From an uncultured Lachnospiraceae bacterium (GTDB taxonomy: Bacteria > Bacillota > Clostridia > Lachnospirales > Lachnospiraceae), in assembly GCA_902779395.1 (NCBI GenBank), contig CACZBK010000014.1:41027-105026 (forward strand): a stretch of 64,000 nt of DNA. The letters run 5' to 3'. Every line of letters starts with the position of its first letter. Within the stretch, counting starts at the first letter, position 1. Both the position numbers and the translations under genes were made by a program. This document shows positions 1 to 64,000 of this stretch, in pieces. The notes below the pieces were generated by a model that saw only the letters and a program-made list of their open reading frames with translations, was not told the origin of the DNA and made no database searches.

Positions 1-5
1 CAAGC

Positions 6-1811
6 TTATCGCGTGTTGCAGTATAAGGTATATTCACGATCATCCACCTCATAAAGAGGTACAAATTCTATATTTCTGCCTCCATAAGACAGTACATAAT
101 GACTCTGCAGCCACGGCCATTCATCATAACTGTGTTCGCTCTTTTTTGCAAGGATCTTTTTAGGTTCGTCATACAGAAGTACATCTTCGGCTAAAGCTGC
201 CAGAGCCACAGGTCCTTCCATGACAGCCTTTTTATCCGGCTTATCCGGCAGGCTTTCTGCTGACAGTTCCACCGGGAAGCATATCTTTATGACCTGCTCA
301 TCCCATTCCCGGTCTATCTTCAGATAACCATCCTTAAGAACATCCTCAGTGATAAACCTGCGTTCGTCTCCGACAGACACTACAGGCATGCCCTTTACCC
401 ATGAAGGGATCCGCAGCTTGAGCATAAAGCGCTGGGGCCTGCCGGTCCTTAACGCCAGCGAAAATGACCATCTGGAATGCTCTGTCCCTTCAAATTCCTT
501 ATAAAGGGAGGAGTTACCCTCAAACTTCATATCACTCTTAAGCTCGATCACAACAGGCGTACCGCTTATCTTAAGCTCTGCCCTGGCGGGTATATACTGC
601 GCAACCGTAAGACTGTCCTCATCCTTATAGAAGATAAGGCCGTTCACCATAGTCTGAGCCTGGATCATCGAGCCGTGACAGCACCAGAAATCGCGTGTCC
701 TGCTCCCCCATTTCTTTTTCCCTCCGGAAGACATGGGCAAGAAATACGAAGGCATTCCGCTTTTCTTATCCTGCTGGGCAAGAAAGCCGTTATACAGGCA
801 TCTTTCAATATATTCCGCATAGACGGTGTCCCCGGTAAAACGGAACAGAAAATCTGCAAGCCGCACCATATTGTACACCGTACAGAATTCCTGAGTGCGG
901 TCTGTCGCATATTCCGAAAACTGCCCGGGAGGGATCCAGAATTCCCCCGCATTTGCGGAACCTGTACAGAAATATCCTCTCTTCGATACCGCACAATCCC
1001 AGAAAGCCTTTACTGTATCCAGCCAGCTCTCCTTACGTCTTACCTGATAGATCCTGGCTGCTCCAAGTATCCACGGAATAGATGTATTGGTATGCATTCC
1101 GGTAAGAGGATCGCCCCCCTCCCTGAGCACTTCGAACATCTGAGGATACTCATAACGTTTCAGCAGGCCTCTGTATTTTTCCTCACCGCTTATACGGTAG
1201 AGTCTTACCCATATCTCCAGCATGCCACCGGCTTCACCGCGGTATGCAACCCCGGGATCGATCGGATCGGCCTTCTCAAACCAGTCAACATACCAGTCGC
1301 TCAGATGCGATAAAATGGTCATGGCAGGCGCATAGGATGTACACTCATATACATCCAGCAGGCCCATGAAGAGCTTATGCATAACATACTGGGGTGACCA
1401 GATATCATTACCGGCCAGCAGCATATCAAAATACTTTTCCGGGATAGGCCCTACCCAGCGGCCTCCGTTTCTCAACTGGTATTCACGCAGCTTATCAACC
1501 ACATCAAAAAGCTTAGCCTTAAGCACCCTGTCATTCTCGCTGCGTACGATATATGCTGCCGCACTCATCCAATGCCCGAGAAAATGACCGCGAAGCTGAC
1601 AGCTCGGCGATTCCCAGCCCCAATGAAGCCAGCTTGACTCCGGATCTGACAATGACTGATATCCTTCAAGCTGGAGCCCCGCTTCAAGAGCATAATTCTG
1701 AAGAAGTGCTCTTGTGTCCAGGGAAAGCAGATACTGTCTGTTTATCTCCATCCTTTTTCTGAAGACGCCCGGCAAGAGCCTGACTCTTTCAGCTGAGATT
1801 TTCTCCGGCAT
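6..1811 (-). CDS. GH127-type (DUF1680) beta-L-arabinofuranosidase-like glycoside hydrolase
   Basis: This 601-residue protein resembles glycoside hydrolase family 127, whose studied members release beta-L-arabinofuranose from plant arabinan and hydroxyproline-linked arabinosides. An early NYALEAGL stretch, an E-F-C triplet near residue 307 and a WCCHGS motif near residue 377 match the Glu-x-Cys and Cys-Cys residues that hold zinc and supply the catalytic cysteine in this family. There is no signal peptide, so it should act in the cytoplasm on imported oligosaccharides. The ATG at 1811 follows AAAGGAG at 7-nt spacing. It has its own promoter and appears monocistronic here; the stop TAA is at 6-8, so the gene is complete. 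No transporter or regulator is visible because the window ends. Family assignment is fairly sure; substrate is inferred. Confidence 0.82.
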   Translation of the reverse strand: MPEKISAERVRLLPGVFRKRMEINRQYLLSLDTRALLQNYALEAGLQLEGYQSLSDPESSWLHWGWESPSCQLRGHFLGHWMSAAAYIVRSENDRVLKAKLFDVVDKLREYQLRNGGRWVGPIPEKYFDMLLAGNDIWSPQYVMHKLFMGLLDVYECTSYAPAMTILSHLSDWYVDWFEKADPIDPGVAYRGEAGGMLEIWVRLYRISGEEKYRGLLKRYEYPQMFEVLREGGDPLTGMHTNTSIPWILGAARIYQVRRKESWLDTVKAFWDCAVSKRGYFCTGSANAGEFWIPPGQFSEYATDRTQEFCTVYNMVRLADFLFRFTGDTVYAEYIERCLYNGFLAQQDKKSGMPSYFLPMSSGGKKKWGSRTRDFWCCHGSMIQAQTMVNGLIFYKDEDSLTVAQYIPARAELKISGTPVVIELKSDMKFEGNSSLYKEFEGTEHSRWSFSLALRTGRPQRFMLKLRIPSWVKGMPVVSVGDERRFITEDVLKDGYLKIDREWDEQVIKICFPVELSAESLPDKPDKKAVMEGPVALAALAEDVLLYDEPKKILAKKSEHSYDEWPWLQSHYVLSYGGRNIEFVPLYEVDDREYTLYCNTR

Positions 1812-1858
1812 CAGATCTCTCCTTTATGAATAAAAAACGACAACACAACCGTTAAGAG

Positions 1859-1887
1859 ATTATAGCACTAGCAGGCTATTACAACAA
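1859..1887 (-). promoter_or_regulatory. Sigma-A-type promoter for the GH127 gene
   Basis: On the minus strand TTGTTG (1882-1887) and TATAAT (1859-1864) are separated by 17 nt. It lies about 45 nt upstream of the GH127 start and downstream of the terminator of the preceding operon. No operator repeat is obvious next to it. Confidence 0.6.
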
Positions 1888-1897
1888 GATAAAAAAT

Positions 1898-1926
1898 GCC
1901 GAAAAAGCCCGAAAATACGGGCTTTT
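1898..1926 (-). terminator. Intrinsic terminator after the leucine-rich-repeat gene
   Basis: A 9-bp stem (AAAAGCCCG, 1918-1926, with its complement at 1903-1911) closes a 6-nt loop and runs into a U-rich tail on the minus strand. It ends the VWA/AAA+/LRR transcript. Because both flanks are A/T rich it could also work on the plus strand, but no plus-strand gene is present. Confidence 0.7.
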
Positions 1927-1944
1927 CGTTGACATAATCCATTT

Positions 1945-1999
1945 AAAGTCAATCAGATCAAGGGTTTGGTTTACATAAAGATATGAAAAGTCAATCAGA
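1945..1999. repeat. Pair of 13-bp direct repeats in the 3' untranslated region
   Basis: AAAGTCAATCAGA occurs at 1945-1957 and again at 1987-1999, each followed by a similar AAGG-containing segment. The pair lies between the leucine-rich-repeat stop codon and its terminator. It may be a small duplication; no function is evident. Confidence 0.5.
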
Positions 2000-2008
2000 A
2001 TAAGGCTT

Positions 2009-2800
2009 TCAGATATCAAGCTCTGACAGAAAATCCTTCGTGCCTCCCCCGGCCCGGCGGATAAAAAAAGCTTTCATACGGGATAAGCTGTCGGGTATGC
2101 TGTCTATCAAAGCGATACAGTTTTCCTCATTAATACCGCCCGCATCGGCAAATGCAGTATACCAGGCTTCCTCTTCTCCGAAGCGCTCCAGTATAAGCTG
2201 CCATGCTTCTTCCCCGGCTTTGCTTCCTATAGTATGATCAGCTATAAATGCTTCACAGATCTTTTGGGTATCTTCCTTAAGTCCTTCGCTGTTAATCAGC
2301 CTGAGAAGACAGCGGCGTGCTTTTTCCCTTCTCCTGCCGCTCTCATATGCGGCAATGTCACTCGATCCGTAATCCTCTTCCCCGCAGGGAACCTGCCCCG
2401 AATAACCTTCGGCATCATCCTCTTCGATAAAACGCAAAAGCCAGGCATCCCAGAGCTCGTACCACTCCGCACTTCCGGCTTTTTCCATATCCAGCAGATA
2501 AGTGATATCCTGTCTGGCCACTTCCGCCAGAAGAACGGAAATATCATCTTCGATACCTTTTACAAAGACATGTTTCAGCGACCTGCAGTCTTTAAAAACA
2601 CCGCGTCCCAGAGCACAACGCGGCATTGTAACTTCTTCCAGTCCGGTACATCCCGCAAAAGCCCAGTCATCGATAAAACGTGCTTCTTCCGGCACAGTTA
2701 TGCTCTTTAGCCTGCCCTGTCCGAGCATGGCCTTTTTTCCGATCCCCAAAACATCACTGCCGTCGGGAAGGGTTATCGTGCTTAATTCTATCGTGGTCAT
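2009..2800 (-). CDS. BspA-type leucine-rich-repeat protein
   Basis: The first 90 residues carry two or three LRR_5 (BspA-type) units, seen as repeated L-K-S-I-T-V-P and L-E-E-V-T-M-P patterns with I-x-x-x-A-F-x-G-C between them. The rest (to residue 263) is helical, rich in acidic residues and Trp, and unrecognised. There is no signal peptide or cell-wall anchor, so unlike secreted BspA proteins it should be cytoplasmic. I chose the ATG at 2800 because GAGGAG sits just upstream; a longer reading frame back to 2863 has no ribosome site and overlaps the previous gene. It lies 52 nt downstream of the AAA+ gene and probably forms an operon with the AAA+/VWA pair; the repeats suggest protein binding, possibly a client or adaptor of that pair (inference). 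Confidence 0.6.
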   Translation of the reverse strand: MTTIELSTITLPDGSDVLGIGKKAMLGQGRLKSITVPEEARFIDDWAFAGCTGLEEVTMPRCALGRGVFKDCRSLKHVFVKGIEDDISVLLAEVARQDITYLLDMEKAGSAEWYELWDAWLLRFIEEDDAEGYSGQVPCGEEDYGSSDIAAYESGRRREKARRCLLRLINSEGLKEDTQKICEAFIADHTIGSKAGEEAWQLILERFGEEEAWYTAFADAGGINEENCIALIDSIPDSLSRMKAFFIRRAGGGTKDFLSELDI

Positions 2801-2852
2801 TAGTGCTCCTCTATGCAAAAAGACTTTTCGCTGCTTAAGAAAATGCCAGATC

Positions 2853-4340
2853 CTACAGTCCAAGATTCTTTATCTCATCCTTAAGCTGTTCACCTCTTTC
2901 ACGTACCATCAGAACAGAAGAAAGCCTTGAGTAATCCTCGCTTCCGAAAACCGCTATAAACCGCGCTGCCGCATCATTTACCGTAAGGCGGCTGGTCAGA
3001 AGGAGAAGCTCCTGTCCGTCTTCTCCAAAGGCCGCTTCGGAAAAAGCAAACATCGAAGAAAGCTCTGAGCGGACATCTTCCGCCTCTTCTTTAAGCAGTT
3101 TAAGCTCTTCATTATATACGGCTTTTGCCGCTTCGTATCCCCGGGCGGGATCATTCCTGAGTGCCTTTATCATTTTCTCTGCAATGATCCCCGCACGTCT
3201 TCCGGCACGTCTTTCTTCTTCCTTAAGAGCTCCCGCGGCATCCATGCGCTCATGGCGCACATTTAAGGCTTCCATACCCTTCTTTATACCGCCTTCCGCA
3301 TCCGGGCTGCCGGCTGCCGAAACTATTACAGGCTTTATCATCCCCAGCGCATCCATCCCAAGCAGGACATGCTGCATATCGCTTTCCACTCTCTCACAGA
3401 GCATACCTGCCAGAAGTATACGCTCATCAAAAGGTGCTGCGGATACCCTTTCAACCATCATTTCAGTTCCTTCACCCTTTAATATCTTTGCAGGCGAATA
3501 ATCTTTTTCATACTTGCGGTACAGTTCATAAAAAGCCGAAAATTCACGTACCACCCCGTCGTGATGAAGATACTGTCTCAAAAGTATCTCATCCGCTTCG
3601 ATACCTTCTTCCTCACAGGCTTTCAGTATTCGCGACAGATCTTCCCAGCCTCTTGCCGTCACATACTCCCTGCCCGCTTCGGTAAGTTCCATTATGTAAA
3701 AGTGTTCATCCTTAAGCTCAAGGTAACTCAGTATGGCCGGATGTACCTGCTGCTTAAGCGCATACTCCATCCATGCCTTCTTATCGGCCTCAACCTCCAT
3801 CAGTTTCAGTCTGTCCATCGTTACCACATCAAACTCACGCACCATTCTGTTATACTCGGGCGGATTTCCGGCTGTCACGACCACCCAGCCATCGGGCACC
3901 TTATGCCTGCCGAAAACCTTGTACTGCAGAAACTGCAGCATAGAAGGATAAAGGGTCTCCGAAACACAGTTTATCTCATCAAGAAAAAGGATCCCCTCCT
4001 TTATACCGCTCTCTTCAATAGTATCATAGACGGAAGCGATTATCTCGCTCATCGTATATTCCGATACGGAGTATTCTTTCCCGCCATAATCCTTCTTTTC
4101 GATAAACGGAAGACCCAGGGCCGACTGCCTTGTGTGATGCGTCATGGAGTATGATACCAGGGCAAGCCCCATCTCGGCAGCGATCTGCTCAATGATAGCT
4201 GTCTTTCCTATACCCGGAGCGCCCAGCAGAAAAACAGGACGCTGACGGACCATGGGAAGGATATAATCTCCAAGCTCATCTTTTTTCAGATAGAGCCTGA
4301 TCGTATCTTTAATGCTTTGTTTTGCCTGTGCGATATTCAT
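2853..4340 (-). CDS. MoxR-family AAA+ ATPase
   Basis: A 495-residue AAA+ protein with Walker A GAPGIGKT (residues 40-47), Walker B ILFLDEIN (about 118-125) and a sensor-1-like VVVTAGNPPEYN segment, as in MoxR ATPases. MoxR proteins work with von Willebrand factor A proteins as chaperones that insert metals, mature enzymes or remodel complexes. The C-terminal third is helical and has no recognised domain. The ATG at 4340 follows AAAGGAG and overlaps the stop of the upstream VWA gene as ATGA, so the two are translationally coupled. The ATPase-VWA pairing supports one two-protein machine; its client is not shown by the sequence. A start 14 codons upstream is possible but lacks a ribosome site. 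Confidence 0.85.
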   Translation of the reverse strand: MNIAQAKQSIKDTIRLYLKKDELGDYILPMVRQRPVFLLGAPGIGKTAIIEQIAAEMGLALVSYSMTHHTRQSALGLPFIEKKDYGGKEYSVSEYTMSEIIASVYDTIEESGIKEGILFLDEINCVSETLYPSMLQFLQYKVFGRHKVPDGWVVVTAGNPPEYNRMVREFDVVTMDRLKLMEVEADKKAWMEYALKQQVHPAILSYLELKDEHFYIMELTEAGREYVTARGWEDLSRILKACEEEGIEADEILLRQYLHHDGVVREFSAFYELYRKYEKDYSPAKILKGEGTEMMVERVSAAPFDERILLAGMLCERVESDMQHVLLGMDALGMIKPVIVSAAGSPDAEGGIKKGMEALNVRHERMDAAGALKEEERRAGRRAGIIAEKMIKALRNDPARGYEAAKAVYNEELKLLKEEAEDVRSELSSMFAFSEAAFGEDGQELLLLTSRLTVNDAAARFIAVFGSEDYSRLSSVLMVRERGEQLKDEIKNLGL

Positions 4341-5638
4341 GCTGTACTCCTTTCGCTGCCGATCACTGCTTTCATAGCCCACACCGGAACCGGCGGGCGG
4401 TATTCATCATCATTTAAGAAGGCAAAAAGGACCTCATAGGGCGGTTTCCTGACCGGATATATCCCGTATCCGTCCGTAAAATATACCATTCCCTTCATAT
4501 CCTTTAAGCTTCCCTTATCTATAAGCTGCTGAACATACTTAAATACCGGCCTGAAATCGGTACCTCCGAATCCACGCAGGGAAAAACCGTCCAGATATGC
4601 TTCCAGCCTGCTTAAATCCTCTATCACCGTATCGGACTGTATCTCACTGTCACACTGTATGATATGGATGCAGACTCTTTCGGAATAATGTTCTCCGTTT
4701 TTCAGCATCTCAAAGGTCCTGCGGATAAAATCCTTAACCGTGCTGCCGGATACAGATGCTGAAGTATCTATGGCTATCACCATATCCTGTACACGTTTTT
4801 CTTCCCTGTATTCCAGCGGCTCGATAAGAGGAAGGTTCCCGTAGAGCTTAAGTCCGTAACTGTAATAGACATAATCGAATTCATCAGGGTTTATGCCCCT
4901 GTGCTCGCCGCTTACCATAAAGCGGCGCAGTATCTTAGAGTAATCATACTTTCTTTTGGTAGCCGAATTAAGACCGTCCTCCAGAGCTTCCGCCAGAGCC
5001 TTATCGGCCGAAAACGCTTTTATCTCCGTGCGTATGCGTCTGGATAACTGCTCCCACTGCTGCTGTGTCATCTCAAGCTTTTCCTGCGGATGCCAGTACC
5101 GGTGGTCATCACGCGCAAAGCTCTTTATATATGCTGCCCTGCTGCGCATCGGAAGGGAAACATTAACAAAATACCTGTAAAGCCTGCCTGCGCTCAGCAC
5201 TCCGGCTTCCTGCTTAAGCCCCTTAAAACGCTGCTTAAGCTCATCATCCGAACTAAGCTCAAGAGACTTTATGTTAAGACTTATGATCACTGCCTCAACC
5301 GCGCCGTCGCAGGCTATGTCCCACAGCTCCTTATCGCTGACACCCATATCAAAGGGATGCGCAAACAAAAGATGCAGCAGGCTGTGCAGGAGCATACGGC
5401 TTAACAGCGGCTCATCTTCACTGTATGCCCTTAAGACCACTAAAGGATCATAAAAAAGATGTACTCCGTCCGTAGCAAAAAGCCCTGTTCCCGGACGGGA
5501 AGCAAACTCCAGTCTCCCGAATGCAGGTGCAAAAAAGCGCAGGTTCAAAAGCACTTCGTCCCGCGACAGCTCAATGGCTTTGCGGGCAAGGGATTCGATT
5601 TTAACAGTATCTTCTTTGGTCAGGTTTTCTTCTATCAT
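4337..5638 (-). CDS. VWA-like metallopeptidase-related protein (DUF2201 type)
   Basis: A 433-residue partner of the MoxR ATPase. The N-terminal half resembles the putative metallopeptidase domain seen in front of VWA-like domains, but the expected HExxH motif reads HSLLH (LLHSLLHLLFAHP), so the catalytic glutamate is missing. The C-terminal half is a VWA-like domain with the metal-site motif DTSAS near residue 283 and FTDGYG further on. The ATG at 5638 lies directly after the tsf terminator and has no clear Shine-Dalgarno sequence; no better start exists before the conserved region. The gene ends in an ATGA overlap with the ATPase gene. It probably gives substrate binding to the AAA+ partner; a protease role is doubtful. 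Confidence 0.75.
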   Translation of the reverse strand: MIEENLTKEDTVKIESLARKAIELSRDEVLLNLRFFAPAFGRLEFASRPGTGLFATDGVHLFYDPLVVLRAYSEDEPLLSRMLLHSLLHLLFAHPFDMGVSDKELWDIACDGAVEAVIISLNIKSLELSSDDELKQRFKGLKQEAGVLSAGRLYRYFVNVSLPMRSRAAYIKSFARDDHRYWHPQEKLEMTQQQWEQLSRRIRTEIKAFSADKALAEALEDGLNSATKRKYDYSKILRRFMVSGEHRGINPDEFDYVYYSYGLKLYGNLPLIEPLEYREEKRVQDMVIAIDTSASVSGSTVKDFIRRTFEMLKNGEHYSERVCIHIIQCDSEIQSDTVIEDLSRLEAYLDGFSLRGFGGTDFRPVFKYVQQLIDKGSLKDMKGMVYFTDGYGIYPVRKPPYEVLFAFLNDDEYRPPVPVWAMKAVIGSERSTA

Positions 5639-5645
5639 GCCGATT

Positions 5646-5677
5646 AAGAAAAAGCCCCCGGGGCGAACCACGGGGGC
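5646..5677 (-). terminator. Intrinsic terminator of rpsB-tsf
   Basis: Arms GCCCCCG at 5671-5677 and complementary 5654-5660, a further GG/CC pair and a TTCG tetraloop, followed by UUUUUCUU on the minus strand. It lies 20 nt after the tsf stop. The next start codon (5638) is only 8 nt beyond the hairpin. Confidence 0.88.
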
Positions 5678-5697
5678 CTGATATCATTCTTTACGGA

Positions 5698-6804
5698 TTA
5701 CTGCATCTGCTTAGCAACTTCTTCTGCAAAGTTCTCTTCCTTCTTCTCGATACCTTCGCCGGTCTCGAAACGTACTACGGAAAGTACATCGAAAGCACAT
5801 CCGGTTTCCTTTGCTACAGAAGCAACATACTGCTCAACAGTCTGCTTTCCGTCCTCAGCCTTTACATATACCTGCTCGAAAAGGGTGAGTTCTTTAAGCT
5901 GCTTTTTAACACGGCCGTCTACCAGACCTGTAAAGATCTTATCGGATACATACTCATCCTTCTTTGCAAGAGCAAACTCGGCGATCTTAGCTGCAGCTTC
6001 CTTGGAAAGGAAGTTAAAGAGGAACTTGTTGTTCTTCTGCTCCTCGTAAACTTTGATGTCCTCATCGCTCCATGCCTTCTCGGAAACAGCCTTCTCAAGC
6101 AGCTTCTGAAGGATGGGCTTGGGCAGTGTAGCGGGATCATTGAGTGAGCTTTCAACAGTGATCTCGGTGAGCTTAGCAAGCTCTTCCTCAGAGATATCGG
6201 TCTTCTTGATGTATGAAGGGTTCATAGCTGCAACCTGCATAGCGATGTTCTTCATAGCCTCACGTACCTCGGGCTTATCCTCGCCGGATGCCTCTACGAT
6301 AACTGCGATCTTTCCGCCGCCGTGGATATAGCTCTCTACCAGGCCGTTCTCGCTCTCAACCTTCTTGAATCTTCTGATATCAAGCTTCTCACCGATGGTA
6401 AGTACCATATCGTTAAGTGCATCCTTAACGGTCTTGGACTCGTCATCGATCCACTTCTCAGCCATGAAGCCTTCCATATCAGCTGCTTCAGTCTTAAGAG
6501 CCTGTGCGGCCACACGCTTAACGAACTCCTTGAACTTCTCATTCTTTGCAACGAAGTCTGTCTCGGAGTTAACCTCAACGACTGCTGCCTTCTTTCCGCA
6601 CTCGCACTTTGCAACATCGCAAAGTCCTTCTGCTGCGATACGGCTTGCCTTCTTGGCCGCCTTCATCGCACCGCTCTTCTTAAGCACTTCTATAGCGGCA
6701 TCCATATCTCCGTCGGTCTCGGTAAGTGCCTTCTTGCACTCCATCATGCCGGCGCCTGATGCCTCACGCAGTTCTTTTACCATTGCTGCTGTAATTGCTG
6801 CCAT
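5698..6804 (-). CDS. tsf: Elongation factor Ts
   Basis: Exchanges GDP for GTP on EF-Tu in the cytoplasm. The N-terminal UBA-like domain (MVKELREASGAGMMECKKAL), the TDFVAKN motif and the C-terminal FEQVYVKAEDGKTV-like and ETGEGIEKKEENFAEEV-type segments are all present. At 368 residues it is longer than the usual 280-310, because about 55 extra residues lie between the EEELAKL segment and the GLVDGRVKK segment. The ATG at 6804 follows CAGGAGG. It is cotranscribed with rpsB across an 81-nt gap containing a hairpin, the usual rpsB-tsf pairing, and ends in a strong terminator. Identity is certain; the insert is unusual. Confidence 0.97.
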   Translation of the reverse strand: MAAITAAMVKELREASGAGMMECKKALTETDGDMDAAIEVLKKSGAMKAAKKASRIAAEGLCDVAKCECGKKAAVVEVNSETDFVAKNEKFKEFVKRVAAQALKTEAADMEGFMAEKWIDDESKTVKDALNDMVLTIGEKLDIRRFKKVESENGLVESYIHGGGKIAVIVEASGEDKPEVREAMKNIAMQVAAMNPSYIKKTDISEEELAKLTEITVESSLNDPATLPKPILQKLLEKAVSEKAWSDEDIKVYEEQKNNKFLFNFLSKEAAAKIAEFALAKKDEYVSDKIFTGLVDGRVKKQLKELTLFEQVYVKAEDGKQTVEQYVASVAKETGCAFDVLSVVRFETGEGIEKKEENFAEEVAKQMQ

Positions 6805-6837
6805 TTTTATTTCCTCCTGTTTATTTTTTCTAAACAA

Positions 6838-6860
6838 ATGCCCCGTCAAAAGCGGGGCAT
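6838..6860 (-). promoter_or_regulatory. Terminator-like hairpin between rpsB and tsf
   Basis: An 8-bp perfect stem (ATGCCCCG and CGGGGCAT) with a 7-nt loop, followed on the minus strand by UUUGUUUAG. As tsf lies behind it, it probably attenuates or protects the rpsB mRNA and does not fully stop transcription. Confidence 0.5.
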
Positions 6861-6885
6861 CTGAAACGACATTCACATTTAATGC

Positions 6886-7647
6886 TTATACAGTACCCTC
6901 TGCTGCCTGCTCCTCTTCAGCAGCTGCGCTCTCTGCAGCTATATCGGATGCAGTCATGCTCTCCTCGCCCTGGTTACCTTCGATGATAGCATCTGCCATC
7001 TTGGCAACGATGAGCTTTACGGCACGGATAGCATCGTCATTACCGGGGATCACATAATCCAGTTCTTCGGGATCGCAGTTGGTATCGCAGATACCGAACA
7101 GTGTGATTCCAAGTGCCTTAGCTTCCTGGATGCAGATGTGCTCCTTCTTGGGATCTACTACAAAGATAGCATCGGGAATACGGGTCATTTCCTTTATACC
7201 GCCAAGATTCTTCTCAAGACGATCCCACTCCTTACGGATATTGATGACTTCCTTCTTGGGAAGGACATCAAAGGTGCCGTCCTGTGACATACGCTCGATG
7301 TCTTTAAGTCTCTTGATACGGGACTGGATGGTCTTGAAGTTGGTGAGCATGCCACCAAGCCATCTCTCATTTACATAGAACATTCCGCAGCGCTCTGCTT
7401 CGCTCTTTACAGCTTCCTGAGCCTGCTTCTTAGTACCTACGAAAAGTACGGTACCGCCCTGAGCTGCGATATCGCTGATAGCGTTATATGCGCTGTCAAC
7501 CATGCCTACGCTCTTCTGCAGGTCGATGATGTAGATCCCGTTACGCTCCGTAAAGATATACGGCTTCATCTTGGGATTCCATCTCCTGGTCTGATGACCG
7601 AAATGTACACCGGCCTCCAACAGTTGCTTCATTGAAATTACGCCCAT
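6886..7647 (-). CDS. rpsB: 30S ribosomal protein S2
   Basis: Component of the small ribosomal subunit. The opening [16 protein letters not shown], the [13 protein letters not shown] stretch, [11 protein letters not shown] and [10 protein letters not shown] motifs are those of S2. Length is 253 residues, near the family norm, with an acidic Ala/Glu-rich tail. The ATG at 7647 follows GGAGG. It is the first gene of rpsB-tsf behind its own promoter; the 5' leader of about 90 nt has no obvious S2-binding structure that I can confirm. Confidence 0.98.
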
Positions 7648-7747
7648 TTTATTTTCCTCCGTTTGGGTTATTCTTCCCTGCAGTAAACGGTTAAGTACTG
7701 CGCACCGCACCGAAACTATCCGCAGGTGATTATTTTACAGCCCGTAT

Positions 7748-7776
7748 ATATTAACATGACCGGGCTGATAATGCAA
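7748..7776 (-). promoter_or_regulatory. Sigma-A-type promoter for rpsB-tsf
   Basis: TTGCAT (7771-7776), 17-nt spacer, TAATAT (7748-7753) on the minus strand, about 100 nt upstream of rpsB. The promoter is embedded in a 7-bp inverted repeat, CAGCCCG and CGGGCTG, which flanks the -10 element and could be an operator or part of the leader. Confidence 0.65.
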
Positions 7777-7810
7777 GATGTATTTTTTATATTGCAGGAT
7801 AAAGTTTTCT

Positions 7811-7843
7811 GTTACTATCACGCCCTCAGGCCGTGATAGTAAC
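7811..7843. terminator. 12-bp hairpin downstream of the TPR-like gene
   Basis: Perfect arms GTTACTATCACG (7811-7822) and CGTGATAGTAAC (7832-7843) with a 9-nt loop, 7 nt after the stop of the gene ending at 7850. There is no U-run on the minus strand, so it may be an RNA 3'-end stabiliser or a weak terminator. It separates the long upstream transcript from the rpsB promoter. Confidence 0.5.
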
Positions 7844-7849
7844 GGCTTT

Positions 7850-9289
7850 CTACCTTATGACTGCAGGAGCCACACCGGTATCTATGCCTTCCACCACCCA
7901 GCGCGCCGGAGTCCAGTTGAACCATATCGTGGTGGTGTATTCCTTCTTCCATGCGGGATCATAAACCGTAGCCTCACTCCAGCCTGCCAGAGGTGCAGGA
8001 TATGAAAGATACTGATCGATGAGCTCGGGGTATTCCCCCGGTTCCACAGGCGGACAATAACCGTCTTTCAGATCATATTCAACCGAATAATCATAAGGCC
8101 ATTCCGAAGCGACGGTGGTCTTCATAGAGTACCTGCCGTCCATCACCCCGCCATTTACAGAAAATTCGTCATGCTCATGAACGGAAACAGCATCCTCTTC
8201 CTCCGAAGGCGCACTGAAACGGTCACAGCTGCCCTCACCTTCAGGCTTATCCGCCTTAAAATTCAGCGTATATATCACCAGCCTGCCGTCATCCGATATA
8301 TGGATCCATTTGCCGTCACCCTCTCTTAAGCTGTCCTTTACCGTTCCGTAATATACGTACAGCCTGTTATTGATACAGTAGAAGACTATGCTTCCGGTAC
8401 CCAAAGCCTGCCCTCCGGTTATAAAGGGCTTTTTAAGACTCTTTGAATCCGCCTTGAGCTCCCCGTCATTAAGGATACCATACAGAGCCTGTGTGTCTTC
8501 ACTTTCAAAAGCTGTCTTAAGCTCATCCGCTGCAGAAACAAAGCGTTCCGACCGCTCCTTTTCGGCACGGATAAGCCCGTCATATCCTTCTATGCCTTCC
8601 TGCCTGGCTATATCGGCTGCTGCCGTGATATCATGCTCATCCAGCGCAGCTGCCAGACGTTCTTCCTGTATCCCGTAAAGCAGTTCACCCGCATTCTGCT
8701 CTTCAGAGGCATAAGGCAGAGCCTTATTAAGATAGTCTGCGGCCTGATCAAAATTCTTAAGATCCGCGCTTTTACCCGCAAGATATATCATCATATCTGC
8801 ATATGCTTTATCGGCTTCCGCATTTTTACCGGTTGCAGCAAGGCTCTTTAATGCTTCCTCCGCAGCTTCCTGATCACCGGAAACTATCAGATCGGATATG
8901 CCGTTTAATTCTTTGCGTCTTTCCATATCGTTTATAACGCGGCCCATCCTGTCTATCCTGCTGTCGGAAGTATTTCCCTTGGCGATCTGTATATCCAGCC
9001 ACCTGTCATAATACTCTGTCAGCAGCTGCCGGTCCTTAAGTTCATAAGCCAGCTGCATCAGTCCCTCATAAGCCGCAGAATTATCAGGATCCTCAGCCAG
9101 CACTTCCATATATACCGCTTCTGCACCCTTTCTGTCTCCGGATGCAAGGATCTCATTTCCTCCTGCCACCAGCTTATTCAGCTGCTCTGTTCTTCCGTAA
9201 CGGTAAAATACCACTGCCGAAAGAAGCCCGACCGATATCAGAAACAGCAAAAGCGGGATAGCAATGCGTCTTCTTTTTTCCCTGTTCAT
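7850..9289 (-). CDS. Membrane-anchored TPR-like protein of unknown function
   Basis: I do not recognise this 479-residue protein as a named family. Residues 8-30 form one membrane segment after a basic MNREKRRR start, giving an N-in anchor with the rest outside the cell. Residues 35-255 are helical with tetratricopeptide-like units (A-x-x-Y-x-x-x-L-x-x-D-P-D-N-S-A-A-Y and similar). The C-terminal 200 residues are beta-rich with many Tyr and Trp. The start overlaps the stop of the upstream gene as ATGA, with GGAGGGAG in front, so the two are coupled. It is last in the surface module downstream of the flagellar operon, so a role in envelope protein assembly is plausible but unproved. Confidence 0.7.
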   Translation of the reverse strand: MNREKRRRIAIPLLLFLISVGLLSAVVFYRYGRTEQLNKLVAGGNEILASGDRKGAEAVYMEVLAEDPDNSAAYEGLMQLAYELKDRQLLTEYYDRWLDIQIAKGNTSDSRIDRMGRVINDMERRKELNGISDLIVSGDQEAAEEALKSLAATGKNAEADKAYADMMIYLAGKSADLKNFDQAADYLNKALPYASEEQNAGELLYGIQEERLAAALDEHDITAAADIARQEGIEGYDGLIRAEKERSERFVSAADELKTAFESEDTQALYGILNDGELKADSKSLKKPFITGGQALGTGSIVFYCINNRLYVYYGTVKDSLREGDGKWIHISDDGRLVIYTLNFKADKPEGEGSCDRFSAPSEEEDAVSVHEHDEFSVNGGVMDGRYSMKTTVASEWPYDYSVEYDLKDGYCPPVEPGEYPELIDQYLSYPAPLAGWSEATVYDPAWKKEYTTTIWFNWTPARWVVEGIDTGVAPAVIR

Positions 9290-10446
9290 CGCAGTTCTCC
9301 CTCCAGCAATGCTGCCATTCCGAATCCTTCGGTAAGCCGTGAAGCCAGCGCGTATCTGACTCCGTCTTCCATAAAACCGTATAATATGCTGTCACTTGTG
9401 ATATAGAATGCCGTTACCTTATATGCTTCCAGCTGTTCTTCTTTCTTTGTTTCAAGATCCATACGTACAAGCTGCCTGTCCCGGCTCCGGTCTATGTACC
9501 AGAGATAACCTTCCGCCTCCACCGGAAGCGAATAGAGCCCCTCCATATCTGTCAGTTTTTTCTCAAGATCGGATAAGGACAGGGTAATATCACTTTCCGG
9601 ATCTATCAGGCCGTACCCCTGATCATATACGACAAAGCCGAGCATTCCGCCGATGAAGCCAATATCCCCGTAATTCCCGTACTCCGTAAGATGATAACCG
9701 CTGCCGCCTTCCTTTGCCATACGGCAGATGACCTTATCGGCACCGTTTTCCCTGTTACCATCTTTCGTCACATAAAATATCGCATTATCGGATACCGCAT
9801 AGCTAAGGCATTCCTCTTCGCTGAGCGCTTTCTCCGGTCCGGCAGCGGGATCGAGACAGCATAGCCGCTTATCATAGTTTCTGACATAATAAAGAATGCC
9901 TTTATCCTCTTTTAAAGATCTCAGATCCCCTTCGATCATGAATTTAAGACCGCTGCCATCCGTATAGCAGCTGTAAAGGCCTGCCTTATATTTTTCCACA
10001 TCAGACGGATTGATAAAATACAGCCTTCCCTGAAAAAGCACAAGCTCTGAGGCAGGGATCTGCATTATCAGTTCCCTGCTCCTGTCGGAACGGGCAATAG
10101 AATAAATAAATCCTTCTTTTGTGGGATCAGCCAGATAATAGTTTTTTTCATCCTCGGCTATGATGCTGCCGGTACCCGAAAACTCGGCGGAGGCGGAATA
10201 TGCCACCTCTAATGTGTCATACACCTCGTGCAATGCATTTTCTTCACTCAGTACCAGTTCCACAGCATCCGGGGTATAATCATCATACCATACATCCCCC
10301 TTATAACTCAGATCCGCAGTATCTTCATTAAAATATATCCACGCTGCAGCCGTCATTATCAGCAAAGATGCTGCAAATAATATGAACGGAAGCCTGCTTT
10401 TCTTTCCGCTGTCCGTTGTTTGCTCTTTTTTCAGTTCATCTTCCAT
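9286..10446 (-). CDS. Membrane-anchored beta-propeller-like protein (DUF5050 type)
   Basis: A 386-residue protein with a single membrane segment (about residues 20-40) and an extracellular region of repeated beta units: short YYL, LYFINPSD, ILYYVRNYD, AIFYVTKDG, YLWYIDRS strands spaced about 40 residues apart, as in DUF5050 and beta-propeller sensor domains. No enzyme motif is seen. I chose the ATG at 10446, preceded by AAAAGGG; it overlaps the end of the glycosyltransferase gene by 11 nt, and a longer frame to 10521 lies inside that gene without a ribosome site. It is translationally coupled to the TPR-like gene downstream. It could bind a surface polymer or protein; function unknown. Confidence 0.65.
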   Translation of the reverse strand: MEDELKKEQTTDSGKKSRLPFILFAASLLIMTAAAWIYFNEDTADLSYKGDVWYDDYTPDAVELVLSEENALHEVYDTLEVAYSASAEFSGTGSIIAEDEKNYYLADPTKEGFIYSIARSDRSRELIMQIPASELVLFQGRLYFINPSDVEKYKAGLYSCYTDGSGLKFMIEGDLRSLKEDKGILYYVRNYDKRLCCLDPAAGPEKALSEEECLSYAVSDNAIFYVTKDGNRENGADKVICRMAKEGGSGYHLTEYGNYGDIGFIGGMLGFVVYDQGYGLIDPESDITLSLSDLEKKLTDMEGLYSLPVEAEGYLWYIDRSRDRQLVRMDLETKKEEQLEAYKVTAFYITSDSILYGFMEDGVRYALASRLTEGFGMAALLEGELR

Positions 10447-11626
10447 TGCTGCCCTTTTCCGCCAGCGGCGGTTCATCAAGTGTCCGCTTAAATACCGTGT
10501 ACGTAAACCATGCAAAAACAAAAAGCTCTATAAATCCGTCTTCCCTGTACAGCCCGTTTGCATGTACCAGAAACGGTGCGTAGCACATAAAGCTGAAAAA
10601 AGCAGAAAAGACTGCAAACTTTATGTAACGCTTATCCAGAAATGCCAGGACTATTATGATGATATCCAGAGGATAAGCATAACGGTCATGCATGGCGGGA
10701 AGAAAAAATATACAGGTCCATACAAAATAAGAAAGCGCCGAGAAATACTGATCCGGAGTATCGATCTTCTTTGCTTTATCAAGTATTAGATAAAAACCGA
10801 CCGCGCACAGCGACAGAGTAAGTATTATCGCAAAACGCCCGAAATCATTATATTCGTTTCCGAATACCAGCCAGATACTCCTTGAACACATATACATGCT
10901 CTGATATGTGGATGTCTGCTCAAGATAAACCTTAAACGGCGCCAGAAGATCCCGGCCGAAGATATAAGCCACACTGCCGCTGAGCCAGAAAGATATGAGT
11001 GAAACAAGAAACATTGCTATGCTGAAACGCTTCTTAACAAAATAAACTGCCAGAAAAAAAGGAAGTACAAATACCGTCTGGAGCTTAAGTGCAAATGACA
11101 GCCCCAGAAAAACAAAAGCCGGTATGTTTTTCCCTTTGTATAAAAGGCATACCGCCATCAGTATGCAGAAAGCATACATGGAATCACACTGCCCCCAGTA
11201 TGCGGAGTTAAGGACTACCGTAGGCAGCAATATGATAACGGAATAGACTGTATTAAAAAGCCTGCCCCATTTGGGAACGCCTTTAAATTCACAGACATAA
11301 TAAGCGGCAGCCAGTGCCAGTCCGATATCAAAAACACATGATAATGCTTTATACATCGTCATGGGATTAAGAGGTATATATGTCATCAGAGCGATAAAAG
11401 TCTGATACAGTATATTATAATCACCGATCTGCTCCTTAAGGCCGTGCAGTCCTCCTGCATCCTGCATCTGTTCAAACCAGCTGAGCAGAAAAGTATCCAT
11501 ATCTCCGGAAAGAAAATGCCTGCCTATTAACCTGATATAAAAAGCAACTGCGGATATGGCGATAAAATATAATAATGACAGATGTTTTTCTATGAACTCC
11601 GTCAGTTTTTTTTCAATCTTCGGCAT
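10436..11626 (-). CDS. GT-C-type membrane glycosyltransferase (mannosyltransferase-like)
   Basis: A 396-residue protein with about ten membrane segments. It looks like a GT-C glycosyltransferase, enzymes that use polyprenyl-phosphate sugars on the outer face of the membrane: an early acidic SGDMDTFL loop after the first helix (the usual place of the catalytic Asp), an NSAYWGQCDSMYAF loop, FALKLQTVFVLPFF, and a late HDRYAYPLDI motif. Close relatives are annotated as mannosyltransferases or DUF2029-like, but the sugar cannot be read from sequence. ATG at 11626 follows AAAGGAA, 5 nt after the transglutaminase gene; it overlaps the next gene by 11 nt. It may glycosylate the neighbouring secreted Thr/Pro-rich or transglutaminase proteins, or a cell-wall polymer (inference). 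Confidence 0.75.
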   Translation of the reverse strand: MPKIEKKLTEFIEKHLSLLYFIAISAVAFYIRLIGRHFLSGDMDTFLLSWFEQMQDAGGLHGLKEQIGDYNILYQTFIALMTYIPLNPMTMYKALSCVFDIGLALAAAYYVCEFKGVPKWGRLFNTVYSVIILLPTVVLNSAYWGQCDSMYAFCILMAVCLLYKGKNIPAFVFLGLSFALKLQTVFVLPFFLAVYFVKKRFSIAMFLVSLISFWLSGSVAYIFGRDLLAPFKVYLEQTSTYQSMYMCSRSIWLVFGNEYNDFGRFAIILTLSLCAVGFYLILDKAKKIDTPDQYFSALSYFVWTCIFFLPAMHDRYAYPLDIIIIVLAFLDKRYIKFAVFSAFFSFMCYAPFLVHANGLYREDGFIELFVFAWFTYTVFKRTLDEPPLAEKGSNGR

Positions 11627-11631
11627 TTCCT

Positions 11632-14004
11632 TTAAATCTTCCCTTTCACGATCTTAAAGCTTATCTTTTGGGACCCGGCATATTCTCCGATCCCGCTTAT
11701 TATCACATATGCCTTCCCCGTATTAACATTGGCGGCATATTGTACCATATAATCCTTATCCCGGACAAGCTTTGTTTTACCGGCAGTCACTACTATCTCA
11801 TCATCTCCGCCTACAATTACCGCCTCACCGGTGTAGGTAAATGAAGTCTTCTTTTTACCGCTGGTCTTATTAATAATGCTTACATGCGCTTTAGCTATAT
11901 CATGGGCTTTGTCGGCTTTACGGATATTATAAGTGCCGCTCACGGATCCGGTATAATTCCCGTATGCATCTATCACTGCCTTTACACAGACCTCGCCGTT
12001 CTCATCCAGATCATTTTCCGTAAACTGCTCCTTACCGCCAAGCCTCACATCATTCACATAGTAACTGACCTGATACTGTGATGCGGGAACTATCTTATTG
12101 TCCTTTACCACTATAGGCTTTGAAAAATACCTGCCCGCTTTGGTAAAGGCCATATCAGGGATCAGCACATAAGTATCATCCGAAGATCCCAGAACTGCCT
12201 GATCTATCCTGAAGATTCCGGTCCTCTTCGCAAAGCCTTTATAATTACCTGTAAAGTTTATTACATACTTTCCGTTTCCGATCTTCTTATTTGAAGAAAA
12301 CTTTATTTTATAATCCCTGCCGTTTTCCAGATCTCTTCCGTCTATCGAAACACTGATCACGGGACAGACTCCTCCCGCCGCATACTGTACCGCTGCCGGA
12401 GCCCCGACGTTTATCTTTCCGGATTTTTTCGGAAGTATCTTATAAGTTTTTTTCACAGTACCGGTATAAGCACCGATCCCCGTTATCTTTATCTTTTTAA
12501 TACCGGCATTAACGATGTCATCCGGATAGGTCACAGTGTAATCCACATCCTGTATAAGCTCCGCAGAATCCGCCTTCGGATCAAAGACCCTGAGCTCCGA
12601 GGCCGAAAGCTTCTGGGGCTCACCGTTAAAGACATGCTCATCCGGCTTCAGCACGATCTTCATCTTCCTTTTTGACGCCGGTACTGAAGGCTGCGGCTCA
12701 TCTCCTCCCGCAGGTCCCCCTTCCCCGTTGATCACATATACCGCAGAATAAAGCACCTTGGTATATGCCGCCTTCATGATATGATATCTTATGCCATCGC
12801 TTTCCGGTGTAAGCTCATAGATCCCGCCATAACTGCCCTCGGTGGCATTCAGCGAATAACACTTAGACATCCTGCCGTCTAAAGAAAGGGAATAGATACC
12901 GCTGTGGGTAGAATAATAAAATGCTCCCGCGAAGGATGTGATAGCGGTCAGTGCCCCGCCCTCAGGTTTATACTGTTTAACACTGCCCTTCAAAAGATCA
13001 TGGATGTTCAGTTTTCCGGCACTGAGATATAACGCCGCTCCTCCCGCTACGGGAACCGGCCTTATACTATCCGACCAGAAATACGTATCGTAATCCGTAC
13101 TGCCTGCATAGTCTTTATATGCATCACTGTCATCTTCCGTTATCTTCCAGTCCCTGGATTCATGACCGGTTTCCTTCATCCCCTCACGGCTTCTTAAAAA
13201 ATTCTGATGACCGCAATAGAAGGTATCACTGGTATCAGGATCATCATATGTTACATCCACATAATACCATTTACCGTTAAGCTTTATAAGATTCCAGGTA
13301 TGTGCAAGATCCCTGCTGTATACTGTTTTGCATGGAATGCCAAGCTTTTTGAGGAGCACATGATAACCTTCCGAATATCCCTGGCATACGGCAAGGCCGT
13401 TCACAAGACAGCCATAAGCATCAAAAACCCCAGGCTTTGACTGGCTGTGATCATATTCACAATGAGTTACTATATGATCATGAAGGATCAGAAGCTTTTC
13501 AAGATCCGTTGCCTTATCCGGCACCTTCTTTAAAATCTCCTCTACTCTGGCATCAAAGATATCCCTGGATCCCGCCGAATAATAAGAATAATACTCCGGC
13601 TCAATGAGCTGAACATAATTCTGATAATCAAACGAATATGAAAAAGCTCCGGTAACATAAAAAAGCTCCGGACTTGTATTAACAACATTCGCGAATACTG
13701 CTGCTATCTTTTCTTCGGGGATCTTATATGATGATATATCGATCTCGCTTTTAAATCCGGCAAGAGCATTATATATCGCATTTTTGACATCCGTCATATC
13801 AGCCGAAAGATCAACATCGGCCGGTGTGGGACACGGATCCGCAACACTGTCGGAACTGACAGCATCTTCCTCTTCAGCTTCCTCTTCAGAAAAAGTCCCG
13901 GAAGTATCCCCTGCACCACCCTGCGCATATACCGCAGGGATACCACTGAATACAAGCAAAATACATAAAGCGATCGAAAAGATCATGTTTATCCGTCTGC
14001 GCAC
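11632..14004 (-). CDS. Secreted transglutaminase-like protein with Ig-like repeats
   Basis: A signal peptide (basic start, hydrophobic core, cleavage near AVYAQG) is followed by a transglutaminase-core domain at about residues 150-270 with the full Cys-His-Asp triad in AVCQGYSEG, LAHTWNLI and YYVDVTYDDP. Residues 460-790 hold four beta-sandwich repeats with the G-I-G-x-Y-x-G-x-x-x-x-x-F-x-I signature typical of Ig-like/MBG-type surface repeats. There is no sortase motif. The GTG at 14004 has AAAGGAGG at 6-nt spacing; an ATG at 14010 abuts the ribosome site and is less likely. Such enzymes cross-link or cleave surface proteins; in this operon it may modify envelope or flagellum-associated proteins, which is inference. 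Confidence 0.78.
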   Translation of the reverse strand: MRRRINMIFSIALCILLVFSGIPAVYAQGGAGDTSGTFSEEEAEEEDAVSSDSVADPCPTPADVDLSADMTDVKNAIYNALAGFKSEIDISSYKIPEEKIAAVFANVVNTSPELFYVTGAFSYSFDYQNYVQLIEPEYYSYYSAGSRDIFDARVEEILKKVPDKATDLEKLLILHDHIVTHCEYDHSQSKPGVFDAYGCLVNGLAVCQGYSEGYHVLLKKLGIPCKTVYSRDLAHTWNLIKLNGKWYYVDVTYDDPDTSDTFYCGHQNFLRSREGMKETGHESRDWKITEDDSDAYKDYAGSTDYDTYFWSDSIRPVPVAGGAALYLSAGKLNIHDLLKGSVKQYKPEGGALTAITSFAGAFYYSTHSGIYSLSLDGRMSKCYSLNATEGSYGGIYELTPESDGIRYHIMKAAYTKVLYSAVYVINGEGGPAGGDEPQPSVPASKRKMKIVLKPDEHVFNGEPQKLSASELRVFDPKADSAELIQDVDYTVTYPDDIVNAGIKKIKITGIGAYTGTVKKTYKILPKKSGKINVGAPAAVQYAAGGVCPVISVSIDGRDLENGRDYKIKFSSNKKIGNGKYVINFTGNYKGFAKRTGIFRIDQAVLGSSDDTYVLIPDMAFTKAGRYFSKPIVVKDNKIVPASQYQVSYYVNDVRLGGKEQFTENDLDENGEVCVKAVIDAYGNYTGSVSGTYNIRKADKAHDIAKAHVSIINKTSGKKKTSFTYTGEAVIVGGDDEIVVTAGKTKLVRDKDYMVQYAANVNTGKAYVIISGIGEYAGSQKISFKIVKGKI

Positions 14005-14039
14005 GGTCATCCTCCTTTCCTGTGATGACTTTATATCAT

Positions 14040-14882
14040 TTATCGTGCTTTCTTTGTAAGAATCTCACAGATTCGCTGGTAACTGCAGTTAGCGGGTATC
14101 TTATGTATGCCGGTAGCTATACGCCGGTCATATCCGTTTGCACACATGTATTTATCAAATTCCGCTGCAGAAGGTATTATTCCGGCATCTGCCATTTTGC
14201 GGGATACCGAATACGAATCATCTCCGGAAACCACTACCACTTCCTGCTCCTGAGTGTTTAAACTCACCTGGGTATTTGAAGAGGCTGCCTGCGTGGGTGT
14301 GGTCACAGGTACGGGTGTAGGCGTAGGAGCCTTGGTCGGAGTGGGTGCAGGTGAAGGCGTCGGAGACGGTGTTGCCGTCGGTTCTGCTGCCTTCGTTGCA
14401 GTCGGCTCTACAGCTTTTGTCGCAGTGGGCTCTATTGCCTTTGTTGCAGTAGGTACTCTGGTGGCTGTAGGTACTTTGGTAGCTGTAGGTACTTTGGTAG
14501 CTGTAGGTACACCGGTTGGATCAGCCTCCGCCTCAGGCGAAGGGGCCGGTGTGATAAGGCCCTCCGGCACTTCTGCCTCATTGCCGCTCAGTCCCGGAAG
14601 GAGCAGCGGTATATCATCCGATACACTTTTTTCATTCTTATCCTCTTCTGCGGTTTCCGCAGCACCTGTCAGATCCGTAACACTGCCCGCTGCCAGGGTA
14701 GGCGTAACGCTTACCGCCCCTGTTCCCGACTCACTGAGCCGCAGATTGGATGCAGCTTCGGTAGGGGTAATATTTCTTTCGGTTCCGGATGCCTTCGTAT
14801 CACCGGCAGCTGAAAAATGTAATATCAATGCGGTGGCCGCCATTCCTATGCCAAGTCCGCGCATATATGATGCTAATCTCAT
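14040..14882 (-). CDS. Secreted Thr/Pro-repeat protein with C-terminal LysM-like (MltG N-terminal-type) domain
   Basis: A 280-residue protein with an N-terminal hydrophobic segment (residues 8-27, signal or anchor), a low-complexity Thr/Ala/Pro stretch (about 110-200) made of repeats of VPTATK and KAxEPTAT, then a C-terminal domain of about 55 residues (DSYSVSRKMADAGIIPSAAEF ... GIHKIPANCSYQRICEILT). That end resembles the small LysM-like domain before the catalytic domain of MltG/YceG, but the lytic transglycosylase part is absent. The repeat region looks like a wall-spanning stalk or O-glycosylation target. ATG at 14882 follows GGAG at 11-nt spacing. It leads a five-gene surface module continuing the fla/che direction. 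Confidence 0.65.
   Translation of the reverse strand: MRLASYMRGLGIGMAATALILHFSAAGDTKASGTERNITPTEAASNLRLSESGTGAVSVTPTLAAGSVTDLTGAAETAEEDKNEKSVSDDIPLLLPGLSGNEAEVPEGLITPAPSPEAEADPTGVPTATKVPTATKVPTATRVPTATKAIEPTATKAVEPTATKAAEPTATPSPTPSPAPTPTKAPTPTPVPVTTPTQAASSNTQVSLNTQEQEVVVVSGDDSYSVSRKMADAGIIPSAAEFDKYMCANGYDRRIATGIHKIPANCSYQRICEILTKKAR
14380..14514 (-). repeat. In-frame coding tandem repeats (18-bp and 24-bp units)
   Basis: Four 18-bp units at 14443-14460, 14461-14478, 14479-14496 and 14497-14514 encode VPTATK-type hexapeptides; the third and fourth differ only at the end. Next to them, about 14380-14442, three 24-bp units encode KAxEPTAT. Unit lengths are multiples of three, so copy number can change without a frameshift. 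Confidence 0.85.
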
Positions 14883-14916
14883 AATCTGTGATTCTCCACT
14901 TTCCGATCAGATTGTA

Positions 14917-16281
14917 TTATTGCATATTTTCATAAAGGTCTATCACGAGCTTTACTTCTCCGATACCCAGACCAAGATCCTTGGCTATTGCCATATTTGA
15001 GCGCCCCATGCGGTGCATTTCGAGTATCCTCTCATTATGATTAGTCTGTTCAGAACTTTCATGCCCGAACTGAAGATCAACTGTTTTTTTCTTTTCTTTC
15101 TTGTCTTTCTTTTCATCCGTCTGCGGGACTTTTGAGCTTTTGTCATTATCCGGCATATACTCCTGTGGTATGCTCATCTGCCCCTCTATCTCGCCATCCG
15201 TCTCCGTCCTGCGTCCTGCCTTTGGGATCACCCTGCGTTTTACGGATGTCCTCACACTTTCTCTTTGCCCCGCGGCCGTATCTTTTTCCGTACTCTTAGG
15301 CTTTACGGCAGATACCCTTGAAACATCATGCGCAAGCTCTGCAGTTGCTTCTTTAAGGAGCTTCTCCATCATCTCTTCTTCGCTAAGCTCTTCCTCCTCA
15401 TCAGCTTCACTTCCTGCCTGCTCCTCCTGTACCGCTTCAAAGAACTCTTCCTCTTTCGGATCTTCTGCATTGATATCTTTAACCACAGGCACCGGTGGCG
15501 TTGCCGCTTCGGCTTTCATGGCATTATCAAGAAGCGCCTGCAGTTCTTCCTCACTCGTGGACCTGTCTGCCTCAGTCTCTTCCACAGCTTTAACCACAAG
15601 ATCTTCTATGGCTTTCTCTTCAAAAGCCGTATTCTCCGGCTCATCCTCAGCAATCCCGGCGGGAATATCTTCAATGAGCTCTTCAGTTGAAGTCTCCGGT
15701 ACCAAAGGCTCTGAAACAGCATCCTCAAAATTATTATCCGCAGCAGCCAGTTCCTGTGTAAGCCTTCTGGCATCCAGCATCTTCTCTTCCGCCGCAAGCG
15801 CTGCCCTGCCTGCTTCCTCGGCCTTAAGCTGTACCTCACGGGCCAGCTTCTCCGCATTTTCTGCCAGATCATATGCCGCATTAGCCCGCTCACCGGCTTC
15901 TTTAGACTCACGTTCGATACGGTTTAACAGATCCTCAAGCTCATTTTTTGAACGGTTTAACATATCATGAAGGAAAACAACTTCCTGATGATTGGAACCT
16001 ATCTGATTTATAACATTATCGGAATACTCTCCCAGAGCCATGATCTTCTCGTTTGTCATCCGGTCCAGGCTGCGTTCTGTCTTTTCCACCTGATGACTGA
16101 CCGCTTCCTCCGTCATATCATCGATGCGGCTCCTGTTTTTTTCGAGTTCTTCCTCGACTAAGCGTTTTAATTCTTCCTCAGGTATCTCCACTGCCTCGTC
16201 CTTGGATCTGTCGGGCAGGAAAAAGCTGCTGACAATGGCGATTCCCCCCGCTGCCAGCAGTATGATCTCCAGTATACTCAT
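14917..16281 (-). CDS. DUF6115-like membrane coiled-coil protein with C-terminal HTH-like segment
   Basis: A 454-residue protein: one membrane segment (residues 4-22), a long coiled coil with heptad Leu/Ala and many Glu/Lys (about 30-185), a disordered acidic middle, and a conserved C-terminal end (RILEMHRMGRSNMAIAKDLG then LGIGEVKLVIDLY) that looks like a small helix-turn-helix. This layout matches DUF6115 proteins found beside FapA at the end of clostridial fla/che operons. Function is not established; the shape suggests a membrane-tethered structural or regulatory factor. The ATG at 16281 follows AGAGG. It sits 14 nt after the 100-residue gene and 34 nt before the LysM-like gene. Confidence 0.7.
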   Translation of the reverse strand: MSILEIILLAAGGIAIVSSFFLPDRSKDEAVEIPEEELKRLVEEELEKNRSRIDDMTEEAVSHQVEKTERSLDRMTNEKIMALGEYSDNVINQIGSNHQEVVFLHDMLNRSKNELEDLLNRIERESKEAGERANAAYDLAENAEKLAREVQLKAEEAGRAALAAEEKMLDARRLTQELAAADNNFEDAVSEPLVPETSTEELIEDIPAGIAEDEPENTAFEEKAIEDLVVKAVEETEADRSTSEEELQALLDNAMKAEAATPPVPVVKDINAEDPKEEEFFEAVQEEQAGSEADEEEELSEEEMMEKLLKEATAELAHDVSRVSAVKPKSTEKDTAAGQRESVRTSVKRRVIPKAGRRTETDGEIEGQMSIPQEYMPDNDKSSKVPQTDEKKDKKEKKKTVDLQFGHESSEQTNHNERILEMHRMGRSNMAIAKDLGLGIGEVKLVIDLYENMQ

Positions 16282-16295
16282 TTTTCGTTAACCTC

Positions 16296-16598
16296 TTATA
16301 TCTTTACATCAAAGGCCTGTGTGGATTTCTTAACCACACGGTCTTTTATTTTTTTCTTTTTGCGGTCTCTGCCGCCGTCACCGCCGTAAGCGGAGCCTCC
16401 GTTATGATTGGCGTCCGTATCCGCCGCGGCGTTATCCTTCTCATGTACCAGATTGAGTTTGTCCTCTACATTATGCTCTACCTGGGTCTGCTGATTGGTC
16501 TGGTATATGAGTCCCTTATCGTTCTCAAATTGCTGGAACTGCTGAAAATCCTGTGTTCTGTTGATAGATCCCTGCAGCTCTACTATACCTATGGCCAT
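16296..16598 (-). CDS. Small conserved-position protein in the FapA region, unknown
   Basis: A 100-residue, highly polar protein: Gln-rich N-terminal third (INRTQDFQQFQQFEN), acidic middle, Gly-rich GGSAYGGDGG linker and a very basic RDRKKKKIKDRVVKK end. No membrane segment, no recognised domain. It starts at an ATG with AGGAGA upstream, 10 nt after the FapA-family gene, so it is certainly translated in the same operon. Small polar genes often occur here in clostridial flagellar operons. Charge segregation suggests binding to nucleic acid or an acidic protein; no function is claimed. Confidence 0.72.
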   Translation of the reverse strand: MAIGIVELQGSINRTQDFQQFQQFENDKGLIYQTNQQTQVEHNVEDKLNLVHEKDNAAADTDANHNGGSAYGGDGGRDRKKKKIKDRVVKKSTQAFDVKI

Positions 16599-16608
16599 AG
16601 ATCTTCTC

Positions 16609-18189
16609 CTATAACGTAGCTATACGGACATCTCCTTTTTCTTTTACAAAACGGCAATATCTTACCGTATCCTTTATTATCATCGATACATCAGAGATAG
16701 TTATCACCACTCCCTGATATACTTCTCCGCTTACATCAACCGATGCACTTGACGCCTCCTCCATCTTTTCCTTAAGGTGCTCAAGCTCTGCATTATCCGC
16801 CACAAGCTTCTCCTGGGAGGATTTGACATTAGCCGCAAGTGCCTGGATCTGCTTAACCTGATCGGGCGTCATCTTCACACCCGCAGCTATCTTCTTTTTG
16901 GTAATATCCAATACCGGCAGGCTGGCCTTAAGATTCTTCTGAAGATCCTGTATCTCTTTATTCAGCTGGCCCATCCTGGTGATAACCACGGGATCAATGC
17001 CTACTGTCACTCTTGTATCGGCGCCCATGTGTGTACCTAAGGTTTTCACTCTTATCCTTGAGGTAGCCGTTACCTCGCCTCCTGTTATAAATCCTTTGTG
17101 GCTCATAACATTTATCTCTGTACCGGCATGTACTTTAGAATGGAGTATTGAATTGGTCTCTACATATCCTCCGGCTTCAGCGGTACAGTTTTCCAGAAAC
17201 TTGGAAACTATATTTCCCCTGGCCTTAAGGAAGCCCTTGCTCTCACCATTCATGCCACGCATAAGGATTATATTTCCTCCGGCCTCTATCCTGGCTCCCT
17301 CAACCACTCCGCGGACTTCCACATCACCGCTGGTCCTTATGCTGAAATTCGACTTGACATCGCCTCCGACCAGCACATTTCCCTGATAATCTATATTTCC
17401 GGTGGAATTATCCACGTTGTTCACTTCCATCACATCAGATACAAAGACCTTACCGCCAACAAGCGTGACATGACCGTTGACCTTTGATCTGATGATACAT
17501 TTATCCTCTGACGGTTCAATATTAAGGCCGTAAGACAAAACAGCGCGCTTGACATCCCTTGGCTTTATCTCACTCCCGCAGACATCCATACCCGGAACTC
17601 CCCTTTTCTCGGGAGTAAGGGTAGCCAGCACCATACCTTCGGTACAGTGGTTTACAAGGTTAAGATTAAAGAAATCTACAGTACCGTCTTCATTAAGAGT
17701 CGGACGCACCCGGTTATTGACATTAAAGTTATACTCAATTACCGCATCCCTGCCCTCTTCAACCGGACGCCCTGCAGCTATCTTATATTCCGTGGCGTAC
17801 TTTTTATCTGCCAGAAAACTGTCTACGACCTTATCATCAATACCGAACACCACCTTAGCCAGACGGCATTCACTGTATATATCTTCCTTTGTAAGCGGCC
17901 GGCCTCCGGTAGATGCCGGATAAAACCTTGCCGTTGCAGACATCCTGTCTTCACTGATCCTTAAGATGCAGCTCTCGGGAACAGGATATATCTTATTCTT
18001 CGTCAGCGGGATGAGTTTTGAAGCATCACCCTGTTTAAAAAAAGCACTTAAGATCCCGACATCATAAGGGATCTTTTTAGCTTCGAGATAATTCATCGTC
18101 TCCTGTATGGAAGGAAAGCCCGCCTCAGATGTTATTATCTTCAGAAACGCCCCGCTGTCATTTATCTCAACCTGAAAGTAAGGATTCAT
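16609..18189 (-). CDS. FapA family protein (DUF342, beta-helix)
   Basis: A 526-residue DUF342/FapA-type protein. The N-terminal part is the conserved lead domain; residues 230-420 are a run of short beta-strand turns with Gly and Asn (GNVLVGGDVKSNFSIRTSGD, VRGVVEGARIEAGGNI and similar), forming the right-handed beta-helix that resembles polymer-forming bactofilins; residues 430-490 are a coiled coil. Members are found at the 3' end of clostridial fla/che operons and in Vibrio (FapA), where they interact with flagellar or signalling proteins; the role here is unknown. ATG at 18189 follows GGAGAGG. It lies 68 nt downstream of fliA and 10 nt before the small 100-residue gene. Confidence 0.85.
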   Translation of the reverse strand: MNPYFQVEINDSGAFLKIITSEAGFPSIQETMNYLEAKKIPYDVGILSAFFKQGDASKLIPLTKNKIYPVPESCILRISEDRMSATARFYPASTGGRPLTKEDIYSECRLAKVVFGIDDKVVDSFLADKKYATEYKIAAGRPVEEGRDAVIEYNFNVNNRVRPTLNEDGTVDFFNLNLVNHCTEGMVLATLTPEKRGVPGMDVCGSEIKPRDVKRAVLSYGLNIEPSEDKCIIRSKVNGHVTLVGGKVFVSDVMEVNNVDNSTGNIDYQGNVLVGGDVKSNFSIRTSGDVEVRGVVEGARIEAGGNIILMRGMNGESKGFLKARGNIVSKFLENCTAEAGGYVETNSILHSKVHAGTEINVMSHKGFITGGEVTATSRIRVKTLGTHMGADTRVTVGIDPVVITRMGQLNKEIQDLQKNLKASLPVLDITKKKIAAGVKMTPDQVKQIQALAANVKSSQEKLVADNAELEHLKEKMEEASSASVDVSGEVYQGVVITISDVSMIIKDTVRYCRFVKEKGDVRIATL

Positions 18190-18257
18190 AAAGTTTTTTC
18201 CTCTCCCTGTTATGATTCTTTGCTTTACATGAAATATATCAGCTGATCAAATATGCT

Positions 18258-19028
18258 TTAAACAAGTTTATGAAGGATGCCTACATAATCTCCAAGTTTA
18301 GCTCTCATCTTCTCAAGCGCCCTGGTATGAAGCTGTGAAATCCTGGATTCGGATACCTCAAGTATACCTGCGATCTCCTTTAAAGTAAGCTCTTCGTAAT
18401 AATAGAACAGCACTACGCTGCGTTCCTTTTCCGTAAGAGCATCAAGCGATTCCATGAGCTTTTCCTTAAGCTCTGCATTATCCACCACTTCCTCGGGAGA
18501 CATAAAGTGGGCTCCCATGGAGGAATCCCCTGCCACTTCACTGCCGCCTTCCATGAATTCATTAAGAGAAACCACATTGGTAAGCTTTAACTGTGACTGC
18601 CATTCCAAAAGCTCATCATCAGTGATACCCAGCGCGGCCGCGATCTCCTCATCCGTAGCAGGCTTACCGGTAGCTTCCTCTATATCCTTCATGGCTGCTT
18701 CTATCTGCCGCTGACGCTGACGTACGGTGCGCGGGATCCAGTCATTCTTACGTATCTGATCGAGCATGGCCCCTCTGATCCTTAAAGAAGCATATGTCTC
18801 AAACTTGATCCCTTTTCTGGTATCAAACTTATCGATAGCATCGATAAGACCGAAGATACCATAGCTGACCAGATCCTCATATTCCACATTATACCCCAGA
18901 TACATGGAAAGACGTCCGGCGACAAGCTTTACCAAAGGAGCATACTCAAGTATGAGCTTCTCGCGAAGCTCTGCACTCCCCAGTCTCACATAATCATCCC
19001 ATAATCTCTTTTTTCCGGCCTCGTCCAT
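18258..19028 (-). CDS. fliA: RNA polymerase sigma-28 factor (FliA/SigD/WhiG family)
   Basis: Directs RNA polymerase to late flagellar and chemotaxis promoters. The 256-residue protein has sigma region 2 (LVKLVAGRLSMYLGYNVEYE, GIFGLIDAIDKFDTRKGIKF), region 3 (WIPRTVRQRQRQIE) and region 4 with a helix-turn-helix (LTLKEIAGILEVSESRISQL), the FliA/WhiG pattern. I use the ATG at 19028, which follows GGAGG; a TTG 24 nt upstream has no ribosome site. It is the last flagellar gene of the fla/che operon, as in Bacillus, so its level depends on completing the long transcript. No anti-sigma factor FlgM is in the window. Sigma-28-like motifs upstream of flgB, fliK and flgE would make a positive loop. Confidence 0.96.
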   Translation of the reverse strand: MDEAGKKRLWDDYVRLGSAELREKLILEYAPLVKLVAGRLSMYLGYNVEYEDLVSYGIFGLIDAIDKFDTRKGIKFETYASLRIRGAMLDQIRKNDWIPRTVRQRQRQIEAAMKDIEEATGKPATDEEIAAALGITDDELLEWQSQLKLTNVVSLNEFMEGGSEVAGDSSMGAHFMSPEEVVDNAELKEKLMESLDALTEKERSVVLFYYYEELTLKEIAGILEVSESRISQLHTRALEKMRAKLGDYVGILHKLV

Positions 19029-19058
19029 GGATCCTCCAATTGTTAACGACAATTAAAA

Positions 19059-19331
19059 CTATTTACCTTTTTCTACCAGATCTCCGTTATCCTCGAAATA
19101 CGCATCATAACTCATAGTCATATTGAATTTATCCACTATGCTTTTTATCACCGTTCCCAATATGGCAAAAAAGAGCAGTGCCAGAAAAACCACGAGCAGA
19201 AGCTGTGTCATCTGGAAATGCCGTATAAGACCTATCACAAGCGCTATCGCTCCGCCAAGCAGCATGAACAGGGACGGAAGAAGCTTGGTCTTAAGATTAT
19301 TCCTTTTTTGCGGTAAACGTATATCTTCCAT
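19059..19331 (-). CDS. Small two-helix membrane protein between cheD and fliA
   Basis: A 90-residue protein with a basic start (RLPQKRNNLKTK), two membrane segments (about residues 18-36 and 42-64) separated by a short basic loop, and a polar acidic C-terminus. No named family is recognised. The ATG at 19331 is preceded by a weak GGTGAG; a TTG immediately upstream is an alternative. It sits 19 nt after cheD and 30 nt before fliA. A small membrane protein at this place is typical of related operons, but the function is unknown; regulation of FliA or the chemotaxis array is only a guess. Confidence 0.65.
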   Translation of the reverse strand: MEDIRLPQKRNNLKTKLLPSLFMLLGGAIALVIGLIRHFQMTQLLLVVFLALLFFAILGTVIKSIVDKFNMTMSYDAYFEDNGDLVEKGK

Positions 19332-19350
19332 CAACTCACCATCCGCAGGT

Positions 19351-19836
19351 CTATATCACTTTAAGCGGTTTTCCGACAGCCTTTATCTCATAATCTCCTG
19401 TTTCAGGATCAAATGTGACCGTACGTCCGTAATTTGCACCTGTATCCTCCGCCAGGATGGGTATACCAAGCTGTTTAAGTGCCTGCTTGGTAGCCGCTAC
19501 ATTACGGTCACCTATTCCCATAAGCTCCGATTTCGACTGAAATGAGAACATGGTAGCTCCGCCTGCTATCTTTGCAACCATGCGGCTCTTTACGGCTCCC
19601 ATCTTCTCCAGACGTTTGACCAGTTCCGGGATCCCGGTATCGGCAAACTTGGCAGGATTGCCGTTGCTCTTAACCTCCTGGCTGTTGGGAAGCATTACAT
19701 GAACAAGTCCGCCTACTTTGGCGATCTTGTCACGTATCGCTATACCCACACAACTGCCTAGGCCTATTGTTGTTATCATATCGGGCGGCCTGCAAACATT
19801 CAGATCCGCAATCCCGACTTTAATCGTTTCCGGCAT
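19351..19836 (-). CDS. cheD: Chemoreceptor glutamine deamidase CheD
   Basis: Deamidates glutamines on chemoreceptors and, with CheC, feeds back on CheA activity. The 161-residue protein has the catalytic Cys29 in TIGLGSC and His46 in GLVHVMLP, plus the conserved AKIAGGA and GANYGRTV segments. Start ATG at 19836 has only a weak GGTAAAAAG site. It lies 24 nt after cheC, the usual partner, whose phosphatase activity CheD stimulates in Bacillus. All active-site residues are present. Confidence 0.95.
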   Translation of the reverse strand: MPETIKVGIADLNVCRPPDMITTIGLGSCVGIAIRDKIAKVGGLVHVMLPNSQEVKSNGNPAKFADTGIPELVKRLEKMGAVKSRMVAKIAGGATMFSFQSKSELMGIGDRNVAATKQALKQLGIPILAEDTGANYGRTVTFDPETGDYEIKAVGKPLKVI

Positions 19837-19860
19837 ATCTTTTTACCACGATGTTACGGA

Positions 19861-20481
19861 CTAAAAGCCCAATGCATGAAGTATCTTCGCATCCGATTCC
19901 TCATCCGGCACAAGTATAAAATATCCGGAAAGATCCACATCATCCGCGAAATCTGTCTGTATCAAAAGCATCTTGTCGGAGATAGCTCCGAATTCTATAG
20001 CCGGAACGGAAAGTATGGCACCGGCCATATCTATACATACATCCGGAACGGAAGGATATATCGTCAGGTTAGTAAGCGTAGCCAGTGAGTTAAGGTATGC
20101 TCCGGTAATAACGTTACCTATCTCCTTTAAGGCAGACAGTTCCATCTCCGTAAAATCATCCCCTTCGCTGGGCATGCCCATAAGCTTTTGGACCATTGCG
20201 CGGGCAGATTCCTTCTTCTGTATGAACATGATGCTTCCATGGATATCCCCGTTCACTACCAGATAAATACCGGCAACCAGCTGCTCCTCGCCCCCAAGAG
20301 TAGTGCCCACTTCTTTAAACTCCATAAGACGAACCTTGGGTACCATCATATCTACCCTTGTTCCGAGCATGGTAGACAGAGCCGTAGTGGCATTTCCTGC
20401 TCCTATATTTCCGATCTCTTTCAAAACATCAAAGTACTTATCAGACATCTCTTCTATTGTCAGATCGTGCTTCTCCGCCAT
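19861..20481 (-). CDS. cheC: CheY-phosphate phosphatase CheC
   Basis: Dephosphorylates CheY-P and binds CheD during adaptation. The 206-residue protein has both D/S-x3-E-x2-N phosphatase helices: DVLKEIGNIGAGNA near residue 18 and ALKEIGNVITGAYLN near 116, the second followed by the conserved Pro. ATG at 20481 follows GGAGG. It lies between cheW and cheD. Its substrate CheY is not encoded anywhere in the window. Confidence 0.95.
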   Translation of the reverse strand: MAEKHDLTIEEMSDKYFDVLKEIGNIGAGNATTALSTMLGTRVDMMVPKVRLMEFKEVGTTLGGEEQLVAGIYLVVNGDIHGSIMFIQKKESARAMVQKLMGMPSEGDDFTEMELSALKEIGNVITGAYLNSLATLTNLTIYPSVPDVCIDMAGAILSVPAIEFGAISDKMLLIQTDFADDVDLSGYFILVPDEESDAKILHALGF

Positions 20482-20530
20482 CGGATATACCTCCGTAAAA
20501 TGTTATTCGGACAGCTGCCGCTTATCCTTA

Positions 20531-20986
20531 TCAAAGTCCCTGAAGCACTGCATCGATATCAAGCAGTGTAACAAGACCGGTCTCGTGTTTTCCTATTCCC
20601 ATAGCAAATGCGGCTTTGTCATCTCCTCTGTCAAAGCCCACACGTTCCACCTCGGCCGACGAAAGATTGACAACTTCTTTAACCATATCGACCATCATGC
20701 CTATCGGCTCATATTTATCTACTTTGATGATTATGATGCGGGTATCCTTTGTCTCTACATCGGGAGCCAGCCCCATCTTTATCCTTATGCTCATTACAGG
20801 GATAACTTCTCCGCGGAGGTTGATCACGCCCTTAAAATGGGCCGGGACCTGCGGAACACGTGTTATCTGCTGCATGCGTACGATATTATCTATATATTTG
20901 ATATCTATACCGTACTGTTCTTCTCCTATACGGATCACTATATACTGGGTGATCTCATTAATTGTAGTGCTAAGTTCATTTGCCAT
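20531..20986 (-). CDS. cheW: Chemotaxis coupling protein CheW
   Basis: Adaptor linking chemoreceptors to CheA in the cytoplasmic array. The 151-residue protein is a single SH3-like CheW domain with YIVIRIGEEQYGIDI, the hallmark FKGVINLRGEVIPVM loop and a C-terminal TGLVTLLDIDAVL. Start ATG at 20986. It follows cheA by 29 nt and precedes cheC by 49 nt, the common cheA-cheW-cheC-cheD order. Length is normal. Confidence 0.97.
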   Translation of the reverse strand: MANELSTTINEITQYIVIRIGEEQYGIDIKYIDNIVRMQQITRVPQVPAHFKGVINLRGEVIPVMSIRIKMGLAPDVETKDTRIIIIKVDKYEPIGMMVDMVKEVVNLSSAEVERVGFDRGDDKAAFAMGIGKHETGLVTLLDIDAVLQGL

Positions 20987-21015
20987 TGTTCTTCTCTCCT
21001 CGCCTTCTGAATGTA

Positions 21016-23163
21016 CTAGATCAACGCATTTGAATCAATGATAAGTGCCACCTCACCGTCGCCTAAAATGGTGGCGCCGCTTATAAACTTACACTTGTTG
21101 ATATACTTGCCCATGGACTTGATGACTATCTCCTGCTGGCCGATGAGCTGGTCCACCACAAGTCCCGCCTGCTTATCTCCCTTCTTTGCGATAACTACTA
21201 TCATATCGGAATCCGGATCACGCTGCGAAGTACATCCAAGGATCTCATCAAGTCTTAAGATGGGGATGACCGTGCCGCGAAGGTTGATAACTTCCTTGCT
21301 CTCTACGGTCTTTACATCCCTGGGACTGATATTCTCTATGGTCTGTATACCGCTTAATGCTATCGCATATTTTTCACCTCCGACGACTACCATCAGAGCC
21401 TGGATGATAGCCAGGGTCAGCGGCAGACGGATGGAGAAGGTCGTACCTTCGCCTAATTTGGTCTTAACATCAACTTCGCCGGATAAAGCCTCTATCTTAC
21501 TCTTTACAACATCAAGCCCGACACCGCGGCCGGAAAGATCGGATACCTGCTTTGCCGTAGAGAAGCTTGGCATGAACAGAAGATTGATGATATCGGAATC
21601 ATCTGCGGCATATGCCTGTTCCTCCGTCATGATACCGCGTTCTATAGCCTTCTGCCTTACGCGGTCCACATCGATACCATTACCGTCATCACGGACTTCT
21701 ATAACAACATTGTTACCGTCCTGATATGCATCCAGGAAGATCGATCCCGACTCAGGCTTTCCTTTCGCTATACGCTCCTGAGGCATTTCAAGACCGTGGT
21801 CAGCCGAATTACGGAGCATATGCATAAGAGGATCGCCTATCTCATCTACCACGGTACGGTCGAGCTCAGTCTCTTCACCGCTCATATACAGTTCCATAGG
21901 CTTGCCGAGCTGTTTGGAGATATCCCTTATCATCCTGGGGAATTTGCTTACAACGCTCTCTATGGGGACCATTCGTACCTTCATGACCGATTCATGAAGG
22001 TTGGTGGTCACACTTTCAAGATATTCGATCTGCTCATGCAGCCCGGAAGATGAACCGGACGCATCGGATGTTGCACTGCTCACCAGAGAGTTCTTTGCGA
22101 TGATAAGCTCGCTCACCAGGTTCATCAACGAATCAAGTTTTTCTATATCCACACGTACCGTACGGTTAACAGCCGGTTTTGATGTGCCTTTTTTCTCTGT
22201 CTTTGCTGATGCATTTGAAGCCGCCGGCTCGGGCTTTTTCTTTACCACTTCATTTTTAACCGGCGCAACCGATGTCCCGGGCTCCGCCTTGGCAGCTTTC
22301 TCATCTTCTGCGGGAGCTTCGGCGGATACTGCGGGTTCTTTCTCCGCTTCAGCTTCAGGCGATGCCTGCTCAGCATCCAGTACACAGCCTTTTGCATCCG
22401 CGATCTCGGAAACGGCTTTGATATCGTTTAAGATGGGTTCCAGTTTGCCCTCAGAAGCTATTATAAGTGAGAAATCAAGTTCAAACTTCTCATCTTCTAT
22501 ATCCTGGGTCGAAGGATGGGCAGCTACGATCTCGCCCCTTTCCTCGATAGCTTTAAAAACAAGGAAAGCCCTTGCTGCCTTGAGCAGACAGCTTTCCTGA
22601 ACGCTAACCGTAACGTTATAGAGCTTTTTATTTGACATCATGGCATCTTCCAATGCCTTGCGCTCTTCATCCGTCAGTTCATTTATATTCCATTTGAAGC
22701 CTGATGCACCGCCGGCAGCATCAGCCTTAGCGGCAGCCTCTTTTGCAGGCTCTGCCTTTTCCTCAGCCGGTTCTGCAGACTTTCCTGCGAGTATGTCATT
22801 TAATTCTTTGATGATAGGCTCATTATCATTATCACCTTCATCGGCTGTCTCACTGATAACGGAGACATATTCTTCAATGGCGTCAAGGCAGCGGAACAGA
22901 ACATCTATCATTCCCGCATTAACCTTCAGCTTTCCGTCACGCACTTCGGAGAAAACATTTTCCATATCATGCGTCAGCGTCTGCATGCGCTTATAGCCCA
23001 TGGTCCCTGCCATACCCTTAAGAGTATGTGCTGCACGGAATATCTCGCTTATGGTATCCGGATTCTCCGGATCCTGCTCGAGATTCAGCACGCTTGTGTT
23101 CAGATTCTGGAGATGCTCCTTGCTCTCATCAAGGAAGATGTCTAAATACTGGCTTACGTCCAT
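21016..23163 (-). CDS. cheA: Chemotaxis histidine kinase CheA
   Basis: Receptor-controlled kinase that phosphorylates CheY and CheB. The 715-residue protein shows the Hpt domain with His46 in FRAAHTLKG, a P2-like response-regulator-binding domain (about 180-260), an Ala/Lys/Pro-rich linker, the dimerisation domain (LDSLMNLVSELIIAKN), the ATPase with N box RNSADHGLE, G1 EVRDDGNGID and G2 GRGVGLDVV, and a C-terminal CheW-like domain (INLRGTVIPILRL). ATG at 23163 follows AAAGGAG. A weak hairpin lies in the 83-nt gap after cheB. All catalytic motifs are intact. Confidence 0.98.
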   Translation of the reverse strand: MDVSQYLDIFLDESKEHLQNLNTSVLNLEQDPENPDTISEIFRAAHTLKGMAGTMGYKRMQTLTHDMENVFSEVRDGKLKVNAGMIDVLFRCLDAIEEYVSVISETADEGDNDNEPIIKELNDILAGKSAEPAEEKAEPAKEAAAKADAAGGASGFKWNINELTDEERKALEDAMMSNKKLYNVTVSVQESCLLKAARAFLVFKAIEERGEIVAAHPSTQDIEDEKFELDFSLIIASEGKLEPILNDIKAVSEIADAKGCVLDAEQASPEAEAEKEPAVSAEAPAEDEKAAKAEPGTSVAPVKNEVVKKKPEPAASNASAKTEKKGTSKPAVNRTVRVDIEKLDSLMNLVSELIIAKNSLVSSATSDASGSSSGLHEQIEYLESVTTNLHESVMKVRMVPIESVVSKFPRMIRDISKQLGKPMELYMSGEETELDRTVVDEIGDPLMHMLRNSADHGLEMPQERIAKGKPESGSIFLDAYQDGNNVVIEVRDDGNGIDVDRVRQKAIERGIMTEEQAYAADDSDIINLLFMPSFSTAKQVSDLSGRGVGLDVVKSKIEALSGEVDVKTKLGEGTTFSIRLPLTLAIIQALMVVVGGEKYAIALSGIQTIENISPRDVKTVESKEVINLRGTVIPILRLDEILGCTSQRDPDSDMIVVIAKKGDKQAGLVVDQLIGQQEIVIKSMGKYINKCKFISGATILGDGEVALIIDSNALI

Positions 23164-23202
23164 GTCTAACTCTCCTTTGTTGGCTGACTATACTCACGAA
23201 CA

Positions 23203-23230
23203 AAAATGCTCATCTGCTTACAGGCATTTT
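23203..23230 (-). other. Weak hairpin in the cheB-cheA gap
   Basis: Arms AAAATGC and GCATTTT (7 bp) with a 14-nt loop, followed by a short U-run on the minus strand, within the 83-nt space between cheB and cheA. It might lower read-through slightly or protect mRNA; evidence is only the repeat. Confidence 0.3.
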
Positions 23231-23246
23231 GGCGCGGTATATGTTT

Positions 23247-24329
23247 TTATCTCACCCCTACGTTTGTAAGGATGGACTGTGCTACCAGATCAAGATCCAC
23301 TACTTCGTTCGCAAGTCCCGTGGCGACTATGCTGCCCGGCATCCCGTTCACAACGCAGCTTTTTTCATCCTGCGCTATGATATGAGTCTTCTTTGCCCTT
23401 ATAAGATTCTGTATGCCTTCCGTACCGTCATGTCCCATACCGGTAAGTACCACACATACGATGGTATGAAAACTGCTCTTTGCAAGAGATTCATACATAT
23501 AATTGGCACAGGGCTTGACTCCCTCACGGCTGGGCTCATCGGAATACACGATACGTCCGCGCCCGTTTACCTCCTGATAGTTCATATGTGCCCCGCCTCT
23601 GGCAAGATACACATGTCCTTTTTCAAGATATTCCCCATCTGCCGCCTCGCTTACCGTAAGCTCGCTCATGGCATTTAAGCGATCTGCCAGGGATCTGGTA
23701 AATCCTACAGGCATATGCTGTACTATGAGTACCGGTGCGTCAAGGTTCTTCGGAAGTCTCGGTATAACGCTCTGAAGTGCTTTAGGACCCCCGGTAGATG
23801 AAGCGATGGCTACTATCTTATTGCCTTTTCCTTCCCTGGGGACGGTCGCTGTGTCTACTTTCGCCATCAGTCCGCCGGAGCGGAGCACTACGGTGTTACG
23901 GAATATCCCGCTGGATGCCTTTCTGTTTGAGAAGACTACTGCCTCAAGTATTTCAAAGAAGCGTTTAATGAAATCCTGATCTCTGGAGTAGATGGCACCC
24001 TGGGGTTTCTGTATGAAATCCACGGCTCCCAGCTCCAAAGCATCCAGAGTAACTCTGGCTCCTTCGCTGGTCTCGGTGGAGAGGACCAGAACACGTTCCT
24101 CACGCCCCCGTTTCTTAAGTTCCTTAAGGAACTCAAGACCGTTCATCTTCGGCATATTAATGTCCGTTACGATACCGTCAAAACGCTTTTCATCCAGTAA
24201 CTTAAGGGCTTCTATGCCGTTATAGGCCACACCGTCTACTTCAAATCTTTCATCAGCGTTTATTATATCACACAGCACTCTTCGCGTGAGTGCAGAGTCA
24301 TCAACAATGAGTATTTTTTTAGCAATCAT
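23247..24329 (-). CDS. cheB: Chemotaxis methylesterase/response regulator CheB
   Basis: Removes methyl groups (and can deamidate) on chemoreceptors when phosphorylated by CheA. The 360-residue protein has a receiver domain with D10/D11 (ILIVDDS), phospho-acceptor Asp56 in GIVTDINMP and the conserved T and K, then a linker and a methylesterase domain with the nucleophile Ser in IASSTGGPKA, QHMPVGFT and GMGHDGTEG. ATG at 24329. It lies 35 nt after the PilZ gene. The opposing methyltransferase CheR is not in the window. Confidence 0.97.
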   Translation of the reverse strand: MIAKKILIVDDSALTRRVLCDIINADERFEVDGVAYNGIEALKLLDEKRFDGIVTDINMPKMNGLEFLKELKKRGREERVLVLSTETSEGARVTLDALELGAVDFIQKPQGAIYSRDQDFIKRFFEILEAVVFSNRKASSGIFRNTVVLRSGGLMAKVDTATVPREGKGNKIVAIASSTGGPKALQSVIPRLPKNLDAPVLIVQHMPVGFTRSLADRLNAMSELTVSEAADGEYLEKGHVYLARGGAHMNYQEVNGRGRIVYSDEPSREGVKPCANYMYESLAKSSFHTIVCVVLTGMGHDGTEGIQNLIRAKKTHIIAQDEKSCVVNGMPGSIVATGLANEVVDLDLVAQSILTNVGVR

Positions 24330-24364
24330 GTATGCATCTCCTCAAAAAGCCGGTAATTGAACGA

Positions 24365-25087
24365 TCACATTCCCGAATGTTTGGCTCTCATTTTCCGTTC
24401 CTCTTCAAAAATGAAACGGATTATCTCTTCACGCTCTCCGCTTTCCATCTTCATAAACTGTCCACGATACTCCCTGCTGGTCTGGTTATTAGCCAGTTCA
24501 TCCGCAAAGAGGATGCGCACCACCTCATCATAGGTATTCATTTTATTTCTGATATTCAGCATAAAGCGGCAGTGTACCAGGCATCCCTGTTTATAATCCT
24601 GGGCACTTACAAAACGCATGCCGCCTCCCGAAAGATCTACGATAACTCCCTTGTCCATAGGCTGCTGATCATTCATCAGCTTGCCGTACTTCTCATAAAA
24701 AGTGCTCTCCTCATCAGTCAGGGCACGTGCATTCATACCGATAACGCAGTCATAACGGAAATATTCCCTTCTCTGATGACGCCTCAGCTCGGTATTGAGA
24801 GCCATAACAGCTACTGCCACACCATTCTCGTTACGACGGCTGACCACCTCCGCCGAACAGGCATATATACCCTTTCCGGCATAAAAATACATATCATATA
24901 CCGCTCCCACGGAAAGGACCACGATCCTGGTCTTTTCCATAGGCATGATGACCTCTACCTCACCGGTCTCACCCACGTCATAAACCTTGGTGATATAATA
25001 TCTTCTGTCATCACTCTTATCATCTGCGACTGTAGCTTCTATATCCACCCTGTCGCCGGGACGGACTATGTCATATACATCGATCAT
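24365..25087 (-). CDS. PilZ-domain cyclic-di-GMP receptor, YcgR-like flagellar brake
   Basis: A 240-residue protein with an N-terminal YcgR-type domain (about 1-100) and a C-terminal PilZ domain. Both c-di-GMP-binding motifs are present: the RxxxR box in RRHQRREYFR and the D-x-S-x-x-G box in VDLSGGGM. Such proteins bind c-di-GMP and slow the motor through MotA or the switch. Its place between flhG and cheB in the flagellar operon fits that job. Start ATG overlaps the flhG stop as ATGA and has no strong ribosome site, so translation is probably coupled to flhG. Confidence 0.9.
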   Translation of the reverse strand: MIDVYDIVRPGDRVDIEATVADDKSDDRRYYITKVYDVGETGEVEVIMPMEKTRIVVLSVGAVYDMYFYAGKGIYACSAEVVSRRNENGVAVAVMALNTELRRHQRREYFRYDCVIGMNARALTDEESTFYEKYGKLMNDQQPMDKGVIVDLSGGGMRFVSAQDYKQGCLVHCRFMLNIRNKMNTYDEVVRILFADELANNQTSREYRGQFMKMESGEREEIIRFIFEEERKMRAKHSGM

Positions 25088-25974
25088 AATGTTTTCTTAT
25101 TGGCTACAATATGTGAGAAGAATGCAGCCATCCCCCTTTTCTTTACTTTTCCTTCATTTTCCATATGCATAAGCCTTGCGGCTATAGCTTCATAAGCTTT
25201 TGCGGATCTTGATGAGGGTGAAGCCAGTGATACCGGAGTCTGCTGCATGACTGCCTGGCTGAGATGCTTATCCTGCGGCACAGCTCCCAGATACTCAAGC
25301 GGTAATCCCAGAAAGCGGCTGACCACCACATTAAGCTTCTTAAACAGGACCTCTCCGTCCTTGTCGCCTTCAACCCTGTTTGCTATCATCTTTATCTGAG
25401 AATTTTCCTTTGAAAACCTCGGATGACGGTTCAGTGCTTTTAAGAGCGAATATGAATCCGTAATGGATGTGGGTTCCGGTGTAGTTATCAGAAGTATCTC
25501 GCCGCTTGCCACCAGAAACTCCAGCACGGCATCGGATATACCGGCGCCCGTATCGATAATGATAACATCTGCGATCGCATCAAGCGCCGCCAGATTCTGG
25601 ATTATATAATTAAGATATTCCCTGCCGAGATTTGAAAGCCCCGCTATGCCGGACCCCCCGGATATAAAGCCTACCTCCCCCGGTCCCCAGGTGATTATCT
25701 CCGTAATGCTCTTCCCCTGATATATAAGGTCACTCAGATTATGCTTGGGCATCGTTCCGAACATTATCTCTATATTTGCCAGTCCGAAGTCCGCATCAAG
25801 TATGATAACACGTTTTCCGAGTTTTTTGAAATTGATGGCAAGATTTATCGCAGTATTGGACTTACCGACACCGCCCTTACCGGAAGTCACGGTAATAACA
25901 CGGGCCAGCGGTCTGGCCGAAACCGCATTGGGACCTGCCTTTATTATATTTCTCAGCTGCTGAGCCTGATCCAT
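25084..25974 (-). CDS. flhG: Flagellum number/position ATPase FlhG (MinD/ParA family)
   Basis: A 296-residue MinD-like ATPase that works with FlhF to set flagellar number and place. The deviant Walker A TSGKGGVGKSNTAINLA lies at about residues 30-46, followed by ILDADFGLANIE and the DVIIIDTGAG motif. The C-terminus keeps a basic membrane-interaction-type end. ATG at 25974 follows GGGAG, 12 nt after flhF. It is the usual flhF-flhG pair downstream of flhA. Confidence 0.95.
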   Translation of the reverse strand: MDQAQQLRNIIKAGPNAVSARPLARVITVTSGKGGVGKSNTAINLAINFKKLGKRVIILDADFGLANIEIMFGTMPKHNLSDLIYQGKSITEIITWGPGEVGFISGGSGIAGLSNLGREYLNYIIQNLAALDAIADVIIIDTGAGISDAVLEFLVASGEILLITTPEPTSITDSYSLLKALNRHPRFSKENSQIKMIANRVEGDKDGEVLFKKLNVVVSRFLGLPLEYLGAVPQDKHLSQAVMQQTPVSLASPSSRSAKAYEAIAARLMHMENEGKVKKRGMAAFFSHIVANKKTL

Positions 25975-25986
25975 AGCCGCTCCCGA

Positions 25987-27219
25987 TCAATCCTGATCTG
26001 TCAAAAGGCCTCTTGCCATGGCCTGTGGATTAAATTCCTCTATATCATCCGGTACATTCTGTCCGTTAGTCACATAACTCATCGAAGCACTGGTATGAAG
26101 CCTGAGATTAAGCAGATTTCCCACCTCTTTTGTCTCATCCAGCTTTGTAAATATCAGCCTGTAATCAGCCAGTTCCTTATAGGCATCCGCGATTGCAAGA
26201 AGGTCCTTATACTTGGTAGTCGCGCTGACCACAAGATAATACTCGCATTCAGCTTCATCCTTAAGAACGTTAAGGAAGGTGGACATTTCTTTCTTCTGTT
26301 CCTCGTTATTATGGGAATGTCCGGCTGTGTCGATCAGTATATAATCCGCCTCTTTATACTTTTCGTAATTCTCCTTAAGCTCATCAGGTGTATAGATTAT
26401 ATGGAAAGGAGTTCCCAGTATACCCGCGTAGGTCTTCAGCTGATCGGTAGCAGATATCCTGTACGTATCCGTGGTAAAAAGTATCACACGCTTATCCATG
26501 GATAAACGCAGCTTGGATGCTATCTTTGCAAGTGTGGTGGTCTTTCCGACACCGGTAGGTCCGATGAAAAAAACTACCTTGGGCCCCTTCTCCGCAGGAG
26601 AGATAAGTCCCGGTCTACCGAATTTCAGGATTATCTTCTGATAGATGTGTGAAAGAACATGTTCCATCTGCATATCATCGGCACAATTCTGCTTGATATC
26701 GTCTACAAGCTCATTCGCCACACGCTCGCTCACCTCATTTTCTACCAGTGTATTGTATAGAAGCCTGCAAAACTCCACCAGCTCTTTGCTTTTTTCATCG
26801 GCTTCATGCCCGGAGCCTTCCGCAGGCTGCTTTTTATCTTTTACGCTTTCCGAATGTCCTTTGAGTTTCTGCTCCAGAAGATTCTGGATATTTTCAAGCT
26901 TCTCCTCAACCGCCGCTTCACTTAAAGACTGGGGTGCTTTTTTTATTTCAGCCGAAGCAGCGGGGATATCCTCATCCTTACCGCTCTTCTCCCTCAGCCT
27001 GTTTATCTCCATCACCGCATCCCTTGCCTGATTAACAGGACGGGCGGCCTCTTCCTCCTTAGCTACGGTTATCTCGACCTGCATCTTTTTCAGGAATGCA
27101 AAAAAGCCCCTGGGTTTGACATTTCGTGAATGGATCACCGTAATATCTTCTCCAAGTTCCTTTTTAGCCAGCTCTACGGCCTCTTCTTCGGTTTTAGCTG
27201 TATACTTCTTGATTACCAT
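25987..27219 (-). CDS. flhF: Flagellar SRP-type GTPase FlhF
   Basis: Signal-recognition-particle-type GTPase that marks the site of flagellar assembly. The 410-residue protein has the short basic/N-terminal domain (VIKKYTAKTEEEAVELA), a charged variable B region, an N domain, and a G domain with GPTGVGKTTTLAKIA, FTTDTYRI, DTAGH and TKLDETKEVG (the switch and guanine-specificity segments). ATG at 27219 follows GGGGAAGG, 15 nt after flhA. It hydrolyses GTP under control of FlhG. Confidence 0.96.
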   Translation of the reverse strand: MVIKKYTAKTEEEAVELAKKELGEDITVIHSRNVKPRGFFAFLKKMQVEITVAKEEEAARPVNQARDAVMEINRLREKSGKDEDIPAASAEIKKAPQSLSEAAVEEKLENIQNLLEQKLKGHSESVKDKKQPAEGSGHEADEKSKELVEFCRLLYNTLVENEVSERVANELVDDIKQNCADDMQMEHVLSHIYQKIILKFGRPGLISPAEKGPKVVFFIGPTGVGKTTTLAKIASKLRLSMDKRVILFTTDTYRISATDQLKTYAGILGTPFHIIYTPDELKENYEKYKEADYILIDTAGHSHNNEEQKKEMSTFLNVLKDEAECEYYLVVSATTKYKDLLAIADAYKELADYRLIFTKLDETKEVGNLLNLRLHTSASMSYVTNGQNVPDDIEEFNPQAMARGLLTDQD

Positions 27220-27234
27220 GCCTTCCCCTTATCG

Positions 27235-29283
27235 TCACGCGCTGACCATTCCCACGCTCTGAAGCTCCACATCGGATTCCACTTCATTATAACTCACAAC
27301 GGCCAGATCGTGGAAGTATTCTTCCACAAGCCTTCTGAAATACATGCGTACTATAGGGCTTGTGAGAACAATAGGACTGGCCCCCATACCCTCCAGCTTG
27401 GAAAGCTCTCCGCGCAGATTATCTATGAGCTTTCTCACACGCTCGGGATCCAGGGTTATATACGCCCCCTGCTCGCTCTGCTTTACGGACGCCATGATAT
27501 CCTGTTCAAGCTTGGGATCGACGGTCAGTACGTTGACCGTAGACTCCCCGGCAAAATATTTATTCGATATGGCACGCTTAAGCGATGCCCTGACATACTC
27601 CGTTAAAAGATCAGTATCCCTTGTGGCTGTAGCATGATCCGCAAGGCTTTCAAAAATGGTAAGAAGATCACGTACAGAGATCCCCTCCGAAAGGAGGTTC
27701 TGTAGCACCTTCTGTATCTCACCAAGTCCCAGAAGCTTGGGTACGAGCTCTTCCACTATGGAAGGATTGGATTCCTTCAGATTATCCACAAGCGACTGTA
27801 CATCCTGCCTGGTAAGCAGCTCTGCTATATGCTTTCTGATGACTTCCGTCAGATGAGTAGCGATTATCGAAGGCGGATCAACAACGGTATAGCCCCAGCT
27901 TTCCGCCTTTTCTCTCTGCCCTTCCGTGATCCACTTCGCAGGCAGCTTAAAAGCGGGTTCTATGGTATCTATACCGGTTATTTCTTCCTCTACATAGCCG
28001 GGATTCATCGCCATATAATGATCAAATAATATCTCGCCTTCCGAAACCTGTATACCCTTTATCTTGATTATATACTGATTCGGATTCAACTGTATGTTAT
28101 CACGAAGACGGATGATAGGTACCACGGTACCAAGCTCCAGAGCTATCTGACGTCTTATCATGACCACGCGGTCTAAAAGATCGCCGCCCTGATTGGCATC
28201 CGCAAGCGGGATGATACCGTAACCGAACTCAAGCTCTATGGGGTCAACCTGCAAAAGCGCCGTCACGTTCTCCGGCCGTCTTATCTCTTCCGCCTCTGCC
28301 ACTTCCTCCGCTTCGACCTGTTCCTCCACGGACTTAGTTGCCATGGTTGTCTCCATCTTTCTGGCAACCAGTATGAATACCACCCCAAGAGGGACAAAGA
28401 TCATAAACTCAAGGGGAGTGAACGCACCCAGAAAAGCAAGGGTGACCCCTACTATATACATGGCCCTGGGCAGACCGAAGATCTGCTTTATCAGCGTATT
28501 TCCGAAGTCGGCTTCCTTTGAACCCTTTGTTACCAGGATACCTGTTGCCAGAGAGATCAGCAGCGAAGGAATGGCAGATACCAGACCGTCACCTATGGTG
28601 AGTACCGCATACTGGTTGAGCGCACCGTTAAAGTCCATGCCCCTTCTGAACATTCCCATCATTATACCGCCCACAAGGTTAACGGCGGATATGAGCAGAC
28701 CAGCGGTGGCATCTCCCTTTACGTACTTCACGGCACCGTCCATGGAACCGAAGAAGCTTGATTCTTCCTGTATCTTATCACGGCGTCTTTTTGCTTCCTG
28801 ATCGTCTATGGCTCCCGTATTAAGATCCGCATCTATAGCCATCTGCTTACCGGGCATTGCATCCAGGGTGAACCTGGCTGTAACTTCCGCAACACGTTCC
28901 GAACCTTTATTGATGACCATGAACTGGACGATAAGCAGTATCGCAAAGACAATGACACCCATTACCAGATCGCCGCCACCAACGAAATTTCCGAAAGTGG
29001 AGACCACGTTTCCGGGGCTGCCGGATATAAGTATCAAACGGGTAGATGAAACGTTAAGAGCAATTCTAAACAGGGTGGTGAAGAGCAGCATTGTAGGATA
29101 AAAGCTCATATCCAGAGGCTCTTTTGAAAGCATGGCTGAAAACAGGATCGTAAAGGCCACGCTCATGTTGAGTGCCAGAAGCACATCAAGAAGCCAGCTG
29201 GGGATAGGGACGATGAGCATGATAAACGCGCTTAATACATAAAAGGCTACGACAAAATCGCCTTTAAGCAACTTCTTTACCAT
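27235..29283 (-). CDS. flhA: Flagellar type III export gate protein FlhA
   Basis: Largest subunit of the export gate; it conducts ions and docks export substrates and chaperones. The 682-residue protein has about eight membrane segments in the first 320 residues, with the conserved FHIPEP-family cytoplasmic loop (FTLDAMPGKQMAIDADLN), then a large cytoplasmic domain that binds substrates. ATG at 29283 follows AAAGGAGG. It sits between flhB and flhF with small gaps. Length is normal and nothing is missing. Confidence 0.98.
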   Translation of the reverse strand: MVKKLLKGDFVVAFYVLSAFIMLIVPIPSWLLDVLLALNMSVAFTILFSAMLSKEPLDMSFYPTMLLFTTLFRIALNVSSTRLILISGSPGNVVSTFGNFVGGGDLVMGVIVFAILLIVQFMVINKGSERVAEVTARFTLDAMPGKQMAIDADLNTGAIDDQEAKRRRDKIQEESSFFGSMDGAVKYVKGDATAGLLISAVNLVGGIMMGMFRRGMDFNGALNQYAVLTIGDGLVSAIPSLLISLATGILVTKGSKEADFGNTLIKQIFGLPRAMYIVGVTLAFLGAFTPLEFMIFVPLGVVFILVARKMETTMATKSVEEQVEAEEVAEAEEIRRPENVTALLQVDPIELEFGYGIIPLADANQGGDLLDRVVMIRRQIALELGTVVPIIRLRDNIQLNPNQYIIKIKGIQVSEGEILFDHYMAMNPGYVEEEITGIDTIEPAFKLPAKWITEGQREKAESWGYTVVDPPSIIATHLTEVIRKHIAELLTRQDVQSLVDNLKESNPSIVEELVPKLLGLGEIQKVLQNLLSEGISVRDLLTIFESLADHATATRDTDLLTEYVRASLKRAISNKYFAGESTVNVLTVDPKLEQDIMASVKQSEQGAYITLDPERVRKLIDNLRGELSKLEGMGASPIVLTSPIVRMYFRRLVEEYFHDLAVVSYNEVESDVELQSVGMVSA

Positions 29284-29304
29284 GCGCTCCTCCTTTCTCC
29301 CGGC

Positions 29305-30435
29305 TTATGCCCTGCCGGTCCTTTTATACACGATCGCAAGAACTTCCGCTACAGCTACGTACAGTTCCTCCGGTATCTCTTCTCCTATATCCACATTTGC
29401 GTATAACGAACGTGCCAGAGGCTTATTCTCAACGATCTCTATCTTATGCTCCTTCGCAGCTTCTTTTATCTTAAGCGCCACATGATCTGCACCTTTTGCC
29501 ACCACAAAGGGCGCTTCAGCCTGGTCTTTATCATAACGCAGTGCCACAGCATAATGGCTGGGGTTGGTAATGACCACGTCTGCCTGGGGCAGCGACTGCA
29601 TCATACGCCGCCTTGATGCTTCCTGCATCCTCTGGCGTATCTTGCCTTTGATCGCAGGATCTCCTTCGGAAGACTTATACTCTTCCTTGACCTCCTGCTT
29701 GGTCATCTTCATATCTTCATGAAACTTCCATTTCTGGAAAGCATAATCGGCAAAAGCCACTGCAACAAAGACCAGTGCGATCTTCATTCCTATATCGATC
29801 AAAAGCTGTCCTGCCATGATGATCGCCTGCATCATCGGGATCTCATACAGCACGTAAAGCATTCCCCACTGATCCTTAAGCTCATTATAGATCACTATGC
29901 CGATGACCACAAGCTTTAAGATGGATTTGAGCAGCTCCACAAGCTTATTTACCGAAAAGATCCTCTTGATGCCGCTTATCGGGTTTAACTTGCTGAACTT
30001 TGGCTTAAGCGGCTTGCTGGTGGGCTTCCATTTCACCTGCACCAGATCCGCCACAAAGCTCACGGCAAACCCTGCCAGCAGAAAAGGCAGTATGATCACC
30101 ATCGTACGGAGCAGTCCCATCGTTATCAGAGTGGAATATTCCTTATGATGATCTTCGGAGGCATTAAGCTTAACAAAATACGGTATCCTTCCGTAAAAGC
30201 CGTTAAACAGCTCTCCCAGCTGTGCTGCAAGCGTGCCTGTCCATATGCGGAGCAGGATGAACATAGCCAGCAGGGTAAAACTCTGTGCGAATTCCTGGCT
30301 TTTTGCTACCTGCCCTTCCTTACGGGCATCCTCCAGCTTTTTACTGGTAGGTTCCTCGGTCTTTTCCCCGCCGGGCCCCTCTTTAGCAAAAAACTGCAGG
30401 TCATATTCCAGACGTAAAGGCTCAGTTATTATCAA
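29305..30435 (-). CDS. flhB: Flagellar export switch protein FlhB
   Basis: Export-gate protein that switches from rod/hook to filament substrates after self-cleavage. The 376-residue protein has an extended N-terminus, four membrane segments and a cytoplasmic domain with the cleavage loop. The loop reads NPSH (N near residue 291) instead of the usual NPTH; Asn-Pro is kept so cleavage should occur. Start is a TTG at 30435 with GGAGG at 7-nt spacing, overlapping the fliR stop as TTGA. A downstream flhA and upstream fliR give the usual order. Confidence 0.96.
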
Positions 30436-31235
30436 GCTGTTCCTCCCATTGCCTGTATAAACGAGACTATGATCGTCTTCATCTGTGTTCTTATCAGTTC
30501 CGCTGCATCCGGCAGAAGATTCACGGTCAGCGCAAGTATCACAAGACCTATCAGCGCCTTGATCTGCATACCTACGGCAAACATGTTCATCTGCGGCGAT
30601 ACCTTAGCCATTATCCCAAGAAGACCGTTGGTAAGCAGTGTCACGCAAAACAGCGGCAGACCTATACGGAATCCAAGCATGACATAATCGGCCATGAATC
30701 CCAGAAAAGTATTATACATCTCCTGCATATCAAACACCGTACGTCCAAGGCCTATAAGATCAAAACTTTCCGCCAGCCATACTATCAGCTCCCTGTAAAG
30801 CCCGGTCACCAGAAAGATCAGTGTGAACGTGTATTGATACATCTGGCCTGTAACGGTCACGTTCATCTGGGTAGTGGGGTCGATCTGGGCTGCCATCGAA
30901 AAGCCTATGTTGGTATCCACTATCTGCCCGGCAAATGCTGCTATCTGCATAGTCCAGTTGGCTGCAAGACCTATCAGCAGGCCCGTTACAGCTTCTTTCA
31001 GCACGATTATGGAATAATCAAGGATTGTAATATACTGTACGTAAACATGCGGCGTGATGGATTCATAAAGCAAAAAACTGAGTGCAAGCGCAAAGCAGGC
31101 CTTGACCCTCTGCGGCACCTCAGCTCTTCCGAAGAAGGGCGCCGCAAAAATGAACATCGATACCCGCGTAAGTATCAGCAGGAAATACTCCAGCTCTTCA
31201 AGCGGAAATGACAGATCAAAATACGTAAGGTTCAT
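30432..31235 (-). CDS. fliR: Flagellar export gate protein FliR
   Basis: Subunit of the FliP-FliQ-FliR export channel. The 267-residue protein has about six membrane segments and conserved FliR features ([53 protein letters not shown]). The ATG at 31235 lies 3 nt after the fliQ stop and has no clear ribosome site, so it should be translated by coupling to fliQ. Its own stop overlaps the flhB start. Confidence 0.96.
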
Positions 31236-31238
31236 AGG

Positions 31239-31508
31239 CTAATGAATGTATACCGAAAAATCCGACCAGAGATTTACCATGAAGCTGATCATATTGTTCA
31301 GCATCCAGCCGCCTCCGATCATGAGTACCAGAAAGATCGCCAGAAGCTTGGGTACGAAAGTAAGCGTCTGTTCCTGTATGGAGGTCACCGTCTGGAAGAT
31401 ACTGACTATAAGACCCACTATCATGGAGATAAGCAGGGGGGGCAGGGCCGTGATAAGAACCGTATACATGGCATCAGCCATGATCTGTGTTACAATGTCT
31501 ATGCTCAT
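31239..31508 (-). CDS. fliQ: Flagellar export gate protein FliQ
   Basis: Small subunit of the export channel. The 89-residue protein has two membrane helices joined by a short loop with the FliQ signature (VSIFQTVTSIQEQTLTFVPK). ATG at 31508 follows GAGAGGAG, 21 nt after fliP; fliR follows by 3 nt. Confidence 0.96.
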   Translation of the reverse strand: MSIDIVTQIMADAMYTVLITALPPLLISMIVGLIVSIFQTVTSIQEQTLTFVPKLLAIFLVLMIGGGWMLNNMISFMVNLWSDFSVYIH

Positions 31509-31529
31509 ATCTCTCCTCTCTCTTCACCG

Positions 31530-32375
31530 CTAATAGAATGTTCTGACCAGATTCACTATTATCAGATTCCATCCGTCAGCCAGAACAAAAAGCAGGATCT
31601 TAAACGGCATCGAGATCGTCGTTGGCGGCAGCATCATCATACCCATACTCATAAGGACAGATGATACCACCATATCTATTATCAAAAACGGTATATATAT
31701 CAGGAATCCTATGATAAAAGCAGTCCTGAGCTCGCTCAGCACATATGCGGGTATAAGCACCTGCAGGGGCACATCATCGGGCTCACCGCTCCAGTCCTCC
31801 ACCTTGGCTATCCCCATAAAAGTGGTGACATCCTTAACCTCTGTCTGTGGATACATATATTCCCTGAGCGGCTGTATTCCTTTATCAAAAGCTTCCGCCA
31901 TCTCAATATCCCCGTTGTTGAGGGGCACGATGGCATCGTTATACATTGCCGTAAACGTAGGCGCCATGATATATATAGTAAGAAATAAAGCTATGCCTAT
32001 AAGCACCATATTGGGTGGTGCGGTCTGGGTATTTAAGGCCTGCCGCGTAAAATGAAGCACTATTATGATACGCGTAAAGCTTGTTATCGTGAGCAGCAGA
32101 AAAGGCAGAAGCGACATGCCTGCAAGTATCAGCACTATCTGCAGCGCACCGTTCATCGAACCGTTTCCGTCGTTTAATTCTATGGTGACACGGTTTCCTA
32201 CATTGGGCGATGCAAGGTCGCTTCCGCTGTCGGAATCCCCGGGTTCCTCCGCATAAGTACGCTCATCGGTATCCCCGTTATCATCGGAATCGGTTGCATA
32301 TACACTCACAGGCATCAAAAGGATCGTAAATACCGCGATGAGCATTATAAAGATCTTGAATATATGTTTACTCAT
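31530..32375 (-). CDS. fliP: Flagellar export gate protein FliP
   Basis: Core of the export channel. The 281-residue protein has a cleavable signal peptide (core ending near SVYATD), an acidic linker, and four membrane segments with conserved FliP motifs (LTSFTRIIIVLHFTRQALN, ALFLTIYIMAPT, SELRTAFIIGFLIYIPFLII). ATG at 32375 overlaps the fliO end by 8 nt and has AGAGGG upstream; a GTG just before it is less likely. Normal length. Confidence 0.97.
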   Translation of the reverse strand: MSKHIFKIFIMLIAVFTILLMPVSVYATDSDDNGDTDERTYAEEPGDSDSGSDLASPNVGNRVTIELNDGNGSMNGALQIVLILAGMSLLPFLLLTITSFTRIIIVLHFTRQALNTQTAPPNMVLIGIALFLTIYIMAPTFTAMYNDAIVPLNNGDIEMAEAFDKGIQPLREYMYPQTEVKDVTTFMGIAKVEDWSGEPDDVPLQVLIPAYVLSELRTAFIIGFLIYIPFLIIDMVVSSVLMSMGMMMLPPTTISMPFKILLFVLADGWNLIIVNLVRTFY

Positions 32376-32811
32376 CACTGCCCTCTTTTGCCTTTTTTCC
32401 GGAAACCGCTCCTATGCCATCCTTCATGCTTTTTAAAAGGATCTCCTTAAAATCTCCTCCGGAAGAAGAGGGTGCAGGAATATATTCATCCGCAGGAAGC
32501 TCTGTAACAAGCTCAACCCTGTCCTTGCTTACGGCAAGCACCACATAACGGCTGCCAAGACGCATCAGCTGCAGATATCTCCCCTGTCCCAGCTGAAGGC
32601 TTTCCAGAAGCTCCATATTAGTCGCAGTCAAAGATCCCTTCTTTGCTCCGGCCACAAAACGTGTGGTGTAATATGTAAGTAACAGTATAAGGATAAAGAT
32701 AATGAGCATAGTAATGAAACGGGCAATGTTATTAACAGCATTGCCCGTGCCCATTGTTTCCCCTGAATCTTTCAGCTTAAGAAGCATTAAAAACATATCT
32801 GCCGATCCCAT
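32368..32811 (-). CDS. fliO: Flagellar export assembly protein FliO (FliZ)
   Basis: Transient scaffold for the FliP ring. The 147-residue protein has one membrane segment (about residues 31-50) and the short beta domain typical of FliO (ELLESLQLGQGRYLQLMRLG, YVVLAVSKDRVELV). ATG at 32811 lies 4 nt after fliY with AAAGGA upstream; it overlaps fliP by 8 nt. In Bacillus and many relatives cheY lies between fliY and fliO; here it is absent. Confidence 0.9.
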   Translation of the reverse strand: MGSADMFLMLLKLKDSGETMGTGNAVNNIARFITMLIIFILILLLTYYTTRFVAGAKKGSLTATNMELLESLQLGQGRYLQLMRLGSRYVVLAVSKDRVELVTELPADEYIPAPSSSGGDFKEILLKSMKDGIGAVSGKKAKEGSDE

Positions 32812-32815
32812 AAGG

Positions 32816-34021
32816 TCAATCCTTTATTATCTCTGTGATCCTTACGCCAAAGCTTTCTTCTATGACCACAACCTCACCCTTAGCCACAAACTTTCCGTTG
32901 ACAAGAACGTCTATGGGCTCACCGGCGATCTTTTCCAGCTCTATGATGGTTCCCGGCGCAAAATCCAGTATATCGTGGATAGTCTTTGATGTACGTCCAA
33001 GCTCCACCGTAACTTCCAGAGGGACATCCATGATAAGGCCGATATTTTCCTGACCTATCATCGCTGCCATCTCCGGAGTGAATGCGGAAAACTGAGCCGG
33101 CTGTACATTCATCTGAGGCACCGGCGGTACCGGCACAGGCTGAGGATACGGCTGCTGAGGGTACGGTGAAGGAGGCGGATATGCCGCATAAGGATCCGGA
33201 CCCGGCATGGCAGCAGGAGCTGCAGCGGGAGGCGGTATCACCGGAGCCTCCGGTATGGATGCGGGTGCAGGAACGCTCTCGGGAGCAGGTGTAGAACTGC
33301 CGCCGCCCATCGCACCGGTAAATTTCTCATATAAGGTCTTGGCAAAAGCTATCGGATAAAGCTGCATAATGGTGGAGTCTATAAGGTCTCCTATCTGCAT
33401 GCGAAACTCTATCTGTACAAAGGTATCCTCGGTAAACGGATCCTGCCTTCTGCCGTCAGTAAGTTCATTGACCTTGACCAGACTGGCGATCGGAGGACTG
33501 ATGTCGATCTTCATCTCCATCATCGATGAGAGTGAAGTTGCTGATGATCCCATCATCTGGTTCATTGCCTCTGATATGGCAGACAGATGCATCTCCCCGA
33601 GTTCACCGTCTACATCCGATCCGTCACCGCCCATCATCAGATTGGTGATGATCTTAACATCGCGTTCGTTTAATATGAGAATGTTGGATCCCGTAAGACC
33701 CATGGTATACTGGATCTCAACAAAAACACAGGGTGCGGGATAATCAGCCAGCACCGTATCCCAGTTTGCCATCGTAACTCTGGGAGTGGTAATATTCACT
33801 TTCTGGTTGACCAGCGAAAAGAGCGTCGTTGCGGAAGTTCCCATGCTGATATTGGCTATCTCACCTATAGCATCCTTTTCCACATCGGACAAAAGACTCT
33901 GATCCGGCTCCCCCTTGGATCCGGAGGATTCCGAAGATGCAGTATCGCCGCCGCCATCGCCGCTTAAGTCCATACCACTCAGGAGTGCGTTGATCTCATC
34001 CTGTGACAGCATTCCATCCAT
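32816..34021 (-). CDS. fliY: Flagellar switch phosphatase FliY (FliN homologue)
   Basis: Switch-complex protein of Gram-positive type. The 401-residue protein has an N-terminal CheY-P-binding motif (LSQDEINALLSGM, residues 5-17), a CheC-like domain with two phosphatase helices (EKDAIGEIANISMGT and LSAISEAMNQMMGSS, both with Glu and Asn intact), a Pro/Ala/Tyr-rich linker (about 235-300) and a C-terminal FliN domain. It should both bind and dephosphorylate CheY-P at the motor. ATG at 34021 follows GAGAGGA. It lies 42 nt after fliM. Confidence 0.96.
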   Translation of the reverse strand: MDGMLSQDEINALLSGMDLSGDGGGDTASSESSGSKGEPDQSLLSDVEKDAIGEIANISMGTSATTLFSLVNQKVNITTPRVTMANWDTVLADYPAPCVFVEIQYTMGLTGSNILILNERDVKIITNLMMGGDGSDVDGELGEMHLSAISEAMNQMMGSSATSLSSMMEMKIDISPPIASLVKVNELTDGRRQDPFTEDTFVQIEFRMQIGDLIDSTIMQLYPIAFAKTLYEKFTGAMGGGSSTPAPESVPAPASIPEAPVIPPPAAAPAAMPGPDPYAAYPPPSPYPQQPYPQPVPVPPVPQMNVQPAQFSAFTPEMAAMIGQENIGLIMDVPLEVTVELGRTSKTIHDILDFAPGTIIELEKIAGEPIDVLVNGKFVAKGEVVVIEESFGVRITEIIKD

Positions 34022-34063
34022 TTGTATGTCTATCCTCTCTTAAATGATATAATGCGCAGCGGA

Positions 34064-35077
34064 CTACTCTCCTGCCGCCGCATTCTCTTCGCCTTCATCG
34101 TCTTCATCCCTGAACACGCTTGTTACTCTTACCGCATAGCGGTCATGATCGGTACCGGGTACAGCCGAGAATTTCTTATACATCCCGACATATACATCCA
34201 GCTCATTATCCACCCTGCGTTCAAGACGGATTATATCACCGACCTGCAGTCCAAGGAAATCACTGACTGCTATCCGGCTCTTGCCAAGCACTGCTTTAAC
34301 AGGCACATCTACTTTACGCAGCAGATTCTCGATATCCAGTCTGTGATCGTCGGAATCCGAATTAACCATGCTGGTAAACCAGAACTTGGTATTTAGATTA
34401 TCTATTATAGGCTCTATGGTCATATAGGGTATACATATGTTCAAAAAGCCTTCCACATCACCCATCTTTATATTCAGGGTAACGATCGCAATCATTTCAT
34501 TCGGTGCGATTATCTGGGCAAACTGGGTGTTTGTCTCGATGCGCTCCAGCACCGGTTCCACCTCAAGCACGTTTTTCCACGGCTCCCTGAGCAGCTGTGA
34601 AGAAATGGTAACAAGCTTATATAGAATGTTCATCTCTATCTCAGAGAAATCCCTTACCTTATCCAGCGGGAGTCCGGGACCGCCCAGCATCCTGTCGATA
34701 AAGGAATAGCCGACATTGGCTCCAAGGTCGATAAGTATATTACCGGAAAGAGGCTGGAAATTGACTATGCCCAGCACCACCGGGTTTGAAAGGGCATTTG
34801 TAAACTCATTAAAAGTAACGGTCTCGGAACTGACCACGTTGACCTGAACATTCTTACGCAGATATACGGGAAGGTTAGTAGACAAAAGCCTTCCGTAATG
34901 CTCAAAGATCAGCTCAAGTGTACGAAGATGTTCCTTGGAGAACTTGGCCGGCCGCTTAAAGTCATAGTTCTTAACCTGACGGTCGTCCTGATTCTTTATA
35001 TCATCAACATCGACCGAACCGTCGGTAAGTCCTTTTAACAGGTTATCTATCTCCTCCTGGGAGAGTATGTCACCCAA
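34064..35077 (-). CDS. fliM: Flagellar motor switch protein FliM
   Basis: C-ring protein that receives CheY-P and sets rotation direction. The 337-residue protein has the N-terminal CheY-binding peptide (LSQEEIDNLLKGL), the middle CheC-like domain without the phosphatase residues (SGNILIDLGANVGYSFIDRM with LGGPG), and the C-terminal FliN-like domain (VPVKAVLGKSRIAVSDFLGL). The start is a TTG at 35077 with GGAG at 7-nt spacing. It follows fliL by 11 nt. Confidence 0.97.
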   Translation of the reverse strand: MGDILSQEEIDNLLKGLTDGSVDVDDIKNQDDRQVKNYDFKRPAKFSKEHLRTLELIFEHYGRLLSTNLPVYLRKNVQVNVVSSETVTFNEFTNALSNPVVLGIVNFQPLSGNILIDLGANVGYSFIDRMLGGPGLPLDKVRDFSEIEMNILYKLVTISSQLLREPWKNVLEVEPVLERIETNTQFAQIIAPNEMIAIVTLNIKMGDVEGFLNICIPYMTIEPIIDNLNTKFWFTSMVNSDSDDHRLDIENLLRKVDVPVKAVLGKSRIAVSDFLGLQVGDIIRLERRVDNELDVYVGMYKKFSAVPGTDHDRYAVRVTSVFRDEDDEGEENAAAGE

Positions 35078-35088
35078 TTATCCGCTCC

Positions 35089-35604
35089 TTATCCAAACAT
35101 TATATTGCTGATGCTTACGTTATAGATAACATCAGAACCGATACGTGTCTGAACACGTTTTAATATCTCATCGCAGATATCGCTCTGCATAAGTTTGATC
35201 TCATCAGCGGTATACTGGCTGATAACGCTTATAACCTCACTCTGGATAAGCTTCTCATAATTAGCCATTGCCTCACCGCCGTATGTTGCATATTTTTCAT
35301 GAGTCTTGTTGATGGCAAGAGTAATACCTATTATGCAATACTGATCCTTCTCCTGTCCCGGAGCCTTCTTTGTGGTTATGGTCATATCAGGAATGGTATA
35401 ATATTCGCTGTCCTCGGGACTGGGCATGCCCGTCTGGCCGCCTGCTTCGGTATCAAGCTCAAGGCTTAACACTCCGGCTATATCCGTAACTATCTCGGCA
35501 GTACGCTTATTGGTCCCCATGACCGAAAAAAGCATTATCGCTGTCATCACTATATTCACTACCAGCAGTGAAAGTATCAGTATCGAAAGCAGATTCTTCT
35601 TCAT
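35089..35604 (-). CDS. fliL: Flagellar basal body-associated protein FliL
   Basis: Single-pass membrane protein surrounding the stator and supporting torque. The 171-residue protein has one membrane segment (residues 5-27) and a C-terminal FliL domain (IIGITLAINKTHEKYA, DICDEILKRVQTRIG) on the outside. ATG at 35604 follows GGGAGG, 15 nt after motB. Normal length. Confidence 0.92.
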   Translation of the reverse strand: MKKNLLSILILSLLVVNIVMTAIMLFSVMGTNKRTAEIVTDIAGVLSLELDTEAGGQTGMPSPEDSEYYTIPDMTITTKKAPGQEKDQYCIIGITLAINKTHEKYATYGGEAMANYEKLIQSEVISVISQYTADEIKLMQSDICDEILKRVQTRIGSDVIYNVSISNIMFG

Positions 35605-35619
35605 GTGTCCTCCCTGTTA

Positions 35620-36420
35620 TCATTCGCTCAGCGAATTATAGATCTTGATCTCAACGCGGCGGTTAAGAGCCCTTCCTTCCGCGGTAGAATTATCCGCAAC
35701 CGGATTATATTCACCTCTGCCGCTGTGCTTTACCTTTGCCGGATCGAGGCTCGTATGCCCTATAAGATAATAGAATACCGACAGGGCTCTGGCATCCGAA
35801 AGCTCATTATTGCTCGGATATTTGGCGGAATTCATGGGGACGGAATCTGTATGTCCCTCTATCTCTATAGTAGACTCCGCATACCTTTCAAGTATGATAC
35901 CGACCTGATCGAGCACGGTAGAAGCATCGCCGCTTAAATTTGCGCTTCCCGATTCAAAGAGCAGCGCTCCGTTCAAGGTAAGTTCTACATATTGTGAGGT
36001 ATACGAAAGCTCTACGAGCTCATCAAGGCCCGCTTCGCTCACCGCTTCGCTGACCTTCTCTTCAAGTTCCTCAGAGGCTGCCATCTTCTGTTTTTCAGCC
36101 TCCTCCATTATGTTCTCTTTAGGTGCATCGGTATCCTCTGCAGCTTTACCGGTTGAATTGATATAATCATCCAGCTGGTTCAGCTGGCTTACACCGTTGC
36201 TTATAAGTATACCGTCACCTATGGCCTGAGCTCCCCCCGAAAAGATTGAAAAGGTCGCATTAAAACTGGCTGCCACTTCTTCCCAGCGCTTCTGGTCGAT
36301 GGAACTCATCGAGAACAAAAGCACAAAGAAACACAGCAGTAAGTTCATCAGGTCTGAGAATGTGGCCATCCACGCCGGGGAACCGGCGGGCGCTTCTTCC
36401 TGTTTCTGTTTCTTAGCCAA
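35620..36420 (-). CDS. motB: Stator protein MotB
   Basis: Stator subunit that holds MotA to peptidoglycan. The 266-residue protein has one membrane helix carrying the essential ion-binding Asp23 (TFSDLMNLLLCFFVLLFSMS), a linker and a C-terminal OmpA-like peptidoglycan-binding domain (IEIEGHTDSVPMN, LSDARALSVFYYL, RALNRRVEIKI). The start is a TTG at 36420 with AGAGG at 9-nt spacing, 13 nt after motA. Whether it uses protons or sodium cannot be decided by eye. Confidence 0.96.
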   Translation of the reverse strand: MAKKQKQEEAPAGSPAWMATFSDLMNLLLCFFVLLFSMSSIDQKRWEEVAASFNATFSIFSGGAQAIGDGILISNGVSQLNQLDDYINSTGKAAEDTDAPKENIMEEAEKQKMAASEELEEKVSEAVSEAGLDELVELSYTSQYVELTLNGALLFESGSANLSGDASTVLDQVGIILERYAESTIEIEGHTDSVPMNSAKYPSNNELSDARALSVFYYLIGHTSLDPAKVKHSGRGEYNPVADNSTAEGRALNRRVEIKIYNSLSE

Positions 36421-36433
36421 CTTACACTACCTC

Positions 36434-37231
36434 TTACTCAGCCTTATCTTCACCGGTAGGACGATCTGCCGGTGCAAGGAAGGATTTAAGCTTCTCTTCG
36501 ATGACACGTGGATTCTCCCCTGCCTGTATCGACAGAAGCCCTTCTATCATGATCTGTTTGACCCCGGCTTCAATACCGTTGTACACACCCATCTTGGAAG
36601 TGATGGGCGCGCAAATCCAGTTAGCAAGCATGGATCCGTACATGGTGGTGAGCAGCGCAACTGCCATAGCGGGGCCGATGGCATTGGGATCATCCAGAGC
36701 CTTAAGCATGTTAACCAGACCTATAAGGGTACCTATCATACCCCACGCAGGTCCCATTGCCGCAACGCCTTCCCAGAAGCCTTTTTTCGCCTTATGACGT
36801 TCTTCCATGGCTCCAAGCTCATTCTCCATTATGTCACGTACCAGCTCGGGATCCGTACCATCCACCACGAGCATGATGCCTTTCTTCAGGAAAGGATCGT
36901 CAATATCACCGGCACCTTCTTCCAGTGCCAGAAGGCCTTCCTTACGGGCAACGTTCGAAAGCTCTATTATCTTGTTTATCGTACCTACGGGATCCACCTG
37001 AGGCGGCTTGAATATAACGCCGAAACTCTTAAGCCCCGCAACGAAATCACTCATGGTATTACCGGCCATTATACACATGAAAGCTCCGCCGAAGGTTATG
37101 ATGGCAGAAGGCGCATCAAGGAAGTTCAGCAGAGATCCCATATTGATTGTGAAAGCCTTGCCGTCGAAGACGATACCGAACACCATCAAAAACAGACAGG
37201 CTACCAGACCGATTACCGATGCTATATCCAT
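36434..37231 (-). CDS. motA: Stator protein MotA
   Basis: Stator subunit that contacts FliG. The 265-residue protein has four membrane segments, the cytoplasmic loop (VARKEGLLALEEGAGDIDDP) and the conserved AWGMIGTLIGLVNMLKAL helix. ATG at 37231 follows AAAAGGA. It lies 84 nt after flbD and 13 nt before motB. Complete. Confidence 0.96.
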   Translation of the reverse strand: MDIASVIGLVACLFLMVFGIVFDGKAFTINMGSLLNFLDAPSAIITFGGAFMCIMAGNTMSDFVAGLKSFGVIFKPPQVDPVGTINKIIELSNVARKEGLLALEEGAGDIDDPFLKKGIMLVVDGTDPELVRDIMENELGAMEERHKAKKGFWEGVAAMGPAWGMIGTLIGLVNMLKALDDPNAIGPAMAVALLTTMYGSMLANWICAPITSKMGVYNGIEAGVKQIMIEGLLSIQAGENPRVIEEKLKSFLAPADRPTGEDKAE

Positions 37232-37276
37232 GGTTATCCTTTTCCCCTATGAAGAATAAGTATTATGTAAACATAC

Positions 37277-37314
37277 GCAAAAACACAGTGACCCCTTCCT
37301 GCGGCCTCCGTGTT
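37277..37314 (-). other. Terminator-like hairpin between flbD and motA
   Basis: Arms AACACGG and CTGTGTT pair with one mismatch around a GC-rich 19-nt loop and lead into UUUUUG on the minus strand, just after the flbD stop. It is weak and may only attenuate; motA follows without a visible promoter. Confidence 0.35.
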
Positions 37315-37315
37315 A

Positions 37316-37501
37316 TCATCCGTGATATATTTCCTGCTTATAGCATTTTACAAGATTTTTTATCTCTTGTCTACTCTCTTTTACTATTAACTTACGTCCC
37401 GTAGTGAGGGCAACCACCGTATCCGGTGTCTCCTCAACGTATTCGATCAGATCACAGTTGATAAGCACCGTGCTGCCGTTTATCTTGGTAAGCTCGATCA
37501 T
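37316..37501 (-). CDS. flbD: FlbD/SwrD family protein
   Basis: A 61-residue protein of the FlbD (SwrD) family, small cytoplasmic proteins needed in Bacillus for full stator torque. The whole protein is the conserved domain: IELTKINGSTVLINCDLIEY, PDTVVALTTGRKLIVKES. ATG at 37501 follows GGGAGGGGAG. It lies 72 nt after flgE, behind a strong terminator, and before motA-motB, matching the flgE-flbD-motA-motB order of related operons. Confidence 0.93.
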   Translation of the reverse strand: MIELTKINGSTVLINCDLIEYVEETPDTVVALTTGRKLIVKESRQEIKNLVKCYKQEIYHG

Positions 37502-37518
37502 AACTCCCCTCCCGGAAA

Positions 37519-37554
37519 CAGATAAGAAAACCCCGAGGCAGAACCCTCGGGGTT
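37519..37554 (-). terminator. Intrinsic terminator after flgE
   Basis: Perfect 10-bp stem AACCCCGAGG (37545-37554) and CCTCGGGGTT (37529-37538) with a 6-nt loop, followed by UUCUUAUCU on the minus strand. It lies 20 nt after the flgE stop although flbD-motA-motB and the rest of the operon lie downstream with no promoter visible between. Confidence 0.8.
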
Positions 37555-37573
37555 AAGACCTGTCTGTCAAGTT

Positions 37574-39337
37574 TTATCTCTTAAGGTTTACCAGTTCCTC
37601 AAGCAGCGTATCGGATACGGTTATGATACGGCTGTTAGCCTGGAAACCTCTCTGAGTGGTTATAAGCTCGGTAAATTCAGAGGAAAGGTCTACGTTTGAC
37701 ATTTCCAGGATACCGGTGGAAACCTTGCCGCCGTCTGCGGTAACATCAACGCCTATACCGTCAAACTCACCGGAGTTTAAGGTTGCCGAATAAAGGTTGT
37801 CACCTACCTTCTCAAGACCGGTCGCATTGGCAAATTTAGCAAATGCTATCTGGCCCAGCAGCTTTGTCTGGCCATTATCATATGCACCGAAGATCTTGCC
37901 GTCATTCTGTATGGAAACACCGGTCATGGTACCTACGGCCCAGCCCGTTCCGAAACCTTCGGCATCACCGCTTATCGCACCTATCGTGGATTTCTTTTCA
38001 TTGTTTACATTAGTGGTACCGTCCATGTATACCGCGATACCGGGTGCCCCCTGATCATCGCCCTGTGCTGAATTCATTGAGAAGGGGTTATCCGCACCGG
38101 CCTCAAGAGGCTCAACATTCAGGAAGAAATTCTTAAGGTCATTCTTAAGTGCATCTATTCCCTGAAGGGCACCGCTTATCTGATCATAGCTGAGCTTTAA
38201 TACCTTGCCGTCCTGAGCGTAGTAACCGTCAACCTTTAAGGTACCGTTAGCCGCATCGATCATATTCGCAAGATTGGCTCCAAGTCTGTTATATGTAGGA
38301 TTGCCGTCCGCATCTTTTGTGATCTCCCCGTTTGCATCCCTTTCATATGAGAACAGATTGGAAAACTGCTCCCATCCTCCGGAATAGCCCCATGCAGCCG
38401 CATATTCATCACTTCCGGGTGCAAGGGTAACGGTATCATCCGCCTTGCTGACCAGCGTACCGTTGGGATTCACTTTCCATCTGTCGGAAAGAGTATAGGT
38501 CTTGGCTCTTGCAATGGGATTTGTATATGTAGGAGGATCCTTCTTTTCAAAGCCTGTGCCGGTAAAGATATTGGCATCATACTTAGCCTTAACGACAGTT
38601 CCGTCCTTCTTTGTGGTATCCTTGATGACCGAATCGTTATTTGCATCACGCAGATCATCGAGGGTTACGGTATACATACCTTCATCATCGGTACTCTGAA
38701 CAAGGAATCTCGCGGTATATGAATAACCAAGGTTATCATAGATCTGCAGGTTTACGATCTTACCGTCGCCCATAACCTGGGGATCCATCTTATCGATGAT
38801 ACCCGTCATATTGGCACGGCTCGTAACCTGAGGTGCACTGGTCATGTTTTCTGCTTTCAGTATCTGGAGTTTGCTTACGTTATCCTGTACGATATCGCCG
38901 TTATCATCAACCTGCCAGCCCATTACGTTGTAACCGTTGCTGCTCATGGCAAGGTTTCCGGCAGCGTCTACATAAAACGAACCGTCACGGGTGAACTTGT
39001 TACCCGAACCGCCGTTAACAACGAAGAATGCATCCCCCGATATACGAAGGTCAAATGCATTTCCGGTATTCTGTGATGAACCCTGGGTGGAAATAGCCGT
39101 AGATATAGCGGCTGACTGAACACCAAGACCTATCTGCTTTGCATTCACACCGGCACGTCCTGTCTCTGCATTGGGACCGGACGCATTCTGGGTGGTCTGA
39201 TACATAAGCTCGGCAAATGTTATGGACTGGGACTTGTAGGCCACGGTGTTGACGTTGGCGATGTTGTTACCGATAACATCCATCTTGATCTGGTGTGTTT
39301 TTAACCCCGCAACTCCGGAGAAGAGTGATCTCATCAT
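37574..39337 (-). CDS. flgE: Flagellar hook protein FlgE
   Basis: Structural protein of the hook. The 587-residue protein begins with the rod/hook N-terminal motif (SLFSGVAGLKTHQIKMDVIG then NNIANVNTVAYK), has a large variable middle with Gly/Asn/Asp-rich segments, and ends with the conserved C-terminal coil (NVDLSSEFTELITTQRGFQA and NSRIITVSDTLLEELVNLKR). It is longer than the roughly 400 residues of enterobacterial FlgE; extra D2-like domains are common in Clostridia. ATG at 39337 follows GGAGG at 9-nt spacing. It is isolated between two terminator-like hairpins and has a sigma-28-like motif upstream. Confidence 0.96.
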   Translation of the reverse strand: MMRSLFSGVAGLKTHQIKMDVIGNNIANVNTVAYKSQSITFAELMYQTTQNASGPNAETGRAGVNAKQIGLGVQSAAISTAISTQGSSQNTGNAFDLRISGDAFFVVNGGSGNKFTRDGSFYVDAAGNLAMSSNGYNVMGWQVDDNGDIVQDNVSKLQILKAENMTSAPQVTSRANMTGIIDKMDPQVMGDGKIVNLQIYDNLGYSYTARFLVQSTDDEGMYTVTLDDLRDANNDSVIKDTTKKDGTVVKAKYDANIFTGTGFEKKDPPTYTNPIARAKTYTLSDRWKVNPNGTLVSKADDTVTLAPGSDEYAAAWGYSGGWEQFSNLFSYERDANGEITKDADGNPTYNRLGANLANMIDAANGTLKVDGYYAQDGKVLKLSYDQISGALQGIDALKNDLKNFFLNVEPLEAGADNPFSMNSAQGDDQGAPGIAVYMDGTTNVNNEKKSTIGAISGDAEGFGTGWAVGTMTGVSIQNDGKIFGAYDNGQTKLLGQIAFAKFANATGLEKVGDNLYSATLNSGEFDGIGVDVTADGGKVSTGILEMSNVDLSSEFTELITTQRGFQANSRIITVSDTLLEELVNLKR

Positions 39338-39372
39338 AAGGCATTTCCTCCTTTATCTTTTCCGGGGCATAT

Positions 39373-39414
39373 AAAAAGCCCCTTTCGTTTATCTGTTTAT
39401 ACCGAAAGGAGCCC
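39373..39414 (-). terminator. Terminator-like hairpin between flgD and flgE
   Basis: On the minus strand GGGCTCCTTTCG (39403-39414) pairs over 12 positions, some G-U, with the segment at 39376-39387, closes a 15-nt loop, and runs into UUUUUAU. It lies 36 nt before the flgE start and after a sigma-28-like motif, so it could act as attenuator of flgE or as the 3' end of a short RNA. Confidence 0.6.
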
Positions 39415-39472
39415 GAAATCCCTTATCTTCATTTTCTCTTCCCTGAGAAAACTTCCTCTCGCTTACATATTG

Positions 39473-39501
39473 TTTATCGGTGAGGACTGTGGTTTTCTTT
39501 A
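39473..39501 (-). promoter_or_regulatory. Sigma-28-like promoter motif upstream of flgE
   Basis: TAAA (39498-39501) and ACCGATAA (39474-39481) are 16 nt apart on the minus strand, close to the sigma-28 consensus TAAA-N15-GCCGATAA. It lies in the 184-nt flgD-flgE gap. Transcripts from here would start near 39466. Confidence 0.45.
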
Positions 39502-39521
39502 GCGTTTTTTGTAAAGATTCT

Positions 39522-40382
39522 TTACTCCGCCTCAAGGAGTTCGTTAAGGCGGTCGTAGTATTCCCCGATCTTATCGATATTATCCTGCCCGAGATAATCC
39601 CTTGCCATATCATTGAGCTCATCAAGAGCTCCTTTCAGGTTCTCTATAAGCTCCCTGTGCTCCGCGGGATCTATCTCATCTATGCCGGGAAGGCGCTCCA
39701 TTGCATCCTTGATGGTCTGGGCAGCATCCTGGGCATTATGGTCAGATACGATGGCAAGCATGCGCTGTCCGTAATCGTTTATGGCATCTATCGCATCCTG
39801 CTCGACAAAACTCTTTTCATAGTCGCTCATTCCGGAAAGGATCTTTCCAAGCTCTACAACGGTATCCTGATCACTTATGGTAAGCTCCTGCATGGAAGGC
39901 AGCTTCTTTATCAGCGAACGTATCTGGTCCACCTTTTCCTGTGCAGCCATATATTTCTCACTGATCACGGTATCGAGGTCATCAACGGAATAAGGATTGC
40001 CGTCAATATACAGATAAGCTTTGCCTTCTTCGTAACCCACGCGCTCCACCATACCGTCGATATAATTGGTATCGCCGGTGGAATCGGTAACTCTCATGAT
40101 GACGTTCTTGCCCACAAGGCTCTGGGCCTGAACGCCGTTCATGCGGTCGCCTATCGCCTGGATCTCACTCACCTGTGTAAAAGTAGCATACTGGCTGACC
40201 CACTCCGTATTCGATGTAGGCTCCAGAGGATCCTGGTTCTGCATCTCCGCAACAAGAAGTGTCAGAAAAGCTTCACTGTCTACTCCCGATTTATTCTTAT
40301 CTTCCTTTGCATTCTTAAGAGAAGCACTGGATGCAGTCTCTGTATTAAACTTACCGTCTACAAATTCAGCCATCAAACTCAT
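39522..40382 (-). CDS. flgD: Hook scaffolding protein FlgD, atypical C-terminus
   Basis: Caps the growing hook. The first 80 residues are a clear FlgD domain (SEAFLTLLVAEMQNQDPLEP, EWVSQYATFTQVSEIQAIGD), followed by a short beta segment (LVGKNVIMRVTDSTGD, INYIDGMVERVGYEEG-like, DGNPYSVDDLDTVI). The remaining 150 or so residues are acidic, helical and coiled-coil-like, unlike the FLN/Tudor-type C-terminal domains of most FlgD proteins. ATG at 40382 follows GGAGG, 27 nt after fliK. Identity is firm; the tail is the odd part. Confidence 0.92.
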   Translation of the reverse strand: MSLMAEFVDGKFNTETASSASLKNAKEDKNKSGVDSEAFLTLLVAEMQNQDPLEPTSNTEWVSQYATFTQVSEIQAIGDRMNGVQAQSLVGKNVIMRVTDSTGDTNYIDGMVERVGYEEGKAYLYIDGNPYSVDDLDTVISEKYMAAQEKVDQIRSLIKKLPSMQELTISDQDTVVELGKILSGMSDYEKSFVEQDAIDAINDYGQRMLAIVSDHNAQDAAQTIKDAMERLPGIDEIDPAEHRELIENLKGALDELNDMARDYLGQDNIDKIGEYYDRLNELLEAE

Positions 40383-40409
40383 ATCACGACACCTCCGTTA
40401 TTTTAATCA

Positions 40410-41816
40410 TCAAACGCGATGATCCATGCGGTTTCCATCTGCCTGCATCATCTCTACGGTAACTGCTTCCGCTTCATCCAGATCTTCCAGGCCTTCTTCT
40501 CCGAAAGGTCCAAGATCTATACGTCTGGTAGCCCTGCGAAGCCTCTCCTGTTCTTTTGCTTCAGCCTCGCTCTGTCCGTCGTTGCCCTGCTCAAGATTCT
40601 GCTCAAATGCATGGCTTCCTACCGCAACCGATACCTCCGTAACCTTTACGCCTGCTGCCTCAAGATTCTCTTTAAGCACGGCAAGCTGACTCTCAAGCGC
40701 TGCTTTTACCGCTTCATTCTGGGCAGTGAACTGCGCGCTCACGCTTCCGTCCTTACTGGTAAGATTAAGCGCCACATTGCCAAGACTTGCAGGATGAAGA
40801 ACCATCTCAAGGCTGCTGATATCATCTTTAACATGTGTCTTTATCTGGTCAGCCACCTGATCCAGTATCTCACGGGGATCGGTGGCATATCTTACTTCTT
40901 CTGTAAGTGCACGTACATCATCGGCTGAGATCTCAGCATCCTGTACGGCATCGGGATTGAACACGGGCTGATCCTGTCTTATCTCCTCGAAACGGCTCCC
41001 CTCTCTCTTTTCGCTCCTTCGGGAGCCTCTGCCTTCATAATCGGTCTCTTCCTGCTCACCGTTTCCTATCTCCTGTCCCATGGGGTCGGGCTCTTCGGGA
41101 GCAGCTACAGCCATAACCGTATCAAGAGGTATATCTTCGGGGTTCTGTTTAGAGATGCCAAGATCCTTAAGCGCATCATTAAGAGCAGGCCCCATAAGAC
41201 GCTCTGCATTCTCTCCGGGCATCAGTTCTTTCATATCATCCAGCGCACCGGCTATAAGCTCATTTAACTTTGATGCCATTTCCGAAAGATCGCCGTCAGC
41301 CAGAAGTGACGCAAGGTCACCATCTCCATAAAGCTGTGCGACCAGCATATTTCCTGCCGCACCGTTTAAAACGCCGGACACATCCATACCAATTGCCGAA
41401 AGCGCATCCTCCAACCCCTCTGCGGTGATATCACCAAGAAGTGACATGATATCTTCAAGAAGCGCCTGAGCATTGGCCGCGATAGTCCCGGCAACCTCTT
41501 CTTCCAAAGACGTATCGTTATCAGCGGAAGCAGAGGTCTTCTGTGCATTCTGATCGCTCCTTATCCTCTGCGCCCTGTTCTCGTTAACGCTCCTGTTTCT
41601 GTTAGCGGCATCCATTGCCGAATTTCTTTTATCGGATTCCTTTCCCTTTGCACCGGCTCCTTCCGTCTTTACAGGTTTCTGTTCAGCCTTAACGCCATCC
41701 CTGGCATTGCTGAAAGCCTGCATGAAATCCCCGCTCTTACTGTTTCTGACATCGGCTGTACGCTCCGGCGTCATCACTCCCTGCAGGGCTCCATCCAATA
41801 ACGGTGCTATGGTCAT
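40410..41816 (-). CDS. fliK: Hook-length control protein FliK
   Basis: Secreted ruler that stops hook growth and triggers the FlhB switch. The 468-residue protein is low-complexity, polar and Ala/Asp/Glu-rich in the N-terminal two thirds, as usual for FliK, and has the conserved C-terminal Flg_hook domain near residues 330-410 (LEMVLHPASLGNVALNL, VKAALESQLAVLKENLEAAG). An acidic tail follows. ATG at 41816 follows GGGAGG. It is preceded by a 164-nt gap with a sigma-28-like motif and precedes flgD. Confidence 0.93.
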   Translation of the reverse strand: MTIAPLLDGALQGVMTPERTADVRNSKSGDFMQAFSNARDGVKAEQKPVKTEGAGAKGKESDKRNSAMDAANRNRSVNENRAQRIRSDQNAQKTSASADNDTSLEEEVAGTIAANAQALLEDIMSLLGDITAEGLEDALSAIGMDVSGVLNGAAGNMLVAQLYGDGDLASLLADGDLSEMASKLNELIAGALDDMKELMPGENAERLMGPALNDALKDLGISKQNPEDIPLDTVMAVAAPEEPDPMGQEIGNGEQEETDYEGRGSRRSEKREGSRFEEIRQDQPVFNPDAVQDAEISADDVRALTEEVRYATDPREILDQVADQIKTHVKDDISSLEMVLHPASLGNVALNLTSKDGSVSAQFTAQNEAVKAALESQLAVLKENLEAAGVKVTEVSVAVGSHAFEQNLEQGNDGQSEAEAKEQERLRRATRRIDLGPFGEEGLEDLDEAEAVTVEMMQADGNRMDHRV

Positions 41817-41916
41817 ATGTTATCCTCCCATATCTGTGTACGGGAAATACCATCCATCTGTCCGGGACGGCATTTCTGTTCCGCCTGATATTCACGCAAT
41901 ATACGTTACATGAAGA

Positions 41917-41943
41917 ATATCGGATGATAAAGCGATTAACTTA
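41917..41943 (-). promoter_or_regulatory. Sigma-28-like promoter motif upstream of fliK
   Basis: TAAG (41940-41943), 15-nt spacer, TCCGATAT (41917-41924) on the minus strand, a near match to the Bacillus sigma-D consensus TAAA-N15-GCCGATAT. It lies 100 nt before fliK in one of the few large gaps of the operon. Confidence 0.55.
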
Positions 41944-41982
41944 ACCCCCTTATAAACCTACAGTCCAAAGGGGGGTAAAGTT
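41938..41982 (-). other. Stem-loop at the 3' end of the motE-like gene
   Basis: AACTTTACCCCC (41971-41982) and GGGGGTTAAGTT (41938-41949) pair over 12 positions with one mismatch and a 21-nt loop, starting at the stop codon. No U-run follows, so it is more likely an mRNA 3'-end stabiliser or pausing site than a full terminator. Its 3' arm overlaps the -35 of the sigma-28-like motif. Confidence 0.55.
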
Positions 41983-42832
41983 ATTTCGGATCCATTATAC
42001 GTGTTACCTGGGCAGCTATGTCCTCATTCATCTGCGCAAGTATAGCTCCGCGCTGCGCGCTGGTCATTGACCACAGGATCTGCCCCACAAGTTCAAGAGA
42101 ATTGCCCATGGTATTAAAGATAGCTGCCGCATCTTCGGGAGGCATCGCTGCATAGGCCGCCGCATAATCCGCCATCTGAGCCGAAGCATTGGTACTCTTT
42201 ACCACCAGCTGATACAGATATTCCGCTGTTGCGGGATCTATCTGTTCATAATACTTCCGGTATTCTTCCGGTCCGGGGCCGTTCTCGGCATATATGACCT
42301 CCTCATAGAATTCCGTTCTGACACGCTCAAAATCCTCCTGGGACGCTTCAAATGTACTTAAACGCCTTACCTCATCCTGCAGAAGAGCCACATCGGTCGC
42401 ATAGGTCGCGTTCGCCGTACGTGCACTCTGGAGTTCCAGCTCAAGAGCCTTTATCTGGTCAACGGCCTCATCTAAGGATGTATAACCGTAATATGCTTCA
42501 AGATCCTCTGTCTCGGTAGTGGTATCCTTAGGCAGTATCTTATTGATCACAGGTACATCCTTTAGCACAGGAGCGAGCACGCCGCTTCCGAAACCACCCA
42601 CATCCAGTTTGACAAGTATGCCCAGGATGAGCAGCCATATGATTATTATAAAAAGTGTCACAAAGAACATGGAGATACCGCCGCCGGTGGTCTCTCCTTC
42701 AAGCTGTGCTTCCTGATCCGCCAGCTCCTTGGCGCGCTTTTTGGCTTCCTTGCGCTGGGCGTCCTGTTCCTTCTTCAGCTTCTTTTTTTCTTCATCAAGT
42801 TTTTTCCGTTCGGCTTTATAATCCTCGGCCAT
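41981..42832 (-). CDS. MotE-like flagellar protein (MgtE N-domain type)
   Basis: A 283-residue protein with a cytoplasmic Lys/Glu coiled coil (residues 1-45), one membrane segment (about 53-74), an extracellular coiled coil and a C-terminal MgtE_N/FliG-like helical repeat (MPPEDAAAIFNTMGNSLELV, MTSAQRGAILAQMNEDIAAQ). This layout matches MotE-type proteins, chaperones that stabilise MotC or related stator parts, encoded next to fliJ in many operons. ATG at 42832 follows GGAGCAGAGG, 50 nt after fliJ. The exact partner here is not known; MotB is the likely one in this operon. Confidence 0.8.
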   Translation of the reverse strand: MAEDYKAERKKLDEEKKKLKKEQDAQRKEAKKRAKELADQEAQLEGETTGGGISMFFVTLFIIIIWLLILGILVKLDVGGFGSGVLAPVLKDVPVINKILPKDTTTETEDLEAYYGYTSLDEAVDQIKALELELQSARTANATYATDVALLQDEVRRLSTFEASQEDFERVRTEFYEEVIYAENGPGPEEYRKYYEQIDPATAEYLYQLVVKSTNASAQMADYAAAYAAMPPEDAAAIFNTMGNSLELVGQILWSMTSAQRGAILAQMNEDIAAQVTRIMDPK

Positions 42833-42882
42833 CCTCTGCTCCTTTCATAAACGGGTCATCATATTGATCCCACCCGCTTATG

Positions 42883-43338
42883 TTATTCCTCATCTTCTTC
42901 CTTTGTACCGTAAACATAGCTGGTCAGCTGGTCTATCTCCTTAGCCTCTTCCGCATTCATCTCTTCCAGGAAACGGTCAAAGGCTTTCTCCCTCATCTTC
43001 TCATGTATCTTTCTCTCCTGCATGGCTGCCTGCATCTTCATCCTGGCAGCATCCAGATTTTTTTCGGCTATACGCACCTTAATGCGCTGCTGCTTGATCT
43101 CTTCCTCGACATAATCCTTGGCCCGCTGGTTCTCGCGTATCTTTATGGGATCTATGGTCGTGAGCCGCAGCGCCTTTCCTTCTTCGGCAATGGCATCCCT
43201 TTTTGATATGACCGCATCAAGCTTATCTTCCTCTTCAGTAAGCGCAAGCCTCCTAGCGGCGAAGTTATTCTTCTCCTGCTCCTCAAGCTTTTCTTTCAGT
43301 TCAAGGATGTTCTGCATCCTGTAGCGAAAACGCGGCAT
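42883..43338 (-). CDS. fliJ: Flagellar export chaperone/regulator FliJ
   Basis: Central coiled-coil stalk of the export ATPase that links FliI to FlhA. The 151-residue protein is almost wholly alpha-helical coiled coil (RMQNILELKEKLEEQEKNNF, NAEEAKEIDQL near the end) with the FliJ lead PRFRYRMQNILELK. I use the ATG at 43338 with GGAG at 8-nt spacing; a GTG nine nt upstream is possible. It is unusually separated from fliI by 299 nt that hold a nested palindrome. Confidence 0.9.
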   Translation of the reverse strand: MPRFRYRMQNILELKEKLEEQEKNNFAARRLALTEEEDKLDAVISKRDAIAEEGKALRLTTIDPIKIRENQRAKDYVEEEIKQQRIKVRIAEKNLDAARMKMQAAMQERKIHEKMREKAFDRFLEEMNAEEAKEIDQLTSYVYGTKEEDEE

Positions 43339-43430
43339 ATTAAACACTCCATATTAAGCAGAATTTCAAATAGCGGCATCACGGGAAATCGTCTGTCCCT
43401 CCGTATATGAAAGATAATACTGTGTTCGCA

Positions 43431-43635
43431 AGCCATCACGCAGAATGACATCGCTGATGCCTACGCACTAAATTCGCGCACTCTGCCCTTAAACCGACTT
43501 GCCCCTGGCAACTTGCTTGCTCACGCTAATTGCGTGAGCGGCGCTTCGGACAGTGCTGCGGGGCAAGATTGGGCAGAGCACGCTTATTAAGTGCTGCGGC
43601 AATGCTCTGCCATTTCTGCGTGATGGCTGCCGCAG
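43431..43635. repeat. 198-bp nested palindrome in the fliI-fliJ gap
   Basis: The 299-nt space between fliI and fliJ has no gene. It holds four properly nested inverted repeats: AGCCATCACGCAGAA at 43431-43445 with 43614-43628 (15 bp perfect); 43481-43488 with 43571-43578 (8 bp, plus GCG/CGC at 43476-43478 and 43581-43583); CTTGCCCC at 43498-43505 with 43560-43567; GCTCACGC at 43519-43526 with 43532-43539 (5-nt loop). Competing pairs also exist: GGCAGAGCA at 43572-43580 with 43603-43611, and CTGCGGCA at 43594-43601 with 43628-43635. AGTGCTGCGG is repeated at 43552 and 43590. It looks like an inserted palindromic element or a structured RNA. Confidence 0.75.
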
Positions 43636-43637
43636 TT

Positions 43638-44939
43638 TTATTTAAACAGCCCCTCCAGCAGTTTCTCCGTCTCCTCGAACTCAAACTTCTCGTTTACGTC
43701 CTGGCAGAGGAAATCGTTGACAGCATCTATCTTATCTATGGCATAATCAATGTTCTTATTGGAGCCCTTCTTGTAGGCCCCGATGTTGATCAGATCTTCT
43801 GCCTCATCATAGGTGGCCATGACCGATTTGAGTTTGGTAGCCGCCTGACGATGTGCCTTGTCCGTGACCATGCTCATGCACCTGGAGATAGAAAGCATTA
43901 CATCTATCGCAGGATAATGGCCTTTGGCGCCAAGCCTTCGCGACAGCATTATGTGGCCGTCAAGTATACCACGGGCAGTATCGGTTATAGGCTCGTTAAA
44001 ATCATCACCGTCTACAAGGACAGCATACAGACCTGTTATCGATCCCTTATCATCACGGCCTGCACGTTCAAGCAGTTTGGGCATCTCGGAATAAACGCTG
44101 GGAGGATATCCCCTGGTCACAGGAGGTTCTCCCGTGGCAAGACCTATCTCACGCTGTGCCATGGAAAAACGTGTAAGGTTATCCATCATGAGCAGCACAT
44201 CCTTGCCCTGACTGCGGAAATATTCGGCGATGGCGGTGGCAGTCTGTGCGGCTTTCTTTCTTTCAAGGGCCGGTTTATCCGATGTGGCGCATACTACAAC
44301 GCTGCGCTTCATGCCTTCAGGTCCCAAGTCCCTTTCTATGAATTCACGTACCTCACGGCCACGCTCTCCTATCAGCGCTATCACATTGAGCTCTGCTCTG
44401 GTATTTCTGGCAAACATCCCCATCAGGGTGGATTTACCCACACCGGAGCCGGCAAATATACCTATACGCTGGCCCTTGCCCACCGTGATAAGACCGTCTA
44501 CTGCTTTTACACCAAGAGGCAGGGCTTCATTTATGATAGTCCTTGTCATGGGGTCAGGGCTCTTTGCGTCCAGCGGAAAGTAAGTTTCACCCGTAGGCGT
44601 AAACTTGCTTATGGGCCTGCCCAGACCGTCCAGGATCTGTCCCAGAAGGAAATCACCCACCTGCACCGAAAGAGGCCGCTCCATGTTTTCAACCACACAG
44701 CCCGCACCGATACCCTCGGTATTTTCATAGGGCATCAGCAGGGTCATGTTATTCTTAAAGCCTACTACTTCACTCATTATCACATGGCCGTCGGTAGTGG
44801 TGATCTTACACATATCTCCCATCTTTGCGTCCGGCCCCGCGCTCTCAAGAGTAAGCCCCACCACATTCACTATCTTGCCAAGGCGGCGGTAATAAAGCTT
44901 TTCGGCTGCGTCATATTTTTCCAGATTATATTCATTCAT
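43638..44939 (-). CDS. fliI: Flagellum-specific export ATPase FliI
   Basis: Hexameric ATPase that prepares export substrates at the membrane. The 433-residue protein has the F1-like core with Walker A GIFAGSGVGKSTLMG, VIALIGERGREVREFIE, Walker B VLLMMDNLTRF, and ITGLYAVLVDGDDFNEPI. The C-terminus has the helical domain with KIDAVNDFLCQDVNEK. ATG at 44939 has no Shine-Dalgarno; the upstream 20 nt are A-rich. It follows fliH by 57 nt with a hairpin between. Motifs are intact. Confidence 0.97.
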   Translation of the reverse strand: MNEYNLEKYDAAEKLYYRRLGKIVNVVGLTLESAGPDAKMGDMCKITTTDGHVIMSEVVGFKNNMTLLMPYENTEGIGAGCVVENMERPLSVQVGDFLLGQILDGLGRPISKFTPTGETYFPLDAKSPDPMTRTIINEALPLGVKAVDGLITVGKGQRIGIFAGSGVGKSTLMGMFARNTRAELNVIALIGERGREVREFIERDLGPEGMKRSVVVCATSDKPALERKKAAQTATAIAEYFRSQGKDVLLMMDNLTRFSMAQREIGLATGEPPVTRGYPPSVYSEMPKLLERAGRDDKGSITGLYAVLVDGDDFNEPITDTARGILDGHIMLSRRLGAKGHYPAIDVMLSISRCMSMVTDKAHRQAATKLKSVMATYDEAEDLINIGAYKKGSNKNIDYAIDKIDAVNDFLCQDVNEKFEFEETEKLLEGLFK

Positions 44940-44970
44940 ATGATGTTAAGTTCTATTTTTTTTATATCGA

Positions 44971-44996
44971 AAGAAAGGGGGCCTCAGCTCCCCTTT
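44971..44996 (-). other. Hairpin in the fliH-fliI gap
   Basis: AAAGGGG (44990-44996) pairs with CCCCTTT (44974-44980) plus an inner GC pair and a short loop, then a CUUUCUUU tail on the minus strand. It lies directly after the fliH stop. It resembles a weak terminator but fliI follows without a promoter. Confidence 0.45.
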
Positions 44997-45830
44997 TTAC
45001 TCATAGCTCAATATCTTCAGCTGCTGTACCAGAAGCGACAGCTGTGTTCCCAGGGAGCAGTCCCATATGCCGCCCTCGGATTCGATAAGGCAGGAATTGG
45101 GGGCAAGGGTCGAATCTTCGACTATCTCGAAATTCTCGGGAAGTATACCCGTTCCTTTCGCAACCTGTTCTTTCTGCGCCTTTACGTTCTCATAATCAAC
45201 AGAAGAGACATGTACTGTATATTCACGATTACCCTCTACTCCGGTAAGCGCCCGGTTCAGAAGGTACATTATCGTTTCCCTGTCATTCTCAAGCCGTGCT
45301 CCGGTGACCCTCTCAAATATCCCGCTTATTTTTTCTACGAGCAGCGGCTCCAGTTCTTCGCTTCGTTTCTGGTAATCACGCTCTGCCGCAGCGGCTCTGG
45401 CTTCACATTCCAGTTCTTTCTCCCGGTATTTCCTCTTGCACTCTTCTTCGGCTTCGGATAAGCCCTCACGGTAGCCTTCTTCCCTGCCTTCGTCTCTGGC
45501 AGCGCCCCGTATCTGCTCCGCTTCTTTCTTAGCGGCAGTGATTATCGCCTCAGCTTCTTCATGCGCCGCTTTTATTGCAGCATCTATCTCTTCGCGGCTC
45601 ATCGCCCCGCCGGCTTTGATAAGATTTTCTTCTTCCGGCTCGGTCACCAGCCTCTCTACCAGCAGAGGATCCAGCCCCTCTGAAAAGCCCTCCTGTATCA
45701 CTTCCGCAGGCTCTTCCGCCATCTTTGTACGCAGCTCTTCAAGACGCTGCTCCACAAAACGGTTTGAGTTGATCGTCAGCTTTTTTCCGGATTCTACATT
45801 GACGAAGCCGCCTTTTATAAAATTAGACAA
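44997..45830 (-). CDS. fliH: Flagellar assembly protein FliH
   Basis: Regulator that binds and restrains the FliI ATPase. The 277-residue protein has an acidic N-terminal region, a long Ala/Glu coiled coil (IDAAIKAAHEEAEAIITAAK, then EEGYREGLSEAEEECK with GxxxG-like spacing typical of FliH) and a C-terminal domain similar to the V-type ATPase E subunit. The start is TTG at 45830, overlapping fliG by 8 nt, with GGAGG about 11 nt upstream; no better start exists in frame. Slightly longer than enterobacterial FliH (about 235). Confidence 0.9.
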   Translation of the reverse strand: MSNFIKGGFVNVESGKKLTINSNRFVEQRLEELRTKMAEEPAEVIQEGFSEGLDPLLVERLVTEPEEENLIKAGGAMSREEIDAAIKAAHEEAEAIITAAKKEAEQIRGAARDEGREEGYREGLSEAEEECKRKYREKELECEARAAAAERDYQKRSEELEPLLVEKISGIFERVTGARLENDRETIMYLLNRALTGVEGNREYTVHVSSVDYENVKAQKEQVAKGTGILPENFEIVEDSTLAPNSCLIESEGGIWDCSLGTQLSLLVQQLKILSYE

Positions 45831-46830
45831 TTACCTCGTCACCTCCGCCCCTGGATATGATTATCTCGCCGGTATCCTCCAGCTTGCGGATCACGTTTAC
45901 TATCTTCTGCTGGGCATCCTCAACGTCCTTCATACGAACAGGGCCCATAAATTCCATGTCTTCCTTTATCATCTCTGCCAGACGCTTTGACAGGTTGGTG
46001 AATATCGCATTCTGAACTTCTTCACCGGTACCCTTGAGCGCCAGCTCCAGATCGGCATTATCAACCTCACGCAGCACACGCTGGATAGCCTTGTTGTCCA
46101 GAAGCAGGATATCCTCGAATACGAACATCTTCTTTCTGATCTCGTCGGCCAGCTCCGGATCCTCTATCTCCAGTATCTCCATGATATGCTTTTCTGTACC
46201 GCGGTCCGTAGAGTTTAATATCTCCACAACCTGATCCACACCGCCTATCTGGGTGTAATCCTGATTCACGAGGTTTGCCAGCTTGCTCTCCAGTACACGC
46301 TCCACCTCCTGTATAACATCGGGGCTTGTCCTGTCCATTGTAGCGATACGCCTTGCCACATCCGCCTGATTTTCCTGCGGAAGAGCGGATATGATAAGGG
46401 CAGACTGGCTTGGAGACAGATATGACAATATAAGTGCGATCGTCTGGGGATGCTCATCCTGGATAAAGGATAAAAGCTGGGTGGCATCGGTCTTTCTGAC
46501 AAATTCGAAAGGCTTTACCTGCAACGATGCCGTAAGCTTTCCGATGACATCCAGAGCCTTCTCCGTACCCAGAGCCTTTTCCAGCAGCTCCTTTGCATAG
46601 CCTATACCGCCTTCTGCGATATACTGCTGTGCAAGACAGATCTCATAGAACTCATTTATGACATCTTCCTTTACCTGGGGTGAAATACTCCTGGTATTAG
46701 CTATCTCAAGTGTAAGGTCCTCTATCTCCTCTTCCTTGAGGTGCTTAAAAACGGTGGAGCTCATTTCGGGCCCCAGGGCGATAAGCAGCACAGCTGCCTT
46801 CTGTATTCCCGTTAAACCGGTATCAGCCAT
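45823..46830 (-). CDS. fliG: Flagellar motor switch protein FliG
   Basis: Rotor protein that contacts MotA to generate torque. The 335-residue protein has the three-domain FliG layout: N-terminal GIQKAAVLLIALGPEMSSTV, middle EHPQTIALILSYLSPSQSA, and C-terminal MFVFEDILLLDNKAIQRVLR then VDNADLELALKG with the charged torque helix. ATG at 46830 is 4 nt after fliF with GGAG upstream. It overlaps the fliH start. Confidence 0.98.
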   Translation of the reverse strand: MADTGLTGIQKAAVLLIALGPEMSSTVFKHLKEEEIEDLTLEIANTRSISPQVKEDVINEFYEICLAQQYIAEGGIGYAKELLEKALGTEKALDVIGKLTASLQVKPFEFVRKTDATQLLSFIQDEHPQTIALILSYLSPSQSALIISALPQENQADVARRIATMDRTSPDVIQEVERVLESKLANLVNQDYTQIGGVDQVVEILNSTDRGTEKHIMEILEIEDPELADEIRKKMFVFEDILLLDNKAIQRVLREVDNADLELALKGTGEEVQNAIFTNLSKRLAEMIKEDMEFMGPVRMKDVEDAQQKIVNVIRKLEDTGEIIISRGGGDEVIV

Positions 46831-46834
46831 CTGT

Positions 46835-48451
46835 TTAACTCCAATCCTCGTTCAACCAGTTGCGCAGCAGATTAGCTGCAAGCTCAGGGTTGTCCTCAAC
46901 AAATTTTTCAACAATACGTCTGGCTTCGGATTTCTCCTCAACGCCTATCTCGTTAAGATCATTATCTGCCATGGTCGACTGCAGTATATCATCAATGGAT
47001 ATCTCCGGCTCTGCTTCCTCCACACGTGCCTGACGCATGCTGCGAAGGATAACGAAAGCGAGCAGGCCGAGTATCAGAATGATGAGTATTATCTGAAGCA
47101 CATCATTAAGTCTGATGTTTAAACCTTCATGATCCACAAAGAAGGGCTGTTCATATGAAAGGATCGATATCTTTCCCGTAGCTATGCCCGAAGCATTTGA
47201 AACAGCCATTATAAGGCTCTGCTCCACCGGAAGCTCCGTGCGGATATCATTGGCAAGCTTGTACTGTTCCCAGGTGATGCCTTCAAGCTCACCGGCTTCA
47301 CGCACATCATCCTCGTTGATCATCTTATAGGTAAGGAGGGTCACCGTAACGGAGGAATTCTCCCTGTCGATATCCCCTGCCTGCTTATTGATCGTTTTGA
47401 TACGCTCATCCGGGAGGAAATCCTCGCTGGTCTCGATAACGGATGAAGAAGTATTCGACTGATTCTCATAAACATAACCGGTAGTATCCTCACCATTTGC
47501 ATCGGTACCGGGCACACCGCCCGTGGTCCCCTGATTGGTGCTCTGATATGTATCCCGGCTGGCCAGCACTCCGTCACCTTCGGTATCGGTGTTAGAGTAC
47601 TCATGCTCCACCTGCTCATAATTCGACATGTCTATGGAGATATGGGCAGCCACCTCGATCCCCGAAAACTGGTTAAGTCCAAGTAATGCGCGCTTGACAT
47701 CGGCTTCAGTAGAACGTGCCAGCTGATCTGCCAGTGTAAAGAATGAACTGGAGCTTCCGGATGTTTCACTTTCCGCAGCGCCGGCATAGAGCAGCTTTCC
47801 GCTGGTATCGACTATACTGATATTGTTAGTGGTGTCGTTTCCGAGCGCTGTGGCTACAAGCCTGGCCATGGCACCTGCCTGATCGGTAGTGCATTTATCC
47901 ACCAGCTCAAGGGTAACTGCCGCATAGCTTTCCTTATTCTGTGCGATAAGCGTCCCGTTCTGCTCAGGTATGCTGAGCTTTACATCCGCCTTGCGGACAA
48001 AGTCCTGATCCTGAAGTGTTTCCTCAAGTGTCTGTTCAAGATAGACTATGTATTTCTTCTGTGTATCGGACTCCGTCGAGAAGAATCCGCCGTCTACCAC
48101 GTTATCGATGGAAAAATTATCGGTAGAGATACTGTTACTGCCAAGTAAGAGCACTGCTGCCGTATAATCCTTGCGGTTAATGGAAATGGTAAGACCGTCT
48201 TCCGAAGTCTTATAAGCGATCTCCTCACCCGTGAGCAGGTCGATAACCTCCTGAGCCTCCTTTGCCGAAGACGCAGTGTGGATCTTCACATATTCAGGAC
48301 GGGTGATCCAGATGACCAGCCCGATAAACGCAGCAAGACTCAGCACAGCCAGAAGAGCTATGATAACCTTCTGACGACGTGAGAATTTTTCCCACCAGTT
48401 TACTATCCTTCCGGGTATTCCCCGGATCCATGCCATAAGTTTATCTACCAT
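46835..48451 (-). CDS. fliF: Flagellar MS-ring protein FliF
   Basis: Forms the MS ring in the membrane that holds the export gate and rotor. The 538-residue protein has two membrane segments (about 26-46 and 447-468), the ring-building domains between (EEIAYKTSEDGLTISI, YIVYLEQTLEETLQDQDFVR, KADVKLSIPEQNGTL) and a C-terminal FliG-binding tail ending LAANLLRNWLNEDWS. ATG at 48451. It lies 32 nt after fliE and 4 nt before fliG. Typical length. Confidence 0.98.
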   Translation of the reverse strand: MVDKLMAWIRGIPGRIVNWWEKFSRRQKVIIALLAVLSLAAFIGLVIWITRPEYVKIHTASSAKEAQEVIDLLTGEEIAYKTSEDGLTISINRKDYTAAVLLLGSNSISTDNFSIDNVVDGGFFSTESDTQKKYIVYLEQTLEETLQDQDFVRKADVKLSIPEQNGTLIAQNKESYAAVTLELVDKCTTDQAGAMARLVATALGNDTTNNISIVDTSGKLLYAGAAESETSGSSSSFFTLADQLARSTEADVKRALLGLNQFSGIEVAAHISIDMSNYEQVEHEYSNTDTEGDGVLASRDTYQSTNQGTTGGVPGTDANGEDTTGYVYENQSNTSSSVIETSEDFLPDERIKTINKQAGDIDRENSSVTVTLLTYKMINEDDVREAGELEGITWEQYKLANDIRTELPVEQSLIMAVSNASGIATGKISILSYEQPFFVDHEGLNIRLNDVLQIILIILILGLLAFVILRSMRQARVEEAEPEISIDDILQSTMADNDLNEIGVEEKSEARRIVEKFVEDNPELAANLLRNWLNEDWS

Positions 48452-48483
48452 ATAAACTCCTTATAACTTATCAAATATATCCT

Positions 48484-48828
48484 TTAGATCTGCATGTTAA
48501 TGATGGCCCTGTATGCTTCTATTATCGAATTTTTGAGCGTTACCGTATACTGCAGCGCCGTAGAGGCTTTCTGCAAAGCGATAGCCAGGTCATGGGTGGA
48601 AGTACTCTGCCCCATGGCCAGCTTGATCTCCTCATTCTCCGCATCCGACAGATATTTGTTGGTAGTATTGATATTTGAAAGAGCCGCACCGAAGATGGAG
48701 CCGAAAAGATCCTCCGTACCGGAAGCCTTTTCAGCGGCGAAACGGCTTATTTCCTTACCCGTACGTACATTAAGCCTGTCTATGGGATTGCTTACCAGAT
48801 TGCCTGTGGCAGTATCCATGTATTCCAT
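48484..48828 (-). CDS. fliE: Flagellar hook-basal body protein FliE
   Basis: Joins the MS ring to the rod. The 114-residue protein shows the FliE features (FGSIFGAALSNINTTNKYLS, STHDLAIALQKASTALQYTV, LKNSIIEAYRAIINMQI). ATG at 48828 follows AAAGGA at 8-nt spacing. It is 102 nt after flgC, a gap with an 8-bp inverted repeat (48859-48866 and 48912-48919) around a small inner hairpin. Confidence 0.95.
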   Translation of the reverse strand: MEYMDTATGNLVSNPIDRLNVRTGKEISRFAAEKASGTEDLFGSIFGAALSNINTTNKYLSDAENEEIKLAMGQSTSTHDLAIALQKASTALQYTVTLKNSIIEAYRAIINMQI

Positions 48829-48930
48829 ACGATGTCCTTTCTGTCGGCTTCATATAGCTCCTTCACCATGTCATTTTTCAGGATGACTCTGCTTATATCA
48901 TTCTTAGTGAAGTGAAGGATCTTTTGCCTG

Positions 48931-49428
48931 TTATCCGATAATACTGAGCCCGGTGCTTGCCATCGACTTGCTGGCGTTAAACGCTGTGGCATTCGCCTCA
49001 TAAGCCCTGTTGGCATCGATCAGGTTGGTCATTTCTGTTATGGTGTTCACGTTGGGATAGGTAACATAACCGTTCTCGTCCGCATCGGGATGTGAAGGGT
49101 CATATACCATGTTCATAGGGCTTTCGGTATCTTCCGCTATGGTAGGTATCTTCACACCGTAACCTATCAGATCATCGCTTACTATATTGCGGTCATGCCT
49201 CTGCTGAGCCCTGCCGGTACCTACGACAGTGGAAAGGACACGTCCGAAGGAACGGCGGTCCTGCTGGGTATCTTTGGTCTCAAAAACCACGACCTTGCGC
49301 CTGTAGGGTGTCCCGTCACCGGTACGCGTGGTGTTGGTATTGGCGATATTCTCCGCTATGGTATCCATGCGGTAACGCTCTGCCGTTAAACCGGATGCCG
49401 TTATATCAAAAGATGTAAACATTCCCAT
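48931..49428 (-). CDS. flgC: Flagellar basal-body rod protein FlgC
   Basis: Proximal rod protein. The 165-residue protein has the rod motif (FDITASGLTAERYRMDTIAE then NIANTNTTRT) and the FlgC C-terminus (GYVTYPNVNTITEMTNLIDA, NRAYEANATAFNASKSMA). ATG at 49428 follows AGGAG; a second ATG two codons later is possible. It is 62 nt after flgB. Slightly longer than the usual 135-145, with an insert after VVGTGRAQ. Confidence 0.96.
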   Translation of the reverse strand: MGMFTSFDITASGLTAERYRMDTIAENIANTNTTRTGDGTPYRRKVVVFETKDTQQDRRSFGRVLSTVVGTGRAQQRHDRNIVSDDLIGYGVKIPTIAEDTESPMNMVYDPSHPDADENGYVTYPNVNTITEMTNLIDANRAYEANATAFNASKSMASTGLSIIG

Positions 49429-49490
49429 GGTATTTATCTCCTATCTGTGTATCACGCGATCCACATCGCAAAGAGTCCCCTCATTAAGAT

Positions 49491-49895
49491 TCAGCCGCCC
49501 GCTCCGTTACCCATGGCGGTCTTAAGATTCTGGAACTCGCTCTTTACACACTGCATCAATGAATTGTAAGTTATCTGGTTCTCCGCCATATATACGTTCT
49601 CGCGGTCGATATCCACGTTATTTCCGTCAAGTCTGTAGGAAAATCCTTCTGCGTCGGTGTAGACCCTGGGCTCTATCTTGGAAAGCTGCATATTGTAGAC
49701 CTTCGCATCCATGGTGCGGTACTCTACCTTATTTAAATTCCTTATCAGCTCATCCTCAAAGGATACATCCTGCCTTTTGTAATTAGGCGTATCCACATTT
49801 GCCAGGTTATTAGAAATGGCTTCATTACGAAGCCAGGCTGCATCCGCCGCCTTATCTAACACATTTATATATGAATAAACATTTGAATTGACCAT
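49491..49895 (-). CDS. flgB: Flagellar basal-body rod protein FlgB
   Basis: First proximal rod protein and first gene of the fla/che operon. The 134-residue protein has AAWLRNEAISNNLANVDTPN with the following YKRQDVSFEDEL, and the C-terminal VYMAENQITYNSLMQCVKSE. ATG at 49895 follows GAGG at 7-nt spacing. Upstream are a sigma-A promoter, a sigma-28-like motif, a possible CodY site and a structured leader. Normal length. Confidence 0.96.
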   Translation of the reverse strand: MVNSNVYSYINVLDKAADAAWLRNEAISNNLANVDTPNYKRQDVSFEDELIRNLNKVEYRTMDAKVYNMQLSKIEPRVYTDAEGFSYRLDGNNVDIDRENVYMAENQITYNSLMQCVKSEFQNLKTAMGNGAGG

Positions 49896-49937
49896 GCCGA
49901 TACCTCACGCTTTCTTTCTGTACCACATACCCTTATA

Positions 49938-49971
49938 CACAAAAACAGCACAGACAAAACCCTGTGCCGTT
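49938..49971 (-). terminator. Terminator-like hairpin in the fla/che leader
   Basis: AACGGCACAG (49962-49971) pairs with CTGTGCTGTT (49944-49953) over 10 bp with one G-U, 8-nt loop, then UUUGUGU. It lies in the 5' leader of flgB, about 45 nt before the start, where a terminator would stop the whole operon. Its 5' arm is shared with the upstream small hairpin at 49966-49978. Confidence 0.5.
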
Positions 49972-49997
49972 CCCTGGCTGTTACGGGCTTCCCTGCC
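49966..49997 (-). promoter_or_regulatory. Two small hairpins with identical AGGGAA loops in the fla/che leader
   Basis: GGCAGGGAAGCC (49986-49997) and GCCAGGGAACGGC (49966-49978) each can form a 3-bp stem showing AGGGAA. AGGGA fits the ANGGA core that CsrA binds in hairpin loops. The second overlaps the 5' arm of the terminator-like hairpin, so the two are mutually exclusive. Stems are short, so this is a candidate only. Confidence 0.35.
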
Positions 49998-50013
49998 TAT
50001 GCTCATATCTATT

Positions 50014-50041
50014 ATATCGGACATAACGGGCCGAAACTGTA
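50014..50041 (-). promoter_or_regulatory. Sigma-28-like motif upstream of flgB
   Basis: TACA (50038-50041), 16-nt spacer, TCCGATAT (50014-50021). The -10 part is identical to the motif upstream of fliK; the -35 has one mismatch to TAAA. It lies just downstream of the sigma-A -10, like the sigma-D promoter of the Bacillus fla/che operon. Confidence 0.4.
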
Positions 50042-50047
50042 ACAACT

Positions 50048-50075
50048 ATTATATAATATTTTAGAAAAATTACAA
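50048..50075 (-). promoter_or_regulatory. Sigma-A-type promoter of the fla/che operon
   Basis: TTGTAA (50070-50075), 16-nt spacer, TATAAT (50048-50053) on the minus strand. The start would be near 50041, giving a leader of about 145 nt before flgB. The spacer contains the CodY-like site. Confidence 0.6.
50056..50070 (-). promoter_or_regulatory. Possible CodY box within the fla/che promoter
   Basis: ATTTTTCTAAAATAT matches the CodY consensus AATTTTCWGAAAATT at 11 of 15 positions and sits between the -35 and -10. A CodY protein is encoded by the gene just upstream, and CodY represses the fla/che operon in Bacillus. A/T-rich DNA gives such matches by chance, so the confidence is low. Confidence 0.35.
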
Positions 50076-50105
50076 GATGATTTTATGTAAACCGTTTCAG
50101 ATGCC

Positions 50106-50136
50106 TTAACATCTGCCGGCCAAAGTTAGATGTTAA
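50106..50136. repeat. 9-bp inverted repeat at the codY 3' end
   Basis: TTAACATCT (50106-50114) and AGATGTTAA (50128-50136), perfect, 13-nt loop, overlapping the codY stop codon. There is no U-run, so codY transcripts may read into flgB. It could be a protein site or an mRNA end hairpin. Confidence 0.5.
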
Positions 50137-50900
50137 AACACCTCATAGATAGAATTATTGATCACCTTCAACCTTGTTCCCTTAACACCTGCTGAGTGGG
50201 TCTCTATGACTCCGGCGCTCTCAAGCTTTCTGAGCGCGTTTACCACCACGCTCCTGGCTATACCGGTATCTTCGGCGATATGCGTGGTAACGATAAGGGT
50301 CTCCTCTTCATCGATCTTATCAAGTATATGTTTGATGGCCTCTTTTTCAGAGAAGGTAAGGGCATCCAGGGCGCTTTTCACTCCCTGCATAAGCCTGTCG
50401 TTCTCATCCGCTTCCGACCTTAAGGATCTTAAGAGCTCAAGTCCCACCACGGTACCGGCATACTCAGCAAGTATGATATCATCCATATCATACCAGCCTT
50501 TGTCTTTATAGATAAACAGACTGCCAAGCCTTTCTCCGCCCGCATACAAAGGCGAAGCTACGGCATGATAACGTCCGCCGCCTTCAGCCACATCCATCGA
50601 AAAGCCCAAAGTCATCAGATTTACATTATCCTGTGTGGATAAAATACCCATAAAGCGCTCATTTAAGCCGGCATCTATGTGCTCACCTACAGAGTGGCTC
50701 AGAAGCTCCTTAAGCAGCTGGACTTCTTCATTTATCCCGCAGCCCAAAAGCTTTCCGCCCTTGCTTATCACGAGCACATTCGACGAAAGGCTCTCGCTTA
50801 AGACCTCACATATGTCATTAAATGCCACCTTGGGAGAGGTATTATTGTGCAAAAGCCTGCCCAGTTTCCGTGTACGGTCAAGAAGACTTAAACTCATCAT
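50133..50900 (-). CDS. codY: Global nutrient regulator CodY
   Basis: GTP- and branched-chain-amino-acid-sensing repressor of stationary-phase genes. The 255-residue protein has the N-terminal GAF domain (VAFNDICEVLSESLSSNVLV, with SMDVAEGGGRYHAVASPLYA), the linker helix and a C-terminal winged helix (IAEDTGIARSVVVNALRKLE then SAGVIETHSAGVKGTRLKV) that is almost diagnostic. The ATG at 50900 overlaps the topA stop (TGA 50897-50899); the next codon is also ATG and has better spacing from AAAGGG. The topA-codY-flgB order is like that of Bacilli. Confidence 0.96.
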   Translation of the reverse strand: MMSLSLLDRTRKLGRLLHNNTSPKVAFNDICEVLSESLSSNVLVISKGGKLLGCGINEEVQLLKELLSHSVGEHIDAGLNERFMGILSTQDNVNLMTLGFSMDVAEGGGRYHAVASPLYAGGERLGSLFIYKDKGWYDMDDIILAEYAGTVVGLELLRSLRSEADENDRLMQGVKSALDALTFSEKEAIKHILDKIDEEETLIVTTHIAEDTGIARSVVVNALRKLESAGVIETHSAGVKGTRLKVINNSIYEVF

Positions 50901-52954
50901 TCATCCCTTTCATCATCTTTGATATATCCGCACTCCGTATCGGCACACACGAGTTTGTTTCCTTTTTTAAGCATTATACCACCGCAGCGGGGACATTTTT
51001 CCGAAACAGGTTTGTTCCATACCATAAAGTCGCATTCGGGTATTCCTTCGCAGCCATAGTATCTGCGGCCTTTCTTGGTCATTCTTACTACTATATCCTT
51101 ACCGCACTTGGGACACAGAACTCCGGTCTTTTCAAAGTACGGTTTGGTATTCTTACAGTCAGGAAATCCCGGGCAGGCGAGGAAACGTCCGTGCGGACCG
51201 TATTTGATCACCATCTTTCTGCCGCAGTTCTCACACTCAACATCGCTCTCTTCATCTTTTATCTCGATGTGAGCCATTTCCTCCTCGGCTTTCTTTACCG
51301 CCTCATCCAGATCGGGGTAGAAATTGGCAATGACCGTATGCCAGTTTGTCTTGCCCTCTCCTATATTATCCAGAAGGCTTTCCATGGTAGCGGTAAAATT
51401 AACATCCACTATTGCCGGGAACTCATCCTTCATCACCTTATTGACTATCTCACCCAGCTCGGATACAAAAAGATTTTTATTCTCTTTAAGGATATAACGT
51501 CTTGCAAGTATGGTAGTGATCGTGGGCGCATAGGTAGAAGGCCTTCCTATGCCAAGCTCCTCGAGCGCACGTACAAGGCTCGCTTCCGTATAATGCGCGG
51601 GAGGCTGAGTAAAGTGCTGCTTCTTTTCTATTTCATTAAGCGTTATCGAAGCTGTCTTGTCCTTATCCGCAAATTCTTTCAGAAGGAAGCTGTTCTGCGC
51701 CTTCTCATCATCGGTATCGGTATAGACCTTCATAAAGCCGTCGAATCTGATCGCACTGGCTGCGGCAGTAAATATGATCCCGCCTGCGGTCAGTTTGATC
51801 GACATTGTATCGTAAACCGCAGCGGACATCTGGCTGGCAGCAAAACGTTTCCAGATAAGCTGATATAGCCTGTACTGTTCCCTGGGCAGCTTATTTTTTA
51901 AGCTCTCGGGTGTCTTGGTGATATCTGTAGGGCGGATGGCTTCATGCGCATCCTGGATCTTTTTATCATCCTTCTTTGCTGCCGCGCCGCCGATATGATA
52001 AGCCTCGCCGAAATTATTTACTATATATTCTTTAGAAGCTGCCAATGCCTCATCGGAGATACGCGTCGAATCCGTACGCAGATATGAAATATATCCGTCT
52101 TCATAAAGCGTCTGTGCGGTACGCATCGTCTTTGAAGTAGAGTAATTAAGTGTCTTTGATGCCTCCTGCTGTAGCGTTGACGTGGTAAAGGGCAGAGGGG
52201 CCTTGCGGGTACGCTCTCCGCGCTTGATCTCCTTTATCTCAAACTTAGCGCCTTTAAGCTTTTTCTCTATCTCTTCAGCCTCTGCACGGCTGTCTATGGT
52301 CTTCTTTCCGTTTTCATCACTGTAGAAAGAAGCGATAAAGCTCTTTTTTCCTGCGCCGGCATTAAACTGTGCCTCTATGGTCCAGTATTCTTTGGGAATA
52401 AAGGCTGCTATCTCATCCTCACGGTCACAGATTATGCGAAGGGCAACACTCTGTACGCGTCCGGCTGAAAGCCCTCTTTTTATCTTCCCCCACAGCAGAG
52501 GTGATATGCGGTAACCAACCATACGGTCCAGTATACGGCGGGCCTGCTGCGCATCCACCAGGTCCATGTCTATGTCACGCGGATGCTTTAGGGAATCTTT
52601 AACGGCATTCTTTGTTATCTCATTAAAGGAGATACGGTGTACCTTTTTCTCTCCTAATTTAAGTGCCTCATAAAGATGCCAGCTGATAGCTTCTCCTTCG
52701 CGGTCGGGGTCGGTAGCCAGATATATATTATCGGCTTTTTTCACTTCCTTACGGAGCTTTGCAAGCACCTCACCCTTTCCGCGGATAGTTATATATTTGG
52801 GCTCATAATCATGTTCTACATCCACGCCAAGCGTACTCTTGGGCAGGTCACGTACATGCCCCTGACTGGCGCAAACCTCATAGGTACTGCCCAGGAATTT
52901 TTTAATAGTCTTAACCTTTGCAGGCGACTCCACTATTACAAGATTCTTAGCCAT
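50897..52954 (-). CDS. topA: DNA topoisomerase I
   Basis: Relaxes negative supercoils by single-strand passage. The 685-residue protein starts KNLVIVESPAKVKTIKKFLG (Toprim, with DPDREGEA), has the catalytic Tyr in GYISYLRTDSTRIS near residue 300, and ends in three zinc-ribbon-like segments with CxxC pairs (CENCG/CPGFPDC, CPKCG/CEGIPEC, CPRCG/CADTEC). I use the ATG at 52954 after AAGGAAAG; an earlier frame start at 52999 is in the leader. It is cotranscribed and coupled with codY. Confidence 0.98.
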   Translation of the reverse strand: MAKNLVIVESPAKVKTIKKFLGSTYEVCASQGHVRDLPKSTLGVDVEHDYEPKYITIRGKGEVLAKLRKEVKKADNIYLATDPDREGEAISWHLYEALKLGEKKVHRISFNEITKNAVKDSLKHPRDIDMDLVDAQQARRILDRMVGYRISPLLWGKIKRGLSAGRVQSVALRIICDREDEIAAFIPKEYWTIEAQFNAGAGKKSFIASFYSDENGKKTIDSRAEAEEIEKKLKGAKFEIKEIKRGERTRKAPLPFTTSTLQQEASKTLNYSTSKTMRTAQTLYEDGYISYLRTDSTRISDEALAASKEYIVNNFGEAYHIGGAAAKKDDKKIQDAHEAIRPTDITKTPESLKNKLPREQYRLYQLIWKRFAASQMSAAVYDTMSIKLTAGGIIFTAAASAIRFDGFMKVYTDTDDEKAQNSFLLKEFADKDKTASITLNEIEKKQHFTQPPAHYTEASLVRALEELGIGRPSTYAPTITTILARRYILKENKNLFVSELGEIVNKVMKDEFPAIVDVNFTATMESLLDNIGEGKTNWHTVIANFYPDLDEAVKKAEEEMAHIEIKDEESDVECENCGRKMVIKYGPHGRFLACPGFPDCKNTKPYFEKTGVLCPKCGKDIVVRMTKKGRRYYGCEGIPECDFMVWNKPVSEKCPRCGGIMLKKGNKLVCADTECGYIKDDERDE

Positions 52955-52987
52955 ATTGCTTTCCTTGTACCCCTTTAAAAATAAGAA

Positions 52988-53013
52988 TTGCGTGTACAAC
53001 TCAGCACACGCAA
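52988..53013 (-). other. 5'-end stem-loop in the topA leader
   Basis: TTGCGTGT (52988-52995) and ACACGCAA (53006-53013), perfect 8 bp, 10-nt loop, beginning at about the expected start of transcription. It may stabilise the 5' end of topA mRNA or be an operator. Confidence 0.45.
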
Positions 53014-53016
53014 GAT

Positions 53017-53045
53017 AATATACTATAAATGGTTTTTAAATGCAA
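53017..53045 (-). promoter_or_regulatory. Sigma-A-type promoter for topA-codY
   Basis: TTGCAT (53040-53045), 17-nt spacer, TATATT (53017-53022) on the minus strand, between the fusion gene's stop and topA. Read-through past codY could also feed the fla/che operon. Confidence 0.65.
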
Positions 53046-53054
53046 GAAAAAAAC

Positions 53055-55547
53055 TCACCACAGTTGTTTCCAGTTATCGGCTTCAAATATGTTATCATGC
53101 ACCTCGTAATACGGCCTTTCGCTGATATCCCACGCATAGTCCACGCCATTTTCATCCAAAAAACGATAGGGAAATTCAAAAGACACACCAACCGGTTCTT
53201 CCTTTGCTCTGCAGTCTACAGGATTACCCGTATAAGGATTGGCAGGATCTTCAACTATTCCTTCCATAGCTATAGCAGGAACATCTGCGTTGGTCATAAA
53301 CTCATCGGATACTGTAAATCCTTCCGAATTAAAATCCTTGACCATAAGGAGAGGGTTTACATATGTAACATCTATATATCCGTCATTTAATGTGATCATC
53401 CCCATATCCTTACCATGATCGGAAACTATGATTATCCTCGTATTATCATATACCCCCAATTCTCTAAGTCTGTCCATCAATCGCCCCAGCTGTATCATGG
53501 TTGACATATTTACGTGGTAATGCTCGCGTATCTGTTCGGAGCTGATACACCCGCTTTCCTTATAGCCACTGTTATCAACCTGTACAGCAGGGACATAGTC
53601 CGGCAATTGCAAAATACATGGAGCATGTGTAGCCATACTTTTGAACATAATAAAGTTTCCATTTGCATTATTATCTGTTTCTGTCAATTCAGGGAGCTTG
53701 CGAAGAGTTGAGTAACTGTTCCAGAACTCCTCATCTAACATTGACGGCTTAGTTATACTCATATACTCCCCGTCCTGATATATACTGCGTGCCAGGAAAG
53801 CAGGAGCAGACCTGAATATACTGTAAAAAACGAAATTTCTGTATACATCCACGTCTATAAATTCATCTGTCTTTGAATACTTTCCGACGGTTTCCATAAC
53901 TTCCGTGCCGGGTAACGGATCATACAGCTGTGCAAAAGGTGTTTCATGATCATCATTTCCAAGCGGATCGTCTGCAACTGTGATGCCGTATCCTTTATTA
54001 TAGAACAGTAGTGGCATTAGCGATAATGCCTCATCCCCTTTCTTCAGATAAGAAACATCCCGTCTTTCACACATGGCGCTCTGTGTATATTCGTATCCGC
54101 CATATATCGGGGCAGCCCCCAAACAGGTACAGCCACCGGTTGATAGCGTGTTAGGATAATATGTAAATCCGTCAAACGCTGCTTTAAGCTCCGGCTTTTC
54201 CTCAAGTATATAAGGTATGAAACTGTTTATCGCCCGGTCGATCATGATAACCATAACATTCTTTCCTTCAGATGACATCTTGATAACAGCCTGATCATCT
54301 TCCTGATGAGCCACCTGCGGTTCAGCTTTTATCTTTTGTATTTTCCCTGACACATCAAACAGCCTGATCATGATCATAACCAGCATCGCGATCACTATTA
54401 TATTTATAATCTTAGGCAGAATACCTTTTTTTTCTTTCATCATATAAAAGATGATCAAAAAAACACTGAAGCACAGAATGATCGCGATAGTCCAATCATA
54501 TTCAGAATAATATACCCCGTTATCATAGATCAGTTTATTGGAAACAAACCCCTGGTTTCTGTTAAATAAAAGAAAATCACCTATGGAGATCACCAAAATC
54601 GAAGTCATTATAAAGTGAAACAGCTTTTTCCCTTTTGACTCGAGAAATGCATATATAACATTCCCCCACAGCATAAACACTCCTGCGTAGGTAATCGCTG
54701 TCATAAATAAATACCGCCAGGGGGATTCCAACAGCCCGGGCTTATAAAAATCCCTTACAGATGCAGAAATCAGCATTAAAGGTATAAAAAGTCCGTTAAA
54801 TAAAAACAGACCTGTATTCAACAACAATGCACTTCTGTTTTTAACGGTATTATTATGCGTATCTGTATTATCTTTTTTAATTATGACTGTTGTAAGACTT
54901 TTAATCAGCGAAAAGGAATTATTAAAAGTCCAATATAAAACAAGTCCGGAAGGACTCCGGTAGAGCAGCACCAGAAAGATAGAGGCAAGGATAACAGGCT
55001 GTATAAGACTCTTAGCTCCCTTTCCTTTATTGTAGACCAAAGCAGAGCAAAGATTAATTGCAGTCATAAGGATCGGAAGTAAATTGACAGTCAGTCCCCC
55101 GAGCTGTATCAGCGCATCCGGACGCGCAAAGCTTTCGATCCATAAGAAAGACACATCTTCCAAAACAGGCAGATTTGCCAGAAAAGAATATGCCGCCATA
55201 AAAAAAGGGATCTGAAGAAATAATGGAATAGTCCCCTTTAAAGCCATAACCGGATGATAAGATGAGATCCGATAGTATCTCATCAGCATCATCTGACGTT
55301 CATCCCCCCTGAAATTCTCCCGTATATGATCCACCCATTTTTTCATATTCTTTTGTTTATCATCTTCTTGCTCCTTAAGAAACTGGGCTTTGGAATAAAG
55401 CGGAAGCGTAAACAAAAAAACACAAAAACTTAAGCATAGTATTGAGGCAGGGATACTAAAATGAAAAAGCCGTGTAGCAAGATAAAACACGACTTCCATG
55501 GCATATTTAATTGGCAGAATGATCAAACGATAAAGAATCTCAGACAT
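53055..55547 (-). CDS. YidC/Oxa1-like membrane domain fused to extracellular sulfatase/phosphoethanolamine-transferase-type domain
   Basis: An 830-residue fusion. Residues 1-225 follow the YidC/Oxa1 plan: first membrane helix ending TLPLYSKAQ, a charged hairpin loop (KQKNMKKWVDHIRENFRGDE), and the MALKGTIPLFLQIPFFMAAY helix, about five membrane segments. The groove arginine normally four residues before the LP of the first helix is Phe. About five more membrane segments follow (240-400). Residues 430-810 are an alkaline-phosphatase/sulfatase fold: metal Asp in VIMIDRAIN, probable nucleophile Thr near 473 in STGGCTCLGAAPI, and VSDHGKDMG near 707. The ATG at 55547 follows AAGGA at 7 nt, just after the pilus-operon terminator. 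Likely transfers a phosphoalkyl group to an envelope polymer; that is inference. Confidence 0.8.
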   Translation of the reverse strand: MSEILYRLIILPIKYAMEVVFYLATRLFHFSIPASILCLSFCVFLFTLPLYSKAQFLKEQEDDKQKNMKKWVDHIRENFRGDERQMMLMRYYRISSYHPVMALKGTIPLFLQIPFFMAAYSFLANLPVLEDVSFLWIESFARPDALIQLGGLTVNLLPILMTAINLCSALVYNKGKGAKSLIQPVILASIFLVLLYRSPSGLVLYWTFNNSFSLIKSLTTVIIKKDNTDTHNNTVKNRSALLLNTGLFLFNGLFIPLMLISASVRDFYKPGLLESPWRYLFMTAITYAGVFMLWGNVIYAFLESKGKKLFHFIMTSILVISIGDFLLFNRNQGFVSNKLIYDNGVYYSEYDWTIAIILCFSVFLIIFYMMKEKKGILPKIINIIVIAMLVMIMIRLFDVSGKIQKIKAEPQVAHQEDDQAVIKMSSEGKNVMVIMIDRAINSFIPYILEEKPELKAAFDGFTYYPNTLSTGGCTCLGAAPIYGGYEYTQSAMCERRDVSYLKKGDEALSLMPLLFYNKGYGITVADDPLGNDDHETPFAQLYDPLPGTEVMETVGKYSKTDEFIDVDVYRNFVFYSIFRSAPAFLARSIYQDGEYMSITKPSMLDEEFWNSYSTLRKLPELTETDNNANGNFIMFKSMATHAPCILQLPDYVPAVQVDNSGYKESGCISSEQIREHYHVNMSTMIQLGRLMDRLRELGVYDNTRIIIVSDHGKDMGMITLNDGYIDVTYVNPLLMVKDFNSEGFTVSDEFMTNADVPAIAMEGIVEDPANPYTGNPVDCRAKEEPVGVSFEFPYRFLDENGVDYAWDISERPYYEVHDNIFEADNWKQLW

Positions 55548-55558
55548 ATATATATCCT

Positions 55559-55589
55559 TAAAAATCCCCCCGCCGGAAGCGGGGGGATT
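55559..55589 (-). terminator. Intrinsic terminator of the type IV pilus operon
   Basis: Perfect 11-bp stem AATCCCCCCGC (55579-55589) and GCGGGGGGATT (55563-55573), 5-nt loop, then UUU on the minus strand. It lies 17 nt after the PilW-like stop and 12 nt before the start codon of the fusion gene; its tail nearly touches the Shine-Dalgarno of that gene. Confidence 0.85.
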
Positions 55590-55606
55590 CATTTTATTTA
55601 TACCTT

Positions 55607-57478
55607 TTAGTCATAATACTCATAAGGCTTGGGATCGCCGCTGGTTACAGGCAGCTGCTTATCATTTGCATTTATAGGTCCCGAAATCTTACCCATCAGC
55701 ATACTATGCTGAGTAGAAGTACCGTTATCATTTCCTGAAGGGAAATAATATCCATAGCAGTCATAAATGTACTTATAAGGATCAGCGCCGTCATGTAAAG
55801 CTGAGAACTTACACCATACATGAAGTCTAATATAGCCACCATTTTGTACAATATAATCCCAATAATAATTTGCTGCCGTGGAATGAGTAGTTGTTTCGAT
55901 TCCAAAACCGTTAGCCTTATTATCCGTATGAATCCTGGTCAGATTAAAGTCCGCTCCTACATTACCATTCCCTGTAATATCAGGGAATTTAACACAACGC
56001 TGATTACCATTCGTCCCCGGCTTTGCATATCCATCTCCTCCACCACTGAACGGAGACGATGACACCAGATAAGTATAGTAATCATTTCTATACTGCGATC
56101 CATCCAGCTTAGTAGCCCATATGTCTTGTGACTTAGTTACACCAGGAATTTCTTTCATAGGACAAAACTGAAAATTAATAGTCTGCATTTTCAACGGAGT
56201 TCCTATTTCAACTCTGTTGAACACCTCATTATCCCATACAACAGCACTGTTCCATCCGGGAACACCATCACCCATCTTAAGATCATCATCATTGGGGCCC
56301 TCATCTGCATGCAGTTTAAGCTTAAAGGTGTCACTACCGCTATCACTTCCTGCCGCAAAAACAGCGAGATCGATGTTCTCATAGGTGCTGTTTCCTATTC
56401 TCTTATTAGATCCCTGCATGTTGAGCGATATCTGAGCATCCATTACTATTCTTCCATCTGCACACTTATCACAAGTACAGATTCCATCTACGGGAATAGC
56501 ACTAAGCATCGTACCGGTGGTACCAGCTGAAGATCCTCCCCACGAATAAATCGGAACTCTTGCTCCATCATTTACGGGTTGAGTAAGGATCTTAATAGTA
56601 TAGGTCCCGCCAGCAGGGGATTTAGCATATATTATCCCTTCTTTTTCCCATTCCCACTGATTATTCAATATATCCTTGCAGCCAAATTTTGATCCATCAG
56701 GTTCAAGATAATAGATGGTCTCCGTAGCGCTGTCTGCAAAAGAAAAATCAGTATAATCAGCCGGTACAAAACTTCTCAGGTCATATTCATGCAATCTCAG
56801 GACTACCAGATCACAATCCGCAGATGACCCGCTTCCGCCATCCGGCATGGGATCACCACCGGTACCTACTTTATTTCTGAGATAAATCTCACTGGTAGTA
56901 GAATATGAATACTGCTTATTGATCATATTGACTGACAATGTTACTACATCTGCAGTTTTGTAATTGAACATATCATCGCCTGCATCAGCTTCAACATTAG
57001 AATTTCTTGTTACATAAATAGCATTCACACCTTCAGCTAACAGAACAGGGGGTTCACTGTTTCTTTGAAGCATCAGATCAGAATAATTACCCTTTTTTCC
57101 AAGATCCATAGTAGCAGAAGAATCAAAATCAATTCTTCTTCCTATCTTATATGTCACAACTTCATCTGCACCGGTATATGCCCCGGTAGTTTCACTGACC
57201 TTTCTCTCCTTGGTCTTAATAGTGATGACATCTGACTGTATCCCACCTGCTCCGGATAATGCAACCGAAATACCATCTTTTTCATTTGTATTCATCATAA
57301 GGTCAGTCACAGTCTGCACAACCTGCTGCGCATTTTCCTGAAGGCTCACCTCAAAATATCCATCCTTATATATACGCTGGCTGTTGATCATCAAAGCGCC
57401 AACTTCTGCCATAGCCAACAGCAAAACACCTACTGCCAGCAAAAGCTCTACCAACGAATACCCTTTATTTCCTTTCAT
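55607..57478 (-). CDS. Large PilW-like minor pilin
   Basis: A 623-residue prepilin-type protein. It has a short basic leader (MKGNKG), cleavage expected after Gly6, then YSLVELLLAVGVLLLAMAEV with Glu at +5, the class III/type IV prepilin signature. Residues 20-210 resemble PilW/GspJ (a QENAQQVVQTVTDLMMNTN helix, VVTYKIGRRIDF). The remaining 400 residues are beta-rich, with a CTCDKC pair and Gly/Asp/Asn-rich segments, and no known domain. ATG at 57478 follows AAAGGAG. Last gene of the pilus operon. It is far larger than usual PilW (about 250-350) and may be a tip adhesin, by inference. Confidence 0.8.
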   Translation of the reverse strand: MKGNKGYSLVELLLAVGVLLLAMAEVGALMINSQRIYKDGYFEVSLQENAQQVVQTVTDLMMNTNEKDGISVALSGAGGIQSDVITIKTKERKVSETTGAYTGADEVVTYKIGRRIDFDSSATMDLGKKGNYSDLMLQRNSEPPVLLAEGVNAIYVTRNSNVEADAGDDMFNYKTADVVTLSVNMINKQYSYSTTSEIYLRNKVGTGGDPMPDGGSGSSADCDLVVLRLHEYDLRSFVPADYTDFSFADSATETIYYLEPDGSKFGCKDILNNQWEWEKEGIIYAKSPAGGTYTIKILTQPVNDGARVPIYSWGGSSAGTTGTMLSAIPVDGICTCDKCADGRIVMDAQISLNMQGSNKRIGNSTYENIDLAVFAAGSDSGSDTFKLKLHADEGPNDDDLKMGDGVPGWNSAVVWDNEVFNRVEIGTPLKMQTINFQFCPMKEIPGVTKSQDIWATKLDGSQYRNDYYTYLVSSSPFSGGGDGYAKPGTNGNQRCVKFPDITGNGNVGADFNLTRIHTDNKANGFGIETTTHSTAANYYWDYIVQNGGYIRLHVWCKFSALHDGADPYKYIYDCYGYYFPSGNDNGTSTQHSMLMGKISGPINANDKQLPVTSGDPKPYEYYD

Positions 57479-57522
57479 CTTTTTTCTCCTTTCCTGCTAT
57501 AAACAATGGCACAAATGCTGTC

Positions 57523-58071
57523 TTAGCTGTCTCCGCCCTCTCCACCTTCACCTTCGGGAGGAGCAATGAATTCCCCGCACTCTATAGCTCCGGTTTCTTT
57601 ATATACAACTACCTTATACATCTTCGTCCCGCTGGATAAAACAAAATAGTTTCCTGTCGTACGCACATCTCCGGCCATTTTTAACCTGCCGTTAGTATTA
57701 AAAACAATCGTAGCTCCGTTAGATGTATCGCTAACCGCAGGAGCAGTATCAAGCCCCGAATTCACCACTACTCCGGAACCGCTTATCATCACTGTCTCCT
57801 CCGCAGCAGACCCCTCTCCTATGATTGCATAACAAACTCCACCATCCACATCAAGTTTTATCACTCCTGCAGCCTGACCTTTACTCATTGCATTAGTTTT
57901 TGCCTGACGCAAAACGTTTTCCAATCTCTTCGCTGATTTAGTTACACTGTTATTAGTGATCAAGCTGTATGAAAAAAGCATAAACACGACTATAAGCGCC
58001 GACAAGGCTAAAACAATTATCAGCTCAACCAACGTAAAACCTTTATTTCCTATTAATTTTCTTTTTCTCAT
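57523..58071 (-). CDS. FimT/GspH-like minor pilin
   Basis: A 182-residue prepilin: leader MRKRKLIGNKG, cleavage after Gly11, then FTLVELIIVLALSALIVVFM with Glu at +5, followed by a helix (SAKRLENVLRQAKTNAMSKG) typical of FimT/GspH, and a beta domain. The C-terminal end is Gly/Glu-rich (PPEGEGGEGGDS). ATG at 58071 follows GGAGGAG; 12 nt after the PilX-like gene and 44 nt before the PilW-like gene. In pilus systems such minor pilins prime assembly or bind DNA. Confidence 0.85.
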   Translation of the reverse strand: MRKRKLIGNKGFTLVELIIVLALSALIVVFMLFSYSLITNNSVTKSAKRLENVLRQAKTNAMSKGQAAGVIKLDVDGGVCYAIIGEGSAAEETVMISGSGVVVNSGLDTAPAVSDTSNGATIVFNTNGRLKMAGDVRTTGNYFVLSSGTKMYKVVVYKETGAIECGEFIAPPEGEGGEGGDS

Positions 58072-58083
58072 AAAGGCTCCTCC

Positions 58084-59670
58084 TTAATCCTTGGTCCAGT
58101 TAAATACTGAGATAACCGGCTGGATTGAAGCATCAGCATCACCACCGGCAGCGCCTTTAAACTCGCGAAGAGTTTTATTCATATCCTTATCAAAAAAATT
58201 ATCAAACGCACAATAATTGTTCTGTTTATTTGCTTTATCATAGTAATATGGTTTACTGTCAGCATCATTGGTATATTTAACAAGTGTGGTACCACCCAGT
58301 TTAAACTCTTTGGGATTAGATGTAGCCTGAAGCTGAGTCACATTTGAGCCATTACCTATAAGGTTATATCCGCCCTCACCATTATGATTTACAAAAAGTT
58401 TTCTGGCCGCTTCAAAATGATCATCATCCATGGTTCCCCAAGCGAAACCTTTCGCCTGAATACCGATAGTAACACAACCTTTGCCCGATGCGTCAAGATA
58501 AAGGCAATTATTAAACACACCCTGCATTTTAGATATCGCACCATAGCCTATAAACATAGTATTGTTATACGTTTCTCCACCGGAGATTGTAGAATCACCA
58601 TTTAAGTCAAAAGGTGTATATCTGGCACTGGCTTCTATATCCTTTCCCTTAACACTGACTGTCCCCGTGACCGTAGGATGTGAGTAATGATGCCATACAA
58701 ATTTCTCCTTGTACTCATATTGTGTATATGCTTTATCATCACCATTATAATACATATGCATCTGTTTAGCAAAAAGTTTATTACATAAGCCGTCGGCATA
58801 CTTGTCGTAATTCTCCCACTTAACGCCACCACTTCCTTTATAGGATCCGGTGCCTACTTCCCTGTATGTTCCGGTGACACCGTCACGGCAGTATACATCA
58901 CCACCCATTATCACTTCCCCGGTTCCGTTGATATTCAACGCACCTCTGATATAAGTAGTACCATGTAAGTAAAGTACCGCCCCGTCTGCAACAGTTATAT
59001 CGCCTTCAAAGAAATTGAAATTTCCCATAAAGGTAACCACAGATTTGGATCCAAGTCTTAAAGCATCACTACCCAAAGAATCGTTTTTTCTTACATATAT
59101 ATCACCGCCAAAATACTGGCTGCTCATTTCTATAGATAAGGGACTATCCATCAATATACTGAAATCATTAACTTTCGCAGGTGCATCAGTAGTTGCCGGG
59201 AAACCAAGTGCAATATCCGTTACTATATTACTCTCATATCCGGCTTCATTAGTTGTTGTAAGCTTAACACCCTTTAAATATATATAATTTGCTGTTTCAA
59301 CATATGACGGAATAGTATTGTCGTAAATACAGCTTACCTCGACATCTGCTATACCCGGAACTTTACCAGTATTTATCAAATGCTCCAGAGCATCATCATC
59401 GAACTGATTGGAAGACCCTTTCTGGAGAAGAGTCTTCATAGTTGTTCTGGGCGTAGTAGATGAATAACTAATCTGCTTGATCTGCGCCAACATATCACTC
59501 AAAGCATATTCATCAGTATAAAAATTATCCGAAGCTCTCTGACGCATCCCTTTCATCTTAAAATTCACGGTAGACATATACAACAATGAACTTGCCAGGA
59601 TTGCTATAAACAATATACCTATCAATACTGCAACAAGAGCCGCTCCTCTATTGTTCTTTATTATCTTCAT
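58084..59670 (-). CDS. PilX-like membrane-anchored pilus protein with bactofilin-like segment
   Basis: A 528-residue protein starting MKIIKNNRGAALVAVLIGIL, the PilX-type start with Arg-Gly before a hydrophobic helix but without the Glu at +5. A helix (GMRQRASDNFYTDEYALSDM) follows. Residues about 190-270 are a run of short beta turns (NFNFFEGDITVADGAVLYLH, GTTYIRGALNINGTGEVIMG) like a bactofilin or beta-helix. The rest is beta-rich, Asn/Gly/Tyr-rich and unrecognised. ATG at 59670 follows AGGAGG. It is unusually large for PilX (about 150-200) and may expose an adhesive or structural region at the pilus tip. Confidence 0.75.
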   Translation of the reverse strand: MKIIKNNRGAALVAVLIGILFIAILASSLLYMSTVNFKMKGMRQRASDNFYTDEYALSDMLAQIKQISYSSTTPRTTMKTLLQKGSSNQFDDDALEHLINTGKVPGIADVEVSCIYDNTIPSYVETANYIYLKGVKLTTTNEAGYESNIVTDIALGFPATTDAPAKVNDFSILMDSPLSIEMSSQYFGGDIYVRKNDSLGSDALRLGSKSVVTFMGNFNFFEGDITVADGAVLYLHGTTYIRGALNINGTGEVIMGGDVYCRDGVTGTYREVGTGSYKGSGGVKWENYDKYADGLCNKLFAKQMHMYYNGDDKAYTQYEYKEKFVWHHYSHPTVTGTVSVKGKDIEASARYTPFDLNGDSTISGGETYNNTMFIGYGAISKMQGVFNNCLYLDASGKGCVTIGIQAKGFAWGTMDDDHFEAARKLFVNHNGEGGYNLIGNGSNVTQLQATSNPKEFKLGGTTLVKYTNDADSKPYYYDKANKQNNYCAFDNFFDKDMNKTLREFKGAAGGDADASIQPVISVFNWTKD

Positions 59671-59705
59671 AGATCATATCCTCCTATGCTTATATCCATC
59701 AACAC

Positions 59706-60656
59706 TTACTTATTAATGCTCTTATTAAGTATCCCGCTGGTTACTTTTGCAGCAGGAGCTCCTTCTAATCTTCCTGTATCAGGATCAAATCTACCGATCC
59801 ATCTGTGGCTCATTGCATCATAATGATACTCATAAACCTTTACAGTAACTTCATAGGAGAAATACTTGTGGCATGTCTCACCAGTCTTATTTCTTGCAAG
59901 TGTGCCCGGATACTGTGATCTTGGTACAAACGTAACGGTTGCATCAAAATAGCGGTTTTCTCTTTCGATACGGCTATAGAACATATACGCCAGCTTAGGT
60001 ATGCCTTTGGACACAGCATCCGGTGCCGGATACATATCCGAGCTGAATCCAAAATACAATAATTTGTCATAAGGATTTGCATCATACAAGGACTGATCCT
60101 TATCCACATACGCTGTAAACAGATCTGAAACTTCTTTAATCGCCTCCCAGCACATTTCCTGATCATCAAGATTCTCACAGGAAATCGGGAAACAATCATC
60201 AGATGCTGTATATGTAGTAGCATAACTCCCTGTATAATCCCCGTCACTAGCAGGATCTGAACTGTTTAAAAGTTTCTTGGTCGCATCTCCCTGCGCCGGG
60301 CTGGGTCCCACATGTCCCAGATTATACCAATTACCATCCATACTAGAGAAGGCGAGCCTGGAGCTGGAATTAATATCTCCCACCGAAGAATTGAATCCGG
60401 AAGGTGAAGAAATCAGTGCTTTAACGACTTCCTCATAGGTTTTTCCTCTTATACCTTCCATGATAGTATTGGCAACATCGGTTGCTATCATAGTATCGCG
60501 GCTCTTTTTGTTCACTTTAACAGATGTAACGAATGAACGCATGAGTGGTGCTACTATAATAGCAAACAAACCAAGCGCTACCAACACCTCAACCAAAGTA
60601 ACACCTTTTGAATTTCTGATCTTTTTTTTGTTCATCAAGTTTTTTTCTTTTTTCAT
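59706..60656 (-). CDS. PilV-like minor pilin
   Basis: A 316-residue prepilin. A long basic leader (MKKEKNLMNKKKIRNSKG) precedes VTLVEVLVALGLFAIIVAPL with Glu at +5; cleavage is expected after Gly18. The SRDTMIATDVANTIMEGIRG helix matches PilV/GspI. A beta-rich, Tyr-rich globular part follows. ATG at 60656 follows AAAGGAGGAG; an earlier frame start at 60698 would place the leader inside the upstream palindrome region. It precedes the PilX-like gene by 35 nt. Confidence 0.82.
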   Translation of the reverse strand: MKKEKNLMNKKKIRNSKGVTLVEVLVALGLFAIIVAPLMRSFVTSVKVNKKSRDTMIATDVANTIMEGIRGKTYEEVVKALISSPSGFNSSVGDINSSSRLAFSSMDGNWYNLGHVGPSPAQGDATKKLLNSSDPASDGDYTGSYATTYTASDDCFPISCENLDDQEMCWEAIKEVSDLFTAYVDKDQSLYDANPYDKLLYFGFSSDMYPAPDAVSKGIPKLAYMFYSRIERENRYFDATVTFVPRSQYPGTLARNKTGETCHKYFSYEVTVKVYEYHYDAMSHRWIGRFDPDTGRLEGAPAAKVTSGILNKSINK

Positions 60657-60681
60657 GCGTTCTCCTCCTTTTAAACGCACC

Positions 60682-60707
60682 ACCCTCCCATTGTACAATG
60701 GGAGGGT
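60682..60707. repeat. 26-bp perfect palindrome in the pilus operon
   Basis: ACCCTCCCATTGT (60682-60694) followed directly by its exact complement (60695-60707), in the gap between the PilO-like and PilV-like genes. As RNA it makes a strong hairpin with a small loop but no U-run follows on the minus strand, so it may set the relative mRNA levels of the assembly and minor-pilin parts, or be a protein operator. Confidence 0.7.
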
Positions 60708-60723
60708 AACACATTAAAGCTCC

Positions 60724-61575
60724 TTACTCTATATCACCAAAGCCGTCCTGATCTTCCTCTTCTTCCTCGTCCAGATCTTCCAGATATCTCTCAAACAACT
60801 GGTGTAAGTACAATCCATCCGGACTCAAAGGTCCAAACAGATTCTCGGGATCTAAGCCTCTAAGTTCAAGTTCGTCTATATCCGGCCAAGCAGGAACAGG
60901 ATCCAGCTTTCGTCCCTGTCCTGAAATTGCATACTGCTCGATAAGCATAGAGCACTCTATTTCACCGGTATCAGGATCATATTCAGCTTCAATAGTTTTG
61001 TAGATCATAGGGTCCTGATAATCAAGGATATAATCAAGAGCATATCTGAATCCATCATAAAAACATTTAAATACTATAGTTGAATCATTGATAACACCCA
61101 CAAGGCCATCCACTTCGCTCTCATCAGAAATAGCAATATAATCATTCTCACCGAAGCCTACCGAACCAATAAACACCGTAGTATTATCTTCTATCCCGTT
61201 ATAGCCGAAGCGAGGGGTCTCATCATCCTCATCCTCTTCAAGAGCAAGCATGTTCTCTGCAGCTTTAACAAGTGAATTGTACTCAAGGTACTGAAGGAAC
61301 ATTGTATAATTTTCCTGACTTACCTCAGCCGGGAATGAAGCTATCAACTCATCGCGTTCCTTCTTCATTCTTTCCGTTTCTGCTATATAAAAATCACGGT
61401 TCTTATTCATTTCCTGCAATTCATCAAGTCTTGCCTGAAGGTTAACGTTTTCACCCTTGATCACTTCCGTATCTTCTCTTAGATTTTTCGTGTACAATAT
61501 ATAAGGCAGTACAACCACCGCAACTATCAAGAGCAATAATATTATTTTCGAGTCTCTATCCGAAAGACCAAGCAT
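60724..61575 (-). CDS. PilO-like type IV pilus inner-membrane protein
   Basis: A 283-residue protein with one membrane segment (about residues 9-28), a coiled coil (LREDTEVIKGENVNLQARLD and on), then an alpha/beta extracellular domain with PilO/GspM-like order, and a very acidic C-terminal tail (DLDEEEEEDQDGFGD). PilO pairs with PilN to align the pilus machine. Start ATG overlaps the PilMN stop by one nt (TAATG), with AAGGAGGAG upstream, so expression is coupled. Sequence similarity is weak; order and layout carry the call. Confidence 0.75.
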   Translation of the reverse strand: MLGLSDRDSKIILLLLIVAVVVLPYILYTKNLREDTEVIKGENVNLQARLDELQEMNKNRDFYIAETERMKKERDELIASFPAEVSQENYTMFLQYLEYNSLVKAAENMLALEEDEDDETPRFGYNGIEDNTTVFIGSVGFGENDYIAISDESEVDGLVGVINDSTIVFKCFYDGFRYALDYILDYQDPMIYKTIEAEYDPDTGEIECSMLIEQYAISGQGRKLDPVPAWPDIDELELRGLDPENLFGPLSPDGLYLHQLFERYLEDLDEEEEEDQDGFGDIE

Positions 61576-63485
61576 TACTGTTCTCCTCCTTCCTCAGTAT
61601 CACTTTCCTGAGATTCATTACTTTGAGATTCAGCTTCTTCCTCCATAAGAGTCTTAGCTGTTTCAAAATCTACCATTCCCATCCCATTGCCGATATGACA
61701 TGTGGCAGTGTAAACAACCTGGCGCTGAAGCACAGGCTCAATCTCAGTAATGCCTTCCTGAAGGACCATACCTGTCTCATAGAGCACATATTCAGAAGGT
61801 TCTTCGGGCATCTCTTTCTCTTCATCATCATCAAGATCCTCGGCCGTAATATGTTCTGTCCGAAGCTCACCATCGCCGATAGTATCATCTTCTTCATCTT
61901 CAGGAGTATAATTCTCTTTAAGATAAATCGGGTTACCTTCCTCATCATAACCGATTATGATTATATATCTCCACTGATCCTCTATACTTGGAATATAGAG
62001 ATTGCTCACATAATCCAATTTAGACAACTGAAGCAGCACATCCGCAACTTCGTTCTTTGCTGTGTCATGCCATCCGCTGGTGAGTTCAAAAGTAACATCA
62101 CCATCATTAACAGTAATTTTCGATATGGCTGAATCCTTTGGCAACAGCCTCTCAAGGTCATCTATGAAGCGAACAAAAAACTCACTGTCACTGCGTGAAG
62201 AGTATTCAAAAGCCTTAACAAGATTATACTCTATCTGAGCAGCTTCATAAGCCGCTTTAATCTCTTCGATATCTTTAATCTTTTCTATCTCCGCTTCAAG
62301 CCTGGCTTTCTCATCGGCAACAACCTTGTGCTGATAGATTGAAATGCCCGTAAACACAGCGCTTCCCACAAAAGCCACCGCAAAAGCGTACTTAAGATAC
62401 TTAATCAAGTCACTCGACTCAACCAGACTCTGCTTTTTTGATGACCCTATATTCAGGTTCATAGGATCTATGATGGCTCCTATGTTAGGAAGATAGCGCA
62501 ACACTTCTTCCGCAGTAAGCGCCGCCTGCCCTTTTATCGAAACACCGGCCAGAGTATCGAAGTGTTCCACCGGTGCTCCCAGTTCACGCTGAAGTATCTT
62601 CTCAATACCAGCTATGGCAGAACCTTCACCAAATATCTTAATACCCTGTAACAGTTCCCCGGGATTCTTGGTCCTGTGATATTCAACAGCACGACCAATA
62701 CCGTTTACCAGGTACGAAACCGTCTGCGCATACTCATCAGCCGTAACATGCTGATCCAGAAGCGCTTCATTTGAAAGCAGTGTCTTTGCGTCTTTTTCAG
62801 ATATCTTCTTGACATCCATTAGCGCATTGATAACTGCTGTCTTACCATAGTTAACGCTTCGCTGCAGGACCAGAACATGCCCACGCATAACGTTAACATA
62901 GGTGGCATCCTTTTCTATCTGGAGCACCAGATCCGTACGTCCTTCCTGCATCTGAAGAGCCAGCAGCTGGATAACCGAGTTGCCGAAATAATCAATACTC
63001 CTTACATTAAGCCTCAGCTCATCCGCCACCTCATAGTAACCGCGTACCAGATCCATAGGGGCAGCCACCGCTGAAACACGGTACTTTCTGCCATCTTCCG
63101 TCATATAATCTTCCAGGACGGAATAGGCGAAAAGATAATCACCGGATGCACTCATAGGGAAGTATTCGCCGGAATTGGCCTGCAAAACCTGTCCTAACTT
63201 CTTCGTGTTTTTGAAATAGTTGATCTCTACTTCCTTGCTTGCAATCTTCTTACTGGCAATGGTAAATACCACCTCTTTTGCCGTAAACCCTCTTCCGAAG
63301 ATCGCCGTCCTGATAGCTTCGGCAACCGCTGTTACATCAATTAGATAACCATCATTAAAACTCCCGGCCGGAGTAGTTATCTCTGCAGCGTTGCTCAAAA
63401 CTACAGCTTTGTTGTTGTTCTTCTGCATCTCAGCTATACGGATAACATCCGATGAGATGTAGATAGTCAATGCCTTATTGGCCAT
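61575..63485 (-). CDS. PilM-PilN fusion protein of the type IV pilus
   Basis: A 636-residue fusion. Residues 1-340 are an actin-like PilM domain (ALTIYISSDVIRIAEM, VEINYFKNTKKLGQVL, VLQIEKDATYVNVMRG, GIKIFGEGSAIAGIEKIL); residues 365-385 are a membrane segment, then a coiled coil and a PilN-like domain (RFIDDLERLLPKDSAISKIT, LTSGWHDTAKNEVADVLLQL) and an acidic Glu/Asp-rich end. Normally PilM is cytoplasmic and binds the N-terminal peptide of PilN; here one chain does both. ATG at 63485 follows GGGGAGCAGTAGGA. It lies 33 nt after the prepilin peptidase and is coupled to the PilO-like gene. Confidence 0.85.
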   Translation of the reverse strand: MANKALTIYISSDVIRIAEMQKNNNKAVVLSNAAEITTPAGSFNDGYLIDVTAVAEAIRTAIFGRGFTAKEVVFTIASKKIASKEVEINYFKNTKKLGQVLQANSGEYFPMSASGDYLFAYSVLEDYMTEDGRKYRVSAVAAPMDLVRGYYEVADELRLNVRSIDYFGNSVIQLLALQMQEGRTDLVLQIEKDATYVNVMRGHVLVLQRSVNYGKTAVINALMDVKKISEKDAKTLLSNEALLDQHVTADEYAQTVSYLVNGIGRAVEYHRTKNPGELLQGIKIFGEGSAIAGIEKILQRELGAPVEHFDTLAGVSIKGQAALTAEEVLRYLPNIGAIIDPMNLNIGSSKKQSLVESSDLIKYLKYAFAVAFVGSAVFTGISIYQHKVVADEKARLEAEIEKIKDIEEIKAAYEAAQIEYNLVKAFEYSSRSDSEFFVRFIDDLERLLPKDSAISKITVNDGDVTFELTSGWHDTAKNEVADVLLQLSKLDYVSNLYIPSIEDQWRYIIIIGYDEEGNPIYLKENYTPEDEEDDTIGDGELRTEHITAEDLDDDEEKEMPEEPSEYVLYETGMVLQEGITEIEPVLQRQVVYTATCHIGNGMGMVDFETAKTLMEEEAESQSNESQESDTEEGGEQ

Positions 63486-63518
63486 TCCTACTGCTCCCCT
63501 TTCATAGTTGTTTATATA

Positions 63519-64000
63519 TTAATGAATATTCATCATATTCATAATATACAGATCTATCAATTCCTGCCCCCATAGCATAACGATCATCGCTCCGCTAGCA
63601 AGGTAAGGTCCAAAAGCCAAAACATGGTCTTTCTTTCTTACTATCATTGTCAGGCCATGAATAACACACCCCAATACAGCACCTATCAGCAAAACCAGAA
63701 TTATCTTCTGCCATCCCAGAAGCAATCCTAATGCTGCCATAAGCTTCATATCTCCCCCTCCCATAGCCTTGCCTCCACTAAACAGGCCGATCAGAAGAAA
63801 CACACCGCTAACCGCAACGGCCCCGATAAGATATACATACCATCTCTTCAGGTCAAGAAAGATATGCGTTACCCCCAAGGAAGCAATCACGGCATTCATT
63901 TCCGGCGGAAGCTCAAATATCCTGATATCCACAAATGACAGCCCCAAAAGCAGAGTTCCTGTCAATCCATAGATAATCCACTCCCAGCTATACGAATACT
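63519..64000 (-). CDS. Prepilin peptidase (type IV, A24), N-terminus outside window
   Basis: The reading frame stays open to the window edge at 64000, so the gene is 5'-truncated here: in-frame residues before the first possible start read YSWEWIIYGLTGTLLLGLSF. The visible 160 residues hold the A24 aspartic peptidase part: first Asp in GLSFVDIRIFELP, second in GGGDMKLMAALGLLLGW (GxGD motif), with about five membrane segments. It cleaves and N-methylates prepilins such as the three prepilins encoded downstream. The N-terminal methylase/CxxC part cannot be seen. It sits 33 nt before the PilM-PilN gene. Confidence 0.88.
   Translation of the reverse strand, partial: YSYSWEWIIYGLTGTLLLGLSFVDIRIFELPPEMNAVIASLGVTHIFLDLKRWYVYLIGAVAVSGVFLLIGLFSGGKAMGGGDMKLMAALGLLLGWQKIILVLLIGAVLGCVIHGLTMIVRKKDHVLAFGPYLASGAMIVMLWGQELIDLYIMNMMNIH

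Follow-up and report, generated by a model that had tools for sequence, protein, structure and literature searches.

Membrane enzymes of the LtaS, EptA/PptA, and GacH kind combine a polytopic membrane part with an outer sulfatase-fold domain that carries a conserved Thr and metal ligands. The membrane domains of LtaS and EptA are unrelated to YidC, LtaS has a Glu at the first metal position, and the Neisseria enzyme PptA is a pilin phospho-form transferase. The other described systems closest to the locus reported here are the YidC/Oxa1 insertases (e.g., YidC2 in PDB entries 3wo6 and 3wo7 and full-length YidC in 3wvf), the CDP-alcohol phosphotransferases of the TagB/TagF type (PF04464), and Pnt phosphonyl tailoring with its PntC cytidylyltransferases. 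The later steps of bacterial surface phosphonate tailoring are called enigmatic in the accessible text of the Pnt paper (PMC6697681), from which the words YidC, sulfatase, TagF, and glycerophosphotransferase are absent.

In the window (i.e., the whole 64,000-nucleotide stretch analysed, from an uncultured Lachnospiraceae bacterium), a single open frame on the minus strand, with its ATG at 55547 and a stop codon whose last base is 53055, encodes an 830-aa protein. It joins a YidC/Oxa1-like membrane module (M) to a sulfatase-fold domain (E) and is likely a surface-modifying enzyme fused to a YidC copy. The features are as follows.

55607 to 63998, minus strand: upstream type IV pilus operon (prepilin peptidase part and pilM-, pilO-, and pilV/pilX/gspH/pilW-like genes; homologues in relatives, names by eye)
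55563 to 55589, no strand assigned: GC-rich hairpin of 11 pairs between the last pilus-operon gene and the fusion start (terminator scoring)
53055 to 55547, minus strand: YidC-sulfatase fusion gene (M-E), likely start ATG 55547
54873 to 55547, minus strand: M module, residues 1 to 225 (PF02096 and PDB YidC matches)
55416 to 55418, minus strand: codon of F44, at the site of the YidC groove Arg (alignment to 3wo7/3wo6; column counts)
54348 to 54872, minus strand: linker plus five more hydrophobic segments, residues 226 to 400 (hydropathy scan)
53058 to 54347, minus strand: E domain (alkaline phosphatase superfamily; PF00884), residues 401 to 830, predicted to be extramembrane
54237 to 54239, minus strand: D437, presumed metal ligand (60/60 in the family; this and the next three roles by superfamily)
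54126 to 54128, minus strand: T474, presumed nucleophile (60/60)
53625 to 53627, minus strand: H641, presumed active-site His (60/60)
53415 to 53420, minus strand: D710-H711, presumed metal ligands (59/60 each, one gap)
50897 to 52954, minus strand: downstream topA (ATG 52954), followed by codY and flgB/flgC (same order in the relative L081; names by eye)

The open reading frame listing starts at ATG 55592, from where the frame crosses the hairpin. Given this and the AAGGA seven bases upstream of ATG 55547, the latter is the likelier start, as a sequence-only reading of the locus had assumed. The same reading had placed the gene between the pilus operon and topA, and the gene order agrees, with the hairpin on the pilus side. 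On the plus strand, the hairpin scored as terminator-like over its full stem; on the minus strand, it did so only with 5-pair stems, although a 9-pair stem followed by TTTTT can be seen there by eye. Only 15 bases separate it from the M-E start codon, so the M-E mRNA probably begins upstream of the hairpin and reads through it. Because the hairpin intervenes, a simple transcript shared with the pilus operon is less plausible and the link of M-E to pilus expression is weaker. No Rfam element was found at gathering scores in positions 50000 to 64000 of the window.

An insertase-like and a sulfatase-type domain had been proposed to share one frame, and both matched Pfam models above their cut-offs. 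Residues 35 to 218 matched PF02096 (60KD_IMP; E value, 8.1e-20; 71.9 bits, cut-off 35), which confirms the homology of M to the Oxa1 superfamily, and residues 429 to 716 matched PF00884 (Sulfatase; 9.4e-10; 38.7 bits, cut-off 25). The MIDRAIN, GGCTCLGAAP, and SDHGKD motifs all lie within the frame. The only Pfam matches at E values of ≤1 were 60KD_IMP, Sulfatase, and Phosphodiest, and an EptA-type N-terminal membrane domain was absent from them. Five insertase helices and five more had been expected; a hydropathy scan gave nine segments at ≥1.5, comprising the five further segments and four in the YidC part, whose fifth helix fell under the threshold. M-E shares with the YidC/Oxa1 insertases (YidC2 and full-length YidC) the membrane core with the LP motif of the first helix, the cytoplasmic hairpin, and the P-S-G-L-V-L-Y-W motif of the fifth helix. 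It differs from these insertases in its fusion to a sulfatase-fold domain, in the replacement of the groove Arg, in a score slightly below the cut-off of the TIGR03592 YidC model (80.3 bits; cut-off, 84.3), and in a tree position apart from canonical YidC.

Regarding E, the catalytic D/T/H/D/H residues were invariant or nearly so over 60 full-length M-E rows. The Pfam match, the conserved Thr nucleophile, and the Asp/His ligands (roles by superfamily) are features of the sulfatase superfamily, and a membrane part followed by such a domain is common to M-E and the LtaS/EptA/PptA/GacH kind. However, the membrane part of M-E includes the insertase fold, and M-E has Asp, not the Glu of LtaS, at the first metal position (the LtaS-like proteins of this genome have Glu by eye). 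Membership of E in the LTA synthase family found no support, given that the LTA synthase profile NF053595 did not match E at an E value of ≤0.01. This profile matched the two other sulfatases of the genome (L003 and L004) at 3e-27 and 4e-21, both far under the equivalog cut-off. Among profiles and PDB entries, the named matches of E were hydrolases, sulfatases, phosphonate monoester hydrolases, and nucleotide pyrophosphatase/phosphodiesterases (ENPP-type); no transferase was among them, which counts against a transferase reading.

In an alignment to the solved YidC2 structures (chains 3wo7/3wo6), F44 of M-E falls opposite their Arg, so Phe does occupy the groove-Arg position. In 60 fusions, this column held 36 Asn, 18 Ser, 2 Gly, 2 Gln, and 2 Phe, with no basic residue (0/60). 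Phe itself was thus uncommon among the fusions (2/60). An Arg or Lys was present in 27 of 29 other canonical YidCs from the order, but in the genus the canonical YidCs also lacked the Arg (0/21; 20 Tyr and 1 Asn). Because of this, the groove residue does not discriminate within the genus and is unusable there for telling insertases from non-insertases. The argument from the lost Arg to a non-insertase accordingly fell, and we do not take the absence of the Arg to prove that insertase function was lost; as evidence for a putative non-insertase role it is weak.

Gene context is the stronger argument for M-E as an envelope-modifying system. After 7 partial copies were dropped, the neighbourhood set held 94 full-length M-E copies, spread over 77 neighbourhoods. 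In these, a third module (C), a PF04464 transferase of the TagB/TagF type, was assigned by phmmer similarity to a single representative (PF04464 at 1.1e-12). C-type genes were located within 6 kb of 39 of the 94 copies (32 distinct genes, including the C part of one triple fusion) and directly adjoined 25 on the same strand. The 55 copies with no C within 6 kb, some in neighbourhoods cut by contig ends, count against the explanation that we favour below. Many M-E copies sit among glycan genes, and PepM or Ppd (phosphonate) homologues were present within 6 kb of five. Unlike TagB/TagF-type enzymes, C is also found fused to a YidC-like module (M-C proteins). We examined 24 M-C proteins, including three triple fusions. 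Of the 24, 7 had a separate E gene adjoining on the same strand, and 13 lay within 6.5 kb of homologues of genes for head-group activation. Homologues of PepM, Ppd, transaminase, and nucleotidyltransferase, as in Pnt tailoring, lie beside some M-E and M-C genes, and the neighbours of C suggest aminoethylphosphonate or choline-type groups.

The modules occurred as M-E plus C, E-M-C, M-C-E, and M-C beside E. Homology identified 11 three-part single proteins (seven M-C-E and four E-M-C); in ten of these analysed with Pfam, the M, C, and E domains were all above cut-off in nine. In small pairwise sets, the domains were homologous across both arrangements (C, about 1e-30 to 2e-41; E, 4e-10 to 6e-6). 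These permuted fusions of an insertase copy with two enzymes suggest that the insertase fold has been reused to help decorate the cell surface. The original proposal of such reuse as a platform for a modifying enzyme therefore stands on Oxa1 homology, gene context, and the permuted fusions, whereas its Arg argument does not hold; on gene context and the three-part fusions, reuse outside general protein insertion is likely. Co-occurrence within the genus pointed the same way (24 genomes with both M-E and PF04464, 3 with M-E only, 3 with PF04464 only, and 5 with neither; Fisher P = 0.007, uncorrected for kinship). However, the genome of the window (97% complete) had no PF04464 match, so its M-E copy cannot depend on a recognisable C; M-E without PF04464 was also observed in the genus genomes G029 and G032.

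We tentatively favour, while allowing that it may well be wrong, the reading that M-E is a membrane-embedded phospho(no)-group transferase in which M handles a lipid-linked donor and E transfers the group to an envelope acceptor. Using Thr474 and a bound metal, the outer E domain would accept a phospho-alcohol or phosphonate group carried by a membrane lipid and pass it to a surface glycan in many relatives, and possibly to type IV pilins or their glycans in the case of the window's copy. M, no longer a general insertase, would accommodate the lipid-linked substrate in the membrane and most likely give the polar head of the donor access to the outer face; the donor itself would come, in many relatives, from a cytoplasmic C that draws on CDP-/CMP-activated alcohols or aminoethylphosphonate. 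M may handle such a donor because YidC, Oxa1, and Get1 scramble lipids in vitro, according to the accessible text of PMC10491306. A fuller version is possible but doubtful, namely, a flip-and-transfer machine in which C charges a membrane lipid inside the cell with an activated phospho-alcohol or aminoethylphosphonate, the YidC-derived M carries the head across, and E delivers it to glycans or pilins outside, with the parts shuffled as M-E plus C, M-C plus E, M-C-E, and E-M-C. If true, insertase lipid scrambling would here have a dedicated physiological use. A YidC-like module fused to enzymes predicted on both membrane faces makes the cellular use of scrambling testable. The module set is also a candidate for the later steps of phosphonate tailoring.

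Alternatively, M may dock a protein, its groove holding the hydrophobic N-terminal helix of a prepilin and presenting it to a PptA-like E. Prepilins are small single-span proteins like YidC substrates, the order pilus operon-fusion-topA recurs in L081 and L161, and a pilin-YfhO-fusion grouping is present in five other relatives (L074, L139, L143, L157, and L160). Among the matches listed, and at a 15-kb distance chosen after the cases were seen, 12 of 96 M-E copies were close to pilM or the best pilin match of the genome (1.55 expected), in 7 of 27 genomes (1.5 expected; P = 4e-4). The PptA donor is thought to be phosphatidylethanolamine, as given in the accessible part of PMC4010543, which would fit a genome without PF04464. 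We nevertheless consider docking unlikely, since the other 84 of the 96 listed copies are away from pilus anchors, many copies lie among glycan genes, the hairpin separates M-E from the pilus operon, and a small-molecule route is indicated by the fusion of C to this kind of module in relatives. The rivals are not strictly exclusive of each other. It is rather improbable that M merely anchors E and C or helps them assemble, with a YidC ancestry irrelevant to the chemistry. The unrelated membrane domains of the sulfatase-fold transferases LtaS and EptA fit this idea, as do the five further hydrophobic segments that M-E already has, but M is densely conserved (of 78 columns at ≥93%, 38 were in residues 1 to 225 and 33 in residues 401 to 830) and is retained across several architectures.

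A similarly low probability applies to E as a hydrolase or phosphodiesterase with a trimming or recycling role for envelope phospho-groups, a role for which its named matches speak; against it, many copies neighbour genes of the types that produce or activate head groups and glycans, and multi-copy arrays would suit acceptor specificity better than recycling. Very improbable is a persisting insertase function of M, either as a second YidC that serves its own enzyme or a small number of clients, or as a replacement for canonical YidC in some relatives. M-C modules do keep a Lys or Arg at the groove position (33/33 read), and two scanned proteins, one M-C and one M-C-E, passed the TIGR03592 cut-off (106.3 and 97.2 bits) and could be misnamed insertases under this NCBI model. 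At an E value of ≤1e-30, only 21 of 35 genus genomes yielded a canonical YidC and 14 did not; eight of these fourteen assemblies, searched with 60KD_IMP, had no canonical-size frame (three without a match and five with only fusion-sized frames of 621 to 1,396 aa), and fusions could conceivably replace canonical YidC in some such genomes. On the other side, M-E has no basic groove residue, M-E, M-C, and canonical YidC form separate groups in the tree, and the window's genome encodes, as anticipated, a separate canonical YidC beside rnpA- and yidD-like genes (neighbours named by eye). Three assemblies (G012, G026, and G027) lacked canonical YidC and fusions alike, so we read the missing canonical YidCs as assembly gaps.

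As to how often the fusion occurs, M-E is a multi-copy family with relatives in 27 of 35 genus genomes (E value, ≤1e-10) and in 16 of 299 genomes of a family sample (≤1e-20; own genome included). Because relatives recur in the genus and the family, the fusion is more than a chance joining. The genome searches for M-E reached up to its taxonomic family; the family and order searches, and the phylum search with the triple-fusion query, were limited to two or three scored candidates in each genome and give lower bounds. Plasmid-borne spread received no support, with no match at 1e-10 in a plasmid collection. Judging by titles and the beginnings of abstracts, none of the papers listed in literature searches described an Oxa1/YidC domain fusion of this kind or a YidC joined to a sulfatase, a CDP-glycerol glycerophosphotransferase, or a phosphonate cluster. 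One M-E relative (L006) came from a record titled Saccharofermentans.

The gene downstream of the type IV pilus operon joins a YidC/Oxa1-like module (M) and a sulfatase-fold domain (E) in one frame (the M-E fusion), as the sequence-only reading had proposed.

53055-55547, minus strand: M-E fusion gene, open frame of 830 amino acids

Both Pfam domains scored above the curated cut-offs (60KD_IMP at residues 35 to 218, 8.1e-20; Sulfatase at residues 429 to 716, 9.4e-10). A profile built from six relatives matched solved YidC structures at 1e-13; for the E half, it reached 1e-6 with a phosphonate monoester hydrolase and 2e-5 or weaker with sulfatases. Every named match of E in the profile and structure searches was a hydrolase, a sulfatase, or an ENPP-type enzyme, and none was a transferase. 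Given nine strong hydropathy segments and a fifth YidC helix below the threshold, the fusion likely has ten helices, which would place E outside the membrane.

M-E relatives were detected in 27 of 35 genomes of the window's genus (E ≤ 1e-10); a family sample of 299 genomes, this genus included, yielded 16 with a match (E ≤ 1e-20). Several copies per genome were frequent. Within E, D437, T474, and H641 were kept in 60 of 60 sequences and D710 and H711 in 59; within M, P49, Y51, T162, N165, P199, W206, and N209 were kept in all 60. Conservation reached ≥93% in 78 columns, 38 of them within residues 1 to 225 and 33 within residues 401 to 830; the strictness and number of the columns in residues 1 to 225 indicate strong constraint on M. 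Among such columns of residues 1 to 400, Arg/Lys occurred only at K216 (57/60), where the fifth helix ends. Several single loci carried tandem or clustered M-E copies (L006, 4345-7176 and 7992-10604; also L068, L070, L078, and L082), suggesting differing acceptor or donor specificities.

The lack of the YidC groove Arg in the fusion had been read as a sign of a non-insertase. We aligned 60 fusion N-terminal domains with 50 canonical YidC proteins. At the groove column, the fusions had no basic residue (36 Asn, 18 Ser, 2 Phe, 2 Gly, and 2 Gln). However, Arg was equally absent from all 21 canonical YidCs detected across the genus, that of the window's own genome among them, so Arg loss alone cannot mark a non-insertase and the argument is not supported. 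These genus YidCs (L001:1213-2517 and L085-L104) carried Tyr (20) or Asn (1). By contrast, 27 of 29 canonical YidCs from elsewhere in the order had a basic residue (23 Arg and 4 Lys), with one Tyr and one Asn making up the rest; these 29 are the ones retrieved as loci among 53 genomes matched in a search of the order. The separate canonical YidC expected in the same genome was present, adjoining yidD- and rnpA-like genes (neighbors named by eye).

Canonical YidC was matched in 21 of 35 genus genomes (E ≤ 1e-30), and eight of the other 14 were searched with Pfam 60KD_IMP. Five (G010, G011, G017, G020, and G031) gave only fusion-sized frames (621 to 1,396 aa) and no canonical-size YidC; the remaining three, G012, G026, and G027, had not a single match to this model, although their stated completeness is 97 to 100%. 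Assembly gaps are suggested, as an unproven explanation, by the lack of M-E matches in the same three genomes; a divergent YidC or a replacement would be the alternatives for all eight assemblies.

The same parts recurred in other arrangements together with a PF04464 (TagB/TagF-type) transferase partner (C). Pfam identified Sulfatase-60KD_IMP-Glyphos_transf in L189:435-4043 and 60KD_IMP-Glyphos_transf-Sulfatase in L206:5911-10047 and L207:3211-6936; with eight more found by homology, there were 11 triple fusions (seven M-C-E and four E-M-C). Pfam was run on ten (all but L272), and nine had three domains above the cut-off; the sulfatase part of the tenth, L274, was found by phmmer only (458 bits). 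An M-C query matched 29 of 392 genomes across the order (E ≤ 1e-30), some over C alone. Among the 24 M-C proteins examined (three triples, L215, and 20 among the order-search places listed), seven had a separate adjoining E gene on the same strand, and 13 lay within 6.5 kb of homologs of genes for head-group activation. Six of the 13 had PepM, the firmest call since these markers cross-match one another. The groove position could be read by eye in 23 of the 24 (one was truncated), and it was Lys in 18 and Arg in 5; in a further set of 11, all 10 proteins that were read had Lys. In an unrooted FastTree tree of 133 M modules, with long branches flagged, M-E (60), M-C (23), and canonical (50) modules were each separated by one branch (support of 100, 99, and 77, respectively). 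The C domains of the two arrangements were homologous, as were the E domains. This shuffling of M, C, and E is the best evidence that the three would work together. Two M-C-E triples were flanked on both sides (L207, 1369-3198 and 7261-9222; L269, 98-1906 and 5980-7917) by genes homologous to each other, which we take to resemble CotH.

We scanned 77 neighborhoods (including L006), many of which end at contig ends, with marker proteins by phmmer; removal of seven partial copies from 101 left 94 M-E copies. A C-type gene lay within 6 kb of 39 copies and directly adjoined 25 on the same strand; the 39 corresponded to 32 distinct C genes, one being the C part of the L189 triple. The other 55 had no C inside 6 kb of these often truncated surroundings. 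Other genes within 6 kb were another M-E (31 copies), GT2-type glycosyltransferase (12), NTP-transferase type (12), YfhO (10), PepM (5), and Ppd (5). Pfam confirmed representative neighbors as Glyphos_transf, YfhO, PEP_mutase with cytidylyltransferase, aminotransferase V, TPP enzyme, NTP transferase (also with choline kinase), and pilin N_methyl. Across the genus, 24 genomes had both M-E and PF04464, 3 M-E only, 3 PF04464 only, and 5 neither (Fisher P = 0.007, uncorrected for kinship and counting a PF04464 match in G027 that is under the family cut-off). The window's own genome had no PF04464 match at E ≤ 0.001, like G029 and G032, which also have M-E; this copy therefore works without a recognizable C.

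The window's fusion follows the pilus operon and precedes topA, in agreement with the proposed location between the pilus and topA-codY operons. L081 and L161 share the order pilus genes, pilin, C, fusion, topA, codY, and in L068 three fusions and a membrane protein (no Pfam match) immediately precede a prepilin peptidase gene. A pilin-YfhO-fusion grouping occurred in L074, L139, L143, L157, and L160, each with several YfhO-type genes around the pilin gene. Among the matches listed, 12 of 96 M-E genes lay within 15 kb of pilM or the best pilin match versus 1.55 expected (per genome, 7/27 versus 1.5; P = 4e-4), a distance picked after cases were seen and with copies of one array not independent. 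Mapped onto a FastTree phylogeny of 95 M-E proteins, linkage to pilus genes (eight copies labeled at a limit of 6 kb, with those of the window and L160 added by hand) required six changes and thus recurs. A hairpin precedes the window's fusion.

55563-55589: hairpin between the pilus operon and the fusion start codon

On the plus strand, the terminator scan scored the hairpin with its complete stem of 11 pairs. On the minus strand it scored stems of 5 pairs only, and a 9-pair stem followed by TTTTT was seen there by eye. The hairpin argues against a transcript shared by the pilus operon and the fusion; it probably lies in the leader of the fusion mRNA, so expression may depend on read-through.

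The likely external position of E, its conserved site, and neighbors making or activating phospho- and phosphono-alcohols point to M-E attaching a group of this kind to an acceptor in the envelope, with E transferring it at what is likely the outer face. Where cytoplasmic C and outer E are joined by M, something would have to cross the membrane. The most economical role for M, we infer, would be to let a lipid-linked donor pass, because lipid scrambling is documented in liposomes for YidC, Oxa1, and Get1 and in simulation for nine Oxa1-family proteins (PMC10491306). For the window's copy, whose genome lacks C, bulk phospholipid would be the likelier donor, as proposed for PptA (PMC4010543), and pilins are plausible acceptors.

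Our literature search, with subscription papers mostly outside its coverage, turned up none that describes a YidC-sulfatase or YidC-PF04464 fusion; the parts are known already, and their combination appears undescribed within the literature searched. The M-E fusion is classed neither as a YidC nor as an LTA synthase. An LtaS-like sulfatase of the same genome (L004:964-3630) has a long C-terminal tail that is rich in alanine and contains polyglutamine.
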